A stretch of DNA of 64,000 nucleotides from contig NZ_CP037423.1 of the NCBI RefSeq assembly GCF_007754155.1, positions 4,154,001 through 4,218,000 on the forward strand, written 5' to 3'. The DNA comes from Stieleria neptunia. Lineage in GTDB: Bacteria; Planctomycetota; Planctomycetia; Pirellulales; Pirellulaceae. The position numbers were made by a program, and so were the translations under genes. Positions 1 to 64,000 of the stretch are shown piece after piece. Within the stretch, counting starts at the first letter, position 1; the number at the start of each line of letters is the position of its first letter. The notes under the pieces were generated by a model, which had not been told where the DNA came from, ran no database searches, and worked only from the letters and a program-made list of their open reading frames with translations.

Positions 1-949
1 CGGCGGTGGTCATCAGCGCCATGCTGATTCCGCTGGCCAGCGTTTCCGGACGTCCGATCGAGTTCTGGTCGCTGATCACTTCAAAGGCATCGATCATGCC
101 GATCACGGTGCCCAACAAACCGATCAAGGGAGCGACGTTGCTGATCGCGTGAAAGACACGCAGGTATTTTTTCAGTCCATCGGAAACCCGATCGCCGGCG
201 TCCATCACGGCCTGCTCGATTTCAAACATCGGCCGTCCCCAGCGACGCAGTGCCGCCCGAAAGACCTCGCTGACCGGGCAGTCAAACTCTTTGCACAACT
301 CGGTCGCTTCGTCATAACTGAGGACTCCGTCTTCGACACATTCGGTGAAACGACGGACGAACGGGCGTGGGATCACACGGCTGCGGCGAAGTGCGATCAG
401 ACGCTCCAAGGACAGCGACAGGACGACCAGCGAACAGATCGCCAGCGGCAGCATCAGCCAACCGCCCGTCATGACCTTGCTGACGAAAGCGGGTGTTTGA
501 AACCAACTCGCTCCGGCGGTTTCCTCTGCTGCGTTTTCATCGGCGCCGATCTGGCCCGTCGCAGGCCCTTCGGCGGGCAGCGCAGGGATTCCGCCCTGAG
601 TCGGCTGCGGTTGGCGCTGCGGTTGGCCTTGTCCGCCGGGTTGCATGGCGGTGCGAAACGCGGGTTGCCCCGGAGTCGCCGAATACTGGGGTTGGTTGCC
701 GTACTGGCCCGGTTGAAACTGGCCGCCGAACTGACCGTTTCTGAATTGCGGCTGCGTTTGGGCCAGTTGCGTTTGGGCTTGGGCGAGATTGATGGTCGAC
801 ATCCACCACAGCATGCCGAGGGCCAATACGACCACGGGCAGAATGTGGGAAATCAGTCCGGCCAGCCGCCGCGGTCGCCGCTCCGGTCGCAACTGGACCT
901 TGGAACGCGATTTTCGGGACGGCCGTTTTTTTGAATCAGAATCTTTCAT
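1..949 (-). CDS. MotA/TolQ/ExbB proton channel family protein (3' end outside window)
   Basis: This is an inner-membrane proton-channel subunit of the ExbB/TolQ/MotA family, which couples the proton gradient to envelope work with an ExbD/TolR partner (family knowledge). The frame opens at ATG 949 and runs off the left edge, so the C-terminus is missing. The N-terminus is basic and is followed by a membrane segment at about residues 30-50 (HILPVVVLALGMLWW). A long Gln/Pro/Gly-rich stretch follows at about 55-150, then a second membrane segment (GGWLMLPLAICSLVVLSLS) and the start of the conserved channel domain with NVAPLIGLLGTVIGMIDAF. The Q/P-rich extension ahead of the channel is much longer than in proteobacterial ExbB. 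The gene starts 13 bases after the stop of the upstream TPR gene, so the two probably form an operon. An exbD gene would be expected beyond the edge. Confidence 0.88.
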   Translation of the reverse strand, partial: MKDSDSKKRPSRKSRSKVQLRPERRPRRLAGLISHILPVVVLALGMLWWMSTINLAQAQTQLAQTQPQFRNGQFGGQFQPGQYGNQPQYSATPGQPAFRTAMQPGGQGQPQRQPQPTQGGIPALPAEGPATGQIGADENAAEETAGASWFQTPAFVSKVMTGGWLMLPLAICSLVVLSLSLERLIALRRSRVIPRPFVRRFTECVEDGVLSYDEATELCKEFDCPVSEVFRAALRRWGRPMFEIEQAVMDAGDRVSDGLKKYLRVFHAISNVAPLIGLLGTVIGMIDAFEVISDQNSIGRPETLASGISMALMTTA

Positions 950-962
950 CGATTGGCGTGAA

Positions 963-3017
963 TCAGCGTCGCAAACTTGGGGAATGGTAAGACGCGGCGT
1001 CGTCTGGGGAGTCGACGGCTGGGCTGTCGTTTTTCGAACCACCGGACGCAGACCTGGCGGCGCCTGGCAAAACAGCCATCCGGCGGCGTGCTTCGGTCGC
1101 GTACGAACTGTCGGCAAAACGGCCCAGCAGTGCTGAGTAGCAATCTCCGGCCTCGCGTGTCAGCCCCAATTGCTCAAACGACTTGCCGGCTTGCACCAAC
1201 GACGCCGCCACAAAAGGGCCTTCGGGGTCCAGCCCCTCGACCTTGCGGTAGTCGTCGATCGCCTTGGCAAACTGTCGCTGCATCAAGTGGGTTTCGCCGA
1301 TCATCCATTGGGCACGTCCACGCAGCGCCGGTGTGGCGTCGGGGCTGCGAACGACTCGTTCGTAAAGCGATCGCGCGCCGGTCAAGTCGACTTGCCGAAC
1401 CGACAAATCGCCCGCCAACAGATCCACCAACGCAACTTGAACGCCGCTCGACTTAGAGGCTTCATCGCCCAACGCCGTTCTCACACGCTGCAGTCGCCGC
1501 GCGGCTTCGGCGACGTCGGCATGGGCCACCGCGGACTCGGCACAGCGAAGCAGCGTGGCAAAATCGGTCGCGCCGTGATGGTCCACGACATGAGCCCACC
1601 ACTCGGCGGCCTTTGCCCCGCGATCGGTTTGGGTCAGGGCCTCGGCGAACAATCGATCGACGTGCACGCTTCTGCGTTCATCCGCGGTGTTCAAGCCCGT
1701 CGACTCGGCGGCTAGTGCCAGCATCGACCAGCGTCCCGTTCTGCCGGCCCACCGGCAAGCCGACTCGCGAGCCATCCGGGTCGATTCCACCAAGTCGCCG
1801 GAAATCAACGTCGCCGCGATCTGTTCGGCAAACCCAGAGCTTCCCCTCTCCGCGGAATCGTGCAGCAAGACGGCAATCCGTTGACCCGTTTTGTCTTCGG
1901 CGGCCAATCGTTTCAGCAAGACATCAAAGCGTGGCGGTGGAAGTGCGGGGCCGGCAAACAACAACGCTTGGCTGATCAAATCCGCCGACCATTGCTGCGG
2001 TTGCCCCTGCCGGACCACCCAATGCAGGAGGGAATCCCAGAGCGGAGACGTCTGGTCGGGCGGATCCGATGCAAGCGTCTTCAGCACGATCTGGTCGGCG
2101 CTGCGGCTCGATGGCCAACGCTGAAGCAGGTCTGCAATCGCAAGTTCGACCGCTTCGGTGTCGTCGGCCTTCAGCAGACATTGGATTCGCATGGCCGCCG
2201 CGTTGGCGGCGTCGGCGTGCGAGGGATAGGCGTCGATGAATTGCTGCAGTCGCTTTGCAGCGGCCGGCATTCGATCCGGTTGCATCGCGGTGGCCCAACC
2301 CAGACCCAGCATCGCCAACGCGCGATCGCTGCCGACCGCGTCGCTTGCGCCGGTTCGCGCGGTGTAGTCGACGATCCTGCCGTAGAGAGCTTCGGCATCC
2401 CCAGGACGCTGTTGATTCAGTGCCGACCAAGCCGCCCGCATCGCCAGTTTGATCAACGGTTGCAGAGTGTTGGCAGGCGGCGGCGTGGCTTCGGCCAATT
2501 CATCCAACGCCGGAACCAGCACTTTGGCGACCTGATCGTCTTGATGGGTGGCGGCAAAATGATTGGCCGCCGAAGTGCGAATCAACAGACGTTGGGCAAC
2601 CAGATCGGGATCCGGCTTGCGGCGAGCGAGTGAATGGACTGCCTGCAAATACAGATTGTCGATCTGCTTGGCGTCTAACTGTCCCTTCGCCGCGCGGGCC
2701 AACAGCACAAAATCCACGGAAAGATCAGCGTCGGACTGCTCGGCGAGTTCGCAGAGCATTTCGGCGGCCGATTGAAAGTTGCTTTGGTCGCGGGCGGTCC
2801 GGATCTGTTCAATCGTGGGGGGGGCGGATTCGGGGGGAGCCGCGGATGCGTTCGGAGTTGCCGCCAACAGGATCAGGAGTAGTAGCCAGGCAACGGGAAC
2901 CCTCCCCTCGCTTCGCTCGACCTTCCCGCAAAGTGGTCGTGGGATTTCAAAGTCACCCTCCTGGCAGGAGGGTCGAGCGCAGCGAGGGGAGGTCGAACGA
3001 TGAATCGCCACGTTCAC
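963..3017 (-). CDS. Secreted tetratricopeptide-repeat protein
   Basis: This TPR-type helical-repeat protein is probably periplasmic and probably works with the ExbB-like channel encoded 13 bases downstream. The hydrophobic signal core VAWLLLLILLAATPNASA is followed by a mature region rich in Ala-Leu helices. Degenerate TPR units are clearest near the C-terminus, for example at AKAIDDYRKVEGLDPEGPF and GKSFEQLGLTREAGDCYSAL. The start is unclear: no ATG, GTG or TTG lies in frame close to the signal core. The nearest in-frame starts are GTG at 3017 and 3011, and between them and the signal core lie two copies of a genome repeat read as KVERSEGR-type sequence. The open frame continues to 3281, but that extension is repeat-derived and is not supported. 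The native start may have been displaced by repeat insertion. The TPR assignment is good; the exact N-terminus is not. Confidence 0.75.
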   Translation of the reverse strand: MNVAIHRSTSPRCARPSCQEGDFEIPRPLCGKVERSEGRVPVAWLLLLILLAATPNASAAPPESAPPTIEQIRTARDQSNFQSAAEMLCELAEQSDADLSVDFVLLARAAKGQLDAKQIDNLYLQAVHSLARRKPDPDLVAQRLLIRTSAANHFAATHQDDQVAKVLVPALDELAEATPPPANTLQPLIKLAMRAAWSALNQQRPGDAEALYGRIVDYTARTGASDAVGSDRALAMLGLGWATAMQPDRMPAAAKRLQQFIDAYPSHADAANAAAMRIQCLLKADDTEAVELAIADLLQRWPSSRSADQIVLKTLASDPPDQTSPLWDSLLHWVVRQGQPQQWSADLISQALLFAGPALPPPRFDVLLKRLAAEDKTGQRIAVLLHDSAERGSSGFAEQIAATLISGDLVESTRMARESACRWAGRTGRWSMLALAAESTGLNTADERRSVHVDRLFAEALTQTDRGAKAAEWWAHVVDHHGATDFATLLRCAESAVAHADVAEAARRLQRVRTALGDEASKSSGVQVALVDLLAGDLSVRQVDLTGARSLYERVVRSPDATPALRGRAQWMIGETHLMQRQFAKAIDDYRKVEGLDPEGPFVAASLVQAGKSFEQLGLTREAGDCYSALLGRFADSSYATEARRRMAVLPGAARSASGGSKNDSPAVDSPDDAASYHSPSLRR

Positions 3018-3095
3018 TTCAGTGATTTCTGACCCAGTCGGCGCACCAGGGCAAACCCTCTCCTCGCTGCGCTCGACTCTCCCAGGGGGAGAGTG
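2895..3095. repeat. Cluster of TCGAGCGCAGCGAGGGGAGG-type palindromic repeats
   Basis: There are three copies in mixed orientation. An inverted copy lies at about 2900-2932, a direct copy at about 2952-2995 (GTCACCCTCC...GGAGGGTCGAGCG), and a diverged copy at about 3055-3095. The same element occurs inside two glycosyltransferase genes at 54,205-54,249 and 55,960-56,004. Here it covers the 5' end of the TPR gene. Confidence 0.8.
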
Positions 3096-3551
3096 ACCAG
3101 CCCCCTTTCGTTCTGCCGGCTTAAAGCCGCACGCCCTCCCTGCGGGTGGGTGGTTCCTCGCAGGGGTCTGAAGCGTCGACCGCGCATCGCTGGTGATGGC
3201 GAATTGCCGGCGCGCAGCGGACCCACCTGGTCGCATGTCCAGGCATCGTCTTGGTTCGGTTTCGGGGAATTCGCTATGCATTGTTGCCGGTACAATCGGA
3301 ATAATCGGGGTTACCGAATTAGTCTGCCGAGTCGCAAGCCGAATTCGGTCCCCGGCGTCGCTGGATCCCGTGGTTTAGCGGCAAACCAGCTATCCCCGCC
3401 CTGCCGTTTTATCTACTCTTAGGGAGCCATCCGACGCCGTGGCGTAAGCTTCCAGCTTGCGTTTCAGCCTGATCGGCAAGCAGGATGCTTACCCCACTTC
3501 GGCAAGCAGGATGCTTACCCCACCTTCCCGACTTCCTCTCCCTGCTCCCGT
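3018..3551. other. Intergenic region between the TPR gene and smc, repeat-filled
   Basis: These 534 bases separate two divergently transcribed genes and must hold both promoters, but I see no convincing -35/-10 pair. They contain one diverged palindromic repeat (3055-3095), one GTGGCGTAAGCTTCCAGC-type hairpin near 3440-3466, and two tandem copies of GGCAAGCAGGATGCTTACC about 25 bases apart at 3474-3522. The last of these ends only about 30 bases before the smc start. Short ORFs in this stretch look like repeat translations and are not called. Confidence 0.6.
3437..3525. repeat. REP-like hairpin plus two tandem GGCAAGCAGGATGCTTACC units
   Basis: The first unit is GTGGCGTAAGCTTCCAGC followed by TTGCG, a short palindrome with a GTGG head that also occurs at 16,591, 19,772 and three times at 24,463-24,560. 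It is followed by two near-identical direct copies of a related palindrome that carries its GTGG-like end in inverted form (CCCAC). Confidence 0.8.
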
Positions 3552-6500
3552 ATGCTCAAAGCTCTCGAACTCGCCGGCTTCAAAAGCTTTGCGGATCGTA
3601 CGCGCTTTGATTTCCCCGACGGGATCACGGTGGTCGTCGGCCCCAACGGCAGCGGCAAATCGAACATCGTCGACGCGATGAAGTGGGTGCTGGGCTCGCA
3701 GAGCGCCAAAAGTCTCCGCGGCAAGGAGATGTCGGACGTCATCTTCAAGGGGTCACAAACTCGCCCCGCAGCGGGTGCCGCCGAGGCGACGATCATTTTC
3801 GACAACGCCGATGGCAATTTGCCGGTCGATGCCCCCGAGGTCCATGTGACCCGTCGGGTGTACCGCAGCGGCGAAAGCGAATACCTGATCAACAAGCAAT
3901 CGGTACGGCTGAAGGACGTCCGGGATTTGATCCGCGGCACGGGAATCGGCATCGACGCGTACAGTTTGATCGAGCAGGGGAAAGTCGATCGAATGCTGCA
4001 GGCCAACGCCAAGGATCGCCGCGCGATCTTTGAAGAGGCGGCCGGGATCAGTCGCTTCAAGGCCAAAAAACTCGAAGCGGAGCGTCGACTGGCACGGGTG
4101 CAGTCCAATCTGACGCGGCTGAGCGACATCGTCGAAGAGGTCGGCACGCGGCTGAGAAGCGTGCGAAGTCAGGCGACCAAGGCCGAGCGGTATCGCCAAG
4201 CGAGCGAACGTCTCAAAGAGCTGCGGACCGTCGTGGCGTGGAATGATTGGACGAATCTGAACGAAGAAGTCGCCGCGTGTGACACGGAGTTGCAGGTCGC
4301 GAGCGAGCGACTCAACAAGTTGCAGGCCGAGCGCGAAGAGATGACGACGCGTCGGCAGGCGGCCGATCTACAGCTGCAAAAAATCGCCGATTCGGCGCGG
4401 GACCTGGAATCCGAACGACGTGAGACGCTCGGACGTGTCGCGTCGCTCGACGGCCGCAAGGACGCCGACCAAGCCTCGGTGTCCGACCTGCGGTTTTCGA
4501 TTTCTCAATCCTTGCGACGCGTGCGGTCGCTGCGATCACAAGCGGAAAAAGCGGCCGCGGAGTTGGCGGATGCGTCCGAACGCGTCCTGGCGAGCGAGCG
4601 GGATTTGGAATCGGTGCGGCAGCGGAGTGCCGAAGTCGAGGCGAAACGCGACAAGATTCAACTTGAGACCGACGAGATCGTGCAGCAGCGCGACACGACG
4701 CAACGCAACCACTTGGCGGCATTGCGCAAGGTCGCCGAATTGGAGTCGAGTCGGGAACGCATTCAGTCGCGGTTGTCCGAATATGGTCGTTTGTTGGTCA
4801 ATCTGACCAAGCGGGTTGCCGAGGCGTCGGAGTCGTTGCAGTCCGCCAAGTCGGATGACGTCGAGTGGGCCAAACGCGTGGAGTCGCTGAAGCGGACCAT
4901 CGAGACCGCCAAGGCGGATGTGCGTGCGGCCGAGGTCAAGACAAGCGAACATCGCCGGACGTTGGACCGTCGCAGCGGCGAGACGGCCGCGCTGAGGACG
5001 CGACTGGAAGGCATCCGGCAACGCTACCTAGTGTTGGAAGACCTGCAGCAACGAAACGAAGGGGTTTCCGGCGGCGTGCTCGGGGTGCTGGACCAAGTGA
5101 CCGCGCCTGATCATCCGCTGGTCGATTCGATCGAAGGCATGGTCGCGGACCTGGTGACGGCCAACACCGAAATCGCGCCGATGATCGACGCCGCCCTCGG
5201 CGAACGTTCGCAATACCTGGTAGCGCGCTCGGGTGACTTGGCCGAGGCGATTTGCAACGGAGAGATCGAAGCCGACGGCCGGGTGGGGATCATCCGCAGT
5301 GACCTGTTGCCCGAGCCGCCGAAAGAAAACCGGATCCAGTTGGAAGGATTGCAGGGCGTGATCGGTCGCGCCGATCGCGTCATCGATTGCGCGCCCGAAC
5401 AAATCAAATTGATCAGCCACCTGCTTTCGTCGACGTGGTTGGTCGAGGATCTGCACACCGCGCGAACGGTCAAAATGCTCAGCGGCCCCGGCCAACGCAT
5501 CGTGACCCGCAAGGGCGAAGTGCTCGAGAGCGACGGGACGATGGTCGTCGGACCACCGGCAACGGCCACCGGTTTGGTCAGCCGACGCAGTGAGCTGAGC
5601 GCCGCCGCCGAAGAGATCGAACACTATACGTTCAAGATCTTTGAAAACGACGAAGCGATCACGGAGTTGGCCAAACTGGTCGACACCCATGCGAGCGAGT
5701 TGGGCCGTTTGGAAATCGCGCATCGAAATCTGGTCACCGAACTGGCCGCCGCCGAAGCCGAACGAAGGCACGCCGGTGAACGCTTGGCCGGAATTCAAGC
5801 GACACACGACGCCATCGCCTCCGAGGTCGAATCGACGCAGGCCGAGCAGGCGGAGGCGAAAACGGAATCCGAGCGACTGGCCCAAGAGATCGTCCAGAAC
5901 CGACAGACGGTCGAGAAGCTGGAGAGCGAAGCGGCGGAAATCGAGGAGACGCTGTCGGAGACCCAGCAAGCGTTGCAGTCCGCGATCGGCGCCGTCATGA
6001 CGGTCTCCGTCGAAGTCGCCCGCGCCGAACAGAAACACGAATCGCTGGTCGCAACGATCCAGCAGCAGCGCCGCGATCAAGTCCAACGCGAAGCCGCCGT
6101 TGCAGAAGCTCAAACGGCGGCCGACACCGGATACGCCCGGCTGGCCGAATTGAATCAGCGGATTGCGGAAACGTTGGATGAACTGGCAACCTTGAAAGTC
6201 GACAGCGATCGGCAAGAACACGAGCTTCACGAGTTGGCGACCAGCGCGGAAACCGTTCGCGAAGCCAGCCGCGAGATCACCAAGGCCAGTGACGAAGCGA
6301 TCAAGGGTGCCGCCAAGGCCAGCGAAGAGGTTCACGCGATCACCAGCCGGCGCGATGCCGCGAAACTGCGGTTGGTGTCGCTCGCCGAACGCATTCAAGA
6401 AGACTATCAAATCGACTTGGAAAACGACGAGCCGCCGGAAGAGCTGTCGGAGATCGAAAACCGGGTCGCGATCGATGAGGAAATCAATCGGTTGCGTGAC

Positions 6501-7148
6501 CAGTTGCAACGCACCAGCAACGTCAACATGGAGGCGCTTGCGGAGTTGGAAGGGCTGCAAGAACGCTACGACCATTTGAGTGGTCAGTATGAAGACCTGT
6601 CGGCGGCGAAAGATTCGTTGCAACGGATCATCGGCCGCATCAACGCGGACAGTCGCCGTTTGTTCCTCGACACGCTCGAAGCGATCCGGCAGAACTTTCA
6701 GAAGCTGTATCGAAAATCCTTCGGCGGCGGGCACGCGGATTTGGTGTTGGAAGATTCCGAAGACCCGCTGGAAGCCGGCGTTGAAATCGTCGCGACGCCG
6801 CCGGGCAAACCCAGTTTCAGCAACTCGTTGCTCTCCGGCGGTGAAAAGGCGTTGACGGCGGTCGCGTTGTTGATGTCGATTTTCCAGTATCGCCCCAGCC
6901 CGTTTTGTGTGCTGGACGAAGTCGACGCGCCGTTTGACGAAGCCAACATCGGTCGATTTGTGACCGTGCTGAGCGAGTTTTTAGACCACAGCAAGTTCGT
7001 GGTCGTCACGCACAGCAAGAAAACGATGACCGCCGCGACCACGCTGTACGGCGTCACGATGCAAGAGTCCGGCGTCAGCAAACGCGTCTCGATCCGCTTC
7101 GAAGACGTCAGCGACAACGGAGAAATCTCCGAAGGCGAAGCGGCGTAG
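3552..7148 (+). CDS. smc: Chromosome segregation protein SMC
   Basis: SMC is the ATPase core of condensin. It dimerises, works with ScpA/ScpB, and compacts and segregates the chromosome (family knowledge). At 1,198 aa the protein has the usual length. The N-terminal ABC half starts LELAGFKSFADRTRFDFPDG and has a Walker A at VVGPNGSGKSNIVDAMKWVL (about residues 28-47). Two long coiled-coil arms surround a hinge at about residues 495-660 (GVLGVLDQVTAPDHPLVDSI onward). The C-terminal half has the ABC signature LLSGGEKALTAVALL (about 1093-1107) and Walker B CVLDEVDAPFDEANI (about 1118). The start ATG at 3552 lies six codons before the conserved LAGFKSF, so it is probably right although no strong Shine-Dalgarno is visible. 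A long minus-strand open frame at 5028-6734 is a shadow of this gene. Confidence 0.97.
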   Translation: MLKALELAGFKSFADRTRFDFPDGITVVVGPNGSGKSNIVDAMKWVLGSQSAKSLRGKEMSDVIFKGSQTRPAAGAAEATIIFDNADGNLPVDAPEVHVTRRVYRSGESEYLINKQSVRLKDVRDLIRGTGIGIDAYSLIEQGKVDRMLQANAKDRRAIFEEAAGISRFKAKKLEAERRLARVQSNLTRLSDIVEEVGTRLRSVRSQATKAERYRQASERLKELRTVVAWNDWTNLNEEVAACDTELQVASERLNKLQAEREEMTTRRQAADLQLQKIADSARDLESERRETLGRVASLDGRKDADQASVSDLRFSISQSLRRVRSLRSQAEKAAAELADASERVLASERDLESVRQRSAEVEAKRDKIQLETDEIVQQRDTTQRNHLAALRKVAELESSRERIQSRLSEYGRLLVNLTKRVAEASESLQSAKSDDVEWAKRVESLKRTIETAKADVRAAEVKTSEHRRTLDRRSGETAALRTRLEGIRQRYLVLEDLQQRNEGVSGGVLGVLDQVTAPDHPLVDSIEGMVADLVTANTEIAPMIDAALGERSQYLVARSGDLAEAICNGEIEADGRVGIIRSDLLPEPPKENRIQLEGLQGVIGRADRVIDCAPEQIKLISHLLSSTWLVEDLHTARTVKMLSGPGQRIVTRKGEVLESDGTMVVGPPATATGLVSRRSELSAAAEEIEHYTFKIFENDEAITELAKLVDTHASELGRLEIAHRNLVTELAAAEAERRHAGERLAGIQATHDAIASEVESTQAEQAEAKTESERLAQEIVQNRQTVEKLESEAAEIEETLSETQQALQSAIGAVMTVSVEVARAEQKHESLVATIQQQRRDQVQREAAVAEAQTAADTGYARLAELNQRIAETLDELATLKVDSDRQEHELHELATSAETVREASREITKASDEAIKGAAKASEEVHAITSRRDAAKLRLVSLAERIQEDYQIDLENDEPPEELSEIENRVAIDEEINRLRDQLQRTSNVNMEALAELEGLQERYDHLSGQYEDLSAAKDSLQRIIGRINADSRRLFLDTLEAIRQNFQKLYRKSFGGGHADLVLEDSEDPLEAGVEIVATPPGKPSFSNSLLSGGEKALTAVALLMSIFQYRPSPFCVLDEVDAPFDEANIGRFVTVLSEFLDHSKFVVVTHSKKTMTAATTLYGVTMQESGVSKRVSIRFEDVSDNGEISEGEAA

Positions 7149-7794
7149 CGGAAGCGGGTTTGGGGAGCTGGGGGCCGCTGTTTTAGGCCCGGAACGCCGC
7201 TGACTGAGGCCAGAAGGGCCGGCAGAGTGCTTGCCGGTGGCGTGAGCCACCGGATCGCGTGCCAACAAAAGTCTTTAGGCCCGGAGGGCCGGCATAGTGT
7301 TTGCCGGTGGCGTGAGCCACCGGAACGCGCGCCAACAAAAGTCTTTAGGCCCGGAGGGCCGGCACAGTGTTTGCCGGTGGCGTGAGCCACCGGAGAGCGT
7401 GCCAACAATCGGCTTTAGGCCCGGAGGGCCGGCAGAGTCATGGTGGCTGCGTCGCGTGGGACTGTGTCGGCCCTCGGGGCCTGCATCCAGCGCGGCACCT
7501 GGCCCCGGTGGCTGACACCACCGGCAGACACTGTTTCAGCCCTCCGGGCCTAGGGACACCGGTGGCTGGGGGAGGTCCATTGCACAAGTGACGGATCCGC
7601 TCGTAGCGCACGGCGCCAAGACTTTTTCAGCGCCGGCCCTCTCTGGCGTTTGCTTGCTGCGCAAACGCCGTCTCTCCCAGAGGGAGAGAATCGAATTGGT
7701 TACCAAATCCCGCAGTAAACGAATCGACGTCCCGGCGTTACCTGCGCAGACCTTGTCAGCCCATTGGCTAGCGGGCCAGGAGAAGAACGCTTCG
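7149..7794. other. Repeat-filled intergenic region after smc
   Basis: These 646 bases separate the convergent ends of smc and the TIGR03009 gene. They hold the 70-bp tandem hairpin array, inverted relatives of it at 7450-7560, and one further palindromic repeat at about 7640-7690 (CTCTCTGGCG...CTCTCCCAGAGGGAGAG). I see no credible gene. Confidence 0.65.
7195..7435. repeat. Tandem array with a 70-bp period, each unit carrying two hairpins
   Basis: GCCGGC of the repeat unit recurs at 7218, 7288, 7358 and 7428, an exact 70-base period. Each unit contains CCGGTGGC-GTGA-GCCACCGG, a perfect 8-bp stem closed by a GNRA-type tetraloop, and GGCCC-GGA-GGGCC, a perfect 5-bp stem. Unit-to-unit differences are few. 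At 7450-7560 related sequences occur in inverted orientation (GGCCCTCGGGGCC; GCCCTCCGGGCCTAGGG). The array lies just 3' of smc. Confidence 0.9.
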
Positions 7795-8835
7795 CTAACG
7801 TCTCGGGACCGTCGGTGCGTTCGGTTGGCCTTCGGCGATCTGGGGCGGCAGGAAGTTCTGGCTTGTGATCTCCCAGCTGGACGGCGGCTTTTTGGGGATG
7901 AAGTTGCCCATGAATTGTTGCAGGCCGGCGCCGATGGCGTTGCGTTTGACGTCGCTGAACTCGTAGTGATCCCATTGCGGGGCCAGCTTTTCATGAAAGT
8001 TCGGCGCGTACATGATCAGCACCTCGGGCTCGAACGTCGCGCTCAAGACGACTTGCACCATCTTGTATTGTGCTCGGTCTTCCTGCCGTTTCGGCCAGGC
8101 TTGGATCAAAAACGTGTTGGCTTTCGGCGACGGTTTCAGAGTCAACCAATAGCGTTGCTTGATGTTCTGGGCGTCCAAGTTGAACACAAATGGCAGCGGG
8201 CTGTTGAAGATATGTTGGCCTTGCATCTCCGGCGGCAGCTTTTGCACGTTGCACTTCTTCTCACCGCGATCGTATTCGATCAACTCCACGCCGTTGCAGA
8301 CCCAGTACTCGCCATACTTGTTGGGGTTCGGTCCATACTGCGGCTTGCCGTCCTTCATGCCCTTGTAGAACATCATGCTGTCGACTCGGAACAAGCCTTT
8401 GTCCGGATTGGCGTATTTGATCTCGCCCTCGGCCTTGTGTGCGTGGACACCCTCCGGCGCGGCCATCAAGTCAAAGTGCCAACGTTCGAACTTGCATTCG
8501 AGCGTCTTGGTGCCTTGGCTTTGCGTTTGCCAGGCCAACAACACTTGGTCCAACTGCGCTTGCTGCTGCGGCGTCAATGGCGGGAAAGGTTGTTGAGCGG
8601 TGGCGACCTGGCCACCACCGGCGACGGCCTGCTGGGCGCCCGGTTGCTGTGCGATGGCGTTCGGGGCCAGGGCTTGCGGGACGCAGAGGACTGGTGCGGT
8701 GACCAGGCAGCCGATGATCCCAGCACGGAACCATCGAAATACGCGGCAACGGTCCTTGCAACCGATCCCGTGTTCACCGTTCCTGTTTTGTTGGTACGTC
8801 TTTCCCATGGCCAGCGGCACCATCCTTGGAGTCAT
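7795..8835 (-). CDS. TIGR03009-type conserved planctomycete secreted protein
   Basis: This 346-aa protein resembles a conserved planctomycete family (TIGR03009) with a LolA/LolB-like outline. Its function is not known. After a basic N-terminus comes a hydrophobic segment (AGIIGCLVTAPVLCVPQALA, about residues 38-57), then a Gln/Ala/Pro-rich stretch. A conserved domain follows from about residue 85 with LDQVLLAWQTQSQGTKTLEC, AEGEIKYANPDKGLFRVDSM, EYWVCNGVELIEYDRGEKKC and PLPFVFNLDA. These are the strand-rich features that make it look like a lipid- or lipoprotein-binding half-barrel. ATGs also occur in frame at 8823 and 8808, and either could be the start. It stands alone, with the hairpin array downstream and a divergent WD40 gene upstream. 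The family call is from memory of its sequence pattern. Confidence 0.8.
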   Translation of the reverse strand: MTPRMVPLAMGKTYQQNRNGEHGIGCKDRCRVFRWFRAGIIGCLVTAPVLCVPQALAPNAIAQQPGAQQAVAGGGQVATAQQPFPPLTPQQQAQLDQVLLAWQTQSQGTKTLECKFERWHFDLMAAPEGVHAHKAEGEIKYANPDKGLFRVDSMMFYKGMKDGKPQYGPNPNKYGEYWVCNGVELIEYDRGEKKCNVQKLPPEMQGQHIFNSPLPFVFNLDAQNIKQRYWLTLKPSPKANTFLIQAWPKRQEDRAQYKMVQVVLSATFEPEVLIMYAPNFHEKLAPQWDHYEFSDVKRNAIGAGLQQFMGNFIPKKPPSSWEITSQNFLPPQIAEGQPNAPTVPRR

Positions 8836-9126
8836 TGATTGGTCAATTCATTCGACAAGAACCGCGTCAAAGTCCGCGGCCGCTGGCGTTGTAGCAAGTC
8901 CGGTCGCTGCAGAGAAAGTCGGATTTGCCCGGCGCCGTCAGTTTTGCCACTCACGACGCCTTTGCTAGCAACGGGTTTTGCCGTTTCCGATTGATCCGGT
9001 CATGAGTGACGGGATAGATGGCCGATGACAGAAGAGAAGCGGGCTGCGCAGAGTTTGAGTCTGCCGGCGAGTGGAATTCGAAGACCAGGTTACGAAGGAC
9101 CGCCCCGGATTGCGGGAGGAAGTCAC

Positions 9127-10320
9127 ATGTCACAACGAGCAGTCTCTCAGGACGCCTCATCGGGCAACGCGGTGAAGCCTCAAGAAACACACGCGGAAAA
9201 TGCTTCCCAGCGTTGCCCAGCGGGTCTGTCACGTCGTTCGATGCTGACCGCGGCGGCGTTCGGCGGCGCGATCGCAGGTCTCGGCCGGGCAACATCGGGG
9301 TGGGCGACCGAACCGCAGACTCCGGTTGCGGCCGGGCTGTCGGCAAAACCGGCGGTCGAACGAATAACGCAAACGAGTGAAAGGGAAATCGTTCGGCTCA
9401 AGCGGGTCAGCTCGGATTTCGGCCAGACGATTGTCCGGGCGATCGCGTCGGACCCGCGCGGGGAGCTGATCGCAGTGGCCGGCGATGACCATGCGATTCG
9501 AATCATGGAAACGACGCGGCTGGACGTGCTCGCGACGTTGCAAGGGCACACGGACTTGATTCAATCCTTGCACTTTGATCCCGCCGGCAATCTGTTGGTA
9601 TCGGCGGGCAACGACGGTCAACTGATCATTTGGAATCGCGATGACTCTTTCCGCGAGTTCCATCGGATTCAGCGTGCGCCGGCCTTGGCTTGCGTTCGGT
9701 TTTCGCCGGACGGTCAGGAAATCGCCGCGGTCGGCTTCGAAAACAAGGTTCACTTGTTCGGCCGGACGAAGGATGCGGACCAACCCCAGGCGGAATGCGA
9801 CTGTACCGATCTGCGGGCGGTTGACTATTCGAGCGACGGAAAATTGTTGGCGGTCGCCGGACGCAGCGGTTATCTCCATCTGTTCGACCGCGAGACCAAC
9901 AAACTGATTGACAACTATTGGATCCACAACGGTCGCATTCGCGATTTGAAGTTCAATGCGTCGTCGCCGGTCGTGGTCACCGCAGGCGAAGACGGCTCCG
10001 TCGTGATGTTTGATACCGATGTCAAAAAGACGGTTGGTCGGATTCAAGTCACGTCGGGCAAGCTGTTTTCGGTCTGCATCTTGGATCACCAGCACCTGGT
10101 CGTCGCCGGCAGTGACAACATAATTCGGATCGTCAACGTGTCGCTCGGTCGAGTGGTCGAAAAATTGAGCGGCCACAAGGGTTCGATCGCCGCATTGGCG
10201 TCTAGCGGCAACGCATTGTTTTCCGGCGGCTATGACGCAACGCTGCGACGATGGGAACTGGGCGGGTTCAAAGCCGGCCGGGAACGCATCGCCGAACGCA
10301 ACAACCCGATCGATCGATAA
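9127..10320 (+). CDS. Tat-exported WD40 repeat protein
   Basis: This is a beta-propeller protein of about 397 aa, probably a periplasmic scaffold. No enzymatic motif is visible. The N-terminus carries a twin-arginine signal (LSRRSMLTAAAFGGAIAGL), which predicts export in folded form. The rest is about seven WD40 blades, for example RGELIAVAGDDHAIRIME, GHTDLIQSLHFDPAGNLL, GNDGQLIIWNRD, GKLLAVAGRSGYLHLFDRE and GHKGSIAALASSGNALFSGG. The start is ATG 9127 because a strong Shine-Dalgarno (GGAGGAAG, 9114-9121) precedes it. The frame is open further upstream to 9025, but that extension lacks such a site and would bury the Tat signal. It ends 166 bases before the giant surface protein, so co-transcription is possible. 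Confidence 0.87.
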   Translation: MSQRAVSQDASSGNAVKPQETHAENASQRCPAGLSRRSMLTAAAFGGAIAGLGRATSGWATEPQTPVAAGLSAKPAVERITQTSEREIVRLKRVSSDFGQTIVRAIASDPRGELIAVAGDDHAIRIMETTRLDVLATLQGHTDLIQSLHFDPAGNLLVSAGNDGQLIIWNRDDSFREFHRIQRAPALACVRFSPDGQEIAAVGFENKVHLFGRTKDADQPQAECDCTDLRAVDYSSDGKLLAVAGRSGYLHLFDRETNKLIDNYWIHNGRIRDLKFNASSPVVVTAGEDGSVVMFDTDVKKTVGRIQVTSGKLFSVCILDHQHLVVAGSDNIIRIVNVSLGRVVEKLSGHKGSIAALASSGNALFSGGYDATLRRWELGGFKAGRERIAERNNPIDR

Positions 10321-10486
10321 CGCACACACAGGCTGGAAGGAGATCAAGACGAGTTGGTGTTTCGCCTTTTGGCGTTGTTTTATGCCGGGGGATCGGCGAC
10401 AGCCTCGACACCGACCGCTTGTGACCAGAGCAACAACGGGAAAGCCCCCTTTTCCACTCGTACAGGCACATGGAGGTGCCGCGCTC

Positions 10487-13400
10487 GTGATTTGGAAACC
10501 CAAACGAATTCGTCGTTCATCGCGGAAACAACCGTCGGAAGTCAAGCGTCGTGCGCCTCGGCCACAGCACTTGGAGCGACGTGAATTGTTGGCCGCTGAT
10601 CCGATTCATGTCGGAGTCGTGTATTTGGAAACGGACTATCTGGAGTCCGACAACGACGTGGGCAGCGACTCCCAGGGCGATCGTTTCATTCTGTCGTTCA
10701 CCGGTGGCGCCGCGGACACCGAGTTGCAGCAGCTGCGGATTCGCACCGACAAAGACGGCGATGGCATCTCCGTCGGCGATCCGATCTTTGACACTCAAGT
10801 CGGCGGCCGCGGCAAAAGCAATGCGCACGATTTCCAGATCATCAAGATCGAAACGCTCGACGGCCGCATCGCGACGGCGGAAGCCACGGTGGCCGATGGT
10901 GGGCAAGAGCTGGTCTTGAACCTGCAAAACTTCCGCGCCGGCGATCGCTTGGAATTCATCATCGATGTCGATGAAGTCCTCCGCAATTCGCTGGATCTGG
11001 CCGTCTTTAACGATCGCTTGGACGTGATCACGTCGGGACAGGAGTTTCAGGATTCGATTCTGGAAGCGGTGTTTGAAGCGCCGCACTATGAATCAGCCAC
11101 CGCCGACGCGATCTTTTTAAATGATTACGGCGCGCCCCATCTCCAGCACGGTCTCGATCTGCCGCCGGATGAAGGCAGCGGTCCGGACAGTCGTCCCAAC
11201 CGCAGCGCGGCGGCCGTTGCGACGACCAGTCAAACGCCCAAACCGGTTTCCATCAGCGGTGGCGTTTGGCTGGACAACAACTTGGACGCGATCTGGCAAG
11301 ACGATGAAATCGGATTGGCAGGCGTCGAGCTGGCGCTGTTCGCGGCCGGTCAAGACGGCCGGTACGTCGATACCGGACATCGGGTTCAAACCGACAACGC
11401 CGGTCGCTACGAATTTGGGCGATCGCTGAATCTGATGCCGGGGCAATATCGTGTGGCCCAGCGACAGCCCGATGGGTTGTTCAGTGTCGCCGCCGTTCCG
11501 GGATCGGTCGACGGTCTGGCGACGGGTGTCGTGACCAGCGTCGATGTCTTGTCGGCGATTCAAATTCCGCTCGGGGACACCGATGCGATCGAAATGAATT
11601 TCGCCGAAGCGGCACCGGCGTCGATCGGCGGATCGGTCTATCGCGATGACAACGACAACGGCGTCCGCGACGCCGGCGAAAGTGGGATCGCGGGCGTGAC
11701 GGTCCGATTGGTTCCGATCGATACGATTGCGGACCAAACCATCAGCACCGCGATCACCGATGCCTCCGGGGCGTATGTGTTCGACGGGCTTGCCCCCGGT
11801 GATTACGAAATCATCGAAGTGACCCAGCCGGTGGATTTTGTCGACGGCACCGACGCGGCAGGGACGATCGATGGGCAGATCGTCGGGGCGGCGGTGAACC
11901 CGGGCGACCAGATCGGCGACATTCGCTTGGGCGGCGGTGACGTCGGCATCGACTACAACTTTGGCGAACTGGCCTTGGGCGAGCTGTCGGGTTACGTCTT
12001 CTTGGTCGCCCCGGGCGAGGATTGTGACGGGGTTCACACTGGGGACAGCGATGAGCCGCTCGGCGGCGTGGTCGTCGAATTGCAGACGCCCGATGGAAAC
12101 GTGATCTCGCGGGTGACGACGACGCCGATGGGGCACTACAGCTTTGAATCGGTCGCGCCGGGCACCTACCGCATTGTCGAGTACACGCCGGCGCATCTGA
12201 TCGACGGTGGCTCCCATGTCGGCACCATCGACGGCATCCAAAGCGGAATGGCGAACGACGGAACAGTGATCCAGAACATCACGCTGACGCCCGGCGGTGT
12301 CGGCGTGGAATACAACTTCTGTGAAATTGCCCCCGTCTCGCTTTCCGGTTACGTCTATCACGACCAATCCAATGATGGGCGGCGAAATGTCGGCGAAGCC
12401 GGAATCGGCGGCGCGATCGTGACCTTGATCGGCCAAGACGGCGAGATCGTGGCGACGACGGCGACCGACAGCGACGGGCGCTACGAATTCAACGACCTGC
12501 CACCGGGGGTTTACGAAGTCCGCGAAACCCAGCCGAGCGGGTTTCTGGACGGAATCGATTCCGCGGGACAAGTCAACGGCGTACCGGTCGGCGCAGCGGC
12601 CAACGACTGGATTCGACAGATCAATCTTCCGCAAGGTTTGTCGGGCACGGAATACAACTTTGGCGAACTCTTGCCTGCATCGCTCTCGGGTCTGGTGCAC
12701 GCGGACTTGGATGGCGACTGCGTCCGCGATGATGACGAAATCGGATTGGCCGGCGTGATGATTCGGTTGCTGGACGAGGGCGGAAACGAAGTCGCGTCGG
12801 CGGTCACCAACGCCGATGGCATCTATCGATTTTCCAATTTAATGCCCGGTCGCTACACCGTCGTGCAAGACCAACCGGACGGCTACTTCAATGGCGGATC
12901 AAAACCCGGATCCGAAGGCGGCGTGGCCGGAGACAACCTGATCAGCGCGATCGAGTTGGAATCCGGAACCGTGGCAACCGACTACAATTTTTGTGAAGAA
13001 CCGCCGACCAGTCTGGCCGGTTCGGTGTACGTCGACAGCGACGGCGATTGCATTCGCGACGAAGACGAACGCGGCATCGCGGGAGTCACGATCGAACTCC
13101 GTGACGCAAGCGGGACTCGAGTCGCGACGACCACCACCGATCAAAACGGCGACTACCGCTTTGACGGTTTGCGTGCGGGCGAGTACAGCATTTTCGAGTA
13201 TCAACCGGCGGGCTATCTGCAAGGCGGCCAGACGCTCGGTAGCGCGGGCGGTGTCATCTTGGGCGTCGACTTGATGTCCGTTTCACTGCAACCGGGGCAG
13301 GCTGCGGTCGACTACCTGTTTTGCGAATACGAACCGGGCACGCTGTCAGGAACCGTCTGGAGCGATAACGACCAGGACCAGATTCATGATGTCGACGAGG

Positions 13401-15343
13401 ACCCGATCAGCGACGTGACGATTCAGCTGGTCGACGAAAACGGCGTCACCCTGCGAACGACCACCACCGACGTTCAGGGACGCTACGTGTTCGACCAGTT
13501 GCCACCGGGTGTGTACAGCGTCCGCCAACACCAGCCCGACGACTACTTTCACGGCGGCCAACTGGTCGGTGACAAGGGCGGAGTTGTCGCGGAAGACGAT
13601 CTGATCGTGGGGATTAAAATCGGCAGCGGAATCGATGCGTCCGATTACAGTTTCCCGGAGATCCCACCCGCGACGATTTCGGGATTCGTTTTCATCGATG
13701 GAGACGTGATTGAAACGGAAGACCCGATCGCGGCCGAGGATCTGCGGCAGTATCGCGACGGCGTTTTCACCAGCGACGATACGCCGATTGACGGGGTCCG
13801 CATCGAGATTCGTGATGCCGACGGTGGCCGGCTGAATGATGACGCATTCTTGTCCGGCGACGCGGCGGAGCATTCGGTCGTGATGACCGACAGCGACGGC
13901 GCGTACGTGTTTGCGGGACTGCGACCGGGCACCTACACCCTGTTCCAAACCCAGCCGGCGGATCTGACCGATTCGATCGACACGCCCGGCACGACCGGCG
14001 GATTGGCAGTCAACGCGGGGGATCAATACACCGAGGAACAAGCTCAGCTGATCGATTCCATCGAAGCCGCCCAGTCCTATGATGCGTTGTTGTCGATCAG
14101 CGTCGGTGCCGGAAACGAATCGCAGCACAACAACTTCAGCGAAGTGGTCATCGAAATCGTTTTGCCACCGGTGGAGCCTCCGGTCGAACCGCCCGTCGAT
14201 CCGCCTGAACTACCGCCGCCGTCCGACATTTTGCCCTTGCCCGAAACGGTACGCCCGTCTGTCGCCCCGCCGCGCATCGAATCGTTTGACACGAAAACGA
14301 TTTCGTTCACCGCAGGCGAGGTCGCCGAGCGAACCGTTCCACGATTCATCGGTGAAGTAGACGCGGTGACGTGGCATTTGAGCGTGATCAATGGCGGTTA
14401 CCCGCGAGGCACGATCGCGTCGGGCGGCCAGTTCAAAGAAGTTGCGATGAAACGGATGAGCGAGAATTGGTCCGAAGGCGACAACGCCCAGGGCACGTGG
14501 CGACTGTTGACGATCGAGGGCGAGGTCCACGAACAAAGCAAGCAGATGACGCTGGGAGCCGAAGACGCCGTCGCGTTGGTCGGAGACTTTGACGGCGACG
14601 GACATGACGAAGCCGCGGTTTACGTCGCGGGGCAGTGGTTCGTGGACCTGAATGGCAACGGAGTCTGGGACGAGGGTGATCTGTGGATCTTGCTGGGCAC
14701 GGCGATGGATCAACCCGTCGTCGGCGACTGGGACGGTGATGGCAAGGACGACATCGGTATCTTTGGACGAAAGTGGGAACGCGATCTGCATCGCGTCAAA
14801 CTGGACGCCGGGTTGCCGGCCCCATCAAACCGTTCGCGACGCTACTTGGAAAACCGCAAGACACTCGGTTTGGTGTCGGCCAAACTGCGGGGCGAAGACC
14901 GGGAGCGATGGTTGCGACGCGGTAACGATGGCGAGTTGCGGGCCGACGCCGTCGACCACGTCTTCCAGTTCGGCGAGGATGTGGACACGCCGGTTGCCGG
15001 TGATTGGAACGGTGACGGGATCGACCAAATCGGGACCTTCCGCGGCGGCACCTGGGTGTTGGATGCCGAAGGCGATGGACGTCGCAAGGCCGGCGAAACC
15101 ACGTTCGATTTTGGACAGCCCGGCGATCGTCCCGTCGTCGGAGATTTTGACGGTGACGGGATCGATGAAGTCGGCGTGATTCGCGGCAACACCTGGATCA
15201 TCGATTCCGACGGCAACGGCAAAATGACGGCCGATGACCTGCGAATCGAGCTGCCGCCGGGCGACGCCGACGCCCAACCGATCGTCGGTGATTGGGACGG
15301 CGACGGCAAAGACGAACCCGGCTACTACAACCGGGCGGGGTGA
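10487..15343 (+). CDS. Giant surface protein with eight SdrD B-like domains and FG-GAP-like repeats
   Basis: This predicted surface or extracellular protein has about 1,618 aa and is probably adhesive or structural. The N-terminus is highly basic and leads to RPQHLERRELLAAD, a LEPR-xLL-like motif typical of planctomycete exported giants. Eight SdrD B-like (Cna-B-type) domains follow. Each opens with a pattern such as SIGGSVYRDDNDNGVRDAGE or SLAGSVYVDSDGDCIRDEDE and contains a DxDGxY turn. After a Pro/Glu spacer (EPPVEPPVDPPELPPP) come FG-GAP/VCBS-like repeats with Asp-rich loops: VGDFDGDGHDEAAVYV, VGDWDGDGKDDIGIF, AGDWNGDGIDQIGTF and VGDFDGDGIDEVGVI. These probably bind calcium. GTG 10487 is chosen because GGAGG lies 11 bases upstream. 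The frame is open back to 10232, and ATG 10382 is an alternative. No PEP-CTERM is present. Confidence 0.85.
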   Translation: MIWKPKRIRRSSRKQPSEVKRRAPRPQHLERRELLAADPIHVGVVYLETDYLESDNDVGSDSQGDRFILSFTGGAADTELQQLRIRTDKDGDGISVGDPIFDTQVGGRGKSNAHDFQIIKIETLDGRIATAEATVADGGQELVLNLQNFRAGDRLEFIIDVDEVLRNSLDLAVFNDRLDVITSGQEFQDSILEAVFEAPHYESATADAIFLNDYGAPHLQHGLDLPPDEGSGPDSRPNRSAAAVATTSQTPKPVSISGGVWLDNNLDAIWQDDEIGLAGVELALFAAGQDGRYVDTGHRVQTDNAGRYEFGRSLNLMPGQYRVAQRQPDGLFSVAAVPGSVDGLATGVVTSVDVLSAIQIPLGDTDAIEMNFAEAAPASIGGSVYRDDNDNGVRDAGESGIAGVTVRLVPIDTIADQTISTAITDASGAYVFDGLAPGDYEIIEVTQPVDFVDGTDAAGTIDGQIVGAAVNPGDQIGDIRLGGGDVGIDYNFGELALGELSGYVFLVAPGEDCDGVHTGDSDEPLGGVVVELQTPDGNVISRVTTTPMGHYSFESVAPGTYRIVEYTPAHLIDGGSHVGTIDGIQSGMANDGTVIQNITLTPGGVGVEYNFCEIAPVSLSGYVYHDQSNDGRRNVGEAGIGGAIVTLIGQDGEIVATTATDSDGRYEFNDLPPGVYEVRETQPSGFLDGIDSAGQVNGVPVGAAANDWIRQINLPQGLSGTEYNFGELLPASLSGLVHADLDGDCVRDDDEIGLAGVMIRLLDEGGNEVASAVTNADGIYRFSNLMPGRYTVVQDQPDGYFNGGSKPGSEGGVAGDNLISAIELESGTVATDYNFCEEPPTSLAGSVYVDSDGDCIRDEDERGIAGVTIELRDASGTRVATTTTDQNGDYRFDGLRAGEYSIFEYQPAGYLQGGQTLGSAGGVILGVDLMSVSLQPGQAAVDYLFCEYEPGTLSGTVWSDNDQDQIHDVDEDPISDVTIQLVDENGVTLRTTTTDVQGRYVFDQLPPGVYSVRQHQPDDYFHGGQLVGDKGGVVAEDDLIVGIKIGSGIDASDYSFPEIPPATISGFVFIDGDVIETEDPIAAEDLRQYRDGVFTSDDTPIDGVRIEIRDADGGRLNDDAFLSGDAAEHSVVMTDSDGAYVFAGLRPGTYTLFQTQPADLTDSIDTPGTTGGLAVNAGDQYTEEQAQLIDSIEAAQSYDALLSISVGAGNESQHNNFSEVVIEIVLPPVEPPVEPPVDPPELPPPSDILPLPETVRPSVAPPRIESFDTKTISFTAGEVAERTVPRFIGEVDAVTWHLSVINGGYPRGTIASGGQFKEVAMKRMSENWSEGDNAQGTWRLLTIEGEVHEQSKQMTLGAEDAVALVGDFDGDGHDEAAVYVAGQWFVDLNGNGVWDEGDLWILLGTAMDQPVVGDWDGDGKDDIGIFGRKWERDLHRVKLDAGLPAPSNRSRRYLENRKTLGLVSAKLRGEDRERWLRRGNDGELRADAVDHVFQFGEDVDTPVAGDWNGDGIDQIGTFRGGTWVLDAEGDGRRKAGETTFDFGQPGDRPVVGDFDGDGIDEVGVIRGNTWIIDSDGNGKMTADDLRIELPPGDADAQPIVGDWDGDGKDEPGYYNRAG

Positions 15344-15759
15344 GATTGGGTTCCAAGTTGCAAATTCCAGGTTCCAAGTTAGTTGGCAGTTGGCAGTTGG
15401 CAGAAAAATGAGGGGCAGAAAAATCGACTTCGTTAAGAAGAGAATCAGACAAGAAAATGGGTGACAGGAAAATGTCGGTCGTGTTCTGAAAACCTGAAAA
15501 CCTGAAAACCTGGAACCTGGAACCTGGAACCTGGAACCTGGAACCTGGAACCTGGAACTTAAAACTGCGTGGTGTCGCGTGGACGTGGGTTGCGAAAAGG
15601 CAACGCATCGGTGGGGCGGAATCAACGCGTGATGGGGGCAATGCGAGTCTGATGCGGTTCTACGCGGCTCCGACCGAGGGGACGCCTTGTTCGGCACGGT
15701 TTCTGCATCGGCGGGATGGTACTTCTCGCCTCTCGTCCTTCGATTGCAGTCCACCGCCG
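15344..15759. other. Intergenic region made largely of simple and dispersed repeats
   Basis: These 416 bases follow the SdrD gene. They hold the GGTTCCAAGTT/AGTTGGC repeats, GGCAGAAAAATG-type units and a TGGAACC tandem array. The last 190 bases before the next gene show nothing I recognise. No terminator hairpin with a U-run is evident. Confidence 0.55.
15352..15560. repeat. Compound repeat: AGTTGGC, GGCAGAAAAATG units, and TGGAACC x7
   Basis: Visible are two GGTTCCAAGTT-like copies (15352-15380), three tandem AGTTGGC units, and purine-rich GGCAGAAAAATGAGGGGCAG and GACAAGAAAATGGGTGACAG blocks at about 15400-15475. Three 8-bp GAAAACCT units lead into seven tandem TGGAACC heptamers (about 15511-15559). 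The purine-rich blocks belong to the family that dominates the spacers at 51-57 kb. Confidence 0.9.
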
Positions 15760-16584
15760 ATGCATTGCGTTACCCTTGCCGACCTGGCCGCCACGTTGTC
15801 CCAGCACGGACCTTCTCTCTTAGAGTTGCGGCCGCGCGTTCCGTCCGCAACGATCATGCGTTATTGGACGGCGTCTCGTTCTCGCCATGAACTGTGGCAT
15901 CGTGTGATGTCACGTTATCGCGACGCCAAGAACGCGGGGAACTACGGTCGGTTGGCGGACTGGTGGGCCGATCATCGGGTCGTTCTGGAAGAGATCCTAG
16001 TTTCCGAACTGCTGACCCGCGTTGTCGCAGCGATCGGTGCGGAGACGGCGGCGACCGACGGCGCCGAGAACCACGAGAGTCACGAAAGCCTGGCCGCGGT
16101 CACGCACGGGATTTACCTGGGACAAATCGAAGCCAGCAATCGAGTCGCCCAAATCATCTTGGAATCCTGCGGTGCAAGCGTGGAAGACACGGTGCGTCTG
16201 AATCGGCTGCGGTATGGGGTCGAGCGCTGGACGGACTGGCTGATCGGACGCGTCAGCGTGCATCGGGATCGTTCCTTTCAATACAGCATCGATGCGGAAC
16301 GATCCAAAACGTTCTACGACGAAGTTCGCGAGGGCGCGTCGTGCACGCATCGCGACACCACGACCTGGTTGATGAATGCGGCGATGCGTGAGATGTTGGT
16401 CCGCCGCACCAGTGAAAACTCGGCACTGGCCCACGCCAACCACGAAGTCGCCTCGGCCGCCCTGGCTCTGTTTCGCCCCGAACTGTTCGACGACTACGGT
16501 GTGCCGAAGTCGGTCTGGTTAAACCGTTTGCAAAAGGACGCCGCCAAACTCAAACCGTTTGACTTTGCAGGAATGAGCGGGTGA
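15760..16584 (+). CDS. Conserved protein of unknown function
   Basis: I do not recognise a characterised family. The protein has about 274 aa from ATG 15760. The frame is open back to 15652, but the extra residues look non-coding. It is predicted to be helical and soluble, without a signal peptide or membrane segment. Ordered features are TASRSRHELWHRVMSRYRDA, ADWWADHRVVLEEILVSELL, THGIYLGQIEASNRVAQIIL, VERWTDWLIGRVSV and ALFRPELFDDYGVPKSVWL. The pattern of Trp, His and acidic residues suggests a real conserved fold rather than a chance frame, and codon use is like that of neighbouring genes. It stands alone between repeats. A REP-like hairpin begins seven bases after its stop. Confidence 0.7.
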   Translation: MHCVTLADLAATLSQHGPSLLELRPRVPSATIMRYWTASRSRHELWHRVMSRYRDAKNAGNYGRLADWWADHRVVLEEILVSELLTRVVAAIGAETAATDGAENHESHESLAAVTHGIYLGQIEASNRVAQIILESCGASVEDTVRLNRLRYGVERWTDWLIGRVSVHRDRSFQYSIDAERSKTFYDEVREGASCTHRDTTTWLMNAAMREMLVRRTSENSALAHANHEVASAALALFRPELFDDYGVPKSVWLNRLQKDAAKLKPFDFAGMSG

Positions 16585-16590
16585 GTGCCA

Positions 16591-16615
16591 ACGTGGCGTA
16601 AGCTTCGAGCTTGCG
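16591..16615. repeat. Single GTGG-headed REP-like hairpin
   Basis: GTGGCGTAAGCTTCGAGC followed by TTGCG is a one-base variant of the unit at 3440, 19772 and 24463. It lies between two convergent genes, seven bases after the stop of the first. Confidence 0.75.
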
Positions 16616-16618
16616 AGA

Positions 16619-17608
16619 TCAACACCGTTGCATCAGTTCTCGGACCGCCGGGTTGGATCTGCCGTAGGAGACGATGGCGACGTCAAGGTCGGCGTGGCGA
16701 TAGAGTGTTGCGGCGCGTTCAATCGCGCCCGTGATCCATTCGTACCGATTGCCAAACACGCCGCCGCCGAGCAGCGTCAGGTACAGCTTGTTGCAGCCGG
16801 TTTGTGCCGCATTCAAAATCGCCGCACAGAACGTCGACTCGTAGGCCGCTTCCAGAACCAGATTCGCAAAGTCGTGCCATTGTTCCGTTGGCTGGCTTCC
16901 GTACGCGACCGGCAGCGCCGAACAATACAGCTGTGTGACCTGATGCGAACATCCCGGCAGCGTGACGTCGGCGCCGGATTGAATGCCGATTCGAAGGCTG
17001 GCTCGATAGTCATCGCGGACTGCTTCGCCGGCCGACCGCAAGGTTGCGGTGACGTCTTGCAGCCCCTGGTCGCTGGGAAACAGGTACCCGTTTTCCATCG
17101 TCCACAGCGGCTGCGTTTCGTTCCCGAGCAGGCTTCCCAGATCGGACGCGCAATCGATCTGTCGGTCGGCGGACTGGCCGAGCTGGTCACCGATCGGAAC
17201 AAAGTAATTGCGATAGATCGTTCCGGCGCCGCAGGAGATGGCGCAGGCGGGACCTTGAGTCCGATCGTTTTCGTAGATTCCCACGCCGGATTCGGGTGTG
17301 ATCGAAGGGCTGGCCATTTCCAACAGATTGAACTGGGACGCGACCTGGAACGTCGCACCCGCATTGCCGACATCGGCATGCATTTGACGCACGTCGCCGA
17401 CGACTTCGGAAAGCCGCACCCGGCCCGGAGCAGGATCCAGTGCTTGAACCCGCGAACGAAGCTCGCCGAGTGTGGGGACCTGCAGGGTGCCAAAGCGGTG
17501 CCGCTGGCCATTGGGGCAGACGATGCATTCGCCGTCGATCGCCAATTCGCTGCGAACCTGGTCGGGCGAGGATTCCTTGATTCCGGTTAACTGTTCAAAC
17601 CACGTCAT
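16619..17608 (-). CDS. Conserved protein, possibly macrodomain-like
   Basis: This 329-aa soluble protein has no signal peptide or membrane segment. Its central block (FNLLEMASPSITPESGVGIY, then TQGPACAISCGAGTIYRNYF) and C-terminal block (CNKLYLTLLGGGVFGNRYEW) are clearly conserved in character. The C-terminal LTLLGGGVFGN next to a YESTFCAAILNAA helix resembles the ADP-ribose-binding loop of macrodomains. That assignment is inference, and the expected early Asn-Ala-Ala/Asn motif is not obvious (VGNAGATFQ is a weak candidate). If correct, it would bind or hydrolyse ADP-ribose derivatives in the cytoplasm. The start ATG 17608 gives a sensible N-terminus (MTWFEQLTGIKESSPDQVRS). Its upstream spacer carries a REP pair and a perfect 22-bp inverted repeat. 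Confidence 0.72.
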   Translation of the reverse strand: MTWFEQLTGIKESSPDQVRSELAIDGECIVCPNGQRHRFGTLQVPTLGELRSRVQALDPAPGRVRLSEVVGDVRQMHADVGNAGATFQVASQFNLLEMASPSITPESGVGIYENDRTQGPACAISCGAGTIYRNYFVPIGDQLGQSADRQIDCASDLGSLLGNETQPLWTMENGYLFPSDQGLQDVTATLRSAGEAVRDDYRASLRIGIQSGADVTLPGCSHQVTQLYCSALPVAYGSQPTEQWHDFANLVLEAAYESTFCAAILNAAQTGCNKLYLTLLGGGVFGNRYEWITGAIERAATLYRHADLDVAIVSYGRSNPAVRELMQRC

Positions 17609-17642
17609 TGGATGTTGCGAGGAGTTGCCGGGCGGAGCGGTC

Positions 17643-17693
17643 GTAGGTGACGCTGTGCGTCACATGGTCGTTGTGACGCACAGCGTCACCTAC
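17643..17693. repeat. Inverted pair (BIME-like) of GTAG-headed REP units
   Basis: GTAGGTGACGCTGTGCGTCA at the left is mirrored by TGACGCACAGCGTCACCTAC at the right, with a short loop. Each half is itself a hairpin, and GTAG heads point outward at both ends. This is the layout of bacterial interspersed mosaic elements built by TnpA-REP (RAYT) enzymes (established knowledge; no such enzyme is in the window). Confidence 0.85.
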
Positions 17694-17703
17694 CCTCGAA
17701 TGT

Positions 17704-17760
17704 ACGACAGCCTTCCCAGGCTGTCGCTGGATTCGACGGCCTGGAAAAGCCGTCGAGCGG
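17704..17760. repeat. Two adjacent short hairpins
   Basis: GACAGCC-ttccca-GGCTGTC and CGACGGC-ctggaaaa-GCCGTCG are two consecutive perfect 7-bp stems. Their design is like that of the other REP-like units, but their sequences differ. Confidence 0.7.
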
Positions 17761-17830
17761 AAAAGGGGTCAGGTACCAAAAAACAAATGGCCCGCAGGGT
17801 GCTTCGCATTTTTGGTACCTGACCCCTTTT
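17761..17830. terminator. Perfect 22-bp inverted repeat, candidate bidirectional terminator or REP-type element
   Basis: The arms AAAAGGGGTCAGGTACC (plus AAAAA) at 17761-17782 and the exact reverse complement at 17809-17830 flank a 26-base loop. It lies 35 bases after the stop of the minus-strand haem protein gene. AAAAGGGGTCAGGTACC-type palindromes are common near REP-associated transposases in other bacteria (from memory). A T-run ends the stem on each strand, so transcription termination is plausible. Confidence 0.6.
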
Positions 17831-17864
17831 CCGCGGTACCCTAAGAATAAAAGCTGGCAAAGCA

Positions 17865-19166
17865 CTACGAGGCGCGATTTGAAAACTCCGATTTGGTTTC
17901 GGTTAAGATTTCGAGAATGTCTCGGCGCATTTTGGGGGTCAGGTGATCGAATTCCGGTGAATCGTCACGGCCTTCCAGGATCGCGAACAACCGCGCGACG
18001 ACTTGCTCACGAACCTGCTTGGGCAACGCGTCGAACGCGGGCGAATGGATCAGGTAGCTGCACGGGTATTTGAACAGTCGGGTTTGCAAATCGAAGTCGC
18101 GGAGTGATCGACCGCGTGAATCTTTGATCCCGCGAGCCGAGAATTCTGTTTCAAATTCGGACGCCCCCTTCACCGTGTCGGTCAACTGAAACTCGTCGAC
18201 CATCAACAGGTAGCGCAACACGCGGTCCGCCGAAGCGGCGATCCGGCGCTGGGCACTTTCACTGATGTGATCCTTCGGCCGTTCCAGCAATTCGTTCATC
18301 TGATAGGACTGGTGCAGGGCCTGGCGGGTTTCGTAGTTGGCTGCCGCGATCGCATTGTGCATTTGCGTTTGGTGTTCCAACACCATCAAGGCCACAATGT
18401 CGCTGTGCGGCGCGATGTAATCGTCGGTGTCGATGTACTCGTCCAATCCGGATTGGTTCGCGCCGGGATCACGATCGAACGTGTATTCGTCGCCGTCGCA
18501 AATCGTGTTGCCCATGTGACGCATCGCACCGTGGTTGCCGGTGACGTACCAGCCGCCCCAGCGTTGTTCAAAGGGGCTGGTGTGGTCGGTCAGAAACGTG
18601 CCACTGCCCAGTTTGGGGCGGCCCGAGGCGTCTGAGAAGACGCTGCGGATCACGTAGCCGGGAACCCCCTGCGTGCGGCTGGACGCATGGCACGAGAGAC
18701 AGTTGCCGCGGTCGCGAACGAACGACGGCTGGCCGTCCCGATCGGACTGTTTCAAGGTGTAAAAAATCGCCCCCTGTTTCGCGTCGGTCGCGGCAAATTC
18801 CAGCACGTCACCGTTTTGGCAGTAGCCGACGTAGACATCGTCGTTAAAGTACAACGCGCGGGGACGCCGGGGCGAGATACGATGCAGCTGGAGACTGGTT
18901 TTCGAAAACACCAAGGTTTGAGAGCTGGTTGGCACATCCAACGCCGTTAGGACCGATTGAAGGTAACCGAACTGGTCGTCGTAATGGAGTGTTGTTTCAC
19001 CGGACTCGAGTTTCTGGGACAGTTGGGCGACCGGGTCGTTGACCTCCGCGTCCAGATAGTTGATCGGCTCGCGTTCGAAGTTACCCTGTTGGGCGGACGA
19101 TTCGGTGACGCAGAACGTGGTCGTGAAAACGGTGATCAGAACGGCGATGGCACGCGGAGGACGCAT
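17865..19166 (-). CDS. Exported haem-binding (CxxCH) protein
   Basis: This secreted protein of about 433 aa has a single haem c attachment motif (GNCLSCHASS, about residue 155). A signal peptide follows the start: RPPRAIAVLITVFTTTFC...SSAQQ. Notable segments are YFNDDVYVGYCQNGDVLEF, FEQRWGGWYVTGNHGAMRH and ALMVLEHQTQMHNAIAAANY. I do not know a named family, but the fold looks like an enlarged periplasmic c-type haem protein, so a role in electron transfer or redox sensing is likely. ATG 19166 is preferred because GGAGAAG lies 8-14 bases upstream. An ATG at 19187 would add seven residues. The gene is divergent from an Rrf2 regulator with a 183-base spacer, which suggests that this regulator controls it. 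Confidence 0.8.
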   Translation of the reverse strand: MRPPRAIAVLITVFTTTFCVTESSAQQGNFEREPINYLDAEVNDPVAQLSQKLESGETTLHYDDQFGYLQSVLTALDVPTSSQTLVFSKTSLQLHRISPRRPRALYFNDDVYVGYCQNGDVLEFAATDAKQGAIFYTLKQSDRDGQPSFVRDRGNCLSCHASSRTQGVPGYVIRSVFSDASGRPKLGSGTFLTDHTSPFEQRWGGWYVTGNHGAMRHMGNTICDGDEYTFDRDPGANQSGLDEYIDTDDYIAPHSDIVALMVLEHQTQMHNAIAAANYETRQALHQSYQMNELLERPKDHISESAQRRIAASADRVLRYLLMVDEFQLTDTVKGASEFETEFSARGIKDSRGRSLRDFDLQTRLFKYPCSYLIHSPAFDALPKQVREQVVARLFAILEGRDDSPEFDHLTPKMRRDILEILTETKSEFSNRAS

Positions 19167-19349
19167 TGACAATCTTCTCCGACACACGGGAAACTCCCTA
19201 CAGAAGTGATGATGTGGCGCGAATGAACTTGTTCATGCTGCGTCGAAATCGAAAAATGGCAACGCAGCAGGCCACCGATCAGGGTATACTTTAATATTCT
19301 GTACGTCAATGTGCACTATTTAGCAGTTCACGAGCTTTCGGGCAAATTC
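19167..19349. promoter_or_regulatory. Shared divergent promoter/operator region
   Basis: This 183-base spacer sits between the haem protein and the Rrf2 regulator. A conspicuously AT-rich patch at 19283-19320 includes TATACT (19285-19290) and TTTAATATTCTGTAC. TATACT is a plausible -10 for the regulator, but no good -35 stands 16-18 bases upstream. The patch is the most likely binding site of the regulator. This is inference from position and composition. Confidence 0.4.
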
Positions 19350-19772
19350 ATGCTTTCCAAAACCGCCGAATACGCGCTTCGCGCCGTCGCTTGCATGGGC
19401 GGCCAGCCTGGCGAACCCGCCTCGGCGGACCGTCTGGCCGAGCAGACGAAGGTGCCGCGCCGCTATTTGACCCGCGTGCTTCAAGATCTGGCTGCGGCCG
19501 GTCTGGTGCGATCGCGACCGGGACCTGGGGGCGGATACGAGCTCAGTCGCTCGACCGACGAGCTGACGATTTTGGACGTGGTCAATACGGTCGCACCGAT
19601 CGAGCGGATTCGCCGCTGTCCGTTGGGACTAAAGTCACACCACAAACTCTGTCCGCTGCACGCGGAACTGGACAAAGCCTACGCGGCGACCGAGGCCGCG
19701 TTTGCCGGTGTGACGATCAAAGAGCTCGTCGAATCGACCAGCGAGATCATCCCGCTGTGCGAATCAAAATAG
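19350..19772 (+). CDS. Rrf2 family transcriptional regulator
   Basis: This is a 140-aa winged-helix regulator of the Rrf2 family (NsrR/IscR/RirA relatives). The N-terminal helix-turn-helix reads [17 protein letters not shown], then [20 protein letters not shown] and the wing [17 protein letters not shown]. The C-terminal part has [20 protein letters not shown], two Cys about 11 residues apart, and a terminal Cys in PLCESK. Family members use three Cys here to hold an Fe-S cluster that senses NO, iron or redox state. Whether this protein does so is inference. ATG 19350 matches the family N-terminus. The stop TAG shares its last base with the GTGG head of a REP-like unit. The neighbouring divergent haem protein is the obvious target. 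Confidence 0.92.
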
Positions 19773-19823
19773 TGGCGTAAGCTTCCAGCTTGCGATCCGG
19801 AAGTCACGCACAGCGTGACCTAC
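19772..19823. repeat. Two REP-like units between rrf2 and lpxK that touch both stop codons
   Basis: GTGGCGTAAGCTTCCAGC starts at 19772, on the last base of the Rrf2 stop codon. An inverted GTAG-headed unit (rc GTAGGTCACGCTGTGCGTGA) spans 19803-19823, and its TAG at 19822-19820 is the lpxK stop codon. The whole 47-base convergent gap is repeat sequence. Confidence 0.85.
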
Positions 19824-20908
19824 ACCGCTTGAGCCGCCTCCGCGATGTCTTTGAGCATCGCATCGAAGGCTTCCGAGGGTTCGATCTCGGCGTCGATCGT
19901 CAGCGCCAGGAGTGGCCGCTTGGCGATCCGATCGGTCTGTAGCTTGACCAGGTCTTTTTGCGTGCAGATCAAGTGTCGCACGTTTTCCAAACTTTCGGCC
20001 CAGCGATGGAGCTGCTCGATCGTCTCGCGATCGTATCGGGCGTGATCGGGCAACACCTGTTCGGCGACGACTTCGGCGCCCACGTCTTCGACGGTGCGGC
20101 GAAAGGCGGCGGGATTGCCGATGCCACTGATCAAGGCGACGCGCTGGCCGTGCAACGCGTCAACGGGCGTGCGTTGACCGGGGTACTGCAGCAAGCCGCT
20201 TGGTCGATGATTCGAACGCAAGACCAACAGTTCTCGATTGCACGAACGGATCGTCTCCATCACCGCGGCGACGTCTTCTTCGGCGACTTGATCACAACGC
20301 GTCAAGATCGCGACGTGCGCACGGCCCAGGCTCGCGATCGGCTCACGCAACAACCCGCGCGGTAACAGACGCCCGTAACCGAACGGGCACGTCATGTCGA
20401 TCAGGACAATGTCCAGGTCTCGGTGCAGCCGGCGATGTTGGAATCCGTCGTCCATCAAAATCAATTGCGATTCGAGCTCTTCGACGGCGATCCGAGCGGC
20501 CTCGACGCGATCCGGGTTTTGCACGTGGGGGACATCCGGCAACCGTTGGTGAAGCTCGGCGGCTTCGTCGTTTTCATCCGCGTCGCCTCGGCCGTAGCCG
20601 CGTGAGACAATCGCCACGCGGATGCCCTGCTTGCGGAACCGCCGCGCAAGATCAGCGACGATGGGCGTCTTCCCCGTTCCGCCGGTCGTCAGGTTGCCGA
20701 TACTGATCACCGTCGCGTCGCAGCGTTGGACGCCGTGACCGTGATCGAAGCCACGATTTCGTCGCGCCACGACGATGGCGTAGGGAACCGCCGCGACCGA
20801 TAACCCGGCGCGCATCAATCCGGCGAGAATGCCGCGACGCCGGCCGCTCATGATCGATCGATAATCCAACGCGGATGACTGCAGGTGTTGGCGGAACGGA
20901 AGTCGCAC
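19820..20908 (-). CDS. lpxK: Tetraacyldisaccharide 4'-kinase
   Basis: LpxK phosphorylates the 4' position of the tetraacyldisaccharide 1-phosphate precursor of lipid A at the inner membrane (established knowledge). The 362-aa length is typical. An N-terminal membrane-associated stretch (GLSVAAVPYAIVVARRNRGF) is followed by the P-loop VISIGNLTTGGTGKTPIVAD, then VSRGYGR and the LILMDDGFQHRRLHRDLDIV block with the DDGFQH motif, and late GIGNPAAFRRTVEDVGAEV. Its presence fits the lipid A genes found in many planctomycetes. The stop codon is part of a REP-like unit, so the terminal residues may have been altered by that insertion. No other lpx gene is nearby. Confidence 0.95.
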   Translation of the reverse strand: MRLPFRQHLQSSALDYRSIMSGRRRGILAGLMRAGLSVAAVPYAIVVARRNRGFDHGHGVQRCDATVISIGNLTTGGTGKTPIVADLARRFRKQGIRVAIVSRGYGRGDADENDEAAELHQRLPDVPHVQNPDRVEAARIAVEELESQLILMDDGFQHRRLHRDLDIVLIDMTCPFGYGRLLPRGLLREPIASLGRAHVAILTRCDQVAEEDVAAVMETIRSCNRELLVLRSNHRPSGLLQYPGQRTPVDALHGQRVALISGIGNPAAFRRTVEDVGAEVVAEQVLPDHARYDRETIEQLHRWAESLENVRHLICTQKDLVKLQTDRIAKRPLLALTIDAEIEPSEAFDAMLKDIAEAAQAV

Positions 20909-20959
20909 AAGGGTTTGGCGACGCGTTTAGGTAACGCTGTGAAGCATTTCTTTTCTGTG

Positions 20960-21056
20960 TCTTACGGGCTGTCGATTGAGTCGGGATCTGCTGAGTCAAT
21001 GGTGAGCCGCTGGCCGTAAGGCCTCGGGCAGCGTCGCCGTGCCCGGCCGCTTACGC
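20960..21056. repeat. Dispersed repeat, copy 1 (AATGGTGAGCCGCTGGCCGT core)
   Basis: The core AATGGTGAGCCGCTGGCCGT and the following AAGGCCTCGGGC are also found at about 29,920-29,960 with similar flanks (a GGCTGTCG/CCTGTCGG start and a CCCGGCCGCT.ACGCGTCG end). These are two copies about 9 kb apart. Confidence 0.75.
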
Positions 21057-21160
21057 GTCGGACGAATAAGTGGGATAGGCTTCCAGCCTGTCATGGCGAA
21101 AACGACAGGCTGGAAGCCTATCCCACAATCAATCCCCGCCACTTATTCTTCCGACGGCCG
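21057..21160. repeat. MITE-like palindromic element, copy 1
   Basis: Inner arms GTGGGATAGGCTTCCAGCC.. and ..GGCTGGAAGCCTATCCCAC surround a short loop. Outer arms are CGGACGAATAAGTGG and CCACTTATTCTTCCG. Copies occur at 29,761, 50,455 (inner arms only) and 56,499. Confidence 0.85.
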
Positions 21161-21293
21161 CTTACGCGGCGCGCGGTTCACAAAAACGACATTCCGCTCG
21201 CGCCCTGCCGCTAAAAAATGCTTCACAGCGTTGGCGTTGAGAGGTGACGCAGATCTTAGCGGGTCGCGAGCGTCTTGAAACGGCCTCCCGCGT

Positions 21294-22091
21294 TCAGTCG
21301 GGTTGCCGGATCCAGTGGCGGGGACGTTCGGCACCGCCGGTGCCGGCTTGGTCGTCCGGGGGCGGCAATTGCGAAAGCACCGAGAAGTCACCGGAGTGGG
21401 GCGTTCGAGCCGGTTGGCCGAGCGCAGGCGAGCTTGCCAGTTGGGCGCCCGGAGGGTGGGGAGCGGCCACAGGACTCGGTGCGGCGGTGGCGGCCAGCGA
21501 AGGGGGCTCGCTGATCGCGTTCTGGTAGACCCATTGTTTGCCGGCGGGGGCGATCGCTGCGGGAGGGGGACTGTCGTTGTGCAGTCCCGCAATCGATTGA
21601 TCCACGTACTGCGTCGCGGCGAACACGCGTTCCAGTTCGGCCAGCCGCTGCGCTTCATCAGGGCTGGTCGATTGACTGGCGACGGCTGTGGTGGCGTTGA
21701 AATGGGTTTCGTAGAAGGGGTCTCGGTCCACCGGCACGGCCAGGTCCTGGTAGGTGAGCGGCAATTGTCGCGGTGGGGTGGATGTTGCCGGTGGCGAATA
21801 GTCCGTTCGCGGGTCGTAAACGACGGGGACTTGGACGTCTTCGGTCACTTCGCGGACCAGCATCTCGATGGATGCGTCATCAAACCGATCGGATGTCCGT
21901 TGATCGGCCCCCTCGTCGACGGCAGAGGCATCGGGCAGAGTTGGCTTGCGAAACGGCAGGGAGAAAAGGATCCCGCCGCCCAGAATCAGAATTCCGAGAG
22001 AGGTGCGTCGCACGCGAAAACCTGGGGCTGGAGAGGAAACGGAGGGGGGTCTCACCGGCGGAGCGGGTGAGGTGGGGCCAGTTTCTTCCAT
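21294..22091 (-). CDS. Membrane-anchored protein of unknown function
   Basis: This 265-aa protein has a Pro/Ser-rich N-terminus, one membrane segment (RRTSLGILILGGGILFSLPF, about residues 29-48) and a long, probably disordered Pro/Ala/Gln-rich domain on the far side. I do not recognise a family. Charged and helical pieces are DDASIEMLVREVTEDVQVPV and SPDEAQRLAELERVFAATQY, and the C-terminus ends PRHWIRQPD. Codon use is like that of its neighbours, and the N-terminal topology is consistent with a real gene. It is transcribed away from ychF with a 234-base spacer. The C-terminal half is compositionally simple, so homology searches may find only the first 150 residues. Confidence 0.65.
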   Translation of the reverse strand: MEETGPTSPAPPVRPPSVSSPAPGFRVRRTSLGILILGGGILFSLPFRKPTLPDASAVDEGADQRTSDRFDDASIEMLVREVTEDVQVPVVYDPRTDYSPPATSTPPRQLPLTYQDLAVPVDRDPFYETHFNATTAVASQSTSPDEAQRLAELERVFAATQYVDQSIAGLHNDSPPPAAIAPAGKQWVYQNAISEPPSLAATAAPSPVAAPHPPGAQLASSPALGQPARTPHSGDFSVLSQLPPPDDQAGTGGAERPRHWIRQPD

Positions 22092-22325
22092 GAAGTTTGG
22101 TGCGCTTCGTGCGATTGAATCCTTTCGTCACGTTCGACACCTCTGGTCCAGCCTGGTCGGGGAATTGGGCCGGATCATCGAAGCCGTGCCCCGATTCTGA
22201 GGGTTGGGCAAAGGCTGCGGCAGCGATGAGCGCTGCGGCACCGTTGAAAGCTGTGCCCTACGAAAAACGGCTCGCCGATGATACGCTTTCCCGTTTCACA
22301 CACGCCCCCCTGTTTGAACAGAGCC

Positions 22326-23417
22326 ATGGAAGCTGGGATTGTCGGATTGCCGAACGTTGGCAAGAGCACGCTATTTAACGCATTAACGAGCTCGCAGGCC
22401 GCCCAAAGCGAGAATTACCCGTTTTGCACGATCGAGCCCAACGAGGGGATCGTCAACGTTCCCGACGAGCGTTTGGGGCGAATCACGAAGTACATCGTGC
22501 CGCAAAAGACCATTCCCGCCGCGCTCAAGTTGGTGGACATCGCGGGGATCGTCAAAGGTGCCAGCGACGGAGAAGGCTTGGGCAATAAATTCCTCAGCCA
22601 TATCCGCCAAGTCGACGCGATCGTTCAGGTCGTGCGTTGTTTCGAAGACGCCGACGTGATCCACGTGTCGGGAAATGTTGATCCGCTGGCCGACATCGAC
22701 ACGATCGAAACCGAGTTGGTTTTGGCGGACCTTCAAACCCTGGAAAATTCGCTCGCCAAAGCCCAGCGGACCGCTCGCAGCGGTGACAAAGAGGCGAAAA
22801 TTCGGGTCACCGCGATTGAAAAATGCAACGCGCATCTGGAATCCGAGCAGCCCCTTCGGACGCTGAACTTGACCGAACCGGAAGCCAAATCGATCCACAG
22901 CTTTGGATTGATGACGGCCAAGCCGATCTTGTACGTCGCCAACGTTGACGAAAACGACCTGGAAGGAAAAGATCCGCTGGTGGACAAGGTTCGCCAGCAC
23001 GCCGAGACGTCGGGGGCCAATGTGGTCTGCGTCAGCGCGAAACTGGAAGCCGAATTGGCCGAGCTGGACGAAGCCGATCGCGAAGAAATGTTGGCCGACG
23101 TGGGGCTGGAAGCGCCGGCATTGAGCACGATCGCGCAGGCCGCCTACAAGACGTTGGGGTTGCAAAGCTACTTCACGGCGGGTGAAAAAGAGGTCCGAGC
23201 CTGGACGATCCCCGTCGGCGCGACCGCTCCCCAGGCCGCCGGCGTGATTCACAGCGACTTCGAAAAGGGGTTCATTCGCTGTGAGGTCTACACTCTCGAA
23301 GACCTGGAAACCCATGGCAGCGAGAAAGAAATTCGCCAAGCCGGTAAACTACGTGTGGAGGGGAAAGACTACGTTATGCATGACGGTGACATTTGTCATT
23401 TCCTTCACAAAATCTGA
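22326..23417 (+). CDS. ychF: Redox-regulated ATPase YchF (Obg-like)
   Basis: YchF is a P-loop ATPase of the Obg/TRAFAC class that binds ribosomes and affects translation and stress responses (established knowledge). From ATG 22326 the protein has 363 aa, the family length. G1 is [20 protein letters not shown] (residues 4-23), the G3 region is [17 protein letters not shown], and a coiled insert follows. The C-terminal TGS domain runs from [20 protein letters not shown] to the terminal [16 protein letters not shown]. The frame is open back to 22278, but the extra 16 residues are not part of the family. It is followed after 42 bases by the DMT-like gene. Confidence 0.97.
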
Positions 23418-23459
23418 TTCGGCCACCCTCAACCACGAAGCTCTTCCGCTCAGGTATTC

Positions 23460-24101
23460 ATGAATAAGATGTTGATTCCCATCCTCTTTGCTCTCGGCAC
23501 GGCAGTCTTCTGGGGCTGCTACGGACCAACCATTGGAAACGCACAGGCACCGCGGATCGATGGGAAGCCGTTGTTGCCGCCGGACGGCTGGACGCCGTTC
23601 AAACCGTACGTGTTTATCGGAATCGCGTATCTGGTGATCGCGATCGCCGGCGGCTTGGCGATGATGAAGCTCAAGGGCGACAGTTTCGACTACTTCGCGC
23701 CCGTCCCCGGCGTCGAGGGGGCGTCGCATTTCATGACGGCGAAATGGGGGTTCCTGGCGGGCGCGCTCGGGGCTTTCGGTGCGCTCTGTCTGACGACGGC
23801 GATGATGACCAGTCGCGGCAATGCGTTGTTGGTGATGCCGATCGTTTTCGGCGGCGCCGTCTCGATCACGGCCATCGTTTCGATCATCAAACTGCGTGGG
23901 CACGGCCCCTTGGAAATCAATCCGTTGCTGTGGGTCGGGATGGGCTTGACCGTTGTCGGTGTCGTGTTGGTGGCGATGAACACGCCGCACGGTCACGCGG
24001 CCAAAAAACCGGTCGCGCCGGCCACCGACACGATCGCGACGACGGATGCCGCGGCCCAGGAAGCCGACCAGGAAAAACCGGAATCTGCGGAAGCCTCGTG
24101 A
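23460..24101 (+). CDS. DMT/EamA-like integral membrane protein
   Basis: This 213-aa protein has about five membrane segments: residues 3-22 (KMLIPILFALGTAVFWGCYG), YVFIGIAYLVIAIAGGLAMM, KWGFLAGALGAFGALCLTTA, ALLVMPIVFGGAVSITAIVS and LLWVGMGLTVVGVVLVAMNT. A charged Ala/Glu-rich cytoplasmic tail follows. The spacing and the small-residue helices resemble one half of a drug/metabolite transporter (EamA-like). The substrate is unknown, and the half-size suggests it acts as a dimer. It ends with TGA at 24099-24101, and the next gene starts at 24103, so the two are surely co-transcribed. Confidence 0.8.
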   Translation: MNKMLIPILFALGTAVFWGCYGPTIGNAQAPRIDGKPLLPPDGWTPFKPYVFIGIAYLVIAIAGGLAMMKLKGDSFDYFAPVPGVEGASHFMTAKWGFLAGALGAFGALCLTTAMMTSRGNALLVMPIVFGGAVSITAIVSIIKLRGHGPLEINPLLWVGMGLTVVGVVLVAMNTPHGHAAKKPVAPATDTIATTDAAAQEADQEKPESAEAS

Positions 24102-24102
24102 G

Positions 24103-24468
24103 ATGAACGCTTCACCGACCGAATCACGCGACCGGGTCGAAGCCATCGACCACCAAGTCGCGCATCTTTGGATGGTGCGAACATTCCTCAAGCACGCCGA
24201 CGAAGCGGAAGACGATGAAGAACTGCGGAGCGTCGTCAGAGACATTTACGACTTCATCCTGGCGGTCGGGCCGATCGACGACGTCCGGGACAATGCGGCC
24301 TATTTGAAAATGGCCAAAAAGAAACTCTCCAAGCTCCGCAAGGCCACCGAGTTGTACGAGGAAATTCAACCCGAAGTCAGCGGACACACGAACTTTGTGA
24401 TGGCGGCCAAGTCTCTCCGCCTGGCACTCGATGCCATCACCAAGATCATCAATCCACCCGTGGCGTAA
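24103..24468 (+). CDS. Small conserved helical protein
   Basis: This 121-aa soluble protein is almost entirely predicted helix, with DRVEAIDHQVAHLWMVRTFL, DDEELRSVVRDIYDFILAVG and KMAKKKLSKLRKATELYEEI. I do not recognise a named family. The start ATG 24103 lies one base after the stop of the DMT-like gene, an operon-like arrangement. The last codons (PVA-stop) and the stop TAA are inside the GTGGCGTAAGC of a REP-like unit, so the natural C-terminus has probably been changed by the repeat. Its role may be linked to that of the membrane protein ahead of it, which is inference from spacing only. Confidence 0.72.
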   Translation: MNASPTESRDRVEAIDHQVAHLWMVRTFLKHADEAEDDEELRSVVRDIYDFILAVGPIDDVRDNAAYLKMAKKKLSKLRKATELYEEIQPEVSGHTNFVMAAKSLRLALDAITKIINPPVA

Positions 24469-24562
24469 GCTTCCAGCTTGCGATCCCAACCAGTGGCGTA
24501 AGCTTCCAGCTTGCGATCCCAGCCAGTGGTGGCGTAAGCTTCCAGCTTGCGATTCGTTGGCC
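24463..24562. repeat. Three tandem GTGG-headed REP-like units
   Basis: GTGGCGTAAGCTTCCAGC occurs three times, at about 24463, 24493 and 24531, each followed by TTGCGAT. The first supplies the stop codon of the preceding gene. A palindromic GGCCGAAGGCC follows at about 24560. Confidence 0.9.
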
Positions 24563-24623
24563 GAAGGCCGACGGAGCTCCTGTCGCCAACACCGCTCGAA
24601 ACCCAACCACCACGGATCCTCCC

Positions 24624-25292
24624 TTGGCAGATTCCAAATCCAAGACGAAAGACTTCATCGATCCGACGTTTCTGTTTCGGTTTGAAGTCGAGATCCGTCA
24701 AGCGGATTTGGAATGGACATCAAAGGGTCTGAAACTTCCCGAGAGTTGCCGGATGCCATCGTTCGGGGCGCTCGGTGGACGCAAGGTGTTTGCCGACGTT
24801 CGTCTCGGCTGGTCCGAAGACGGAATCGGGATCCAGATCCAGGTCAATGGCAAGCGGCAAGTGCCTTGGTGCCGCGAGACGCGACTCGATGAAAGCGATG
24901 GATTTCACTTGTGGCTGGACACGCGATGCAGCCCCAACATTCACCGCGCGACACAATACTGCCACCGCTTTTTATTCATGCCTGCCGGTGGTGGACCGAG
25001 ACGCGAGCGACCGATCGCCTCCCTGATCGAAATCCACCGCTCCCGCGGCAACCCCAAGTCGATCGCGGCCGACGCGTTGTCGATCAAGGCGTTCGCGCGC
25101 CACGACGGTTATGAACTGTGCGGTCTGATCCCCAGCGCTGCGCTGACCGGATTTGATCCGTCCGATCAAACACGCCTGGCGATCTACTACGCCGTGATCG
25201 ATCGCGAACTCGGCTGGCAAACGCTCGGCGCCGGCCCGGAATACCCCGTCACCGAAGACCCCAGCCTGTGGGCCGATGCGGTGTTGGTTTAG
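24624..25292 (+). CDS. CBM9/DOMON-like domain protein of unknown function
   Basis: This 222-aa protein starts with TTG 24624. No ATG fits the conserved N-terminal part. The arrangement of strands with KVFADVRLGWSEDGIGIQIQ, ESDGFHLWLDTRCSPNIHRA, YCHRFLFMPAGGG and YELCGLIPSAALTGFDPSD resembles the CBM9-like fold. In that fold a DGFxLWLDTR-type motif follows two strands, and the domain is used for carbohydrate or haem binding. This assignment is inference from pattern. No signal peptide is visible, so it may act in the cytoplasm. It lies after the REP triplet and 84 bases before the convergent FemAB gene. Confidence 0.7.
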   Translation: MADSKSKTKDFIDPTFLFRFEVEIRQADLEWTSKGLKLPESCRMPSFGALGGRKVFADVRLGWSEDGIGIQIQVNGKRQVPWCRETRLDESDGFHLWLDTRCSPNIHRATQYCHRFLFMPAGGGPRRERPIASLIEIHRSRGNPKSIAADALSIKAFARHDGYELCGLIPSAALTGFDPSDQTRLAIYYAVIDRELGWQTLGAGPEYPVTEDPSLWADAVLV

Positions 25293-25376
25293 TGCCAGGT
25301 TCCGAATTCGGAGTTTGAGATTTGCAAACTCTCACGGAATCGATTGGCCGCTCACCCCACGTGCTGAAATGTTCCC

Positions 25377-26405
25377 CTACGGGATCCCGCGGACGATCGA
25401 GGGGCCGATCAGCTTGGTCAACCAAACCGGCAGCTTCTGCCAGGCTTGGACCAAACGCTTCTTTCCGCCCGCGTCGGGGCGCATCTGATTGGGATCGCCC
25501 TTGCGGACGTAGTATTGCCAAGTCGCCGGATGAGGCTTCGCACCCCATTGGGCTTTGAACTTGTAGGTCCCGGCGTCTTCGCTGCTGCGTCCGAAATCAA
25601 ACGTGTGGCTGCCCTTTTCGATCGCCCGCTGCAACAAATGGCGGTACATCAACATGTTCGCGCCGGTGCGATTGAACTCGCGCAAACTGCTCGCGCTCGG
25701 CACTTCCGTCACGCCACGGCTGTGGACGATCAATCCGCCCGCGATCGGTTTGCCTTCGTTGCGAACCACGCACAGTTCGGCATCACCGTCAAAGTGCTTC
25801 AAGATGCTTGAAAATAGCTTCTTGGAAAACACCGGCGTGCCGAGGTCACGCATATTGTGCGCAAAGACGTCATAAAATTCAGCGAGCAACTCCTGGCCGC
25901 CGAAATGCACGGTGGAGTCATACGTCCCCGACTTCCTGACCTGGCTGCGTAGCTTCGATTTAAACGACTTGTCCAGCGCCTCGTCCGTCTCCGGCAGCGG
26001 CAAGCGCAGATGAAATTTGTCGGTCCGCACCATGTTGAACTTCGGGTGTTCGGCCGGCTGTTCGTGGCGCAGTTCCAGATACTTGACGTCCAACTGATCC
26101 GCCAAGTCGCACGCCGCGTCGATCAGTTGCCGGGCGACCTCGTCATTCGACGCCCAGACCCCACCGGTATTCAGATAAGGCAAGCTGACCAAGAACTTGC
26201 CAAAGATCGGTCCACGGACAAAGACCAGGGGAAGGATGCCATGGACCTCTTGTCCGTCGACACAACGAAGCAAATAAGCCTTGTGACCCAAGCCATCGAC
26301 GAGCGAGCTGATCCAAGCGGGATGGTGTCCCGCAAGCTGACCATGCGCCGCCTGGCGAATCTCCGGCCATGCACAAGGCCACGAACAGGTTTCAACTTCC
26401 GTCAA
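25377..26405 (-). CDS. FemAB-like acyltransferase, PEP-CTERM system-associated type
   Basis: This 342-aa protein has the FemAB/GNAT double-domain layout, like the TIGR03019 family that accompanies exosortase/PEP-CTERM systems. FemAB enzymes transfer aminoacyl groups. The role in the exosortase context is unproven. Diagnostic segments are HHPAWISSLVDGLGHKAYLL, GILPLVFVRGPIFGKFLVSL, YLNTGGVWASNDEVARQLID, KYLELRHEQPAEHPKFN, FKSKLRSQVRKSG, AHNMRDLGTPVFSKKLFSSI and FDFGRSSEDAGTYKFKAQWG. It starts with TTG 26405, three bases after the stop of the PEP-CTERM gene upstream, so these two are co-transcribed. The main exosortase locus lies 13 kb away. Confidence 0.87.
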   Translation of the reverse strand: MTEVETCSWPCAWPEIRQAAHGQLAGHHPAWISSLVDGLGHKAYLLRCVDGQEVHGILPLVFVRGPIFGKFLVSLPYLNTGGVWASNDEVARQLIDAACDLADQLDVKYLELRHEQPAEHPKFNMVRTDKFHLRLPLPETDEALDKSFKSKLRSQVRKSGTYDSTVHFGGQELLAEFYDVFAHNMRDLGTPVFSKKLFSSILKHFDGDAELCVVRNEGKPIAGGLIVHSRGVTEVPSASSLREFNRTGANMLMYRHLLQRAIEKGSHTFDFGRSSEDAGTYKFKAQWGAKPHPATWQYYVRKGDPNQMRPDAGGKKRLVQAWQKLPVWLTKLIGPSIVRGIP

Positions 26406-26408
26406 ATT

Positions 26409-27203
26409 TCATGACTCTCGACGAGAGCGGCGACGACGCAGGCCCACCGTCCCGCAAATCAGTCCGGCGAAAATCGCCAGTGAAGTAGGCTCCGGAACCG
26501 TTGCAGGCGGTCCAGCTGGGAATTGCACCAAACCGGGCGAACCAAAATTGCCTGCTTCCGTGCCAGAAAGGCCGAAATTATTTGTTGCTACTAAGTTTTC
26601 TGATGTCGTGGCCAGCCAATCAGATCCTTGCGTTCCACTCAAATTGTCCAGGAAAATACTGTGCCCAGGTTCAGGAGTTGGCCAGCTCGTATCAGTGTTG
26701 AAGTTGTTGAGCGAGAACGAATCTGGGACGCTCGTTGACGTCAAATGAAGAGAGAGACTGCCCGTGTTGAGTTGATCAGACAACGATTGCCAGGGTTCTA
26801 AGCCGAGGGAATTAGAGGAATCTAGCCCGAGCGATACGAGAAGCTGATCGTTAGCGATTATATCAATATTCAATCCGTCATCGAATGGGTACTCAGCTGC
26901 ATAGAGAACTAGACTGCTATTGCTAGCCAAGTTTCCGGTAAGCGGCCCAAAACTCAGTTCAACGCCTGAGTCAGCCAAATCCGAAGGATCTTGGATTTGA
27001 AGAGCTAATTCGTAGTCGCTGAGGTCTACAGAGGAGGAGCCAAAGTTCGCAATTTCAATCCACTCATACGCGAACTGAGGAATATCACTATCTCCCTGGA
27101 TTGGATTGTACATCACCTCCGAGATCACCAACCCTGCATTCGCATTCGCGGCGCCGAACAGAAACGCGACCAAAACTGAAAATTGAAACGATCGAGCAAG
27201 CAT
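26409..27203 (-). CDS. Lamin-tail-domain protein with PEP-CTERM sorting signal
   Basis: This exported 264-aa protein should be cleaved and anchored or released by the exosortase. The signal peptide is LARSFQFSVLVAFLFGAANA, with the mature start around NAGLVISEVMYNPIQGD. The early domain (EVMYNP...YEWIEIANFGSSSVDLSDYE) is a lamin-tail domain, common in secreted bacterial proteins. The C-terminus is a full PEP-CTERM: VPEPTSLAIFAGLICGTVG followed by an Arg-rich tail. ATG 27203 is preferred because GGAG lies six bases upstream. Codon use is more AT-rich than around it, with many TTG, AAT and GAT codons, which may indicate a different history. The FemAB-like gene follows after three bases. Confidence 0.9.
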   Translation of the reverse strand: MLARSFQFSVLVAFLFGAANANAGLVISEVMYNPIQGDSDIPQFAYEWIEIANFGSSSVDLSDYELALQIQDPSDLADSGVELSFGPLTGNLASNSSLVLYAAEYPFDDGLNIDIIANDQLLVSLGLDSSNSLGLEPWQSLSDQLNTGSLSLHLTSTSVPDSFSLNNFNTDTSWPTPEPGHSIFLDNLSGTQGSDWLATTSENLVATNNFGLSGTEAGNFGSPGLVQFPAGPPATVPEPTSLAIFAGLICGTVGLRRRRSRRES

Positions 27204-27422
27204 TGGCTCCATCCAAATGTGTGTTGAGGAGACTGGGCCCAGTGAGTCAGGCGGAGAATATCGCCCATTTCCCCCAGTCAATCAACACCGCGTTGGACAT
27301 TCAAACCACCCGAACATCAAATTTTCATGTCTTACCGTCTTGGCCGCCCCAAAACAGAGATGAAGGTCAGTATCCCGCCACCCCTTCCGGCTGACACTCG
27401 CGATCCACTCGGGTAGTCCAAC

Positions 27423-27492
27423 CATTTTCTTGTCACAAATGTTCCTGTCTCCGCTCCCGTCACATCATTCTGCCCCATCGTTTTGCCCTCCC
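27423..27492. repeat. Pyrimidine-rich CATTTTCTTGTC/CATCGTTTTGCC array
   Basis: Units ATTTTCTTGTC, AATGTTCCTGTC, CATCATTCTGCC and CATCGTTTTGCC run to the 3' end of the patatin gene. It is the same family as the spacers at 51-57 kb, although the flanking genes here are on the other strand. Confidence 0.75.
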
Positions 27493-28389
27493 TCACTCCA
27501 CCTGCGCAAGCGCCCCCGCCGCGGCGTCATACCCTGCCTGAATCAACGGGTTGGGATTCGTGAAATCGAACCAAGCCACCGACCCCAGTTGCGGACGCAC
27601 CACCAGATCGGCATAAGTCAACTGCTGCTGTCGAATCCGTGCTTCAGCCAGTTCCTGAAAACGCAGCACCGACTGCAGCGCCGTTCGGCACGACTTGTGT
27701 GCCGATTCGGTCGGACTGACATCGATCACGATCAGCTCGCCAAAACCGTCCATCAATTCCCTGGCCAGATCACACGGCACCGCGTCATAGACTCCGACGT
27801 CACTAAGTTTCCGTCCGTCAATCTCCACCGATGGAAAGACCCCGGGAATCGACATCGAAGCGACCACGGCTTTGCGGAGCGAGCCGCGACTGAGTACGAC
27901 ACGCTGGCCACTGCGCAAATCCACCGCGATCAAGTGCAGCGGTGTCCGCAGATCCTCGATCGCGATGTCCGGCAACAACTCATCGGTGATCGCTTCCAGC
28001 AACGTGCTGGGCAACAACGATTCGGTCAGCGCGGCGCGTCCGATCGCTTTCTGCGCCCAAAACAGTCGTGTCCAGCGGCGCAACCACCGCGCGTTGGACT
28101 CATCACGCCCCGAGGCTCCGGCTGCGGCGCCGACGACTTTCTGCTGTAGCGTGCGGTAGCGGTCCGATTCCAAGAAATCGCGGGCCAGGGCTTCGGCGCG
28201 TTCGACATCACGTTCGACCGCACAGAGTGCCGCCATCAACGCGCCCATGCTGACGCCGACCATCCGTCCGATGCCAATGCCGGAGTGTCCGATGGCGCGC
28301 ATCGCACCGAGGTGTGCCAGACCGCGAGCGCCGCCGCCGCCGAGCATCACCGTCGCGTCGGCCCACTCACTTCGCGGGCGTCGTAACAT
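27493..28389 (-). CDS. Patatin-like phospholipase
   Basis: This is a lipid acyl hydrolase of the patatin/RssA type with a Ser-Asp dyad, cytoplasmic or membrane-associated. The oxyanion loop is VMLGGGGARGLAHLGAMRAI. The nucleophile elbow is MVGVSMGALMAAL (G-x-S-x-G). The catalytic Asp lies in DGRKLSDVGVYDAVPCDL, where DVG replaces the usual DGG/DGA. LSRGSLRKAVVASMSIPGVF is the conserved helix before it. From ATG 28389 the protein has 298 aa. GTG 28419, with a G-rich upstream stretch, is an alternative and would add ten residues. No signal peptide is visible. The gene ends in a spacer of CATCGTTTTGCC-type repeats. Confidence 0.9.
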   Translation of the reverse strand: MLRRPRSEWADATVMLGGGGARGLAHLGAMRAIGHSGIGIGRMVGVSMGALMAALCAVERDVERAEALARDFLESDRYRTLQQKVVGAAAGASGRDESNARWLRRWTRLFWAQKAIGRAALTESLLPSTLLEAITDELLPDIAIEDLRTPLHLIAVDLRSGQRVVLSRGSLRKAVVASMSIPGVFPSVEIDGRKLSDVGVYDAVPCDLARELMDGFGELIVIDVSPTESAHKSCRTALQSVLRFQELAEARIRQQQLTYADLVVRPQLGSVAWFDFTNPNPLIQAGYDAAAGALAQVE

Positions 28390-28930
28390 CAATCGCCCAT
28401 GCCAATGGGTAAGTTTCACAGAGCCGCCCCCCTGTTTGTGCCGGATAGAAATAACTGAACAACCGTAGCACACAGTTTGGGTGTGTCGCGGGGAGCTGAA
28501 TCACGCGCCACTGGCATGCATTCCGGGGGGGGCGCTAAGCGAGCGGCGCGTGGGGTTCGCCCCACAACCTGCTTTTGTTAGCGGAAGGGCGCGAGCCCTC
28601 CGGTGTTTCTGCTTTTGTTAGCGGAAGGGCGCAAGCCCTCCGGTGTTTCCAGCTGTTTTCACGCTGCCACCGGACGGCTCGCGCCGTTCCGCTAAATCAC
28701 GCGCCAATGGCTGACGCCACGTGCTGGCATAACCGCTGCATCCCCAACAGGCGTCACAGCCGACCGGGGCACCCCCATTTCGTGTTCGCTTGCTTCGCGA
28801 TCCTGGGGCCTGGTGCGAAGCCCAGATCTAGGGTTCGTCAGACAGGGTGATTGTCCGGGGGGATTGTCATACGAAAGCGCGTGCGGCGAAGGCCGGCGTG
28901 CTCAGACCTCCTCCTCTTCTTTCTTTCACC
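28390..28930. other. Divergent spacer between patatin and FeeM-like genes
   Basis: About 540 bases hold two 40-bp direct repeats (28570-28649), an inverted relative, and diverged REP-like pieces (ATCACGCGCCACTGGC at 28500 and AATCACGCGCCAATGGCTGA at 28694). I see no convincing gene or promoter. Confidence 0.6.
28568..28705. repeat. Two 40-bp direct repeats plus an inverted copy
   Basis: GCTTTTGTTAGCGGAAGGGC at 28570 and 28610 starts two 40-base units that differ by one base (GCGAGCCC versus GCAAGCCC). Each contains the hairpin GGGC-GCGA-GCCC. ACCGGACGGCTCGCGCCGTT followed by CCGCTAA at about 28670-28695 is an inverted relative. Confidence 0.85.
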
Positions 28931-29758
28931 ATGCAAACGACTCACGTAGCCGCCGGCACCACAACGGTTTGTCCGTTGATCCCGTCCGCACCGAAAGCGC
29001 CGCCCAAGCGATCCATTCCCGGACTCCGATACGAAGTCGCCTCTCGTCGAGAAGACCTGCACGAAGCATTCAGCCTGATCTACCAATCGTATCGACACGC
29101 AGGGCTGGTCGAAGAAAACGAGAGCCAAGTTCGACTGACACCGTTTCATCTGTTGCCGACCACCGAAGTCTTTGTGACCAAGCTCGGCGAGAAAGTCGTC
29201 TCGACCGTCTCCTTGATCGGCGACGGTGAACTGGGGTTACCGCTGGAATCGATCTATCCGAAAAATGTGGAACTGATCCGAAACCGTGGTTTGCGGATGG
29301 GAGAAATCGGTAGCCTGGCCGATTGCCGGGATTCACCGGTGCGATTTATCGAGACGTTCGCCGCGATGGGACGATTGCTCGCCCAGGTGGCGAAGAGCCG
29401 TGGCTACGACGGGCTGGTCGCCGCGGCGCACCCCAAGCACGCACGTTTGTACCAGCGGATTTTACCGTTTGAACAAATCGGAAAGATGTCGACGTGCCCC
29501 TACGCCAACGGCAATCCGGCGGTGATGCTGGCGTTGGTGTTCGAGGACCATCGCGGCAGCGAACTTTACGAACGCTTCTTTGGTTCGATGAGTAGCGTCA
29601 CCGACACCGTGCCACGTCCTTGGTCTGCCGAAACGTACGACTACTTTCACAAGCTACTGCATTCCAATCGGCTGCAATCCGAACGCCCGCTCTCCGGCCA
29701 GGGCGGTCCCATGCTCAGCAAACGGCGATCGGTTCAAAACAGCCGAATCGACAACTAA
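28931..29758 (+). CDS. FeeM-like N-acyl amino acid synthase (GNAT fold)
   Basis: This 275-aa protein has the N-acyltransferase fold of FeeM and autoinducer synthases. Such enzymes join a fatty acyl group from acyl-ACP to an amino acid. Typical segments are YEVASRREDLHEAFSLIYQS, FHLLPTTEVFVTKLGEKVVS, VSLIGDGELGLPLESIYP, GLRMGEIGSLADCRDSPVRF, GYDGLVAAAHPKHARLYQRI and LPFEQIGK. PEP-CTERM/exosortase systems often carry a related acyltransferase, so a link to the local exosortase is possible but not shown. ATG 28931 gives a reasonable N-terminus. An earlier in-frame GTG at 28847 adds residues without conservation. A MITE-like palindrome begins about two bases after the stop. Confidence 0.85.
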   Translation: MQTTHVAAGTTTVCPLIPSAPKAPPKRSIPGLRYEVASRREDLHEAFSLIYQSYRHAGLVEENESQVRLTPFHLLPTTEVFVTKLGEKVVSTVSLIGDGELGLPLESIYPKNVELIRNRGLRMGEIGSLADCRDSPVRFIETFAAMGRLLAQVAKSRGYDGLVAAAHPKHARLYQRILPFEQIGKMSTCPYANGNPAVMLALVFEDHRGSELYERFFGSMSSVTDTVPRPWSAETYDYFHKLLHSNRLQSERPLSGQGGPMLSKRRSVQNSRIDN

Positions 29759-29760
29759 GC

Positions 29761-29863
29761 AACGCACGGAAAATAAGTGGGATAGGCTTCCAGCCTGTCG
29801 ACGCTGGAATGACAGGCTGGAAGCCTATCCCACTCGCTAGATCCGACACTTAGTTTCCGTTCG
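29761..29863. repeat. MITE-like palindromic element, copy 2
   Basis: Inner arms are GTGGGATAGGCTTCCAGCC and GGCTGGAAGCCTATCCCAC, and outer arms are CGGAAAATAAGTG and CACTTAGTTTCCG. It starts right after the stop codon of the FeeM-like gene. Confidence 0.85.
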
Positions 29864-29884
29864 ATTCTAATCACGCGTCACTGG

Positions 29885-29990
29885 CTGACGGCCTGTCGGC
29901 TTAATCGGGTTCGGCTGAGGCAATGGTGAGCCGCTGGCCGTAAGGCCTCGGGCGACGTTGAAGGCCCGGCCGCTCACGCGTCGCGGCTCA
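29885..29990. repeat. Dispersed repeat, copy 2 (AATGGTGAGCCGCTGGCCGT core)
   Basis: It shares AATGGTGAGCCGCTGGCCGT, AAGGCCTCGGGC and flanking pieces with 20,960-21,056. Confidence 0.75.
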
Positions 29991-30063
29991 CTTTATCGAC
30001 ACGCTGCTGACGCCACATGCTGGCATCCATCCCAGCGCGACGCGTGATGCGGCTCGCTATCGA

Positions 30064-33000
30064 TCAGACGGTATCCAAGAAGTTGGCGTCGTCAGTGATG
30101 ACGATCGTATCCAACCCGGCGCCGGCTTCACGCACGGCAACTTTCAGCGTGTGGTTTCCTGCGTCCAGATCAAACTGAACCGCTTCACCACTCTCGCTAA
30201 CCGTTTGCCAGGTCAGCACTCCGTTGGTGACTTGCATGTGCCACTTCACCCACGGGCCATCATCGATCGCGATCCAGAACGAGTTCGAACCGCCGTCCGC
30301 CGCACTCACCAACGCATGCATGGTGAACACGCCTGCCTGGTCGACGGTGAAGTCGTAGGTCAGTTCATCGCCGACCGAAGGCGAACTGTAGTGCGGCGTT
30401 CCGTTGGACGCGACCAGGAATTCATTTCCATCGTCGTCGTGCTCGACCATCCAGTCGCCGCTGCGTTGCATCTGAGTCGCATCGATCACGATCGTGTTGC
30501 TGGACAGCTTGCTGACCATCCATTTGTCCAGCTTCACGCCGTCTTCACGAACCTTTAATTGCATCGTGTGGTGCCCGGAGTCCAGGAAAAAGCTTGTCGC
30601 ATCCTGGTTCCAACCATCGGTCACGGTTTGCCAGTCGAACGAGCTGCCGGTGTTCATGTGCCACTGAACCCAAGGCAGGTTATCGATCTTCACCCAGACC
30701 GAATTGTCGGCACTGCTGGATGCTTTCACCAGGCCGGACAGTTCGTAGTTGGCGGTGTGGTCCACCGAGAACTGATACATCACCTTTTTGTACGAAGGCG
30801 GCGTGTTGTAGTGTGACCCTGAACCGTTGGGTGCCATGATGTACCTGCCGCCGGAAGCGTAGCTGGAACTGTACTCCTTCCACGGGCGATCCATCCACTC
30901 GTAGTCTTCCGCTTCGAACATCTTGTCGACCGCCGCTTCATACAGACCGGCATCGATGCTGTTATCGCACTCATGGTCGTCCAAGTGGATCAGGTCTGTT
31001 TTGCCATCGGCGCCGGCGTTGCTGCCGTTGTCGGCGTTGGAGCCCTGGTATTGTGGCGAGAACACAAAATCCTCGGGCGCGATGAATTGCACAAGGTAGT
31101 CGCCGCTGTCCAGTCCGTTGAATGAGTACAAACCGTCGGAATCGGTGGTGGTGGTGGCCACAACGTTGTGATGCGGATCCAGCAACTTGACCGTGACACC
31201 GGGGATGCCGGGTTCGTTGTGGTCCTGCTTGCCATCGCGATCCAAATCGTTCCAGACGTAGTTCCCGATCTTGCCAGAGGGCGCCGCCACCGGGTTCTTG
31301 TAGTGGCTGGGGTCTGAATCGGTAACCGTGTCGGCGACAACCGTTCCCACGTTAGCGTACAGGCCGGCGGTCAGGTGCTGGAATTTGACCTTGCGAATCT
31401 TGAACCGATCTTCCGGCGTGGTGTCGACGGTCGAGGCCGCCAGGACAAGCACATTTCCGGAGACCTCGTTGCCATTGAAGTTCGCCCAGCGTGAACCGCT
31501 GCTGGTCGTGTCGTTGACTTCGTTCAGCGTCAGTCCGCTCAGCAACGCGTCGCTGAGGGTTTGATGGCTACCGAAGGCACCTGGGATCGTGCCGATCCAG
31601 ATGGACAAGTCGCTGTCGTTGACGACGCTATCCAAATACGCTTGGTCGACGACGACGTTTTCCGAGAATTCAAACAATACAAAGTTGTCACGTCCGACGT
31701 TGTCGACGCGGTGTGTGCCGTTGCCTCCATTACCTTCGCTCGAATCGGTCACGCCCAGGCCGCCGGAGAAGATGCCTAGGAAGGCCTCGTTCCAGTTACC
31801 ACTGTCGTCACGGCTGAACGCACTCGCGTTGACCGAAACGCCATCGGTCGTGAACGTCCGCATGTTGCCGTTGGTTCCATCCAGACCGCTGCTGCCGTTG
31901 AAGTAGAACGTGCTGGTGGCGCCGGACGTCGTCAACGACTCCGCGGTCGTGCCGTAGCTGTAGGTCCAAACTTCTCCCGGTGACAGCAGTCCGTCATCGT
32001 TGGTGTTCGAACCGACAAACACTGGTCTGAAATCATCGCTGGTATCGTTCGGCGTGCCGTTGTCGTCCGTCACCACGACTTCCCCGAACGTAAACGTGGT
32101 CTCACCCGTGTTCGTCACCGTGTAGGTCCAGTCGACAGATGCCCCCGGAGCGATTTCCACGGCTCCGGCAGGCGTGTCGGCGTCGACACCGTTGGTCGAT
32201 TTCTCGATGTCGATGTTTGGAATTCCCGGCGGGGTCGGTGCGGGGTTCGTGTAGTGGCTGGGGTCGGAATCGAATGCGACGCCGATATCCACCGACGCAA
32301 TGTTGCCATAGATGCCGTCAACGACGTGCTGGAACTTGACCTTGCGAATCTTGAAGGCGTCTTCCGGGCTTGTGTCCGACGTGGATGCAGCCAACACCAA
32401 AACGTTTCCGGCGACTTGTCCGCCGTTGAAATCAGCCCACCGCGAATAGGAACTGGTGGTGTCGTCGTCTTCGTTCGACAGTCCGCTCAGCAAGCCATCG
32501 GAGAGCGTTTGGTGAGTGCCGTATGCACCGGGGATCGTGCCGATCCAGATGGAGAGGTCACTATCGTTGACCACGCTGTCCAGGTAAGCCTTGTCGACGA
32601 CAACGGTTTCCGAGAATTCAAACAGCACGTAATTGTCGCGGCCCATGTTGTCGACACGGTGCGTGCCGTTGCTGCCGCTTTCGCTGCCATCGGTCACGCC
32701 GAGCCCACCGGAGAAGATGCCCAGGTAGGCGTCATCCCAGTTGCCGTTGGAATCGCGGCTGAAGGCACTGGCGTTCACCGAAACGCCGTCCTTGGTAAAG
32801 CTGCGGACGTTGCCGCTGTCGCCGCTGACCGAACCGCTTTGATTGAACTCAAATACGCTGGTCGCACCCGTGGCCGTCAACGTTTGGGCGGTCGATGTCG
32901 CGGTGTACTCCCAGTCTTCACCGGGCGAAAGGATTCCGTCATTGCCATCGTCTGGGCCAACAAAGGTCGGCGGGAAGTCATCGCTGGTGTCACCCGGCGT

Positions 33001-36000
33001 TCCGTTGTCGTCTCGCACAACAACGTCCGCTGCTGCGATCGGCGTGTCGCCGGTATTGGTGACAATGTAGGTCCAAGTCACGGTGTCACCCGGAGCGATC
33101 TCGACCGCTTCACCGGGCGTGTCGGCTTGCACACCGTTGGTCAGTTTTTCGATGTCGATATCGGGAGTCCCGATCACGACGTAGTTGGCCGGGTCGTCGT
33201 CGGTGACATCATCCAAGTTCGGGACGACCGGAGTGCCCACGACGTCAGCGATATTGGTGAACTGTCCGGCCATCGAGGCGGTGATCGTGGCGGAGTACAA
33301 CCAGACTTCGTCGACCTGCAGGATTCCGTCTCCGTCATCGCCACTCTGATAGAGCGGATTAAAATCGTCACCCGTGTTGCCAGGCGTGGCGTTGTCGTCG
33401 AAGACGATCACGTTTTCCAAATCGACGTCACCGGTGTTGGTCACGACATAGTTGAACGTGACGTCATCGCCGACATTGAAACTCGGTCCGTCGCCAGTGT
33501 CGGCATCCAGACACTCGACCATTTCATTCGGCTTAGTGAATTTCAGCTCGGTGATCGCGCCACTGCCGGGGAACGTGACGACCAACGAAGTGACCTCATC
33601 GACGTCGATGGGGATTTGTTGGAAGCTGTTGTTCCCGAGTGCCGCGATGTTGAACGATTGCTGACCCGAATTGGTCAGGACCGTGACGACGGTGCCACCA
33701 TTTTCATTGGTGTCGATATCCAGCAATCCGATGTGGTCGATTCGGACCGCGTTATCGAACGTGAACGTGATCGTGCCGCCGTGTGCTTCGTCATCGGGGT
33801 CGTTGGAATCACCGTCTTCGGAAATGATCAACACATTGCCGAGAGCCTGGTTGTTTTCGCCGACCGCACCACTCTTGCCACCGTACCCGATGCCGGGACC
33901 GGAGAAGTCTTGGTTCGGCGTGCCCAGATCGTGGTCACCGCCGGTCGGCGAGGCACTGTCAAAGATCATCGCGATATCGGGTCCACTCGATCGGCCATTG
34001 TTGGCTGCAACCGTCACACCGAGCGCGGAATACTCATCATCGATCACCGTCCCAGCAACGAACCCGTCGAAATCGATCACGTGCATCTCACCGCTACCGG
34101 CCACCACATGTTCGACACATTTTTCGATATCGATTCCTGGCGCAGCGCCCACGACGTAATTGGCCGGATCGTCGTCGGTGACGTCGGGGCCGACGGGATC
34201 GCCGCTATCATCCACCGGAGTGCCAACGACGGAACCGATATTGGTGAACTGGCCGATCGCCAGTGCGGTGATCTGGGCCTGGTAGAGCCACGTTTCGCCT
34301 GGATCAAGCCGACCGTCTTGGTCATCATCGCCGACGTTGAAGAAGTTTCCGAGCCCATCGTCTTCTTCGACGGGATCAGGATTGAAATCGTCACCCGGAA
34401 CACCAGGCGTCGCATTGTCATCGCTGACGACAACGGGCGTCAGTTCGACATCGCCAGGGTTGGTGACAAAGTAAGTGAACACGAGCGTGTCGCCCAACTC
34501 TGCGGTCGGTCCGGGCGGAGTGTCCGCATCGACGCCAAAATCGTTCGGATTGGTGTTAGGAACGGGTGCCGGTGTGCTCAGGTCGGCGCCCAGTTCATTT
34601 TGCACCGCGAACAGGTTCTTGGTGTTTTCGATCAGCGAAGCGTTGCCTGAGGCATAAGCCGCCTGCGTCAACGAAATCACTTCCGCTTGGGTGTAGGAGT
34701 AATCCACGTTGGGATTGGCGGCGTTGAGCAGTGCGGCGGTCGCATGGCGTCCGAGTGCATTCAGTCCACCTCCTCCGCGTCCGAGCGCATCGAGCAGGGT
34801 CAGTCCGGAATCGTCGCTGACATCGAAGACGGAATTGTAGGAATGCAAGGGATCGAAACCGGTATCGGGCCATCCTTTCAACGGTGCCGGTCCAAACTCA
34901 GAGTGCGTCTTCCAGAACCCGGGCGTCAGCCCCTCACCGCCCCCGGCCTGATCTTCAACGACCTTGACAAATTTTTCAATGTCGATCGCAGGATTCAAAG
35001 GCGGCGGAGGCAGGAAGATCCCGGCGTCCAGGGTGGGATTGTGCTCACCGGGTGCCAGCGTGACGATCTGGGTCATGCCGTTGTTCGGGTCGGCATCGCT
35101 ATCGAGCGTATCGTCACCGGCGTTTTGCGCCGTGAAGACATAGCCCGGCGGCAGATCGGTAAACGTGACCTTGTACTCTTCGCCCGGATTCAGGTTGTCA
35201 AAGTTGTAGAAGCCGGTCGGATCCGTGGTCGTCGTTTCCGTCGTGTTGTCACCGACGGTGCTGATCAGCCCATCGGGCCCACCACCGGTCAGGGTCACGG
35301 TGACACCCTCAACCCCCGCTTCACCATTGTCCTGAATTCCGTTCAGATTGTTGTCGTACCAAACGAAGTCACCGAGTGAGGAGAGTAGTCGATCGGTGGG
35401 GCCGAGGTCTGCTTTGTTTCGCCCGTTGAAATTTGTGGTGAACGAGCCGGTGAAGTTAGATTCTTCACTTGAAATCTGAATTGCAATATCCTTCCCCGCA
35501 AAGTACGCCGGTCTTGGATTCCCGCTTGTTTGCAAGGTTCCGGTCTCAGACAGCAGCCCACCGGTGACTCTGAGCCGTACCTCATAGCGATCAATTGCCG
35601 TAACGCCACCATCGACAAACCCAAAATCAATGACTTCACCCCTCAGCAATAAACCATTGACATCGACGACGGGGGGAAGCTCATCGGGAAACTCGACATC
35701 CAGTCCGCCCGTGAGTTGGAAGTCATCACCCGGGACGCCACCAACTAATGCTCCGCTCGCGTCGACCTGAAAAGTTAAGTCAAAGTCTCCAGGGATGATA
35801 AACGGCGCTCTGACCCCGCCATCCTCTAACTGAAAGTTGATTGTAGTCCCGGTCGCTGAGAAAAGGTCCGTTGTCGCGTTGTAACTGACCGCAGCTGGCT
35901 CACTAAGCCCGTCCGAAAAAACCCGCGGATGTTCGAGATTAAGACCGAGTGCTGCCAGCACACGCCGATCTTCAAGCGGCTGCAACCGTAACTTTCTGCG

Positions 36001-36075
36001 TTTATCCGCGCGTTGCGTTTGTCGCGTGAAAACTCTTCGGGCACGTTTGCGTTCAAGAGATTTCTTGGAGGGCAT
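30064..36075 (-). CDS. Giant surface protein: SdrD domains, DUF11-like repeats, CBM-like C-terminus
   Basis: This predicted cell-surface protein has about 2,003 aa. ATG 36075 gives a strongly basic N-terminus leading to LRLQPLEDRRVLAALGL, a LEPR-xLL-like motif. An SdrD B-like domain follows (LGDFVWYDNNLNGIQDNGEA). A GFWKTHSEFGPAPLKGWPDT segment follows, then several DUF11/CARDB-like repeats with DTLVFTYFVTNPGDVELTPV-type strands and DDNATPG turns. Two long nearly identical blocks (VSVNASAFSRDSNGNWDDAY and VSVNASAFSRDDSGNWNEAF) show an internal duplication of about 200 residues. A further SdrD domain (IGNYVWNDLDRDGKQDHNEP) follows. The C-terminus has two similar CBM6-like modules (VQWHMNTGSSFDWQTVTDGW; VKWHMQVTNGVLTWQTVSES). 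It has no PEP-CTERM. The plus-strand frame at 32,254-34,650 is its shadow. Confidence 0.87.
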   Translation of the reverse strand: MPSKKSLERKRARRVFTRQTQRADKRRKLRLQPLEDRRVLAALGLNLEHPRVFSDGLSEPAAVSYNATTDLFSATGTTINFQLEDGGVRAPFIIPGDFDLTFQVDASGALVGGVPGDDFQLTGGLDVEFPDELPPVVDVNGLLLRGEVIDFGFVDGGVTAIDRYEVRLRVTGGLLSETGTLQTSGNPRPAYFAGKDIAIQISSEESNFTGSFTTNFNGRNKADLGPTDRLLSSLGDFVWYDNNLNGIQDNGEAGVEGVTVTLTGGGPDGLISTVGDNTTETTTTDPTGFYNFDNLNPGEEYKVTFTDLPPGYVFTAQNAGDDTLDSDADPNNGMTQIVTLAPGEHNPTLDAGIFLPPPPLNPAIDIEKFVKVVEDQAGGGEGLTPGFWKTHSEFGPAPLKGWPDTGFDPLHSYNSVFDVSDDSGLTLLDALGRGGGGLNALGRHATAALLNAANPNVDYSYTQAEVISLTQAAYASGNASLIENTKNLFAVQNELGADLSTPAPVPNTNPNDFGVDADTPPGPTAELGDTLVFTYFVTNPGDVELTPVVVSDDNATPGVPGDDFNPDPVEEDDGLGNFFNVGDDDQDGRLDPGETWLYQAQITALAIGQFTNIGSVVGTPVDDSGDPVGPDVTDDDPANYVVGAAPGIDIEKCVEHVVAGSGEMHVIDFDGFVAGTVIDDEYSALGVTVAANNGRSSGPDIAMIFDSASPTGGDHDLGTPNQDFSGPGIGYGGKSGAVGENNQALGNVLIISEDGDSNDPDDEAHGGTITFTFDNAVRIDHIGLLDIDTNENGGTVVTVLTNSGQQSFNIAALGNNSFQQIPIDVDEVTSLVVTFPGSGAITELKFTKPNEMVECLDADTGDGPSFNVGDDVTFNYVVTNTGDVDLENVIVFDDNATPGNTGDDFNPLYQSGDDGDGILQVDEVWLYSATITASMAGQFTNIADVVGTPVVPNLDDVTDDDPANYVVIGTPDIDIEKLTNGVQADTPGEAVEIAPGDTVTWTYIVTNTGDTPIAAADVVVRDDNGTPGDTSDDFPPTFVGPDDGNDGILSPGEDWEYTATSTAQTLTATGATSVFEFNQSGSVSGDSGNVRSFTKDGVSVNASAFSRDSNGNWDDAYLGIFSGGLGVTDGSESGSNGTHRVDNMGRDNYVLFEFSETVVVDKAYLDSVVNDSDLSIWIGTIPGAYGTHQTLSDGLLSGLSNEDDDTTSSYSRWADFNGGQVAGNVLVLAASTSDTSPEDAFKIRKVKFQHVVDGIYGNIASVDIGVAFDSDPSHYTNPAPTPPGIPNIDIEKSTNGVDADTPAGAVEIAPGASVDWTYTVTNTGETTFTFGEVVVTDDNGTPNDTSDDFRPVFVGSNTNDDGLLSPGEVWTYSYGTTAESLTTSGATSTFYFNGSSGLDGTNGNMRTFTTDGVSVNASAFSRDDSGNWNEAFLGIFSGGLGVTDSSEGNGGNGTHRVDNVGRDNFVLFEFSENVVVDQAYLDSVVNDSDLSIWIGTIPGAFGSHQTLSDALLSGLTLNEVNDTTSSGSRWANFNGNEVSGNVLVLAASTVDTTPEDRFKIRKVKFQHLTAGLYANVGTVVADTVTDSDPSHYKNPVAAPSGKIGNYVWNDLDRDGKQDHNEPGIPGVTVKLLDPHHNVVATTTTDSDGLYSFNGLDSGDYLVQFIAPEDFVFSPQYQGSNADNGSNAGADGKTDLIHLDDHECDNSIDAGLYEAAVDKMFEAEDYEWMDRPWKEYSSSYASGGRYIMAPNGSGSHYNTPPSYKKVMYQFSVDHTANYELSGLVKASSSADNSVWVKIDNLPWVQWHMNTGSSFDWQTVTDGWNQDATSFFLDSGHHTMQLKVREDGVKLDKWMVSKLSSNTIVIDATQMQRSGDWMVEHDDDGNEFLVASNGTPHYSSPSVGDELTYDFTVDQAGVFTMHALVSAADGGSNSFWIAIDDGPWVKWHMQVTNGVLTWQTVSESGEAVQFDLDAGNHTLKVAVREAGAGLDTIVITDDANFLDTV

Positions 36076-36507
36076 GGCTGAGGCTCTGGGGAGGTAGCAA
36101 AAATAGTCTGGGGCACTTTTCCGAGCTGAATCGCTGAGGATAGTTCGAGGAATGCAACCAAAAAGCAATTTGGTGAACATTTCATCAGAAGAACGCGTGA
36201 CTACTTAGTATGAGCCATAAAGTCTGCAAAAAACTTAGCTTTAAGATGGCACGAGTTTTATCTGTAGAGCCGCGGTCTAATCCTCAGAGAGACTTCCGTA
36301 GAACAGAAGTGCGAGAAAGGCACGTATGAACGCGAAGCGGACACGCAAACAGGTGGTTCGGGCGTGCGATGTATGGTGAACGTTCGGTGGACCGCCACTT
36401 AATGTCAAGCCTCTAGGCTTCACGTCAGCTTTGAGGAGTCGCAAGAATGGACGAGCGTTTAAGTCTGCTCTTCTAGTGGCTTCTAGAGTCCAGGGGCTTA
36501 AGCAAGC
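36076..36507. other. Upstream spacer of the giant surface protein
   Basis: These 432 bases are more AT-rich than the average of the window. They must contain the promoter of the minus-strand giant gene, but no clean consensus is visible. They hold no repeat of the local families and no credible ORF. Confidence 0.5.
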
Positions 36508-37263
36508 CTAGGTCGTCAACCGTTTGCGGCGTACTCGGATGACTCCAATGCCCACCGCCCCGATCATCCAACCGGCGAAGCTTGAAGGTTCTGGAACTGC
36601 GCGTGCATTCACGTCTGACGTGCTAAATCCGTTGGTATTGAAAGACGTAAGGAAGTTTCCGTCAAAATCAATCCCAGTGGCATCGAGGTTTATGTTGAGA
36701 AGCAAGTCTTGCCCAAACTCGGACTGAAGCTCCCCGTCCGTCGAAATCGCACTTATCTCCAGAGTCAATGGAGCCGTGAACTCGGATGGTGTCGCGGTGG
36801 CACTAACTGTTCCAAAATTATGGACGAGCTCTTTCAGAGTGCCTTGAAGAAGGGTGGCTTGCGTTCCAAGAACCCATGGCGAAGTTTCAAAGGCTCCAAC
36901 GATGTCAAATGAACCCGAAGAGATAACACCCAGATTGCTAACCGTAGCGTTGAGAGTGAAAGTGCCGTTATGGAAAGCGGTCTTGCCGGAATCCGGTGGA
37001 GATCCCATGTAAATCGTCGACTCAACACCCGCAGCATCCACATAAAGGGTGGCGTCGCCAGTCAAAGAGAATGCTTGACTAACGTGGTCGTACGACCCCG
37101 AAAGACCTTGCAATTTAATGTCCGGATTAGCAATTGCTCCGAGAACGCCCGCGTCGGACCTGCTCTGTATTGACGACGCAAGGATGATCGCAAAAAAAAT
37201 CGACCATGCCCTTGGATGGTAGCAAGTCACCGGTGTCGATGATCCCATCAGGTCATTCATCAA
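36508..37263 (-). CDS. PEP-CTERM sorting domain protein
   Basis: This exported 251-aa protein has a signal segment WSIFFAIILASSIQSRSDAG near the N-terminus and a C-terminal PEP-CTERM: AVPEPSSFAGWMIGAVGIGV followed by IRVRRKR. Between them is a strand-rich, Ser/Thr/Gly-rich region (GSYDHVSQAFSLTGDATLYV, GTFTLNATVSNLGVISSGSF) of the kind seen in many PEP-CTERM proteins of unknown function. It is a likely substrate of the exosortase encoded 2.4 kb away on the other strand. Codon use is AT-richer than in the polysaccharide genes. ATG 37263 is followed by ATG 37260 (MM), and a start further in is possible because the signal begins about 18 residues later. Confidence 0.85.
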   Translation of the reverse strand: MMNDLMGSSTPVTCYHPRAWSIFFAIILASSIQSRSDAGVLGAIANPDIKLQGLSGSYDHVSQAFSLTGDATLYVDAAGVESTIYMGSPPDSGKTAFHNGTFTLNATVSNLGVISSGSFDIVGAFETSPWVLGTQATLLQGTLKELVHNFGTVSATATPSEFTAPLTLEISAISTDGELQSEFGQDLLLNINLDATGIDFDGNFLTSFNTNGFSTSDVNARAVPEPSSFAGWMIGAVGIGVIRVRRKRLTT

Positions 37264-38032
37264 ATTTACTTCGTTGGGCAGGAGTGCTACGGGTACGATC
37301 GACTAACGTGTAGGAAGCTCCATGGTACCCAGATTCTCACGCAACGCAAGGAATATTTGTCTACCACCTGGAAAACGGATTTAGGACCCCCACGCCCTCC
37401 CCTCTCCCCGTAAGTCCGTCGTGGGGCTAGCCCGGGGGTGGTTAAGTCGGGGGGGCTCGCAACCATTTCACGATAGCCGCCGACCGTCTAGAAGCAGCAG
37501 TTAGGCAAGCGGCCAAAAGCCGCGTTGAAGTGTTTGGCAAGTGTGGGGGGCGGAAAGCGAATCCGCGATAGGGTCCTGCTTCTCCAAGTTGAACAATTGG
37601 GCAGATGGGGGCGTTATATCGTTTTCGGGGCAACGCCGCCATGCTTCGGTACTTGGGGTTTCAAACGCAACTCTGGTGTCTTAGTCAATCAAGGAGGTCT
37701 CGATTTGGCTTCCGTCACGCAGGGACTCCAGCACTAAGTCACGCAAGATTTCTCGTGTCAATAGGCTTTTCTGCTCAAGTGACTGTTTGAGTGAACGCCA
37801 GTCCAGCTGCAAATTCAATCATTTATGGGAGATTGCCCTGGCAAACGGGTGAGGCCTTTTCGGCATCGATTTTGGGCAGCGAGTGCGCAACACGACGCAT
37901 TTTGCGTCGGCATTTCCTTGGTGTCTCAATTGAGTGTTACTGTTGGTGCGGTGCCATGTCGCTCGCAGCGGCGTCTTGACTGCGGTTTTCGTGTTGTTAA
38001 AGTCTCCCCGCTCGGTCCGTGGCGTCGGTTTG
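37264..38032. other. 769-base spacer with no recognisable gene
   Basis: Short frames here (for example 37525-37737, plus) lack conserved character and any clear ribosome binding site. G-rich and C-rich runs occur at 37380-37460 (GGGGCTAGCCCGGGGG). I see no tRNA or repeat of the local families. It separates the PEP-CTERM gene from the 3' end of the FHA-like gene. Confidence 0.5.
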
Positions 38033-39061
38033 TCACTCCGAGTAAATCGCCTGGAAAATGGGCAAAACGCCTCGGATCAGCACGTATCCGGCGACGGAAA
38101 TGGCGGCCAGTAGCAGGCCTCCTGTCACGCTCCACTTGATCAGGTTCTGCCGATTCGTTCGTTTTTCGTTCTTCTGTAGTAAACGATCCGTGAAATCGGA
38201 GGCGACGCGGTCGGTGTCGTTGTCTTGCCGGCTTGACCGCGTGGGGTTGGGGAGCGGCCGCCGGTGTGGCTGGTCGACCACCATGATCGGGCGATTCGCG
38301 TCCGGGCTCTCGGTGTTGTCTGTCGCCGTCTCCGCCCCGGTGGCTGCGGCATCGCCAGGCGGCTCTTCAGCCAGCGGGTCTCCAAAACGGCGGTCGGCTC
38401 GGCTGCCGATCTGATTGGCCCACAAGTGCACGTTCCCGACCCAAATCGATTCGCCTCCCGGGACCAATTCCCTGGCCATGGGGTCGCGATCGGGCAAGGA
38501 ATCGGGATTCAGCTGCACCGCCCAAACCCGCCTGCCGACGCAAACGATTCCCAGTTCACAGACCCGTAGCCCCAATCCATGCATTCGCATCGAACTGGGG
38601 TGCCCCTCGCCAAGAATGGTGACCTGGCGATTCAGCCGTCGCGTCTGTTCTCCGGTCCCCCAGTCCATCACCAAAGCCGCATCGGCCGGCTCGGCTTCGG
38701 TTGAAGATTGCCCAATCGCCTCGTTTTCAGCGGCCGTCCGCTCGGCCAAAACCGTGGGCGACGTCCAATTTGGGTCCGCGTCCGACATCAGCGACAATCG
38801 ATGTTTGCCCACCAGCAACTGAGTGTCCGACTTGATTCGCCCCCAAATCGGGAACGCGATGCCACATAGCGGCCAGACCTCAACCCGCGAGCCGCAGGCG
38901 ACGGCAAAGTAAACCACCGCTGGAAGTCGCTTGTATTCGACGTGAACCTGGCAGCGGTCGTGGGCCCCAATCAACGCAAACGGTAGCGGCAGCTCAACCC
39001 ACGCCTCGTCATCCCTTCGCCTAGACGAGAAGCTCCACCGCGTTGACGGCCAGTAATGCAT
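38033..39061 (-). CDS. FHA-like, C-terminally membrane-anchored protein
   Basis: This protein has about 342 aa, with a soluble N-terminal part and one C-terminal membrane segment (LIKWSVTGGLLLAAISVAGYVLIRG). The last 120 residues before the anchor are acidic and disordered, then basic. The region TRRLNRQVTILGEGHPSSMR with LRVCELGIVCVGRRVWAVQL resembles an FHA fold, which binds phosphothreonine peptides, but the usual GRS and SxxH pattern is not clear. ATG 39061 is chosen; an in-frame ATG at 39121 is possible. It is divergent from the exosortase gene, and the locus encodes a tyrosine kinase, so a phospho-signal reader is an attractive but untested idea. Confidence 0.65.
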   Translation of the reverse strand: MHYWPSTRWSFSSRRRDDEAWVELPLPFALIGAHDRCQVHVEYKRLPAVVYFAVACGSRVEVWPLCGIAFPIWGRIKSDTQLLVGKHRLSLMSDADPNWTSPTVLAERTAAENEAIGQSSTEAEPADAALVMDWGTGEQTRRLNRQVTILGEGHPSSMRMHGLGLRVCELGIVCVGRRVWAVQLNPDSLPDRDPMARELVPGGESIWVGNVHLWANQIGSRADRRFGDPLAEEPPGDAAATGAETATDNTESPDANRPIMVVDQPHRRPLPNPTRSSRQDNDTDRVASDFTDRLLQKNEKRTNRQNLIKWSVTGGLLLAAISVAGYVLIRGVLPIFQAIYSE

Positions 39062-39659
39062 AGGGGGGGAATGGAAAAGTGGAGAAGCGGGCCGCTGGTG
39101 GCGGCAGAACTTTCCCCACATCCTAGCTACTGCCGGACGGAGGAATAGCTGCTCGGTACCGGAGAGCGGCTAGATCGGAGCGTCCAGATTGTCGATCACT
39201 CCAGCTCGTCTTGATATCCGGATTTCGCGGGTTCAACAATCGTAATCCTAACCAATTTTCCGCTTGACAGGTCTTCACTCTCGCCTATCCTCAGCCCAAG
39301 GCGAACCCCTCTGTGCGGGTAGGGAAATGATCTGTAGTTGCAACCGCTTTTTCATCAGAAATCTGCCCGTCAAACACGCGCCGGGTGCCAAGTCACTGAG
39401 GGCGGAGCCGTTTCGCCCAGATCGGCGACACTTACAGTCCTGCCGGGACGCCCACAAAACCCCACACGGGCCTTAGTCTTCTGGCCCAGTCATCCGATGC
39501 ACACTCCCATCGTGAACGCTCGAGACGAGAGTAGCCCGCCGGGTAGCAAACTGGTCGAAAGTCGGCTCAGGCAGCCGCCACGCCATCAGGACGCTCCCCC
39601 GATTCGCAAAACCTTGCACCGCGCCCCGTCAAACCAGTCCAACGGAGCTGGCTTTTTCC
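39062..39659. other. Divergent spacer between FHA-like gene and exosortase
   Basis: These 598 bases hold a candidate sigma-70-type promoter (39264-39291). No other structure was recognised. Small frames of 60-110 codons in this stretch have no features of real genes. Confidence 0.5.
39264..39291 (+). promoter_or_regulatory. Candidate -35/-10 promoter of the exosortase locus
   Basis: TTGACA at 39264-39269 and TATCCT at 39286-39291 are 16 bases apart. The exosortase start is about 370 bases downstream, so a long leader would be expected. The call rests on consensus match alone. Confidence 0.35.
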
Positions 39660-40718
39660 ATGTCTAAAAAACGCAAACCGATCCGGCCAGCGGCAAAAAG
39701 CGGCGGCGGAAAGCCCCGTAGTCGCAGCAAGCCCTCGGGTCTCACTGAACTGAACCGTAAATTGGCTCGTGGCGAGTCGGTTTCGCTGTCGCCGCAAAAA
39801 GCCGAAGCCGAGCCGCTGGTCGAGATCGCGCCGCCGAGGCGTTGGCCCGCCAGCACGTGGGGCATGATTGCTCTGGCGATCGGGATCCTGGCCTACAGCT
39901 ATCTGCCCACGTTCTCGTGGATCATCGACAGCTGGCAAAATGAGCCTGATTATGGCCACGGGTGGTTTGTCGTCCCTCTGGCTCTGTACCTGTGTTACCG
40001 GCGTAGCGATTTGTTTCCGGGGTCGAGCGAGAAGGTGGCTTGGCAAGGGCTTTCGCTGATTGTGTTGGCGATCGGGATTCGAGTGCTCAGTCGATTCGCC
40101 TACGCCGACTTCCTGGACGCCTATTCGATCCTGCCCCTGTTGGCCGGCGCCGTCTGGTGTCTGCTCGGGTTGCGGGCGATGCTGTGGGCCCTGCCGGCGA
40201 TCGGATTTCTGTTCTTTGCGATTCCGCTGCCGTTCCAGGCCGAGAGTGCGTTGAGTTGGAATTTGCAGGGCGTCGCGACGGACTTGAGCACATTTTTCCT
40301 GCGCGCCCTGGGCCAGCCCGCGGTCGCGGAAGGCCATATCGTGTGGATGGGCGAGGAAAAGCTGATGATCGAAGAGGCGTGCAGCGGGCTGCGGATCTTC
40401 GTCGGCATGGCCGCGTGTGCGTATTTTTGGGCCGTGCTGAGCGACCGAAATTGGTCTGATCGAGCAGTCTTGGTGATGACGGCGATCCCGGCGGCGATTT
40501 TGGTCAATGCGGCTCGGATCGTGGTGATCGGACTGTTCTACACCCAGGTCTCCTCGGCCGCCGGGCGGCACTGGATTCATGACTTCTCGGGGTACGCGAT
40601 GATCGCCGCCTCCTTCGCATTGCTGGGGCTGGTCAGCTGGTACTGGCAGTTGGTGTACAAACGAGTTCCGATTATGACCGCAAAAGAGACTTTGCGGGGC
40701 TCTGTCAGCCATTCGTAG
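39660..40718 (+). CDS. Exosortase, planctomycete (XrtU-like) type
   Basis: Exosortases are inner-membrane Cys transpeptidase-like proteins that process PEP-CTERM proteins at the cell surface. This 352-aa protein starts with a basic cytoplasmic stretch of about 65 residues. At least eight membrane segments follow, such as WGMIALAIGILAYSYLP, LPLLAGAVWCLLGLRAMLW and ALPAIGFLFFAIPLPF. The catalytic residues are visible: Cys241 in LMIEEACSGLRIFVG, Arg286 in ILVNAARIVVIG and His307 in WIHDFSGYAM. The EACSGLR and HDFSG motifs match the family. The XrtU subtype is inferred from the taxonomic setting and the EpsI-like gene in the same locus. It heads the plus-strand polysaccharide locus. The PEP-CTERM proteins at 26.4 and 36.5 kb are its likely substrates. 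Confidence 0.93.
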   Translation: MSKKRKPIRPAAKSGGGKPRSRSKPSGLTELNRKLARGESVSLSPQKAEAEPLVEIAPPRRWPASTWGMIALAIGILAYSYLPTFSWIIDSWQNEPDYGHGWFVVPLALYLCYRRSDLFPGSSEKVAWQGLSLIVLAIGIRVLSRFAYADFLDAYSILPLLAGAVWCLLGLRAMLWALPAIGFLFFAIPLPFQAESALSWNLQGVATDLSTFFLRALGQPAVAEGHIVWMGEEKLMIEEACSGLRIFVGMAACAYFWAVLSDRNWSDRAVLVMTAIPAAILVNAARIVVIGLFYTQVSSAAGRHWIHDFSGYAMIAASFALLGLVSWYWQLVYKRVPIMTAKETLRGSVSHS

Positions 40719-41179
40719 ATAATTCACGTCAAACATTAGACTACCGCTGCCGGCTGGGTAGTATGAAGGCCGTCCGATGCGGGTTCCCACATCAAAGGAC
40801 GCATCCGTTGGATAGTCGAAGCGAGTTGTCAAACCTGCTGGCGACGGCCGTTCAAACGCCAGGGCTGGCACTGTCACCTCATCAGCGGGCGAACGGATCG
40901 GAAGGATCGAAACGTGATTCAATCTTTACAAAATTTCTCAACTTTTCGTGTATCCACTGAGCCTGGCGGCGTTCAAACGGACGGAGAGGTAGATGTTGTG
41001 AAAACGACCCTTTCAGCACTGACGATCGCCAAGACCGGCGGTTTCATCTGAACGACCCCACTCTTCTTGAACTGACTTTGAAATCGGATTTTGAGTCGGT
41101 TCCCCGTCACGACGAACTCCCAGCCAATCTCACCGGGTTGGAACCACTCCCATCTCTTGCGTTACAGCTAACGACGAAA
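40719..41179. other. Spacer between exosortase and tyrosine kinase genes
   Basis: These 461 bases contain a possible small ORF (40914-41051) and an inverted GATGCG/CGCATC pair at about 40777 and 40800. A frame starting at 41078 is open into the kinase gene, but its first 34 residues do not look conserved. Confidence 0.45.
40914..41051 (+). CDS. Possible 45-residue small protein
   Basis: GTG 40914 is preceded by GGAAGGATCGAAAC, with AAGGA about nine bases upstream. The frame encodes IQSLQNFSTFRVSTEPGGVQ and further to a TGA at 41049-41051. It contains no membrane segment and I recognise no family. It sits between the exosortase and the tyrosine kinase. A leader peptide, a small accessory protein or a chance frame are all possible. 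Confidence 0.3.
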   Translation: MIQSLQNFSTFRVSTEPGGVQTDGEVDVVKTTLSALTIAKTGGFI

Positions 41180-43543
41180 ATGGATCATCAATCAAATCAG
41201 TTGCAGCCTTATCACAATGGCCCGGTCGTTCGCATGTCCGCCAGCAGTGAATCCCCCAACGCGTTTGACCCCTGGTTGCTGTGGATCACCCTGCGACGCT
41301 GTTGGTATTGGGCAATTCCGGTCGGAGTCGTGCTGGCGGTGATTGCGGCCTTCGCCGTGCTGCAATCCTTTGTGCCGCAATTTCAAGCGACCCATCATTT
41401 GGCCGCCAACAAAGACTGGCTGATTGACAGTGGCGTCATGCCGACACCCGATGACTTGGCCCGTTCTGAGAAAACGTTGATCACCAGCCCCATCGTGCTG
41501 TCTCAGGTGATCGACAAGCCCGAACTTCAGGCTTATGGCTTGCAAGACCCCGATCCCGACGTCCGCGAACAAACACTGATTTCCAATTTATCAATTCGAG
41601 GCGGCGGAACCCGATCGGCGATGTCGATCAGCTACATCGACAGTGACAAAAAATTCGCCGCCGATGTCTGCAATGCCGTCGTTGAAGCCTACCTGCAAAA
41701 ACGTGACGAGTACGACAATCGTCGAATTGGTCGCCTGGAGCAATGGCTGACGCCCCAAGTGGAGCAGTTGAAGCGAAAAGTCGAAGAGCAGGAAAAGCTG
41801 GTCAGCCAGCTTGCCAAAGAGGCTCACGGCGTTGCCCCGGGCGAACGGGTCGCTGCGATTGAAAACAGCGACTCGATCGCGTTGGTTGAAAAACTCCGCG
41901 GCGAGATCAGCGATCTCGAAATCGAACTCGCCCTGATGGATGCGGGGATCGGAATTCGCAACCCATCCGCCAGCGACAACATTATTGTGCCATCGGTCGC
42001 AGAGTTTGTCCCCCCGGTGATTCAGGTGGAGCGAGGCGAGATCGATCCCGACCGACTTGAATCGCTGATCCTGAACGACAAGGTGGTCGCGCGTGCCCAG
42101 GAAATGTACGAGATCTATCGCAAGCAAGTGTTGGAGCTCGAAATCAGCGAACGCTGGCGGTTTGACAAGGAGCGTTACGCACGACTTCAAAAGGATCGTG
42201 ATGAATGGGAGGCCAAGTTGGCCAGTGCCCGGGAAACCGCTTCCAAGACGGCCGTGAGAATTCTAGAAGACGAGATCGAGGAAGATTATCAGCGTCAGCT
42301 TGAATTAGCGGAACTCGAAAAGGAACGATTGCGTGCCGAGTTCGCGGCCAACGCGGATGCCAAAAAGGCCGAACTGGAGCGTCGCAGTGAGTTGATGAGC
42401 GAACAGGAGAAACTCTTGATCGGCGATCGTCGTGATCAACTGGTCAAGCGGCTGCAGGTCCTGCAAGACCAATACAAGACCGAATCAGATCGTTTGCGTC
42501 AACGCGATGGCAACAGCGTCGCCCTGCAGTTTGCCAACGACGATTTGGAACGGAGTCGGTCGATGCTGCACCGAATCGTGGATCGCTTGGAGTCGATTCA
42601 GATGGAAAGCAAACGCGGCAGTTCGGTGATCTCGATCGCAGCGGCCACTCCGCCCTCACGCCCGGTCGAAGCGGTGCCGTTCAAAAAGATGGTCATGGCC
42701 GGTGGCGGAGCCTTTGCCATTCCGTTCCTGATCGGGTTGCTGTGGGAATTCCGAACGAAACGGATCACCGACAGTCTCGATCTGGAAAAATCGCACACGC
42801 TCGCCCCGGTGGTCGGCGAACTCGCCCGCGCCCCACGGGCGGCCAGCGGCAGGAATTCCAAGAGCCGGCGGGTGTTCGAAGAGAGCGTTGACGCCCTTCG
42901 CGCCAACCTGGCGCTCTCCAAAGACACCCGCCACGCCCGATCATTCGCGGTGGTCAGTTCGATGTCCGGCGAAGGCAAGAGCACCGCGGTGTCGCAATTG
43001 GCGATTTCGTTGGCCAAGTCTAGCGGCAAAACGGTGTTGATCATTGACTGTGACATGCGTTGCCCCGACCAGCATGACGTCTTCGGCTTAGCCCTCGAGC
43101 CCGGGCTGAACGAAGTCTTGCGAAAAGTGGTTCCGATGAAGGAAGCCATCAATCGCGAGTTGGGTGACCTGGTCCACGTGCTTCCCGCCGGTCATCTCAA
43201 AGCCAGTCCGCACCGGTTGGTCTCGCCGGACTCGATGAAAGAATTGATGGATGAGGCGCTCGATTCGTACCAATACGTGATTCTGGATACCGCGCCGGTG
43301 CTGTCGGCCGGTGAAACTCTGGCCATTGCGTCTGTCGTCGATTCGACCTTGGTCTGCGTGATGCGAGACCTGACCCGCATGGACAGCGTCGTCCGGACGA
43401 CGCATCGCTTGGAAGCCTCCGGGGCAAACGTCGTGGGAACGATCTTTAGCGGCGTGACGCCGCGACAGTACTCCTATCGATATGGAGACTACAAATACAG
43501 CGATTTCGGGCAAATGTTAGCGGAGACCGCACACAGAAATTGA
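41180..43543 (+). CDS. Wzz-type chain-length protein fused to BY-type tyrosine autokinase
   Basis: This protein of about 787 aa controls the length and export of a surface polysaccharide (family knowledge). The N-terminal membrane segment WAIPVGVVLAVIAAFAVLQ (about residues 48-66) opens a Wzz domain. A long coiled coil (about 170-480) and a second membrane segment near residues 505-520 (MVMAGGGAFAIPFLIGLLW) follow. The C-terminal kinase has Walker A SSMSGEGKSTAVSQLA (about 596-611), A' LIIDCDMRCPD (about 620) and Walker B YVILDTAPVLSAGE (about 700). It ends in a Tyr cluster YSYRYGDYKYSDF, the autophosphorylation site of this family. ATG 41180 is preferred to the in-frame start at 41078. Domain fusion in one chain is the proteobacterial Wzc arrangement. 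Confidence 0.93.
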   Translation: MDHQSNQLQPYHNGPVVRMSASSESPNAFDPWLLWITLRRCWYWAIPVGVVLAVIAAFAVLQSFVPQFQATHHLAANKDWLIDSGVMPTPDDLARSEKTLITSPIVLSQVIDKPELQAYGLQDPDPDVREQTLISNLSIRGGGTRSAMSISYIDSDKKFAADVCNAVVEAYLQKRDEYDNRRIGRLEQWLTPQVEQLKRKVEEQEKLVSQLAKEAHGVAPGERVAAIENSDSIALVEKLRGEISDLEIELALMDAGIGIRNPSASDNIIVPSVAEFVPPVIQVERGEIDPDRLESLILNDKVVARAQEMYEIYRKQVLELEISERWRFDKERYARLQKDRDEWEAKLASARETASKTAVRILEDEIEEDYQRQLELAELEKERLRAEFAANADAKKAELERRSELMSEQEKLLIGDRRDQLVKRLQVLQDQYKTESDRLRQRDGNSVALQFANDDLERSRSMLHRIVDRLESIQMESKRGSSVISIAAATPPSRPVEAVPFKKMVMAGGGAFAIPFLIGLLWEFRTKRITDSLDLEKSHTLAPVVGELARAPRAASGRNSKSRRVFEESVDALRANLALSKDTRHARSFAVVSSMSGEGKSTAVSQLAISLAKSSGKTVLIIDCDMRCPDQHDVFGLALEPGLNEVLRKVVPMKEAINRELGDLVHVLPAGHLKASPHRLVSPDSMKELMDEALDSYQYVILDTAPVLSAGETLAIASVVDSTLVCVMRDLTRMDSVVRTTHRLEASGANVVGTIFSGVTPRQYSYRYGDYKYSDFGQMLAETAHRN

Positions 43544-43603
43544 TTCGACGAAGCCGTTCATCACGCGTTAAATTGAATCACGATTCGTAATCAAGACCCC
43601 ATC

Positions 43604-46600
43604 ATGCCCCAGCCCACATCGACTGTAGACGGCGACGCCCCCATCGCCGCGCCGCAGCAAGCTGATCCCCGTCACGAGCCAGAGGTGATCTCTGAATCGC
43701 ATGCCGGAAAACTGGACGCCCGGCGTTACCACTGGGTGATGGATTGGCGGCTGGTCGGCTACACCGCACTCGGTGTCGCGTTTCTGATGGTCGCAACGGT
43801 CGCTTCCTACGCCTACCATTCCAGCAAGGCGGCGAGCACGTTCCTCAGTCGTGCCGATCAGGCCGCTGCCGACGGCAAGCCCGCCGAGGAGGTTCGCTGG
43901 TTGTCGAGCTATCTGCTACTGCATCCAGAGGACCACGAAAAAATCATCCGTGCGGCAATCTCCGCCGATGTCGCAGCCGACGAGGCGACACGCGAGAATC
44001 TGGCCCAACGCGTCACGACGGCACGAAAACGCCTCGGTACGGCGATCGCTTACCTTGGCAGCGCGGAAGACGACGGTGTCGATGATGCCAATGCGGAAAC
44101 GCGACGTGATCTGCGCAAGCGGTTGATCAACCGCCTAATCCAAAGCGGAGGCTACTTCTACAAAGACGTTGAGCGCCACGTCCGGCTGCTCGACGCCGAT
44201 CGCAATGACGCCGAAGCCCACAAGTGGCTGGCAATCGCGATCGTCGGGCAGGTCCAAGAAATGCTCTACCAAGATCGCGATCCGAATGCGGTTGAGCTGG
44301 AAGCGGACTACTACGGCTGGCTGTCTCACCAACCGCCGGGCATCGTGTTGCGTGAAGCGGTCAAACGCAATCCGGATGACCTGGACTTGGTCGGGTCCTT
44401 CATCGCGCTGCTGCAAACCGATCCGGAATCGTTTGGAATCGCAATCGCCAGCGACGAACAGAATGTCGGATCCTTTACCCGAACCATTGCGTCGCTGGAC
44501 GAGGACACCGCCGAAGTCCTGGATTCGGTCTTGCTGGGACTCCACGCGCGTCCGGACTCGCGTGCCAAAATTTTGCTTTATCGGTACGCTTCGATGGCCG
44601 GAGAAAGCGCCAAGGCCAGCGAGTTGATCAAGGCGGCTGCCGCCGAAGCATCGGCCAGGCTGGCGGCGCAAGATTTCGCTAAACCCGAATCGGAAACGGA
44701 CGACACCGAGGAAGACAAGCCGGAGCCGGGGCTGCGTTTGAGCCCCGAAGCCGAAGCGTTGGTTTGGGATTATCAGTGTGTTTATTTCGGTGCCGGATCG
44801 ATCGTCGACCGTGCCGCCGTTTCGATCGCGACCGAAGATGAAATCAAGCTCGCCACCGACTGGCTGAAGCAATTGCGTGACCTCGGGGTCGACTCGGTCC
44901 CGGTCCGTCCCGATGCCGTCAAGCAAACCTATCTCGTTTCCGGGTTGCTCGCCGAGTCATCGGCAGACTTGGATCGAGCGATTGAGCTTTGGCAGGAAGG
45001 GCTGACGGTCGTCAACGACGATAACTTGGATCTGCTCGGCAACGTCGCCTGGGCGCTCGCGCGGCGGGCCGCCGACGCCGACCAGGCCGAGAAACCTGCG
45101 GCAACCAAAGCAGCCGAAAATGCGATTGAAAAGTTCGCAGGCGTTATCGATGCCAAGAAAAGTGAATTGATGCTGATGACCAGCGATCAAATCAGTTTGG
45201 CCGATCGAACGGCGTTTGCTGAAGCGATTACCAACGCCGATTGGAAAAAAAAGGTGGCTCGGGCGACCGTCATTGCCGGGATGGAAACGTCGTCAGAAAA
45301 CGATCGGCAAATCATTCGCTTGCTCGATGGATTGACCGACGACGAAATTCGGCTGGAGCCCCAGATCCGAATCGCCGGCATCTCGCAGTTGACCGGAGCC
45401 TACCAGCGACAGCTCGCCTTCGACTTGGCCGCAACGACGCTGACCGAAGCCGCCGAGCTTTTTCCGACCAACCAAGCACTGGTGCAAGCCAGCGGCGAAG
45501 CCTGGACCCGCTCGGGCAACCGCTTGCAGGCTGCCAAACAGTGGCAGCGGGCCCGTCTGTCAAACGTCCCCCGTGTCCGCGTTGCCTCGCTGGAAGCCGA
45601 GTTTGCGTACCAGTTGCGATTGATCCCCGAACAGCGCGAGATTGCGACACTCCGATCGCGGATCCGCGACTTGGAACAATTGTTGGAAAAAGCCGGTGAC
45701 ACCTTTTCCGCAGAACAGCTTCGCTTGCAAACCCTGCGGGCCCAGTTGCCCCCGGAAGGTGTGCTCGCCGAAGAATACCTTCAATCGGAAGAGCTCGCCG
45801 CCAAAATCTCATCGTTGGCCGAAGCGAATCCGAGCAACACCGAATTGCAGATGTACGCGGCAGAACGGCTGGCGGCAGCAGGCAAACCCGAGCAAGCCGA
45901 ATCGGTCCTCAAGCGGCTCGATTCGAGCGACGATTTTTCTCCCGTCCAGCAGAAATTGCTGCGTGCCCGCGTGCTCGCCGCGTCCGGAAAGCATGCCGAG
46001 GCCAGCGAGTTGCTACTCAAGGCGATGGAAGACGATTCGCAAGCCGCAACCGGACTTGCGCAAACGGCGTCGGAATACGCCAAACGCGCCGGATCACCCG
46101 ATCTGGCCAAACAGGCCCTGCTCCGCATCCCTGAGGCTCAACGGACCCCAGCGGTCTATTTTTCGCTTTATCAAATCGCCAAGCTTCAAGAGCAGACCGC
46201 AGAGATGGAGCAGTTTCTGTCCCAGTTGCATCGTGTCGAAGGGTATCGTTCGGGCGCTCGCGCGACCGGTAGCCAAGCGGAGACATCGCCGGCCTATTCG
46301 CTGTTGATCGATGCGACCCAGTTGGTCGATAAGTTGCTGGCGCGGGGAGGCGTGCAACGAGACGAGAAAGATTACACGCGTGCCAAGTCGTTGATCAGCC
46401 GCTTGCAGTCCCTGCGTCCCAATTGGGGCAACGCCGTCGCGCTCAGCGGTTGGTTGTCATTTGCAAGCGGAAACTACGCGTCGGCAGTCGAACAATTACG
46501 TCGCGGCATCAACTCCGGTGATCGACAACTTCGTACGCGACAACTGCTCTGGCAAGCGTTGCTTACACTCGGGCGTGACGAGGAAGCCGAACGGGAGATC

Positions 46601-48613
46601 CGTCTGGCAGGCATCGCCACCCAAAGCGATCTGGATCCCTACGACGAAATCTCGATCGGTATTTCGATTCGCAAAGGTGACTATTCACAGGCCTTGGATG
46701 CAGCCAAGCAAATCGCCCAGGACAACGTCGATGACCCGATCGCTTGGTTGGTCTACGCACGATTCGCACTGGTGATGCGAGCCCAAACGATTTCCGATAG
46801 CGACGTCGCCGAGGAGCTCGATGCAGAGCAGCTATTGAAGGACGCCGACGAAGCAATTGAGACGGCAGCACGCTTGGCCGACACGCCTGCCCAAAAGTCA
46901 GCGGTTGCGTCGGCACGCATGAGTCTGGCGGTGGCCGTCGGCGACAAGCAAAAGATCCAAGCGGCGCTGGCCGAACTGCAGAAGAGCGATTTGAAGGATG
47001 CGGACCGATTCATGCTGGAAGCCAAGGCGTTGATCGCCCTGGATCGTGTCGACGAGGCGATCGAGAAGTTGAAGGCCGCCAATGAGCTCCGTCCCGACTT
47101 CAAGGCGCAGATGGCATTGGTGCGGTTGCTGCGATCAAGAAGCCGAGGTGGCGACGCCCTGGCCATTCTGGAACAAGCGTTCCGCCAAGACCCAAACAAC
47201 CCTCGGATCCGTACCGAACTGGCGGCACAGTTGATCGACAGCGGTCAAGAAATCGACTGGGATCAAATCGCCACGCTGCTCAACAGCGACCAGGCCGTCA
47301 CCGAACAGAATCGTTTGGTGTACGCATTGATCCTCGCGTCGAAAGGATCGCATTACCAGCGGCAAGAAGCAGTGCGATTGCTACGTGACATGGCGGGAAG
47401 CCCGACGGAAATCGGTCTCGGTGCCTCTCGTGTCCAAGCGGCACTGATGTTCGAAATGGCGTCAAAGTATGACCAGCTGACTCCGTCGGAACAAAAGCAG
47501 TTCGATAAAGATCAGTACATCGCCGAAGCCAGAAGAGTGTTCAAGCAACTCGCCGATCGAGACAATCCCGCACTGGTCGACATGACCCGCTATTGCGGAT
47601 TCCTGATCTCCGTCAACGATGAAGGAGATCTGGATGAAGCACGCCAAGTCATCGATCGATTGAAAACGTTGCCCGGATCGGCGTTGGAAGTGTTGAAGAT
47701 CGAAATGATGCTGGCTGGACAGGGTGGCGACAAAGAAAACCTGCCATCGATCGTGGACCAATGGGCAAACGACCCCTCGACGGGAAATGCCAGCACCGCG
47801 GCCGGCGGAGTGGAAACGGTTGCCGGCGAAGCGTTGATGAGGAATGGATTTATTGACGAAGGCCTGGCTTGGTTCCGCCGTGCCTACGAAGCCAACAAAG
47901 ACTCCTTTGCCAATTACATCGTGGCGTTGTCGCTGGCGGGGCAGCACGACCAGGCTGCCGCAGTCGCAGCGGATCGCTATGACGAACAGCACGCGGCCAC
48001 CACGGCGGTCTTGCTGGTCGAAGCGTTGCTCGCCCTTGATCCGGACATGGTCGAACCACGCTATGCACAAATCCTGGATGAGGCGGTCAAGGCGTACCCC
48101 GAGAACGCGGCGCTCAATGACGGTGTTGCCACCTTGGCAATGCAGCGAGGCGAAAACGAAAGAGCCATCGCGTTGTACCTGAAAGTCTTACGCACCGACC
48201 CACGGCGGCTTCGCCCCCTGAACAATCTGGCGATGATCTTCGCCGAACTGCCCGGCCGTGAACTCCAAGGACTCAAACACATCGACGCCGCGATCGAGGT
48301 TGCCGGCGAAAGTGCCGAGTTGCTGGACACCAAGGGGACCGTCCTGTTACGCGGTAACCGGGTTCAAGAAGCGGTTCGGCAATTTGAAAAAGCGATCGAA
48401 AGCGGTGAAGAAAAAAATCTGCCCCGGTATCAATTCCATCTGGTTCAAGCACTCTTGAAACTCAATCGACTCCAGGATGCGAAGAAGATTTGGTCCGAGA
48501 TCAACTTTCAAGAATTGGATCTCCAAGGTCTGACACCCGCCGAACGCGATGCGTTGAAGGAGTTGCAACAACGGCTCGGTACCGGTGCATCGGAGACCAA
48601 AGAAGCGGCTTAA
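43604..48613 (+). CDS. Giant membrane-anchored TPR protein of the exosortase/polysaccharide locus
   Basis: This 1,669-aa protein has one N-terminal membrane segment (LVGYTALGVAFLMVATVASY, residues about 50-69) and a large periplasmic part of tetratricopeptide repeats. Examples are ASTFLSRADQAAADGKPAEE, YASAVEQLRRGINSGDRQLR, GGDALAILEQAFRQDPNNPR, ENERAIALYLKVLRTDPRRL and RVQEAVRQFEKAIESGEEKN. Such proteins, known as PEP-CTERM system TPR proteins (PrsT-like), accompany exosortases and probably form a scaffold for polysaccharide or protein export. The internal region 480-700 has fewer clear repeats. It sits 60 bases after the tyrosine kinase gene and 83 bases before the EpsI-like gene, consistent with one operon. 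It is much longer than most PrsT proteins. Confidence 0.85.
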   Translation: MPQPTSTVDGDAPIAAPQQADPRHEPEVISESHAGKLDARRYHWVMDWRLVGYTALGVAFLMVATVASYAYHSSKAASTFLSRADQAAADGKPAEEVRWLSSYLLLHPEDHEKIIRAAISADVAADEATRENLAQRVTTARKRLGTAIAYLGSAEDDGVDDANAETRRDLRKRLINRLIQSGGYFYKDVERHVRLLDADRNDAEAHKWLAIAIVGQVQEMLYQDRDPNAVELEADYYGWLSHQPPGIVLREAVKRNPDDLDLVGSFIALLQTDPESFGIAIASDEQNVGSFTRTIASLDEDTAEVLDSVLLGLHARPDSRAKILLYRYASMAGESAKASELIKAAAAEASARLAAQDFAKPESETDDTEEDKPEPGLRLSPEAEALVWDYQCVYFGAGSIVDRAAVSIATEDEIKLATDWLKQLRDLGVDSVPVRPDAVKQTYLVSGLLAESSADLDRAIELWQEGLTVVNDDNLDLLGNVAWALARRAADADQAEKPAATKAAENAIEKFAGVIDAKKSELMLMTSDQISLADRTAFAEAITNADWKKKVARATVIAGMETSSENDRQIIRLLDGLTDDEIRLEPQIRIAGISQLTGAYQRQLAFDLAATTLTEAAELFPTNQALVQASGEAWTRSGNRLQAAKQWQRARLSNVPRVRVASLEAEFAYQLRLIPEQREIATLRSRIRDLEQLLEKAGDTFSAEQLRLQTLRAQLPPEGVLAEEYLQSEELAAKISSLAEANPSNTELQMYAAERLAAAGKPEQAESVLKRLDSSDDFSPVQQKLLRARVLAASGKHAEASELLLKAMEDDSQAATGLAQTASEYAKRAGSPDLAKQALLRIPEAQRTPAVYFSLYQIAKLQEQTAEMEQFLSQLHRVEGYRSGARATGSQAETSPAYSLLIDATQLVDKLLARGGVQRDEKDYTRAKSLISRLQSLRPNWGNAVALSGWLSFASGNYASAVEQLRRGINSGDRQLRTRQLLWQALLTLGRDEEAEREIRLAGIATQSDLDPYDEISIGISIRKGDYSQALDAAKQIAQDNVDDPIAWLVYARFALVMRAQTISDSDVAEELDAEQLLKDADEAIETAARLADTPAQKSAVASARMSLAVAVGDKQKIQAALAELQKSDLKDADRFMLEAKALIALDRVDEAIEKLKAANELRPDFKAQMALVRLLRSRSRGGDALAILEQAFRQDPNNPRIRTELAAQLIDSGQEIDWDQIATLLNSDQAVTEQNRLVYALILASKGSHYQRQEAVRLLRDMAGSPTEIGLGASRVQAALMFEMASKYDQLTPSEQKQFDKDQYIAEARRVFKQLADRDNPALVDMTRYCGFLISVNDEGDLDEARQVIDRLKTLPGSALEVLKIEMMLAGQGGDKENLPSIVDQWANDPSTGNASTAAGGVETVAGEALMRNGFIDEGLAWFRRAYEANKDSFANYIVALSLAGQHDQAAAVAADRYDEQHAATTAVLLVEALLALDPDMVEPRYAQILDEAVKAYPENAALNDGVATLAMQRGENERAIALYLKVLRTDPRRLRPLNNLAMIFAELPGRELQGLKHIDAAIEVAGESAELLDTKGTVLLRGNRVQEAVRQFEKAIESGEEKNLPRYQFHLVQALLKLNRLQDAKKIWSEINFQELDLQGLTPAERDALKELQQRLGTGASETKEAA

Positions 48614-48696
48614 ACTTGACGATTTCTTCACCCGAAACCTCTCGTATTTCACACGACTGACGGAACACGAAACAAAGCCTTCCAGACCTCAAAACC

Positions 48697-49347
48697 ATGA
48701 CTGATTCAAATCAATCCCACCCGATCCAATCACGACGCGTCATCGTTGCCAGTCTGCTGGCGCTGACGTTGCTGTCGGGAGTTGTGCACGGCTACCTGGA
48801 CGGACGCTGGACGACACAAACGTCGCGATCCGATCAAGGGGCATTGCTCAATCAGTTGCCGACAACGATCGGTCCCTGGAAGATGCTCGACGAGCAAGAC
48901 CTTCCGGAATCAGCACAGCGATTGCTGCGTTGTTACGGTTCGGTCGTTCGTGTTTATCAACACACCGAAACCGGCGTGATGATCAACTTTGCCGTCATGT
49001 ACGGGCCCCGCGGCCCGATCGCGGTGCATACCCCCGAAGTCTGTTACAGTTCGGTCGGAACCAAACAAACCCGACCGCGTCGAATGGAGACATTCGAGAC
49101 GAAAGAAGACCGTCACCAAGTGTGGTCGGTCGAATTCAGCCGCGATGACGAGCCAGAAGCATCGTTGGCAGTGTATTACGGATGGAGCGACGGTGGGGCA
49201 TTCGTCGCCGCGGACAGCCCGCGTTTTTGGCTGACTGACGACCTGTACAAGATCCAGCTTGCCGGTCCCGTGACCGGATCGGCGATTGATCCCTGTCATT
49301 CGTTTTTAGAAGCGTTCTTGCCCCACCTTGAGAAACTCGTTCAATAA
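48697..49347 (+). CDS. EpsI-like exosortase-associated protein
   Basis: This 216-aa protein has an N-terminal membrane anchor (VIVASLLALTLLSGVVHGYL, residues 15-34) and an outside domain of the EpsI type. In other bacteria the EpsI domain is fused to or encoded beside the exosortase. Its exact role in PEP-CTERM sorting or polysaccharide export is not known. Characteristic segments are LPTTIGPWKMLDEQDLPES, YQHTETGVMINFAVMYGPRG, IAVHTPEVCYSSVGTKQT and SFLEAFLPHLEKL. The APEVCY-like motif is conserved in EpsI proteins. Here it is separate from the exosortase, about 8 kb downstream, which fits the XrtU arrangement. The sugar transferase starts 13 bases after its stop. Confidence 0.85.
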   Translation: MTDSNQSHPIQSRRVIVASLLALTLLSGVVHGYLDGRWTTQTSRSDQGALLNQLPTTIGPWKMLDEQDLPESAQRLLRCYGSVVRVYQHTETGVMINFAVMYGPRGPIAVHTPEVCYSSVGTKQTRPRRMETFETKEDRHQVWSVEFSRDDEPEASLAVYYGWSDGGAFVAADSPRFWLTDDLYKIQLAGPVTGSAIDPCHSFLEAFLPHLEKLVQ

Positions 49348-49359
49348 AAGGATTGCGCC

Positions 49360-50304
49360 GTGCTCGATTTTGCATCGCCACAAGACGACTACTACGACAG
49401 CGATGAAGACTCCTCGATTTCGACGGCGGTCAGCGACCGGGAACGCGCCGACACGCATGATCTGCGTGAACAGCCGCGGCGGACGTCCAGCATCGATGAC
49501 TGCAAACGCATTGCCGTCGAACGCGCCAAATACTTCCGCCGCAAGTACGCGGTCGAACGTGTCCTCGGTGGTGTGATGTTCCTCGCTGCGGCGCCGGTCA
49601 TCGCCGTGCTGATTGGACTGATCCGGATCACGTCCAAAGGACCGGGAATCTATCGCCAAAAACGTGTCGGGCTGCACGGCGAAACGTTCTACGTCTACAA
49701 GCTGCGCTCGATGTACGTCAACGCCGAACGCGGCGGCAAGCCCGTCTGGAGCACCAAAAAAGACAAACGCATCACGCCGCTGGGCAAAGTCCTTCGCCGC
49801 ACCCACCTGGACGAATTGCCCCAGTTGTGGAACGTCGTCAAGGGCGAAATGGCGCTGACCGGACCGCGTCCCGAGCGGCCGGAGATTTGCGGGGTGCTGA
49901 CAACGTTCATCGATGACTACTACCACCGCAACGTCGTCAAACCCGGTGTCACTGGCCTAGCCCAAATCAATTTGGAACCCGATGAAACCGTCGCCGACGT
50001 CAAACGTAAACAGTTTTTGGACCTGCTGTACATCCAGAACGCCGACCTGTGGCTGGATTTGCGAATGCTGACCGCGACCGGACTGCGAGTTGTCGGAATC
50101 CGCGGTGGCCGAGCGATGAAGTTGCTGTCCCTGTGTCGAGCCCACTTGGTGGCCGAATCTGTCATCATCCTGCCCGCCGACCATCGAAAACTGTTTCCTG
50201 AACAAGGGGCTTCCGTTGCAAGCAACTCCGCGGAGCGATCCGACCGCCCCGATCATCGGAGCAATCCCGCGATTCGTTGCGACCGTCGCCACGCACCAAA
50301 ATGA
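49360..50304 (+). CDS. Initiating sugar transferase (undecaprenyl-phosphate hexose phosphotransferase type)
   Basis: This 314-aa protein is of the bacterial sugar transferase family (WcaJ/WbaP C-terminal type). It transfers a sugar 1-phosphate to undecaprenyl phosphate, the first step of the repeat unit. One membrane segment (VLGGVMFLAAAPVIAVLIGL) lies at about residues 70-89. The catalytic region has KGPGIYRQKRVGLHGETFYV, YKLRSMYVNAERGGKP, LGKVLRRTHLDELPQLWNVV, KGEMALTGPRPERPEICGVL and KPGVTGLAQINLEPDETVAD. The GTG start at 49360 is supported by AAAGGA about ten bases upstream. An acidic N-terminal stretch of about 50 residues precedes the domain. The C-terminus (about 40 residues after AESVIILP) looks unconserved. 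Confidence 0.92.
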   Translation: MLDFASPQDDYYDSDEDSSISTAVSDRERADTHDLREQPRRTSSIDDCKRIAVERAKYFRRKYAVERVLGGVMFLAAAPVIAVLIGLIRITSKGPGIYRQKRVGLHGETFYVYKLRSMYVNAERGGKPVWSTKKDKRITPLGKVLRRTHLDELPQLWNVVKGEMALTGPRPERPEICGVLTTFIDDYYHRNVVKPGVTGLAQINLEPDETVADVKRKQFLDLLYIQNADLWLDLRMLTATGLRVVGIRGGRAMKLLSLCRAHLVAESVIILPADHRKLFPEQGASVASNSAERSDRPDHRSNPAIRCDRRHAPK

Positions 50305-50454
50305 ACCCCGTACCATTTCGCATGTCCGTTTGCTGACCACCCCGTCTTTGGTCAATCACTTTTCTCCCGCATCGACCTAAGTACAACCATGCGGTCCCAA
50401 TCTCAGCACGACGCGTCAGCCAGTGACGCGACCCAAAAACCAATCTCGCAAAAC

Positions 50455-50516
50455 GTGGGATAGGCTTCCAGCCTGTCGATGCTGAAAACGAATGACAGGC
50501 TGGAAGCCAATCCCAC
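50455..50516. repeat. MITE-like palindrome, inner arms only
   Basis: GTGGGATAGGCTTCCAGCC and GGCTGGAAGCCAATCCCAC are inverted arms with one mismatch around a 24-base loop. The AATAAGTG outer arms of the other copies are absent. A REP-like ACGCGTCAGCCAGTGACGCG lies at about 50410. Confidence 0.85.
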
Positions 50517-50549
50517 GTCGCACCATCAACTCTCCCAAACCCCACTATC

Positions 50550-51452
50550 ATGACCGGCCGCCCCCTTCACGCGATGACCGTCGATGTCGAAGACTACTAC
50601 CAGGTCTCCGGCATGGAAGATCGCGTGTGCCGTTCGGATTGGGACCAACTGGAAAGCAGGGTCGAACGCAGCACCGATCGCATGCTGTCGTTGTTCGATG
50701 ATGTCGAGGTGCGGGGGACGTTTTATATCTTGGGCTGGGTCGCCGAACGGTTTCCCCGACTGGTCAAGCGGATCGCCGACGCCGGTCACGAAATCGCGTC
50801 ACACGGCTATTGGCACCGGTTGGTTTACGAAATCACCCCGGATGAATTCGCCAAAGACATCACCGACAGCTGCGATGCCATCTACACGGCTTGCGGCATC
50901 CGACCGACCGCCTATCGCGCCCCCAGTTTTTCGATCATTCAAGAATCACTCTGGGCGCTGGACATTCTGGTCGAGAACGGTTTCACCGACGACAGCAGCA
51001 TTTTTCCGATCGCGGGGCACGACCGCTACGGCGTCCCGGGATCGCGAAAAGACATCCATACCCGCAAGACCACGCACGGACCGATCCGCGAATATCCGCC
51101 ATCGATCGCCAGGTTCGGCAAAGCCCCGGTGCCGGTCGGGGGAGGATATTTCCGGCTACTGCCACTTCACTTGACCGTCCGCGCGATTCAGTCGATCGAA
51201 AAGAAACACCGACCGGCGATGTTTTACATTCATCCCTGGGAAATCGACCCCCAGCAACCCCGCGTGAAAGGTTTACGTCGCTCGGCCGCTTTCCGACATT
51301 ACATCGGACTGGAACGCACCGAACGAAAACTGCGTCGTATGATGAACCGATTGTCGTTCGGAACCATGACCGAATCACGAAAGGATGCCGACCGGCATCA
51401 GAAGAAAACCGCCGACAAACGCTCCGATCTAAACGCCTCGATCAGTCGATGA
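50550..51452 (+). CDS. Polysaccharide deacetylase, PEP-CTERM/exosortase locus type
   Basis: This 300-aa protein is a NodB-type carbohydrate esterase (CE4) that removes acetyl groups from N-acetyl sugars of a polymer. It resembles the TIGR03006 subfamily found in exosortase loci. It begins MTVDVEDYYQVSGMED, with the metal and catalytic Asp in DVED. RGTFYILGWVAERFPRLVKR follows, then the metal-binding HEIASHGYWHRLVY. Further motifs are RPTAYRAPSFSIIQESLWAL and PAMFYIHPWEIDPQQPRVKG. There is no signal peptide, so it may act inside the cell or be exported by another route. A basic tail of about 40 residues ends it. A MITE-like palindrome lies just upstream, so it may have its own promoter. Confidence 0.92.
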   Translation: MTGRPLHAMTVDVEDYYQVSGMEDRVCRSDWDQLESRVERSTDRMLSLFDDVEVRGTFYILGWVAERFPRLVKRIADAGHEIASHGYWHRLVYEITPDEFAKDITDSCDAIYTACGIRPTAYRAPSFSIIQESLWALDILVENGFTDDSSIFPIAGHDRYGVPGSRKDIHTRKTTHGPIREYPPSIARFGKAPVPVGGGYFRLLPLHLTVRAIQSIEKKHRPAMFYIHPWEIDPQQPRVKGLRRSAAFRHYIGLERTERKLRRMMNRLSFGTMTESRKDADRHQKKTADKRSDLNASISR

Positions 51453-51482
51453 ACCAGCCACCGAGCCCTTCCGCTTCATCGA

Positions 51483-51570
51483 GTGCGACCGGTCACCAAC
51501 GGTGACAATCAGCGGGTGAGATTCCCGCAGGCCTCCCGCGTCGACCGCCGCCAGGCAACCCCTGGTAACG
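51483..51570 (+). other. Three consecutive hairpins, possible 5' fragment of a group II intron
   Basis: GTGCGACC opens the segment. Then come GTCACC-aac-GGTGAC, GCGGG-tgagatt-CCCGC and CCAGG-caacc-CCTGG stems. GTGCG is the usual first pentamer of bacterial group II introns, and GGGTGAGATTCCC looks like a domain I hairpin. No domain V, no reverse transcriptase and no 3' end are seen. The intron call is tentative; a different structured RNA is possible. Confidence 0.35.
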
Positions 51571-51719
51571 TTTGACCCCCAAAATAATCCGATTCAACCG
51601 CATGGTTGCCAGGCAAACAGAAACCGCCTGTCACCCAAGCGGACGAAGTCCGCTTTGACGGAGACAAGGAGACAAGGAGACAAGGAGGGTGATGCTATGC
51701 ATCATCAGTCGACGGATCG

Positions 51720-52160
51720 AACAATGGCAGAAAAATCAGGGGCAGGAAAATGTTGCGTCGTCACTTCACGCATGTGGGTTGCGCGGAGAAGGCGACAAGA
51801 AAATGGATGACAAGAAAATCGGTCAAGGCAGTTCGATGATGTAGGTGATGCGGCAACACAATCGGTCGGTTGTCGCTCTCCAATCGTCTTGGCAACCTCC
51901 GCGACGAAGCGCCACCCCAATCCTCCCCAAATCATTTTCTTGTCACCCATTTTCCTGTCTTTCTCCCCTCCACCCCACCCCATTTTTCTGCCCTCCATTT
52001 TTCTGCCATCCCCAGCACCACGCACCCCGGCACGCCGCGTCAGCCAGTGGCGCGTGACAACCTGAACCCCACCCGCCGCTCGCTCACGCGTCCCGCTGAT
52101 ATCCCCACCCATCATTCTGCCCCGTATCGTTCTGCCATCCTGCCCCCATCGTTTTGCCAC
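51720..52160. repeat. Purine-rich then pyrimidine-rich arrays (GGCAGAAAAATG / CATTTTTCTGCC)
   Basis: GGCAGAAAAATC, GGCAGGAAAATG, GACAAGAAAATGGATGACAA at 51723-51815 are answered by CATTTTCTTGTC, CATTTTCCTGTC, CATTTTTCTGCC and CATCGTTTTGCC at about 51935-52160. The two halves are inverted relatives and could pair. A REP-like GCGTCAGCCAGTGGCGCGTG lies between at 52038-52057. Confidence 0.85.
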
Positions 52161-52167
52161 TCTCCCC

Positions 52168-52725
52168 ATGCCCGTCCGCACGACACCCACGCTAACGACT
52201 GCCGAGCAACTTTTCGGCATGGTCACTGACGGGTACCGCTACGAGCTCGTCGCAGGAGAATTACGGATGATGTCACCTGCCGGCGGCCGTCACGGCCGAA
52301 TCGCGATCCGCTTGGCTCATCTGCTGATGCAGCATGTCGACGCGAACGATTTGGGAGTCGTTTATGCAGCCGAGACCGGCTTCCGGATTGAAACCGATCC
52401 CGACACCGTCCTCGCCCCCGATGCCGCGTTCGTCAGCAAAGCACGTCACGCAACCATCAAAAACGAAATCGCGTACTTACCGCTCGCTCCCGATTTGGCC
52501 GTCGAAGTCCTCTCACCGAGCGACCGATTTTCGCGAGTCGAATCCAAAGCCTTCCAGTGGCTCGACGCCGGCACGAACTTGGTCCTCCTGGTCGATCCAG
52601 AAACCCAAACGATTCACCGCTACCCTTCCCGCAAGCAAATCGAAGTCTACCAGCTTGACGAAACCCTCGACTGCAGCCCCGCCGTTCCCGAATGGACCCT
52701 CAGCATCAAAGACGTCTTCCGATAA
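52168..52725 (+). CDS. Uma2 family (DUF820) putative endonuclease, copy 1
   Basis: This 185-aa protein of the Uma2/DUF820 family has a PD-(D/E)xK nuclease-like fold. The family is abundant in cyanobacteria and planctomycetes and its role is unknown. Visible core elements are YRYELVAGELRMMSPAGGRH, RIAIRLAHLLMQHV, AAETGFRIETDPDTVLAPDA, LAPDLAVEVLSPSDRFSRVE and SKAFQWLDAGTNLVLLVDPE. The D-x(n)-E-x-L-S core (LAPDLAVEVLSPSD) and the following Lys match the nuclease motif. ATG 52168 lies directly after a CATCGTTTTGCC repeat unit. A second Uma2 gene follows 74 bases downstream. Neither has an obvious place in polysaccharide synthesis. Confidence 0.92.
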   Translation: MPVRTTPTLTTAEQLFGMVTDGYRYELVAGELRMMSPAGGRHGRIAIRLAHLLMQHVDANDLGVVYAAETGFRIETDPDTVLAPDAAFVSKARHATIKNEIAYLPLAPDLAVEVLSPSDRFSRVESKAFQWLDAGTNLVLLVDPETQTIHRYPSRKQIEVYQLDETLDCSPAVPEWTLSIKDVFR

Positions 52726-52799
52726 CACTGCCTTCATCGTCTTGCCCCCATCGTTTTGCCACTCCTATTCATTAGCCAATAGCTCTCCGTCCCATCCCC

Positions 52800-53336
52800 A
52801 TGTCGCAACCCAGTTCCCTTCCCCACTACACCTACGGCGACTACTGCCAATGGCAGGGCGACTGGGAATTGCATCAAGGGATTCCGATTGCGATGACGCC
52901 GTCGCCCTTCGGTCGGCACCAAGTGCTGGTCACCCGTCTCGCCTGGTTGATTCAATCCGATATCGAAGCAAACAGCTGTGATTGCCAAGCCATCGTGGAT
53001 TTGGACTGGGTCGTCAGCGATGACACCGTCGTTCGCCCCGACCTGCTGGTCGTCTGCGGAGAGATCCCCGATCGGCATCTCCAATCATTGCCCTCATTAG
53101 TCATCGAAGTCCTCTCGCCGTCCACCCGAACCAACGATCTTGGATACAAACGAGAACTCTACCAGCGCGAACAAGTCCCCCACTACTTGATCGTCGACAC
53201 CGAGAAAAGCTCCGTGACACAGATGGCACTCCAAGACGGCCACTACATATCCCACACCATTGAAACCGCAACCCTGACCGTGAACCTAGCAGACGATTGC
53301 ACCATCACCGTCGACCTGCAAAAGCTATTCCGTTAG
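52800..53336 (+). CDS. Uma2 family (DUF820) putative endonuclease, copy 2
   Basis: This 178-aa protein is of the same family as the gene upstream but clearly diverged, so it is not a recent duplicate. The core elements are YCQWQGDWELHQGIPIAMTP, HQVLVTRLAWLIQSDI, DLDWVVSDDTVVRPDLLVVC, PSLVIEVLSPSTRTNDLGYK and REQVPHYLIVDTEK. VRPDLLVV and VIEVLSPST carry the presumed active-site acids, and the Lys in LGYKRELY completes the motif. The start ATG 52800 follows a short spacer containing CATCGTCTTGCC and CATCGTTTTGCC units. The stop is followed at once by another pyrimidine-rich array that reaches the glycosyltransferase start. Confidence 0.92.
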   Translation: MSQPSSLPHYTYGDYCQWQGDWELHQGIPIAMTPSPFGRHQVLVTRLAWLIQSDIEANSCDCQAIVDLDWVVSDDTVVRPDLLVVCGEIPDRHLQSLPSLVIEVLSPSTRTNDLGYKRELYQREQVPHYLIVDTEKSSVTQMALQDGHYISHTIETATLTVNLADDCTITVDLQKLFR

Positions 53337-53420
53337 CTGCCCCTAATCTTCCCCGAATCATTTTCCCACCTCCATTTTTCTGCCCCCCATTTTTCTGCCA
53401 TCCCTGTCTCCATCGTCTTG
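53337..53420 (+). repeat. Pyrimidine-rich array that includes the start codon of the next gene
   Basis: CATTTTCCCACC, CATTTTTCTGCC twice and CATCGTCTTGCC follow one another. The TTG in the last unit (53418-53420) is the first usable start codon of the glycosyltransferase. Confidence 0.8.
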
Positions 53421-54809
53421 CCCGCCTCCACCACCGTCAACGCTCCCATCACCAAGCCCGCCAGCACCGCGCGCCGCAAACGCGTCCTGCTGCTGACCCA
53501 TCGGTTCCCCTACCCGCCCAATCGTGGCGACCGGATCCGATCCTACAACCTGATGCGTGTGCTGGCCGAATCCTTTGACGTCACGCTGGCCTGCCCGCAC
53601 GACGAACCGGTCTCCGATGCGGAACTCCAACACGTCCAACAAATCTGCCAAACCGTCATCACGGCACCGGTCGGCAAGACCCGTTGGCTGCGAGCGGGCG
53701 GCTCCCTGCTCGGCGGCCACAGCCTCACCGAAGGCCTGTTCCACAGTCCGACCATCACCGATCAAGTCCTCGCCTCCCAGCAAACTCAACCGTTCGACGC
53801 CGCGTTGGTGTTCTGCAGCAGCATGTTCCCCTACGTGGAACACGACGCTTTCCGCGACACACCGATGATCGTCGATCTGGTCGACGTCGACAGCGAGAAA
53901 TGGCGCCAACTCTCGGTCGAGCGCACGGGCCCGAAGAGCTGGATCTATTCCATCGAATCCAAACGCGTCCGCGACCTCGAACACCGCATCGCCGAGAAAG
54001 CCGACGCCATCACACTCGTCAGCGACCAAGAAGCCAACCTGTTCAAATCCACGATCCCCACCACCACCCCCGTCCACGGCGTCTCCAACGGAGTCAACAC
54101 CGACTACTTCCGCCCGCCATCCCAGCGGGACGCGTCAGCGACCGGCGCGTCCAATCCATCCCAGCGGGACGCGTCAGCGACTGGCTCGTCATCCCAATTA
54201 CAAAGTCACCCTCCCTTGCAGGGAGGGTCGAGCGAAGCGAGGGGAGGGTCTTCTTCAACGAGCCACTTGCTCTTCACCGGTGTCCTCGACTACCCGCCCA
54301 ACGTCACCGGCCTGGTCTGGTTCTGCACCAAGATCCTCCCCTCCCTCCGCCAACGCCTCCCCGTCCAGCTCACCATCGTCGGCCGCCGGCCCAACCAAGC
54401 CGTCCAAGATCTCGCGTCCTTCGACGGCGTCACGCTTGTCGGTGAAGTTCCCGACGTCCGCCCGTACCTGCACGCCGCCGACATCGCGATCAGTCCCCTC
54501 AAACTCGCCCGCGGCATCCAAAACAAAGTTCTCGAAGCGATGGCTTGCGGCTTGCCAGTGATCACCACCACTGAATCCGCCGAAGGCATCGACGCGATCG
54601 ACGGCAGCGAATTCATCATCGCCGACGACGAAGCGGCTTGGGCTGACGCGATTTGCGATCTCGCCAGCGACCCCCAGCGCCGCACGTCAATCGGCAACGC
54701 CGCGAGAGACCTGGTCGTCAACCACTACGCCTGGTCAGCAAGAATGCAACAAATCACAGAGCTCATTCAGAAAGCGGTTGGCAGCCGTAGGTCATGCTGT
54801 GCATCATGA
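53418..54809 (+). CDS. Glycosyltransferase, PEP-CTERM/exosortase-associated type (TIGR03087-like), with in-frame repeat insert
   Basis: This GT-B glycosyltransferase of 463 aa resembles the family that accompanies exosortase loci. The N-terminal domain begins RKRVLLLTHRFPYPPNRGDR and IRSYNLMRVLAESFDVTLAC. DLVDVDSEKWRQLSVERTGP and LVSDQEANLFKS follow, and it ends at VHGVSNGVNTDYFRP. The C-terminal domain starts LLFTGVLDYPPNVTGLVWFC and has PYLHAADIAISPLKLARGIQ, NKVLEAMACGLPVITTTESA. Between the domains, about residues 233-279 are coded by repeats (PSQRDASATGAS twice, then SHPPLQGGSSEARGG). The start TTG lies in a CATCGTCTTGCC unit. The stop lies in a GTAG-headed REP-like unit, which codes the last residues RRSCCAS. 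Repeats have therefore altered start, linker and end. Confidence 0.88.
   Translation: MPASTTVNAPITKPASTARRKRVLLLTHRFPYPPNRGDRIRSYNLMRVLAESFDVTLACPHDEPVSDAELQHVQQICQTVITAPVGKTRWLRAGGSLLGGHSLTEGLFHSPTITDQVLASQQTQPFDAALVFCSSMFPYVEHDAFRDTPMIVDLVDVDSEKWRQLSVERTGPKSWIYSIESKRVRDLEHRIAEKADAITLVSDQEANLFKSTIPTTTPVHGVSNGVNTDYFRPPSQRDASATGASNPSQRDASATGSSSQLQSHPPLQGGSSEARGGSSSTSHLLFTGVLDYPPNVTGLVWFCTKILPSLRQRLPVQLTIVGRRPNQAVQDLASFDGVTLVGEVPDVRPYLHAADIAISPLKLARGIQNKVLEAMACGLPVITTTESAEGIDAIDGSEFIIADDEAAWADAICDLASDPQRRTSIGNAARDLVVNHYAWSARMQQITELIQKAVGSRRSCCAS
54117..54255 (+). repeat. In-frame composite repeat inside a glycosyltransferase gene
   Basis: Two copies of CATCCCAGCGGGACGCGTCA, 39 bases apart, are followed by AGTCACCCTCCCTTGCAGGG and GAGGGTCGAGCGAAGCGAGG. 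The frame stays open throughout. The same composite in the same frame lies in the next glycosyltransferase at 55,908-56,006. Confidence 0.92.
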
Positions 54810-55080
54810 AACGAGTTGATTGGGGGGAGATGGCAGAAAAATGATGGGCAGAAAAATGGGGTGGGGAAAAGGAAGACAGGAAAATGGGTGACAAGAAAAT
54901 GGTGTGGAGCAAAGTAGGTGATGCTGTGCATCACATCTTCTCTAATCTTCCTACCCCATAATCTTCCTACCATTTTCTGACCACCCAATGTTTTGACCAA
55001 CATCCATCTGTCCCCACCCCATCATTCTGCCCCGAATCATTCTGCCTTCCCCTCTTCATCGTTTTGCCCCCATCGTCTTG
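54788..55080. repeat. REP units and purine/pyrimidine-rich arrays
   Basis: A GTAGGTCATGCTGTGCATCA unit at about 54790 is followed by GGCAGAAAAATGATGGGCAG and GACAGGAAAATGGGTGACAA. A GTAGGTGATGCTGTGCATCA unit lies at about 54921, then CATCATTCTGCC, CATCGTTTTGCC and CATCGTCTTGCC units. The TTG of the last (55078) is a possible start of the next gene. Confidence 0.85.
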
Positions 55081-56499
55081 CCCCACTCTACCTTGAACCA
55101 CCCACCCCATCCCCCCATCCGCGTCGCATTCGTTATGCACAAGATGCAAGTGGCGGGCGCGGAAGTTCTGGTTAAACAGATCATCGAGCGGTTGGGCGAC
55201 CAGATCGAGGCAACGATTTTCTGTCTGGACGACGTCGGCGAACTCGGGTACCAGCTACGCGATCAAGGCGTTCCCGTCATCGTGCTGGATCGGAAGCCCG
55301 GCTTCGACGCGAAGGTCCCCCAGCGGATGGCCGGCGAAATCCGTGATCGCGGCATCCAAATCCTGCACGCCCATCAATACACTCCGTTTTTCTACTCCGC
55401 GCTCGCACGGCTGCGTCACCGTGCCAAGGCGAAAATCCTGTTCACCGAACACGGGCGTCACTACCCCGACGTGATCTCCTGGAAACGTCACATCGCCAAC
55501 CGCTGGTTGCTGAACCGCTACGCCGACATCACCACGGCCTGCTGCGACTTCAGTACCAAGGCACTCCGCGAGATCGAAGGATTCCCGGACGCCTTCACGT
55601 TGGCCAACGGAGTCGACCTCGCCGAACTGCCACCGCGAGGCAACGAATCGGAACGCAACGCACTCCGCCAAACACTCGGGCTCGATCCCGACCGTCCCTA
55701 CGCCGCCTGCATCGCACGGTTCCACATCGTCAAAGACCACGCGACGTTGATTCGAGCCTGGGCGCGGGTCCACCAAAAACTCCCCGAAGCCCAACTACTC
55801 CTCGTCGGCGACGGAGAAGAACGCCAAAACATCGAAACCCTAATCGACGACCTCCAACGCGCTGGTGTCCAGGCTTTAGCCGCCACCCCCGACCGCAACG
55901 CGACCACTCCACCCCAGCGGGAAGCGTCAGCGAGCGGCGCGTCACCCCAATCCCCCAAAAGTCACCCTCCCTTGCAGGGAGGGTCGAGCGCAGCGAGGGG
56001 AGGGTTAGGCGTGCAAGTCTCGAGTCCTGAGTCGCGAGTCGTGAGCCAGGAATCCGGCAACGCTTTGCTCAACGGTGACAACTCAACTCAAGACTCACCA
56101 CTCACGACTCACCTCTCTGAAAGCATCCGCTTCCTCGGCATCCGCGACGACGTCGGCGACATCCTCCGCGCGGTCGACGTGTTCACCCTGACCAGCGTCA
56201 GCGAAGCGGCCTCACTGACCCTGCTCGAAGCGATGGCCAGCGAGTGCCCCAGCGTGGTCACCGATGTCGGCGGCAATTCCGAACACCTGCGACAAGGCAT
56301 CGACGGCTACCTGGTCCCCCGAGCCGACGACACCGCCCTCGCCGGCCGACTGCTCGAACTCCTCAACGATCCGTCGTTGGCCCACCAATTCGGCCAATCC
56401 GCCCGCCAGCAAGTCCAACAACACTTCAACCTCTCGGGCGCCGTCGACAAGTACCACGAGCTGTACCAACAACTGGCATGTGTAGCTGTTAGCTGTTAG
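55078..56499 (+). CDS. Glycosyltransferase family 4 protein with in-frame repeat insert
   Basis: This 473-aa GT-B enzyme belongs to family 4. The N-terminal domain has IRVAFVMHKMQVAGAEVLVK, ILHAHQYTPFFYSALARLRH and LFTEHGRHYPDVISWKRHIA, and ends near TLANGVDLAELPPRGN. The C-terminal domain has YAACIARFHIVKDHATLIRA, AQLLLVGDGEERQNIETLID, IRFLGIRDDVGDILRAVDVF and TSVSEAASLTLLEAMASECP, with the donor-binding E-x7-E region. Between LQRAGVQALAAT and IRFLG, about 70 residues (277-346) are repeat-derived, including PPQREASASGAS and SHPPLQGGSSAARGG. Family members have only a short loop here. No ATG is in place: TTG 55078 lies in a CATCGTCTTGCC repeat unit, and TTG 55093 is an alternative. The last residues arise from a TAGCTGTTAGC repeat. 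Confidence 0.88.
   Translation: MPHSTLNHPPHPPIRVAFVMHKMQVAGAEVLVKQIIERLGDQIEATIFCLDDVGELGYQLRDQGVPVIVLDRKPGFDAKVPQRMAGEIRDRGIQILHAHQYTPFFYSALARLRHRAKAKILFTEHGRHYPDVISWKRHIANRWLLNRYADITTACCDFSTKALREIEGFPDAFTLANGVDLAELPPRGNESERNALRQTLGLDPDRPYAACIARFHIVKDHATLIRAWARVHQKLPEAQLLLVGDGEERQNIETLIDDLQRAGVQALAATPDRNATTPPQREASASGASPQSPKSHPPLQGGSSAARGGLGVQVSSPESRVVSQESGNALLNGDNSTQDSPLTTHLSESIRFLGIRDDVGDILRAVDVFTLTSVSEAASLTLLEAMASECPSVVTDVGGNSEHLRQGIDGYLVPRADDTALAGRLLELLNDPSLAHQFGQSARQQVQQHFNLSGAVDKYHELYQQLACVAVSC
55908..56115 (+). repeat. In-frame composite repeat inside a second glycosyltransferase gene
   Basis: CCCCAGCGGGAAGCGTCAGC and AGTCACCCTCCCTTGCAGGG, GAGGGTCGAGCGCAGCGAGG occur in the same order and reading frame as at 54,117. 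A further degenerate GAGTC-rich segment follows to about 56115 (GAGTCGCGAGTCGTGAG and CACTCACGACTCAC, inverted relatives). Confidence 0.9.
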
Positions 56500-56711
56500 C
56501 AACGAACGGCAAATAAGTGGGATAGGCTTCCAGCCTGTCGATGCTGAGATGACAGGCTGGAAGCCTATCCCACTTTGAGAGATCCGGCACTTATATTCGG
56601 CTCGTTGCTGAGCTGTTAGCACCCCATCATTCTGCCCCGTATCATTCTGCCATCCTGCCTTTTTCCACCCTGCCTTCATCGTCTTGCCCCCATCGTTTTG
56701 CCAACTCCCCG
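56491..56711. repeat. MITE-like palindrome, copy 4, with flanking AGCTGTTAGC, then a pyrimidine-rich array
   Basis: The palindrome spans 56499-56608 with terminal GCAACGA/TCGTTGC, outer AAATAAGTG/CACTTAT and inner GTGGGATAGGCTTCCAGCC arms. AGCTGTTAGC stands directly at both sides (56491-56500 and 56611-56620). CATCATTCTGCC, TATCATTCTGCC, CATCGTCTTGCC and CATCGTTTTGCC follow up to the next gene. Confidence 0.88.
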
Positions 56712-57380
56712 GTGACCACCCTCCTGAAAACAACCGTCCAAACCATCGCCATCGCGATCATCTCACCGCTGCTGCTCACCCACCTGCTCCTCTCCGTCAC
56801 CTCCTCCGCCGACAGCTCCCTCGAAACCCATTCCCAATTCCTCTCCCTGATCCCCGGCAAACTCGGCAGCTACCTCCGTGTGGCCTTTTACCGTTTTGCG
56901 CTCGACCACTGTGATCCCACCGCGACCATCTGTTTCGGCGTGTTGTTCTCGAAAACCGGTGCCCGGCTCCACCAAAACGTCTACATCGGCCCGCGTTGCA
57001 TGATCGGTCTGGCCACACTCGACGACGACGTCCTACTCGGCCCGGCCGTGCAAATCCCCAGCGGTCCACAATCCCACGGCATCAGCCGGCTCGACGTCCC
57101 CATCCGCGATCAATCCGGAACGCTCCAGCGAATCAGCATCGGCCGCGACAGTTGGATCGGCGGCGGATCGTTCGTGTTGGCCGACGTCGCCGAGCAGTGC
57201 GTCGTCGGAGCCGGCAGCATCGTGACCAAACCGACCCAGCCACAGACCATTTCTGTCGGAAACCCCGCGCGACCGGTAGGCAAGCGGGGAGAACCGAGTA
57301 CTGTCTCGGCTAGTGACACCGCGGGGGCAACTGCCACCCAAGTGGACGAAGTCCGCGCGGATGGAACGCTGGTCAGTTGA
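56712..57380 (+). CDS. Hexapeptide-repeat (left-handed beta-helix) acyltransferase
   Basis: This 222-aa acetyltransferase-like protein probably O-acetylates a sugar of the exported polymer. An N-terminal hydrophobic segment (TIAIAIISPLLLTHLLLSV, about residues 11-29) may bind the membrane. The beta-helix coils are seen in ATICFGVLFSKTGARLHQNV, YIGPRCMIGLATLDDDVLLG, RISIGRDSWIGGGSFVLADV and AEQCVVGAGSIVTKPTQPQT. The SHG of QSHGISRLDVP is in the position of the catalytic His loop. The closing VGNPARPVGKR is typical. The GTG start 56712 follows a CATCGTTTTGCC unit. The last 15 residues (TQVDEVRADGTLVS) are coded by CACCCAAGTGGACGAAGTCC, a repeat also found at 51,633, so the C-terminus has probably been extended by it. 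Confidence 0.88.
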   Translation: MTTLLKTTVQTIAIAIISPLLLTHLLLSVTSSADSSLETHSQFLSLIPGKLGSYLRVAFYRFALDHCDPTATICFGVLFSKTGARLHQNVYIGPRCMIGLATLDDDVLLGPAVQIPSGPQSHGISRLDVPIRDQSGTLQRISIGRDSWIGGGSFVLADVAEQCVVGAGSIVTKPTQPQTISVGNPARPVGKRGEPSTVSASDTAGATATQVDEVRADGTLVS

Positions 57381-57387
57381 GACGGGA

Positions 57388-57575
57388 GATGGCAGGAAAA
57401 TGATGGGAAGAAAAATGACCTGCAAAGCGATTGAAGACAACAGACAAGAAAATGGATGACAAGAAAATGTCCCGACTGAATACGTGTTCGCTATTTTCCT
57501 GTCACCCATTTTCCTGTCTCTAATTCCCCACCCATCTTTCTGCCCACCATTTTTCTGCCACCCCACCCCGGCACC
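57388..57575. repeat. Purine-rich then pyrimidine-rich arrays
   Basis: GGCAGGAAAATGATGGGAAG and GACAAGAAAATGGATGACAA precede CATTTTCCTGTC, CCATCTTTCTGCC and CCATTTTTCTGCC, the same two-sided arrangement as at 51.7-52.1 and 54.8-55.1 kb. Confidence 0.85.
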
Positions 57576-57605
57576 AGCCCCTAAAATCCACTGCCCCACA
57601 TCGCA

Positions 57606-58511
57606 ATGCACATCGCTCTTATCGGTGCTTCCGGATACGTCGGGAGCGAATTCACACAGCAAATCAACGACCGTGGTCATCAAATGACCGCCATCGGCCG
57701 CTCCAATTGCGATGTCTACTCTGTTAGCTCATTGCTCTCGGTCTTGGAAGACGCGTCGCCGGACATCCTGATCAATTGCGCCGGATACACCGGAAAGCCC
57801 AATGTCGACGCGTGCGAGTTGGACAAAGCCAACTGCATCGCTGGGAATACTGTGTTGCCGGGCGTGATTCAAGAGGCCTGCGAGACAATCGGGATACCTT
57901 GGGGGCATGTTTCGTCGGGCTGCATCTTCACTGGACGACGAGCGGATGGGAATGGATTCACCGAGTTGGACGAACCCAACTTCTCCTTCCGCCAAAACAA
58001 CTGCAGTTGGTACTCCGGAACCAAAGCACTCGGCGAAGAGGTTCTAGCAGGCGCATCAAAGTGTTACATCTGGCGGCTTCGCATTCCGTTTTCAAACATC
58101 GATTCACCCCGCAATTACCTCTCCAAAGTCCAACGCTACGAGAATTTGCTCGAAGCCGAAAACAGCCTTTCCAATCTGCCCGAATACGTCGCCGCGGCGT
58201 TGGACTGCTTCGAAAAAAATGTGCCGTTCGGCACGTACAACCTGACCAACCCCGGCAGCGTGGCGACCTCCGAAGTCGTCGAGATGATCAAGGAAGCCGG
58301 TGTAAGCGACAAAGAATTCCGCTTCTTCGATTCCGAAGACGAATTCATGGCCAAGGCCGCCAAGACCCCGCGATCCAACTGCGTGATGGACAGCAGCAAA
58401 GCACTCGTCGCGGGCCTCAAGCTCACCCCTATTCACGACTGCATCCGAGCGACGCTCGCACAGTGGCAACCTGAAGCAGTGGCGAGCGACGAGCAGCGCG
58501 TGGCGACCTAG
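57606..58511 (+). CDS. RmlD-like NAD(P)-dependent sugar nucleotide reductase/epimerase
   Basis: This 301-aa short-chain dehydrogenase is of the RmlD/extended type. The Rossmann loop MHIALIGASGYVGSEFTQQI has GxSGxxG-like spacing. ILINCAGYTGKPNVDACELD and WGHVSSGCIFTGRRADG precede the catalytic YSGTKALGEEVL (Tyr-x3-Lys). The CAGYTGKPNVDACE segment is characteristic of RmlD-like proteins. By context it should act on a dTDP- or other nucleotide sugar for the polymer. Whether it makes dTDP-rhamnose is uncertain, since rmlC is not seen. The stop is followed after two bases by a GTAG-headed inverted REP pair. Confidence 0.88.
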   Translation: MHIALIGASGYVGSEFTQQINDRGHQMTAIGRSNCDVYSVSSLLSVLEDASPDILINCAGYTGKPNVDACELDKANCIAGNTVLPGVIQEACETIGIPWGHVSSGCIFTGRRADGNGFTELDEPNFSFRQNNCSWYSGTKALGEEVLAGASKCYIWRLRIPFSNIDSPRNYLSKVQRYENLLEAENSLSNLPEYVAAALDCFEKNVPFGTYNLTNPGSVATSEVVEMIKEAGVSDKEFRFFDSEDEFMAKAAKTPRSNCVMDSSKALVAGLKLTPIHDCIRATLAQWQPEAVASDEQRVAT

Positions 58512-58513
58512 TC

Positions 58514-58571
58514 GTAGGGCATGCTGTGCATGCCGGAGGTGCTCGTTCGTAGCATGCACAGCATGCCTTAC
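58514..58571. repeat. Inverted pair of GTAG-headed REP-like units
   Basis: GTAGGGCATGCTGTGCATGC at the left and GCATGCACAGCATGCCTTAC at the right form a BIME-like pair two bases after the RmlD-like stop. The right head is CTTAC rather than CCTAC. Confidence 0.85.
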
Positions 58572-58610
58572 TCACTTGCCTCTAGCACCTAGCCTCTAGC
58601 AACACTTATC

Positions 58611-59660
58611 ATGCAAACCCTTCTCGTCACCGGCGGTGCCGGCTTCATCGGCGGCCAATTCGTACGCGATGCCGTGGATAACAAGCTGGCACGGATTGTC
58701 AACCTTGATGCGTTGACCTACGCGGGCAATCGTGATTCCATTCCGTCGGAGAATGAGCATCATGTTTTCGTCCAGGGAAGTATTAATGACGGTGAGCTGC
58801 TCGATCGGCTGTTCGCAGATTACTCACCCGATGCGGTTGTACACTTCGCTGCCGAATCGCATGTGGACCGCTCGATCGATGGTCCTGGGGCATTCATTGA
58901 AACCAATATCAACGGTACCTACCAACTTCTGACTACCACGCGAAAACACTGGCAGGGACTCAGCGGCGACACCAAGGACGGATTCCGCTTCCTGCATGTG
59001 TCCACCGATGAAGTTTATGGTTCACTGGGCGCCGAAGGCTACTTTACCGAGACAACGCCCTATGCTCCTAGCTCGCCCTACTCCGCTTCCAAAGCGTCTT
59101 CAGATCACCTGGTCCGTGCCTGGCACCACACCTTCGGCGTGCCGACCCTGATCACCAATTGCAGCAACAACTATGGCCCCTACCAGTTTCCCGAAAAGCT
59201 GATCCCGCTGGTCACGCTCAACGCGATCGGCGGCAGGCCGCTGCCGGTATATGGAGATGGCAAGAATGTTCGCGACTGGTTGTACGTCGGCGACCATTGC
59301 TCGGCGATCCGCACCGTGCTGGCCCAGGGCCGGCCGGGTGAAACCTACAACGTCGGCGGTAACTGCGAACGTCAGAACATCGAGATTGTACGAACGATCT
59401 GCCGGACGGTGAACGAACTTTGCCCGAACCTTGCACACGAATGTGAATCGCTGATCACCTACGTCACCGACCGCCCCGGTCACGACCGCCGCTACGCGAT
59501 CGACGCGTCAAAAATCCGCGACGAACTCGGCTGGGACCCGGCCCACTCGTTTGAGTCCGCGATCGTGGAGACGATTCAGTGGTATTTGGACAACAGCACG
59601 TGGGTTGAACGTGTTTTGAGTGGGGAGTATCGGATGGAGAGATTGGGAGTGGGGGAGTAG
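58611..59660 (+). CDS. rmlB: dTDP-glucose 4,6-dehydratase
   Basis: RmlB (RfbB) converts dTDP-glucose to dTDP-4-keto-6-deoxyglucose, the branch point for many deoxy sugars. The 349-aa length is typical. The NAD-binding start is LVTGGAGFIGGQFVRDAVDN. AESHVDRSIDGPGAFIETNI, FLHVSTDEVYGSLGAEGYFT and the catalytic YSASKASSDHLVRAWHHTFG (Tyr-x3-Lys) follow. TNCSNNYGPYQFPEKLIPLV and RDWLYVGDHCSAIRTVL are also diagnostic. The final codons (GVGE-stop) come from a G-rich repeat (GGAGTGGGGGAGTAG), so the end may have been altered. RmlA is encoded 466 bases downstream, with a four-helix-bundle gene between them. Confidence 0.97.
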   Translation: MQTLLVTGGAGFIGGQFVRDAVDNKLARIVNLDALTYAGNRDSIPSENEHHVFVQGSINDGELLDRLFADYSPDAVVHFAAESHVDRSIDGPGAFIETNINGTYQLLTTTRKHWQGLSGDTKDGFRFLHVSTDEVYGSLGAEGYFTETTPYAPSSPYSASKASSDHLVRAWHHTFGVPTLITNCSNNYGPYQFPEKLIPLVTLNAIGGRPLPVYGDGKNVRDWLYVGDHCSAIRTVLAQGRPGETYNVGGNCERQNIEIVRTICRTVNELCPNLAHECESLITYVTDRPGHDRRYAIDASKIRDELGWDPAHSFESAIVETIQWYLDNSTWVERVLSGEYRMERLGVGE

Positions 59661-59722
59661 GGCAGTGGGGCAGTAGGTAGGGCAGGCAGTGGGCCAGGAC
59701 AGGGAATAGGGGAGTAGGTTTG
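59650..59722. repeat. G-rich GGGCAGTGGGGCAGTAGG repeats
   Basis: Repeated GGGCAGT and GGGGAGTAGG units run from the rmlB stop codon to the start of the next gene. Inverted relatives (CTACTGCCCCACTGCCC) flank the other end of that gene at 60,083-60,165. Confidence 0.8.
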
Positions 59723-60082
59723 GGGAAACCGCATCGGCGACTTAGTGTTTGGCAGGAATCGATGGCTTTGGTGGAATCAATCTATCAGTGCACGAACACG
59801 TTTCCTTCGGAAGAGAAGTTTGGACTTCTCTCTCAAATGCGTCGTTGTGCAGTTTCAATCCCGTCCAACATCGCCGAGGGGGCAGCTAAATCCTCAGCCG
59901 CTGACTACTCCCGATTCCTCACGATCGCCATCGGATCCCTTTCCGAACTCGACACACAACTCGAACTGTCCAAACGACTCCAATTCCTGAATGACGCTGC
60001 ATTCGAATCACTCGACTCCCAACTCGGTTCAATCAGTCGGATGTTGATCGGACTTCGACGCTCCATACGCTCAAAGGCATAG
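59720..60082 (+). CDS. Four-helix-bundle protein (S23/intervening-sequence type)
   Basis: This 120-aa protein of the four-helix-bundle family (TIGR02436) is related to proteins encoded in 23S rRNA intervening sequences. Its function is unknown, and it is often found as a mobile cassette. Diagnostic segments are [60 protein letters not shown] and [19 protein letters not shown]. The start is TTG 59720. No ATG fits before the conserved VWQESM. The gene is flanked on both sides by inverted GGGCAGTGGGG-type repeats, which supports the idea of a cassette inserted between rmlB and rmlA. Confidence 0.9.
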
Positions 60083-60165
60083 ACCAGCTTCCCCACTGCC
60101 CTTCTCCCTCATTGCCCTCCTCCTAATGTCCCCTACTGCCCCACTGCCCAACTCCCCCTCTACCC
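60083..60165. repeat. C-rich CTACTGCCCCACTGCCC repeats overlapping the rmlA start
   Basis: CACTGCCC, CATTGCCC, CTACTGCCCCACTGCCCAAC occur in this stretch. The start codon ATG 60126 and about the first 13 codons of rmlA lie within it. Confidence 0.8.
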
Positions 60166-61055
60166 GCAAAGGAATCATCCTCGCCGGCGGAAGCGGTTCT
60201 CGCCTACACCCAATCACCAAAGGCATATCCAAGCAACTATTGCCGATCTATGACAAGCCGATGGTTTACTATCCGCTGTCAACTTTAATGCTTGCCGGTA
60301 TTCGGGAGATTCTCTTGATCTCGACACCACATGATTTACCTGGGTTCCAACGGTTGCTTGGAGACGGTTCCGAATGGGGCATTGAGCTTTCATATGCGGA
60401 GCAGCCGAGTCCCGATGGACTCGCCCAAGCGTTCATCATCGGCGCGGACTTCATCGGCGACTGCCCGTCGGCTTTGGTTTTGGGCGACAATATTTTCTAC
60501 GGACAGGGGTTTAGCACGCAGCTTCAGCAAGTTTCATCACGTATCGACGGCGCGACGATTTTTGGATATCAAGTTACGGATCCTCAGCGATACGGGATTG
60601 TTGAATTCAATTCAGAAGGTCGGGCAATTTCGCTTGAAGAAAAACCAAAGGCCCCCAAATCACACTTCGCTATCCCAGGATTGTACTTTTACGATCGGGA
60701 CGTCATTGAAATTGCCGCAAATCTCAGGCCGTCACAAAGAGGAGAATTGGAAATCACCGACGTCAATCGCGTTTACTTGGAACGTGAAAAGTTATCGGTC
60801 GAAAAACTGAGTCGCGGCTTTGCTTGGCTCGACACGGGTACCCGTGATTCGCTATTGGATTCATGCAATTTTATTGCTGCAATAGAGAAGCGACAGGGGC
60901 TAAAAATCGGATGCTTAGAAGAGGTGTCATTGCGCATGGGATACATCTCTCCAGCAAGTTTGAGAATTCAGGCTCTGGCCATGAACAATGAATACGGACA
61001 GTATTTGCAGGGACTATTCCTCGATTTCGACATTGCTAACACGGGGCATCTATGA
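60126..61055 (+). CDS. rmlA: Glucose-1-phosphate thymidylyltransferase
   Basis: RmlA (RfbA) makes dTDP-glucose from glucose 1-phosphate and dTTP, the first step toward dTDP-deoxy sugars. The 309-aa protein has the nucleotidyltransferase start [20 protein letters not shown] with the signature GGxGx[55 protein letters not shown] and [20 protein letters not shown] follow. It is about 18 residues longer than usual. The first 13 residues ([12 protein letters not shown]) are translated from a C-rich repeat, because no other start codon is available before the conserved KGIILAGG. Codon use in the second half is AT-richer than in rmlB. The stop TGA overlaps an ATG (ATGA) of a 37-codon frame with no clear function. 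Confidence 0.96.
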
Positions 61056-61181
61056 GATCGTTGCAACGCAGTGGTTTGTGCTATTTCGGGAATGTGGTCC
61101 AGCTGAACAAGAAGTTCTCCGCGATGCTGCGTACGCAACATTTCGATCAAATAAAGTCCGATTAAGACCGTCGATCAGACA

Positions 61182-62672
61182 TTGAACAAAGAACCAATAG
61201 ACGGGAAGGGGGGCGCATCAGTCGCGAAGTCTCTTCGCTGGGTCGGGTTTGCAAAGTACACAACTCTCGGAGCACGCCTAGGGATCTCCCTCGTCATGGC
61301 TCGGCTGCTAGCGCCTGAGTTGTTCGGTATAATCGAAATGGCTTACACGTTCTTCATGTTTGCGAAACTGATGCGGGGATTCTCAATCGCCGAAATCATC
61401 GTTCAGCGAGATACGATTGACCAGCGAACCCTTAGCACGCTTTATTGGCTGAATCTCGGCATCTGCTCTGCCGCGACGTTCTTGTTGCTTTGTCTTTCCC
61501 CCGTCGCTGCGTTGATGTATGCCAACCCAATGGTCGGTTGGGTGGCAGCTGCTTTGTCGATCTGCTTTCTGCTCGAGGGGATGTCGTTGGTCTCTCAGAG
61601 CCTGCTGCAGCGTGACATGAACTTTTACGCAATTGGAATTCGTGAGATTGCTGAAGTCGTTGTCATGGGAGTTGTATCGGTGGCTCTCGCCGTGGTGGGG
61701 TTTGGTGTCTGGGCGATCGTTCTGGGAACCTTGGCCAGCCTCGTCGCCAGAAATGTGACTCTTTATCTCGTGCGACCGTTCGCGCCATCGAGGGTGTTTG
61801 ATCGAGACGTTCTGAAGTCGTCGTTTGGATTTGCGGCGAACATGTCGGGAGTGAAATTCCTCGGCTATCTTCGCCAAAACTTTGACAAAATCCTAATCAG
61901 CGTCGTTCTGGGAGCTTCTGCAGTTGGTTTTTATGGTGTTTCTCGAAAATTGGTGTTGTTCCCACACGAATCAGTGACGCAAATTGTAAACCGAGTTGCC
62001 TCAAGGCGGTTCGCCCGCGCTCAAAAGAATGCAAGTGAGATAAGCGATCTCTATTTGCGAGCCATTGGTGCCACTGCGATTCTGATTGTGCCAATTTATG
62101 TTGCGTTATCAGTTTTTGCTTATGAACTCGTGCCGCTATTGCTTGGCCACCAGTGGCACGAATCGATACCACTCGTTCAGGTGCTTGCGTTTTCGGCAAT
62201 GATTTCAACGCTGTCGACTGTAAAGCACAGGGTTGCGATTGCCTGCGGGAAGCCTAACGTGCTGCTGCGTTCAAATTTGGTCCGATTAGTTATCTCTTGC
62301 ACAATGACGTCAGTCGCCATTGGATGGGGACTAACAGCCGTTGCGTGGGCACTACTCTTTGCAACACTGATTGGTTGGTTTGTAGAAAACAGAATCATCT
62401 TCGTTGATCTGCCTGGGATTTCGCTCTTCCGCCAGTTCGAGCAACTTCGAAAACCAATGCTTGCGGCATCTCTTGGAGGTGTCGCCGCGCTGCTGTTGAA
62501 AGCGGCGATTTCTGGAATGGCCTTCTCAGCACTTTCGGTCGTGTGCATCTGCTTGCCTTCAATGGTGTTCACCTACACGATAGTTTTGCGAGTTCTCCAG
62601 CCAACTGGACTCATTGACCTTGCTGAAGTTGGGCCACCAAGACTCAGACGTTTTTTCTGTGCAAGCACGTAA
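61182..62672 (+). CDS. Wzx-type polysaccharide flippase (MATE/MOP superfamily)
   Basis: This 496-aa integral membrane protein moves lipid-linked repeat units across the inner membrane. It has 12-14 predicted membrane segments, among them YTTLGARLGISLVMARLLAP, YWLNLGICSAATFLLLCLSP, VVMGVVSVALAVVGFGVWAI and MLAASLGGVAALLLKAAISG. ARLLAPELFGIIEMAYTFFM is the typical first loop of this family. The TTG start at 61182 is preferred since no ATG is near the N-terminal SVAKSLRWVGFAK. Codon use is AT-richer than in the upstream locus, as is common for O-antigen-type genes. An ISAzo13-type element lies about 60 bases after the stop and may have cut the locus. Confidence 0.9.
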   Translation: MNKEPIDGKGGASVAKSLRWVGFAKYTTLGARLGISLVMARLLAPELFGIIEMAYTFFMFAKLMRGFSIAEIIVQRDTIDQRTLSTLYWLNLGICSAATFLLLCLSPVAALMYANPMVGWVAAALSICFLLEGMSLVSQSLLQRDMNFYAIGIREIAEVVVMGVVSVALAVVGFGVWAIVLGTLASLVARNVTLYLVRPFAPSRVFDRDVLKSSFGFAANMSGVKFLGYLRQNFDKILISVVLGASAVGFYGVSRKLVLFPHESVTQIVNRVASRRFARAQKNASEISDLYLRAIGATAILIVPIYVALSVFAYELVPLLLGHQWHESIPLVQVLAFSAMISTLSTVKHRVAIACGKPNVLLRSNLVRLVISCTMTSVAIGWGLTAVAWALLFATLIGWFVENRIIFVDLPGISLFRQFEQLRKPMLAASLGGVAALLLKAAISGMAFSALSVVCICLPSMVFTYTIVLRVLQPTGLIDLAEVGPPRLRRFFCAST

Positions 62673-62734
62673 TCCGCCAAGACGACTGGGAGGCATGGAA
62701 CACCCGTTGCGTAGATGGAATGCGATGGCAGCAT

Positions 62735-64000
62735 GGCACCCTCGGGTGATAAGGACCGCCGGAACAATTAGTGTCGCGGGTTTTCGCTGGATGGGGTAGA
62801 CTTTCCGCGTCTCAATCCACCAGCGAGGGTGCCAAGGATGGCGTTTGTATTCGAAAATCAGCTTGACGATCTGGCTGCCAAGCGAGCAGTCGATTTTTAT
62901 TCAACCTTGTCCGAAAAGGATCGCCGTCGGTTCGCGGCTGTCGAGGCACAGCGTCTCGGGCGAGGAGGTGTACCGTACATCAGTCAATTACTGGGCTGCT
63001 CGACTCGCACCATCGAACGAGGTATCGCTGAGCTCGATCAACTCTCCAATGATCCGGCGAAAGGTAGGATACGGCGGCCAGGTGCTGGACGAAAAAAAAG
63101 ATCGAAACCGATCCCGACCTCGAAGACAATCTGAACGAACTATTGAGCGTTCGTGTTGGAGGCGATCCTGATGAGCCCGACGTGGTTTACACAAACCTGG
63201 CCTCCACTGAAATGGCTGAGAAGGCGGCCGAGGCCGGCACCCCTGTGAGCGACAAGACGGTCTCCGCTTGGCTGAATAGCTTGAAGATCGGTTTTCGAAA
63301 AATGATCAAAACTATTTCCGGTGGCTTGTCAGCGGATCGCGAGCAGCAGTTTGATCTCATCGCAGGACATGTGGAGAGCTATCAGGCTGCCGGCAATCCG
63401 GTCTTTTCGATCGACACAAAAAGCAAAGAATTCCTGGGCCGTCTTTACCGGGCCGGTCGCATTCGCACCACAGAGCCCATTGAAGCGTTCGACCACGACT
63501 TTCCGAGTTGGGCTGATGGCGTTGTGATTCCTCACGGAATCTACGACATCGGACGAAATGCTGGGCACGTCAACATTGGACTCTCTCACGAGACGAGTCG
63601 CTTCGCGACCGATAGCCTCAAATGGTACTGGAACCGGATAGGGAAACGTTGTTATCCGGATACCAATTCCATTTTGCTATTGTGCGATTGCGGCGGTAGC
63701 AACTCAGCTTCAAAATACATCTTCAAGCACTACCTTCAAAAGTTGGTCGACACGATCGGCATCGAAATTCGGGTAGCCCACTATCCAAGCTACTGTTCAA
63801 AATACAATCCGATTGAACGCCGTTTTTTTCCGCATCTTGGACGTGCTTGCTCCGGGATGCTTTTCGATAAGTTGGAAACAGTTGTCAAGTTGATGCGGAA
63901 CACATCGACTCGGACCGGCCTTCGCACTACGGTCAACGTCTTGCGAGGGTTGTACGAGACGGGTGAGAACGCGACCGCAACAATGAAAGCAGCTCTGCGT
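62735..64000 (+). mobile_element. ISAzo13-type insertion sequence, 3' end outside window
   Basis: The element's left part and most of its transposase are seen. A 10-bp perfect inverted pair, GGCACCCTCG (62735-62744) and CGAGGGTGCC (62824-62833), lies just before the gene. The first arm may belong to the left terminal repeat, but the right end needed to define it is missing. It follows the flippase gene closely. Confidence 0.7.
62838..64000 (+). CDS. ISAzo13 family transposase, two frames joined by a -1 shift at A8; 3' end outside window
   Basis: This DDE transposase consists of two overlapping frames. Frame 1 starts at ATG 62838 (GTG 62829 is an alternative) with MAFVFENQLDDLAAKRAVDF and the conserved TLSEKDRRRFAAVEAQRLGR, GVPYISQLLGCSTRTIERGI. 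It stops at TGA 63132-63134. A run of eight A (63092-63099) allows a -1 shift into a frame that continues KIETDPDLEDNLNELLSVRV and stays open to the window end. That frame has the catalytic regions FSIDTKSKEFLGR (first Asp), ILLLCDCGGSNSAS (second Asp) and YCSKYNPIERRFF (Glu). Both frames keep good family residues with no further stops, so regulated frameshifting is more likely than decay. ISAzo13 members that I know of usually use one frame, so this needs comparison. Confidence 0.85.

Follow-up and report, generated by a model that had tools for sequence, protein, structure and literature searches.

Short genome repeats lie in frame within variable loops of two adjacent glycosyltransferase genes of Stieleria neptunia

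The window analyzed here, a 64,000-nt stretch of the genome of the marine planctomycete Stieleria neptunia, includes two adjoining forward-strand genes for GT-B glycosyltransferases, GT1 and GT2, which probably build exopolysaccharide or surface sugars. GT1 (53418..54809; 463 aa) belongs to the TIGR03087 family of the PEP-CTERM/XrtA system, with 400.7 bits against a curated cut-off of 316.65 (NCBIfam); its TTG start falls, as judged by eye, within an intergenic-type repeat, leaving the precise N terminus uncertain. GT2 (55078..56499; 473 aa) is stp2/BshA-like, with domains PF00534 and PF13439, but reaches only 191.5 bits against the TIGR03088 (stp2) cut-off of 409.05, and is therefore classed as a GT-B glycosyltransferase and nothing narrower. 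AlphaFold models have a mean pLDDT of 90.7 for GT1 and 85.7 for GT2 (a 454-aa form was modelled), and the best PDB matches of both are GT-B enzymes. Within these confident models, the inserts described below have low pLDDT in both enzymes.

GT1 and GT2 have two repeats in common, A of 31 nt and B of 48 nt, in identical order and identical frame, without stops; the preliminary description of this DNA had reported as much, and both the sequence and the ORFs agree with it. The GT1 copies lie in the interdomain linker (54111..54272, forward strand), which has 54 codons compared to a median of 20 aa among 105 parsed GT1 homologues, and whose pLDDT block means are 38–56 at residues 241–280. Two copies of A without mismatches (54121..54151, peptide QRDASATGAS, and 54160..54190, peptide QRDASATGSS, 39 nt after the first) are followed by a short form of B (54202..54249, core at 54205) with a TTG variant in its hairpin loop, for a peptide order of PSQRDASATGAS, PSQRDASATGSS, and SHPPLQGGSSEARGG. 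The A peptide was originally said to occur twice in GT1 and again in GT2; the GT2 counterpart was found, but the second GT1 copy terminates in GSS instead of GAS. In GT2 the repeats are in a loop of the C-terminal domain (55822..56130, forward strand; 103 codons, from GEE to FLGIR), some 85 residues above the median row of its homologue alignment, with pLDDT block means of 31–38 at residues 261–310 of the 454-aa model. Here a single A (55913..55943, 1 mismatch, peptide QREASASGAS) precedes the short form of B (55958..56005, core at 55961), again the TTG variant, giving PPQREASASGAS and then SHPPLQGGSSAARGG. A third part of the GT2 insert (56008..56120) contains a 10-bp inverted repeat (GAGTCGTGAG/CTCACGACTC), and no second copy of it was found in the S. 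neptunia genome. Tryptic peptides expected from the inserts include DASATGASNPSQR and GGSSSTSHLLFTGVLDYPPNVTGLVWFCTK.

These sequences had been taken for an intergenic palindrome family of the window. Within the window they are hardly intergenic: repeat A has five matches at up to 3 mismatches (0.04 expected) and the B core two exact matches (0.06 expected), the A-like copies outside GT1 and GT2 all have 3 mismatches, and among the matches listed (20 of 28 direct families) the only B-like sequence outside the two genes is at ~2898–3097, as one direct copy at 67% and inverted pieces at 86–97%. At the genome scale, however, both are repeats, with 55 distinct places for B (up to 2 mismatches) and 53 for A (up to 3 mismatches), more diverged copies being left out. 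The A copy at 52080 in the window was scored in this census, which covered all 53.

A census of this kind had been proposed to find how many copies are in coding sequences, and few are. A copy was considered coding if each of its flanks had no fewer than 40 open codons and scored positive for coding, with the score trained on 28 open segments, all from the window. Two of 55 B and three of 53 A copies passed, all within GT1 or GT2, and by this 40-codon test none of them is in a third gene. Relaxing the flank to 10 codons raises the number with positive scores on each side to 4 of 55 for B and 8 of 53 for A, a gain of seven places. Three of the seven were inspected: one A copy precedes a probable start codon, and two B copies belong to frames 62 and 57 codons long. 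A match in the genome of a relative (G006, C2:162133; open frame of 283 codons) was rejected as a coding copy: it looks like a repeat-built ORF end, because no more than 10 codons follow the element, on a side with a negative coding score. All five spacings between tandem A copies within the glycosyltransferase genes are multiples of 3 (33, 33, 33, 33, and 39), vs. 2 of 12 outside them.

Among seven orthologues, the content of the GT1 linker is different in every one, with relatives having only A there, one more B, repeats of other kinds, or a 48-nt palindrome. S. magnilauensis has A and lacks B; four other genomes (G002, G003, G006, and G011) have neither; and the linker of one homologue (P0004) reads as B alone, in a form with W replacing L. 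Rhodopirellula sp. SM50 and S. neptunia have the identical B part in their GT1 inserts. Contrary to the first interpretation, the reading frame is not fixed: SM50 GT1 carries an extra B that starts in the GT1 frame and shifts frame past its first arm (in a comparison with MITEs, the longer B unit there measured 141 nt and had terminal inverted repeats of 12 bp), and in SM50 GT2 repeat A is also present inverted and read in that orientation.

Both sites had been proposed as places where GT-B folds tolerate insertions, and the family alignments, author-chosen sets of 86 (GT1) and 82 (GT2) of 120 listed homologues each, bear this out. Relatives have short or differently filled sites. For GT1 (86 rows), the standard deviation of interval length is 15.7 in the linker, 6.6 in one other interval, and at most 1.3 in the remainder; for GT2 (82 rows, from which its loop length statistics were also taken), it is 16.7 in the loop, 5.1 in one other interval, and at most 0.2 elsewhere. 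In pairwise protein alignments with SM50, gaps are confined to the linker in GT1 and found in the loop and close to both termini in GT2. The two loops absorb most of the length change, with the surrounding folds fixed. Purifying selection is acting on both enzymes: comparison of S. neptunia with SM50 gives dN/dS of 0.031/0.219 and 0.031/0.202 for the N- and C-terminal parts of GT1, and 0.020/0.286 and 0.008/0.158 for those of GT2, ratios of 0.05–0.15 outside most of the loops.

It is likely that two permissive loops have captured repeats that are tolerated and lineage-specific, with frame kept by selection and one composite copied between the genes. The disordered loops of the adjacent glycosyltransferases would be sites that repeatedly acquire short palindromic DNA, some of it supplied by repeat families of the genome itself. 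Events that shift the frame, make stops, or hit the fold would be purged by purifying selection on the enzymes, leaving tandem duplications and insertions of length 3n, translated as harmless disordered peptide; translation presumably proceeds without excision or bypass, and the peptide itself would be neutral. A single A+B composite may have arisen or landed in one gene and then been copied to its neighbor, by ectopic conversion or local transposition, before S. neptunia and SM50 split, in which case both genes would have the same order, frame, and peptide. Some observations sit less well with this account: not everything inserted comes from genome repeats, as seen in the third part of the GT2 insert and in the palindromic G003 and G006 linkers; no transposase could be linked to A or B among eight Y1_Tnp loci; and one further interval per enzyme also varies in length. 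With filled and short sites both found in relatives, this is a well-bounded case of how intergenic palindromes may become protein, and since length change is concentrated in two loops, tolerance, frame selection, and inter-gene copying become measurable.

The argument for copying draws on sequence features: both genes have the repeats in one order, with spacers that are similar and with B in its TTG variant. In the preliminary description the composite itself was a genome repeat. By BLAST of 14 genomes of the genus, however, A and B occur together only in GT1 and GT2 of S. neptunia and SM50 among the matches listed (scoring was limited to 40 candidates per genome in seven genomes, making counts lower bounds). 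In the S. neptunia genome, the pair is present at one other, looser place. With the composite private to GT1 and GT2 among these matches, the matching order and frame probably do not go back to separate events, and the shared peptide is best explained by a composite common to the neighbors, not by a frame-preferring repeat. In the 14 genomes, there are four occurrences of B in its exact TTG form: in GT1 and GT2 of S. neptunia, in SM50 GT1, and at one SM50 locus elsewhere; the B loop of SM50 GT2 reads TTA. Because SM50 holds this further copy, two insertions of a TTG subfamily are a possible alternative to copying. That A and B were inserted independently into both genes, and share a frame by chance, is improbable in our judgment. 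Both repeats are open in several frames, which by our estimate puts chance frame sharing at about 1/3, and the P0004 linker with B alone could represent a separate entry; but besides the near absence of the composite elsewhere, TTG is present in both glycosyltransferase copies and in none of 51 other B loop entries from the same genome (counted per fetched locus, three of the loci overlapping).

The GT1 domain boundary also carries palindromes other than A and B. The G006 linker includes a perfect 48-nt palindrome and that of G003 a palindrome whose 22-bp arms are 4 nt apart, in one register over conserved DYFRP codons, with different interiors; GT1 proteins of the species with the 48-nt palindrome are 60–64% identical. 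Where one arm differs silently (TTT vs. TTC), the other differs correspondingly in its amino acid (GAA vs. GGA, E vs. G). A third such species is suggested by its peptide, the DNA having been seen in two: the P0009 sequence fits a perfect palindrome in the DYFRP register with 24 of 24 pairs, compared to 21 for the best of 300 shuffles. Palindromic DNA or RNA might itself be favored at this boundary, for example as a translational pause, with lineages supplying different sequences. The shared register, the P0009 fit, and strong predicted folds in the G006 and G003 linkers (z of −8.4 and −8.7) speak for this, but it is quite improbable: linkers of G002, G004, and G011 lack strong structure (best z of −0.1, −0.8, and −1.7), which rules out a hairpin required in every linker; G002 and G011 fold more strongly elsewhere in the gene (z of −4.3 and −5.8); and none of the five GT2 loops examined has such a palindrome. 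Only five of 113 homologues tested (P0008, P0009, P0010, P0024, and P0043) reach 23–24 pairs, and the best shuffle is 22 for P0010, P0024, and P0043, while shuffles of P0090 attain 23. Template switching, moreover, could keep arms alike without selection. It is similarly conceivable, though on balance unlikely, that the boundary is a palindrome-renewing site, where arm-to-arm templating at the replication fork rewrites the peptide or a hairpin is selected regardless of sequence. Palindromes with different arms in the same register in two species are the most novel part of the case; with them it can be tested directly if the encoded peptide can be overridden by DNA templating or by selection for a hairpin. 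No full copy of the G003 or G006 palindromic linker was found elsewhere in its own genome, and among 14 genomes the exact pattern of palindrome plus AGAG tail has a single match, which is in G003 GT1, the G006 form being one base off and unmatchable by it. In other lineages, A and B occupy the boundary in place of the 48-nt palindrome.

The capture of tolerated repeats also has to be weighed against a functional peptide, a domesticated linker or localization motif retained in both enzymes. The same peptide is found in two neighboring enzymes of two species, its B part unchanged in GT1 and, with W for L, encoded in P0004. A comparison of nucleotide and amino acid constraint, suggested at the outset, gives a mixed picture on few codons: the GT1 insert has a silent excess relative to SM50 (dN 0.039, dS 0.176; 53 codons, flank included), but the GT2 insert has none (0.101/0.116; 34 codons), and comparison of the two inserts gives the opposite (0.160/0.060; 33 codons). 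Relatives lacking B or both repeats, the other SM50 copies partly out of frame or inverted, and the low pLDDT of the inserts make a function very improbable. Decaying pseudogenes or chance read-throughs, for which it can be said that GC-rich repeats are poor in stops and make long open frames cheap, are hardly credible and were rejected given the dN/dS ratios, family scores, and confident models of these enzymes, and the positive coding scores on both flanks of the inserts.

As tolerated captures, the glycosyltransferase repeats look like a clear new example of an already known type of event, not a novel type of biology. They may be likened by behavior, with assignment to neither class, to the palindromic elements of Rickettsia (RPE) and to intragenic REPs. 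According to the available part of one report (PMC2229807), RPE are found between genes and also in frame within conserved protein genes, and a gmk product containing an RPE is both translated and active, its affinity for the substrate being altered. The likeness to RPE drawn in the preliminary description stands, as in-frame genome repeats inside two real enzymes that also occur between genes; here, however, the copies that were scored place the repeats in just two genes, which adjoin, and no other gene shares the composite among the matches listed. Intragenic REPs, in the portion available of a 2013 BMC Genomics paper (PMC3733652), are short palindromes tagged by GTAG or CGTC, often grouped or dimeric, that code for tens of residues in ORFs and are suggested to be tolerated in linkers and loops; recB of X. 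campestris and X. oryzae has different REPs at about the same site, and R. baltica is among species with several coexisting GTAG families. They are already known there from many bacteria, among them O. terrae, a PVC relative. No report of intragenic repeats in planctomycete genes was found in the open-licence PMC literature. Repeats A and B are likewise short and lie inside ORF linkers and loops, and their 53 and 55 genomic copies are nearly all outside coding-like ORFs; they differ in that the stretches examined lack GTAG, and no RAYT-type gene was found beside them, association with Y1_Tnp being rejected at 0 of 8 loci with A or B (up to 4 mismatches, within ~1.5 kb). For the G006 palindrome, a parallel is found in Nematomorpha mitochondrial genes, which in the accessible text (PMC6649704) have numerous perfect inverted repeats within coding sequence; it too is perfect and coding, but those are many palindromes in animal mitochondria, and this is a single linker of a single bacterial gene.

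Structure prediction gives stems, but the fold of repeat A is no better than that of shuffled sequences (z of −0.33), its terminal CGTC being paired in this weak structure, and that of B is moderately better (z of −1.70). Of five Rfam matches, none reached the gathering score; four are to microRNA families and fall on a hairpin located 3′ of GT2, and the fifth is to a 3′ UTR family.

The host genome is a single contig of 10,975,817 bases, in which GT1 (53418–54809) and the adjoining GT2 (55078–56499) encode GT-B glycosyltransferases by family profiles and structure matches. Judging by sequence resemblance, the flanking ORFs seem to encode a sugar transferase and a deacetylase of polysaccharides on the upstream side and an acyltransferase on the downstream side; two further ORFs upstream of GT1 (52168–52725 and 52800–53336) are presumably of Uma2/DUF820 type. 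Repeat A (31 nt; CCCAGCGGGACGCGTCAGCGA plus a tail) is present in two copies in the GT1 linker and one in a C-domain loop of GT2, and in both genes repeat B follows it (48 nt; ACCCTCCC, a loop, GGGAGGGTCGAG, GGGGAGGGT). The preliminary description had reported the same repeats in the same order and frame without a stop, and this is borne out: A then B, in a single frame, with zero stops. The TTG starts of GT1 (53411–53423) and GT2 (55047–55083) sit within a CATCGTCTTGCCC-type repeat of the cluster (direct family D10 at GT2, recognized by eye at GT1), so both N termini are uncertain.

The core of both enzymes is constrained, and change is concentrated in the GT1 linker and GT2 loop. Relative to Rhodopirellula sp. 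SM50, dN/dS is 0.05–0.15 in the four core parts, of which the GT2-N part takes in the first residues of the loop. Among homologues, length varies strongly in the linker and in the loop; each protein has one further interval that varies, in few rows, and the others hardly change. The GT1 linker is 53 residues long as parsed, against a median of 20 among the 105 of 120 homologues that could be parsed. AlphaFold mean pLDDT is 90.7 for GT1 and 85.7 for GT2, falling to 31–58 in the 10-residue blocks that span the inserts. Length variation and low pLDDT both support the earlier suggestion that these are insertion-tolerant sites of the GT-B fold.

GT1 linkers were compared in seven orthologues; the seven remaining genomes of the genus offer nothing better for GT1 than a partial match of no more than 38% identity. 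The linker reads A-A-B in this genome; in SM50 a longer B unit, 141 nt in length and bearing 12-bp terminal inverted repeats, and more sequence precede A-A-B; and S. magnilauensis (G004) has A-A and nothing else. In G006 and G003 (Roseiconus lacunae, going by an identical linker peptide) a palindrome is accompanied by GAG/CTC-type sequence; the linker of G011 is long and lacks both A and B, and that of G002 (S. bergensis, likewise by an identical linker peptide) has 17 residues. In the homologue P0004, known as protein sequence, the linker corresponds to B by itself, with W in place of L. The GT2 loop contains A-B and a third part here; a tandem duplication, A-A-A-B and one inverted A, all in frame, in SM50 (locus L219); and is short in G002, G003, and G011. 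Tandem A copies (no more than 60 nt apart; 17 distinct pairs in all) are spaced by 33, 33, 33, 33, and 39 nt inside GT genes, and by 28 (seven times), 29, 30, 32, 36, and 38 nt outside them. Given 7 multiples of three among the 17, the chance of five out of five in the genes is 0.003 by hand calculation, which exaggerates the support because the copies in the genes share some of their descent. About eight of the 12 outside pairs were scored for coding (L045, L048, and one L043 pair were unscored) and none passed, including an ambiguous frame at L046 with scores of 0.00 and −0.08 over 33 and 377 codons.

This genome has three matches to the A-gap-B pattern, one in GT1, one in GT2, and a third at a looser site. 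In a BLAST search of 14 genus genomes with the composite, A and B are together, among the matches listed, only at GT1 and GT2 here and in SM50 (G009). The other matches are B-like: at least 43–52 in each of G000, G004, G005, G006, G008, and G009, nine in G007, and 0–2 in each of the remaining seven. B in its exact TTG form, a hairpin-loop variant, has four occurrences in the 14 genomes: GT1 and GT2 here, GT1 of SM50, and one further SM50 locus. Counted per fetched locus (three of which overlap), the B loop in this genome is TGGCA at 43 loci, TTGCA at two (both GT copies), and of other forms in eight entries. Since the composite is private to GT1 and GT2 in the genomes searched, and both GT copies here have the TTG form, their shared order, frame, and peptide most likely stem from one composite passed between neighbors; this transfer, we infer, preceded the split of this species from SM50.

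Genome-wide there are 55 copies of B (up to two mismatches) and 53 of A (up to three). When a frame must stay open for 40 or more codons on either side and score positive for coding on both, two of the 55 B places and three of the 53 A places pass, all in GT1 and GT2; at this threshold the coding reading proposed earlier holds for the GT copies and for none beyond them. At 10 codons, four B and eight A places pass. Three of the seven extra places were inspected: two are B copies in short frames of 62 and 57 codons, and the third is an A copy at genome position 6,877,984 (L135). This A copy lies 5′ of a likely start codon followed by a signal-like N terminus, in a leader that is in frame with this signal-peptide-type gene. 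Open segments 300 codons or longer, taken without overlap, span 49,911 of the 64,000 window bases, so random insertion would place most copies inside them; A and B seem to be excluded from genes. In a wider set of 42 further loci (most of them from relatives, and some either overlapping or belonging to this genome) with 39 B copies at up to four mismatches, those coding-positive on both sides of one frame are again the GT copies. The SM50 GT1 copy is a borderline positive (0.01 and 0.29), since repeat sequence also makes up its upstream flank.

A second palindrome is found at the GT1 domain boundary, where a 48-base site takes in the DYF codons and reaches into the linker. It is perfect in G006 (L051), with 24-bp arms, and has 22-bp arms and a 4-nt gap over the same bases in G003 (L052). 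The two resemble each other only over their outer 12 bp, where the sole difference is mirrored in both arms. A perfect palindrome in that register could code for the P0009 peptide (24 of 24 pairs; best of 300 shuffles, 21), which makes this third species compatible with the palindrome by a reading from peptide to presumed DNA. Among 113 homologues only P0008, P0009, P0010, P0024, and P0043 reach 23 or 24 pairs; at this site the last three have one common peptide, which gives up to 22 pairs when shuffled, and a further protein, P0090, gives up to 23 under shuffling. P0008, P0009, and P0010 are mutually 60–64% identical. Fold prediction found no strong structure in the GT1 linkers of G002, G004, and G011, which rules out a hairpin being needed in every GT1 linker.

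Intragenic REPs (PMC3733652) and RPEs (PMC2229807) are the proper comparison for the GT inserts, and the likeness first drawn to Rickettsia palindromic elements seems apt. No RAYT association of A and B, as expected of GTAG REPs, was found: neither repeat, at up to 4 mismatches, lies within about 1.5 kb of any of eight Y1_Tnp loci. As for a REP tag, the A and B stretches inspected contain no GTAG, and A ends in a CGTC that pairs in a weak predicted fold. The suggestion that the phenomenon is not known to be described in planctomycetes stands in part: no report of planctomycete genes with such inserts was seen in the open-licence literature searched, but the list of intragenic REPs that accompanies PMC3733652 may hold R. 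baltica cases.

Other repeats are present in the window. CATTTTTCTGCC and CATCATTCTGCCCC repeats (direct families D1, D2, and D10) fill many intergenic gaps of the GT cluster (51910–57596). A hairpin repeat (GTGGGATAGGCTTCCAGCCTGTC), its arms roughly 24–25 bp long, occurs at 21068–21126, 29775–29834, 50452–50518, and 56515–56575, and a 92-nt repeat with many GCC palindromes (family D4) is found in three copies, at 70-nt spacing, at 7207–7438.
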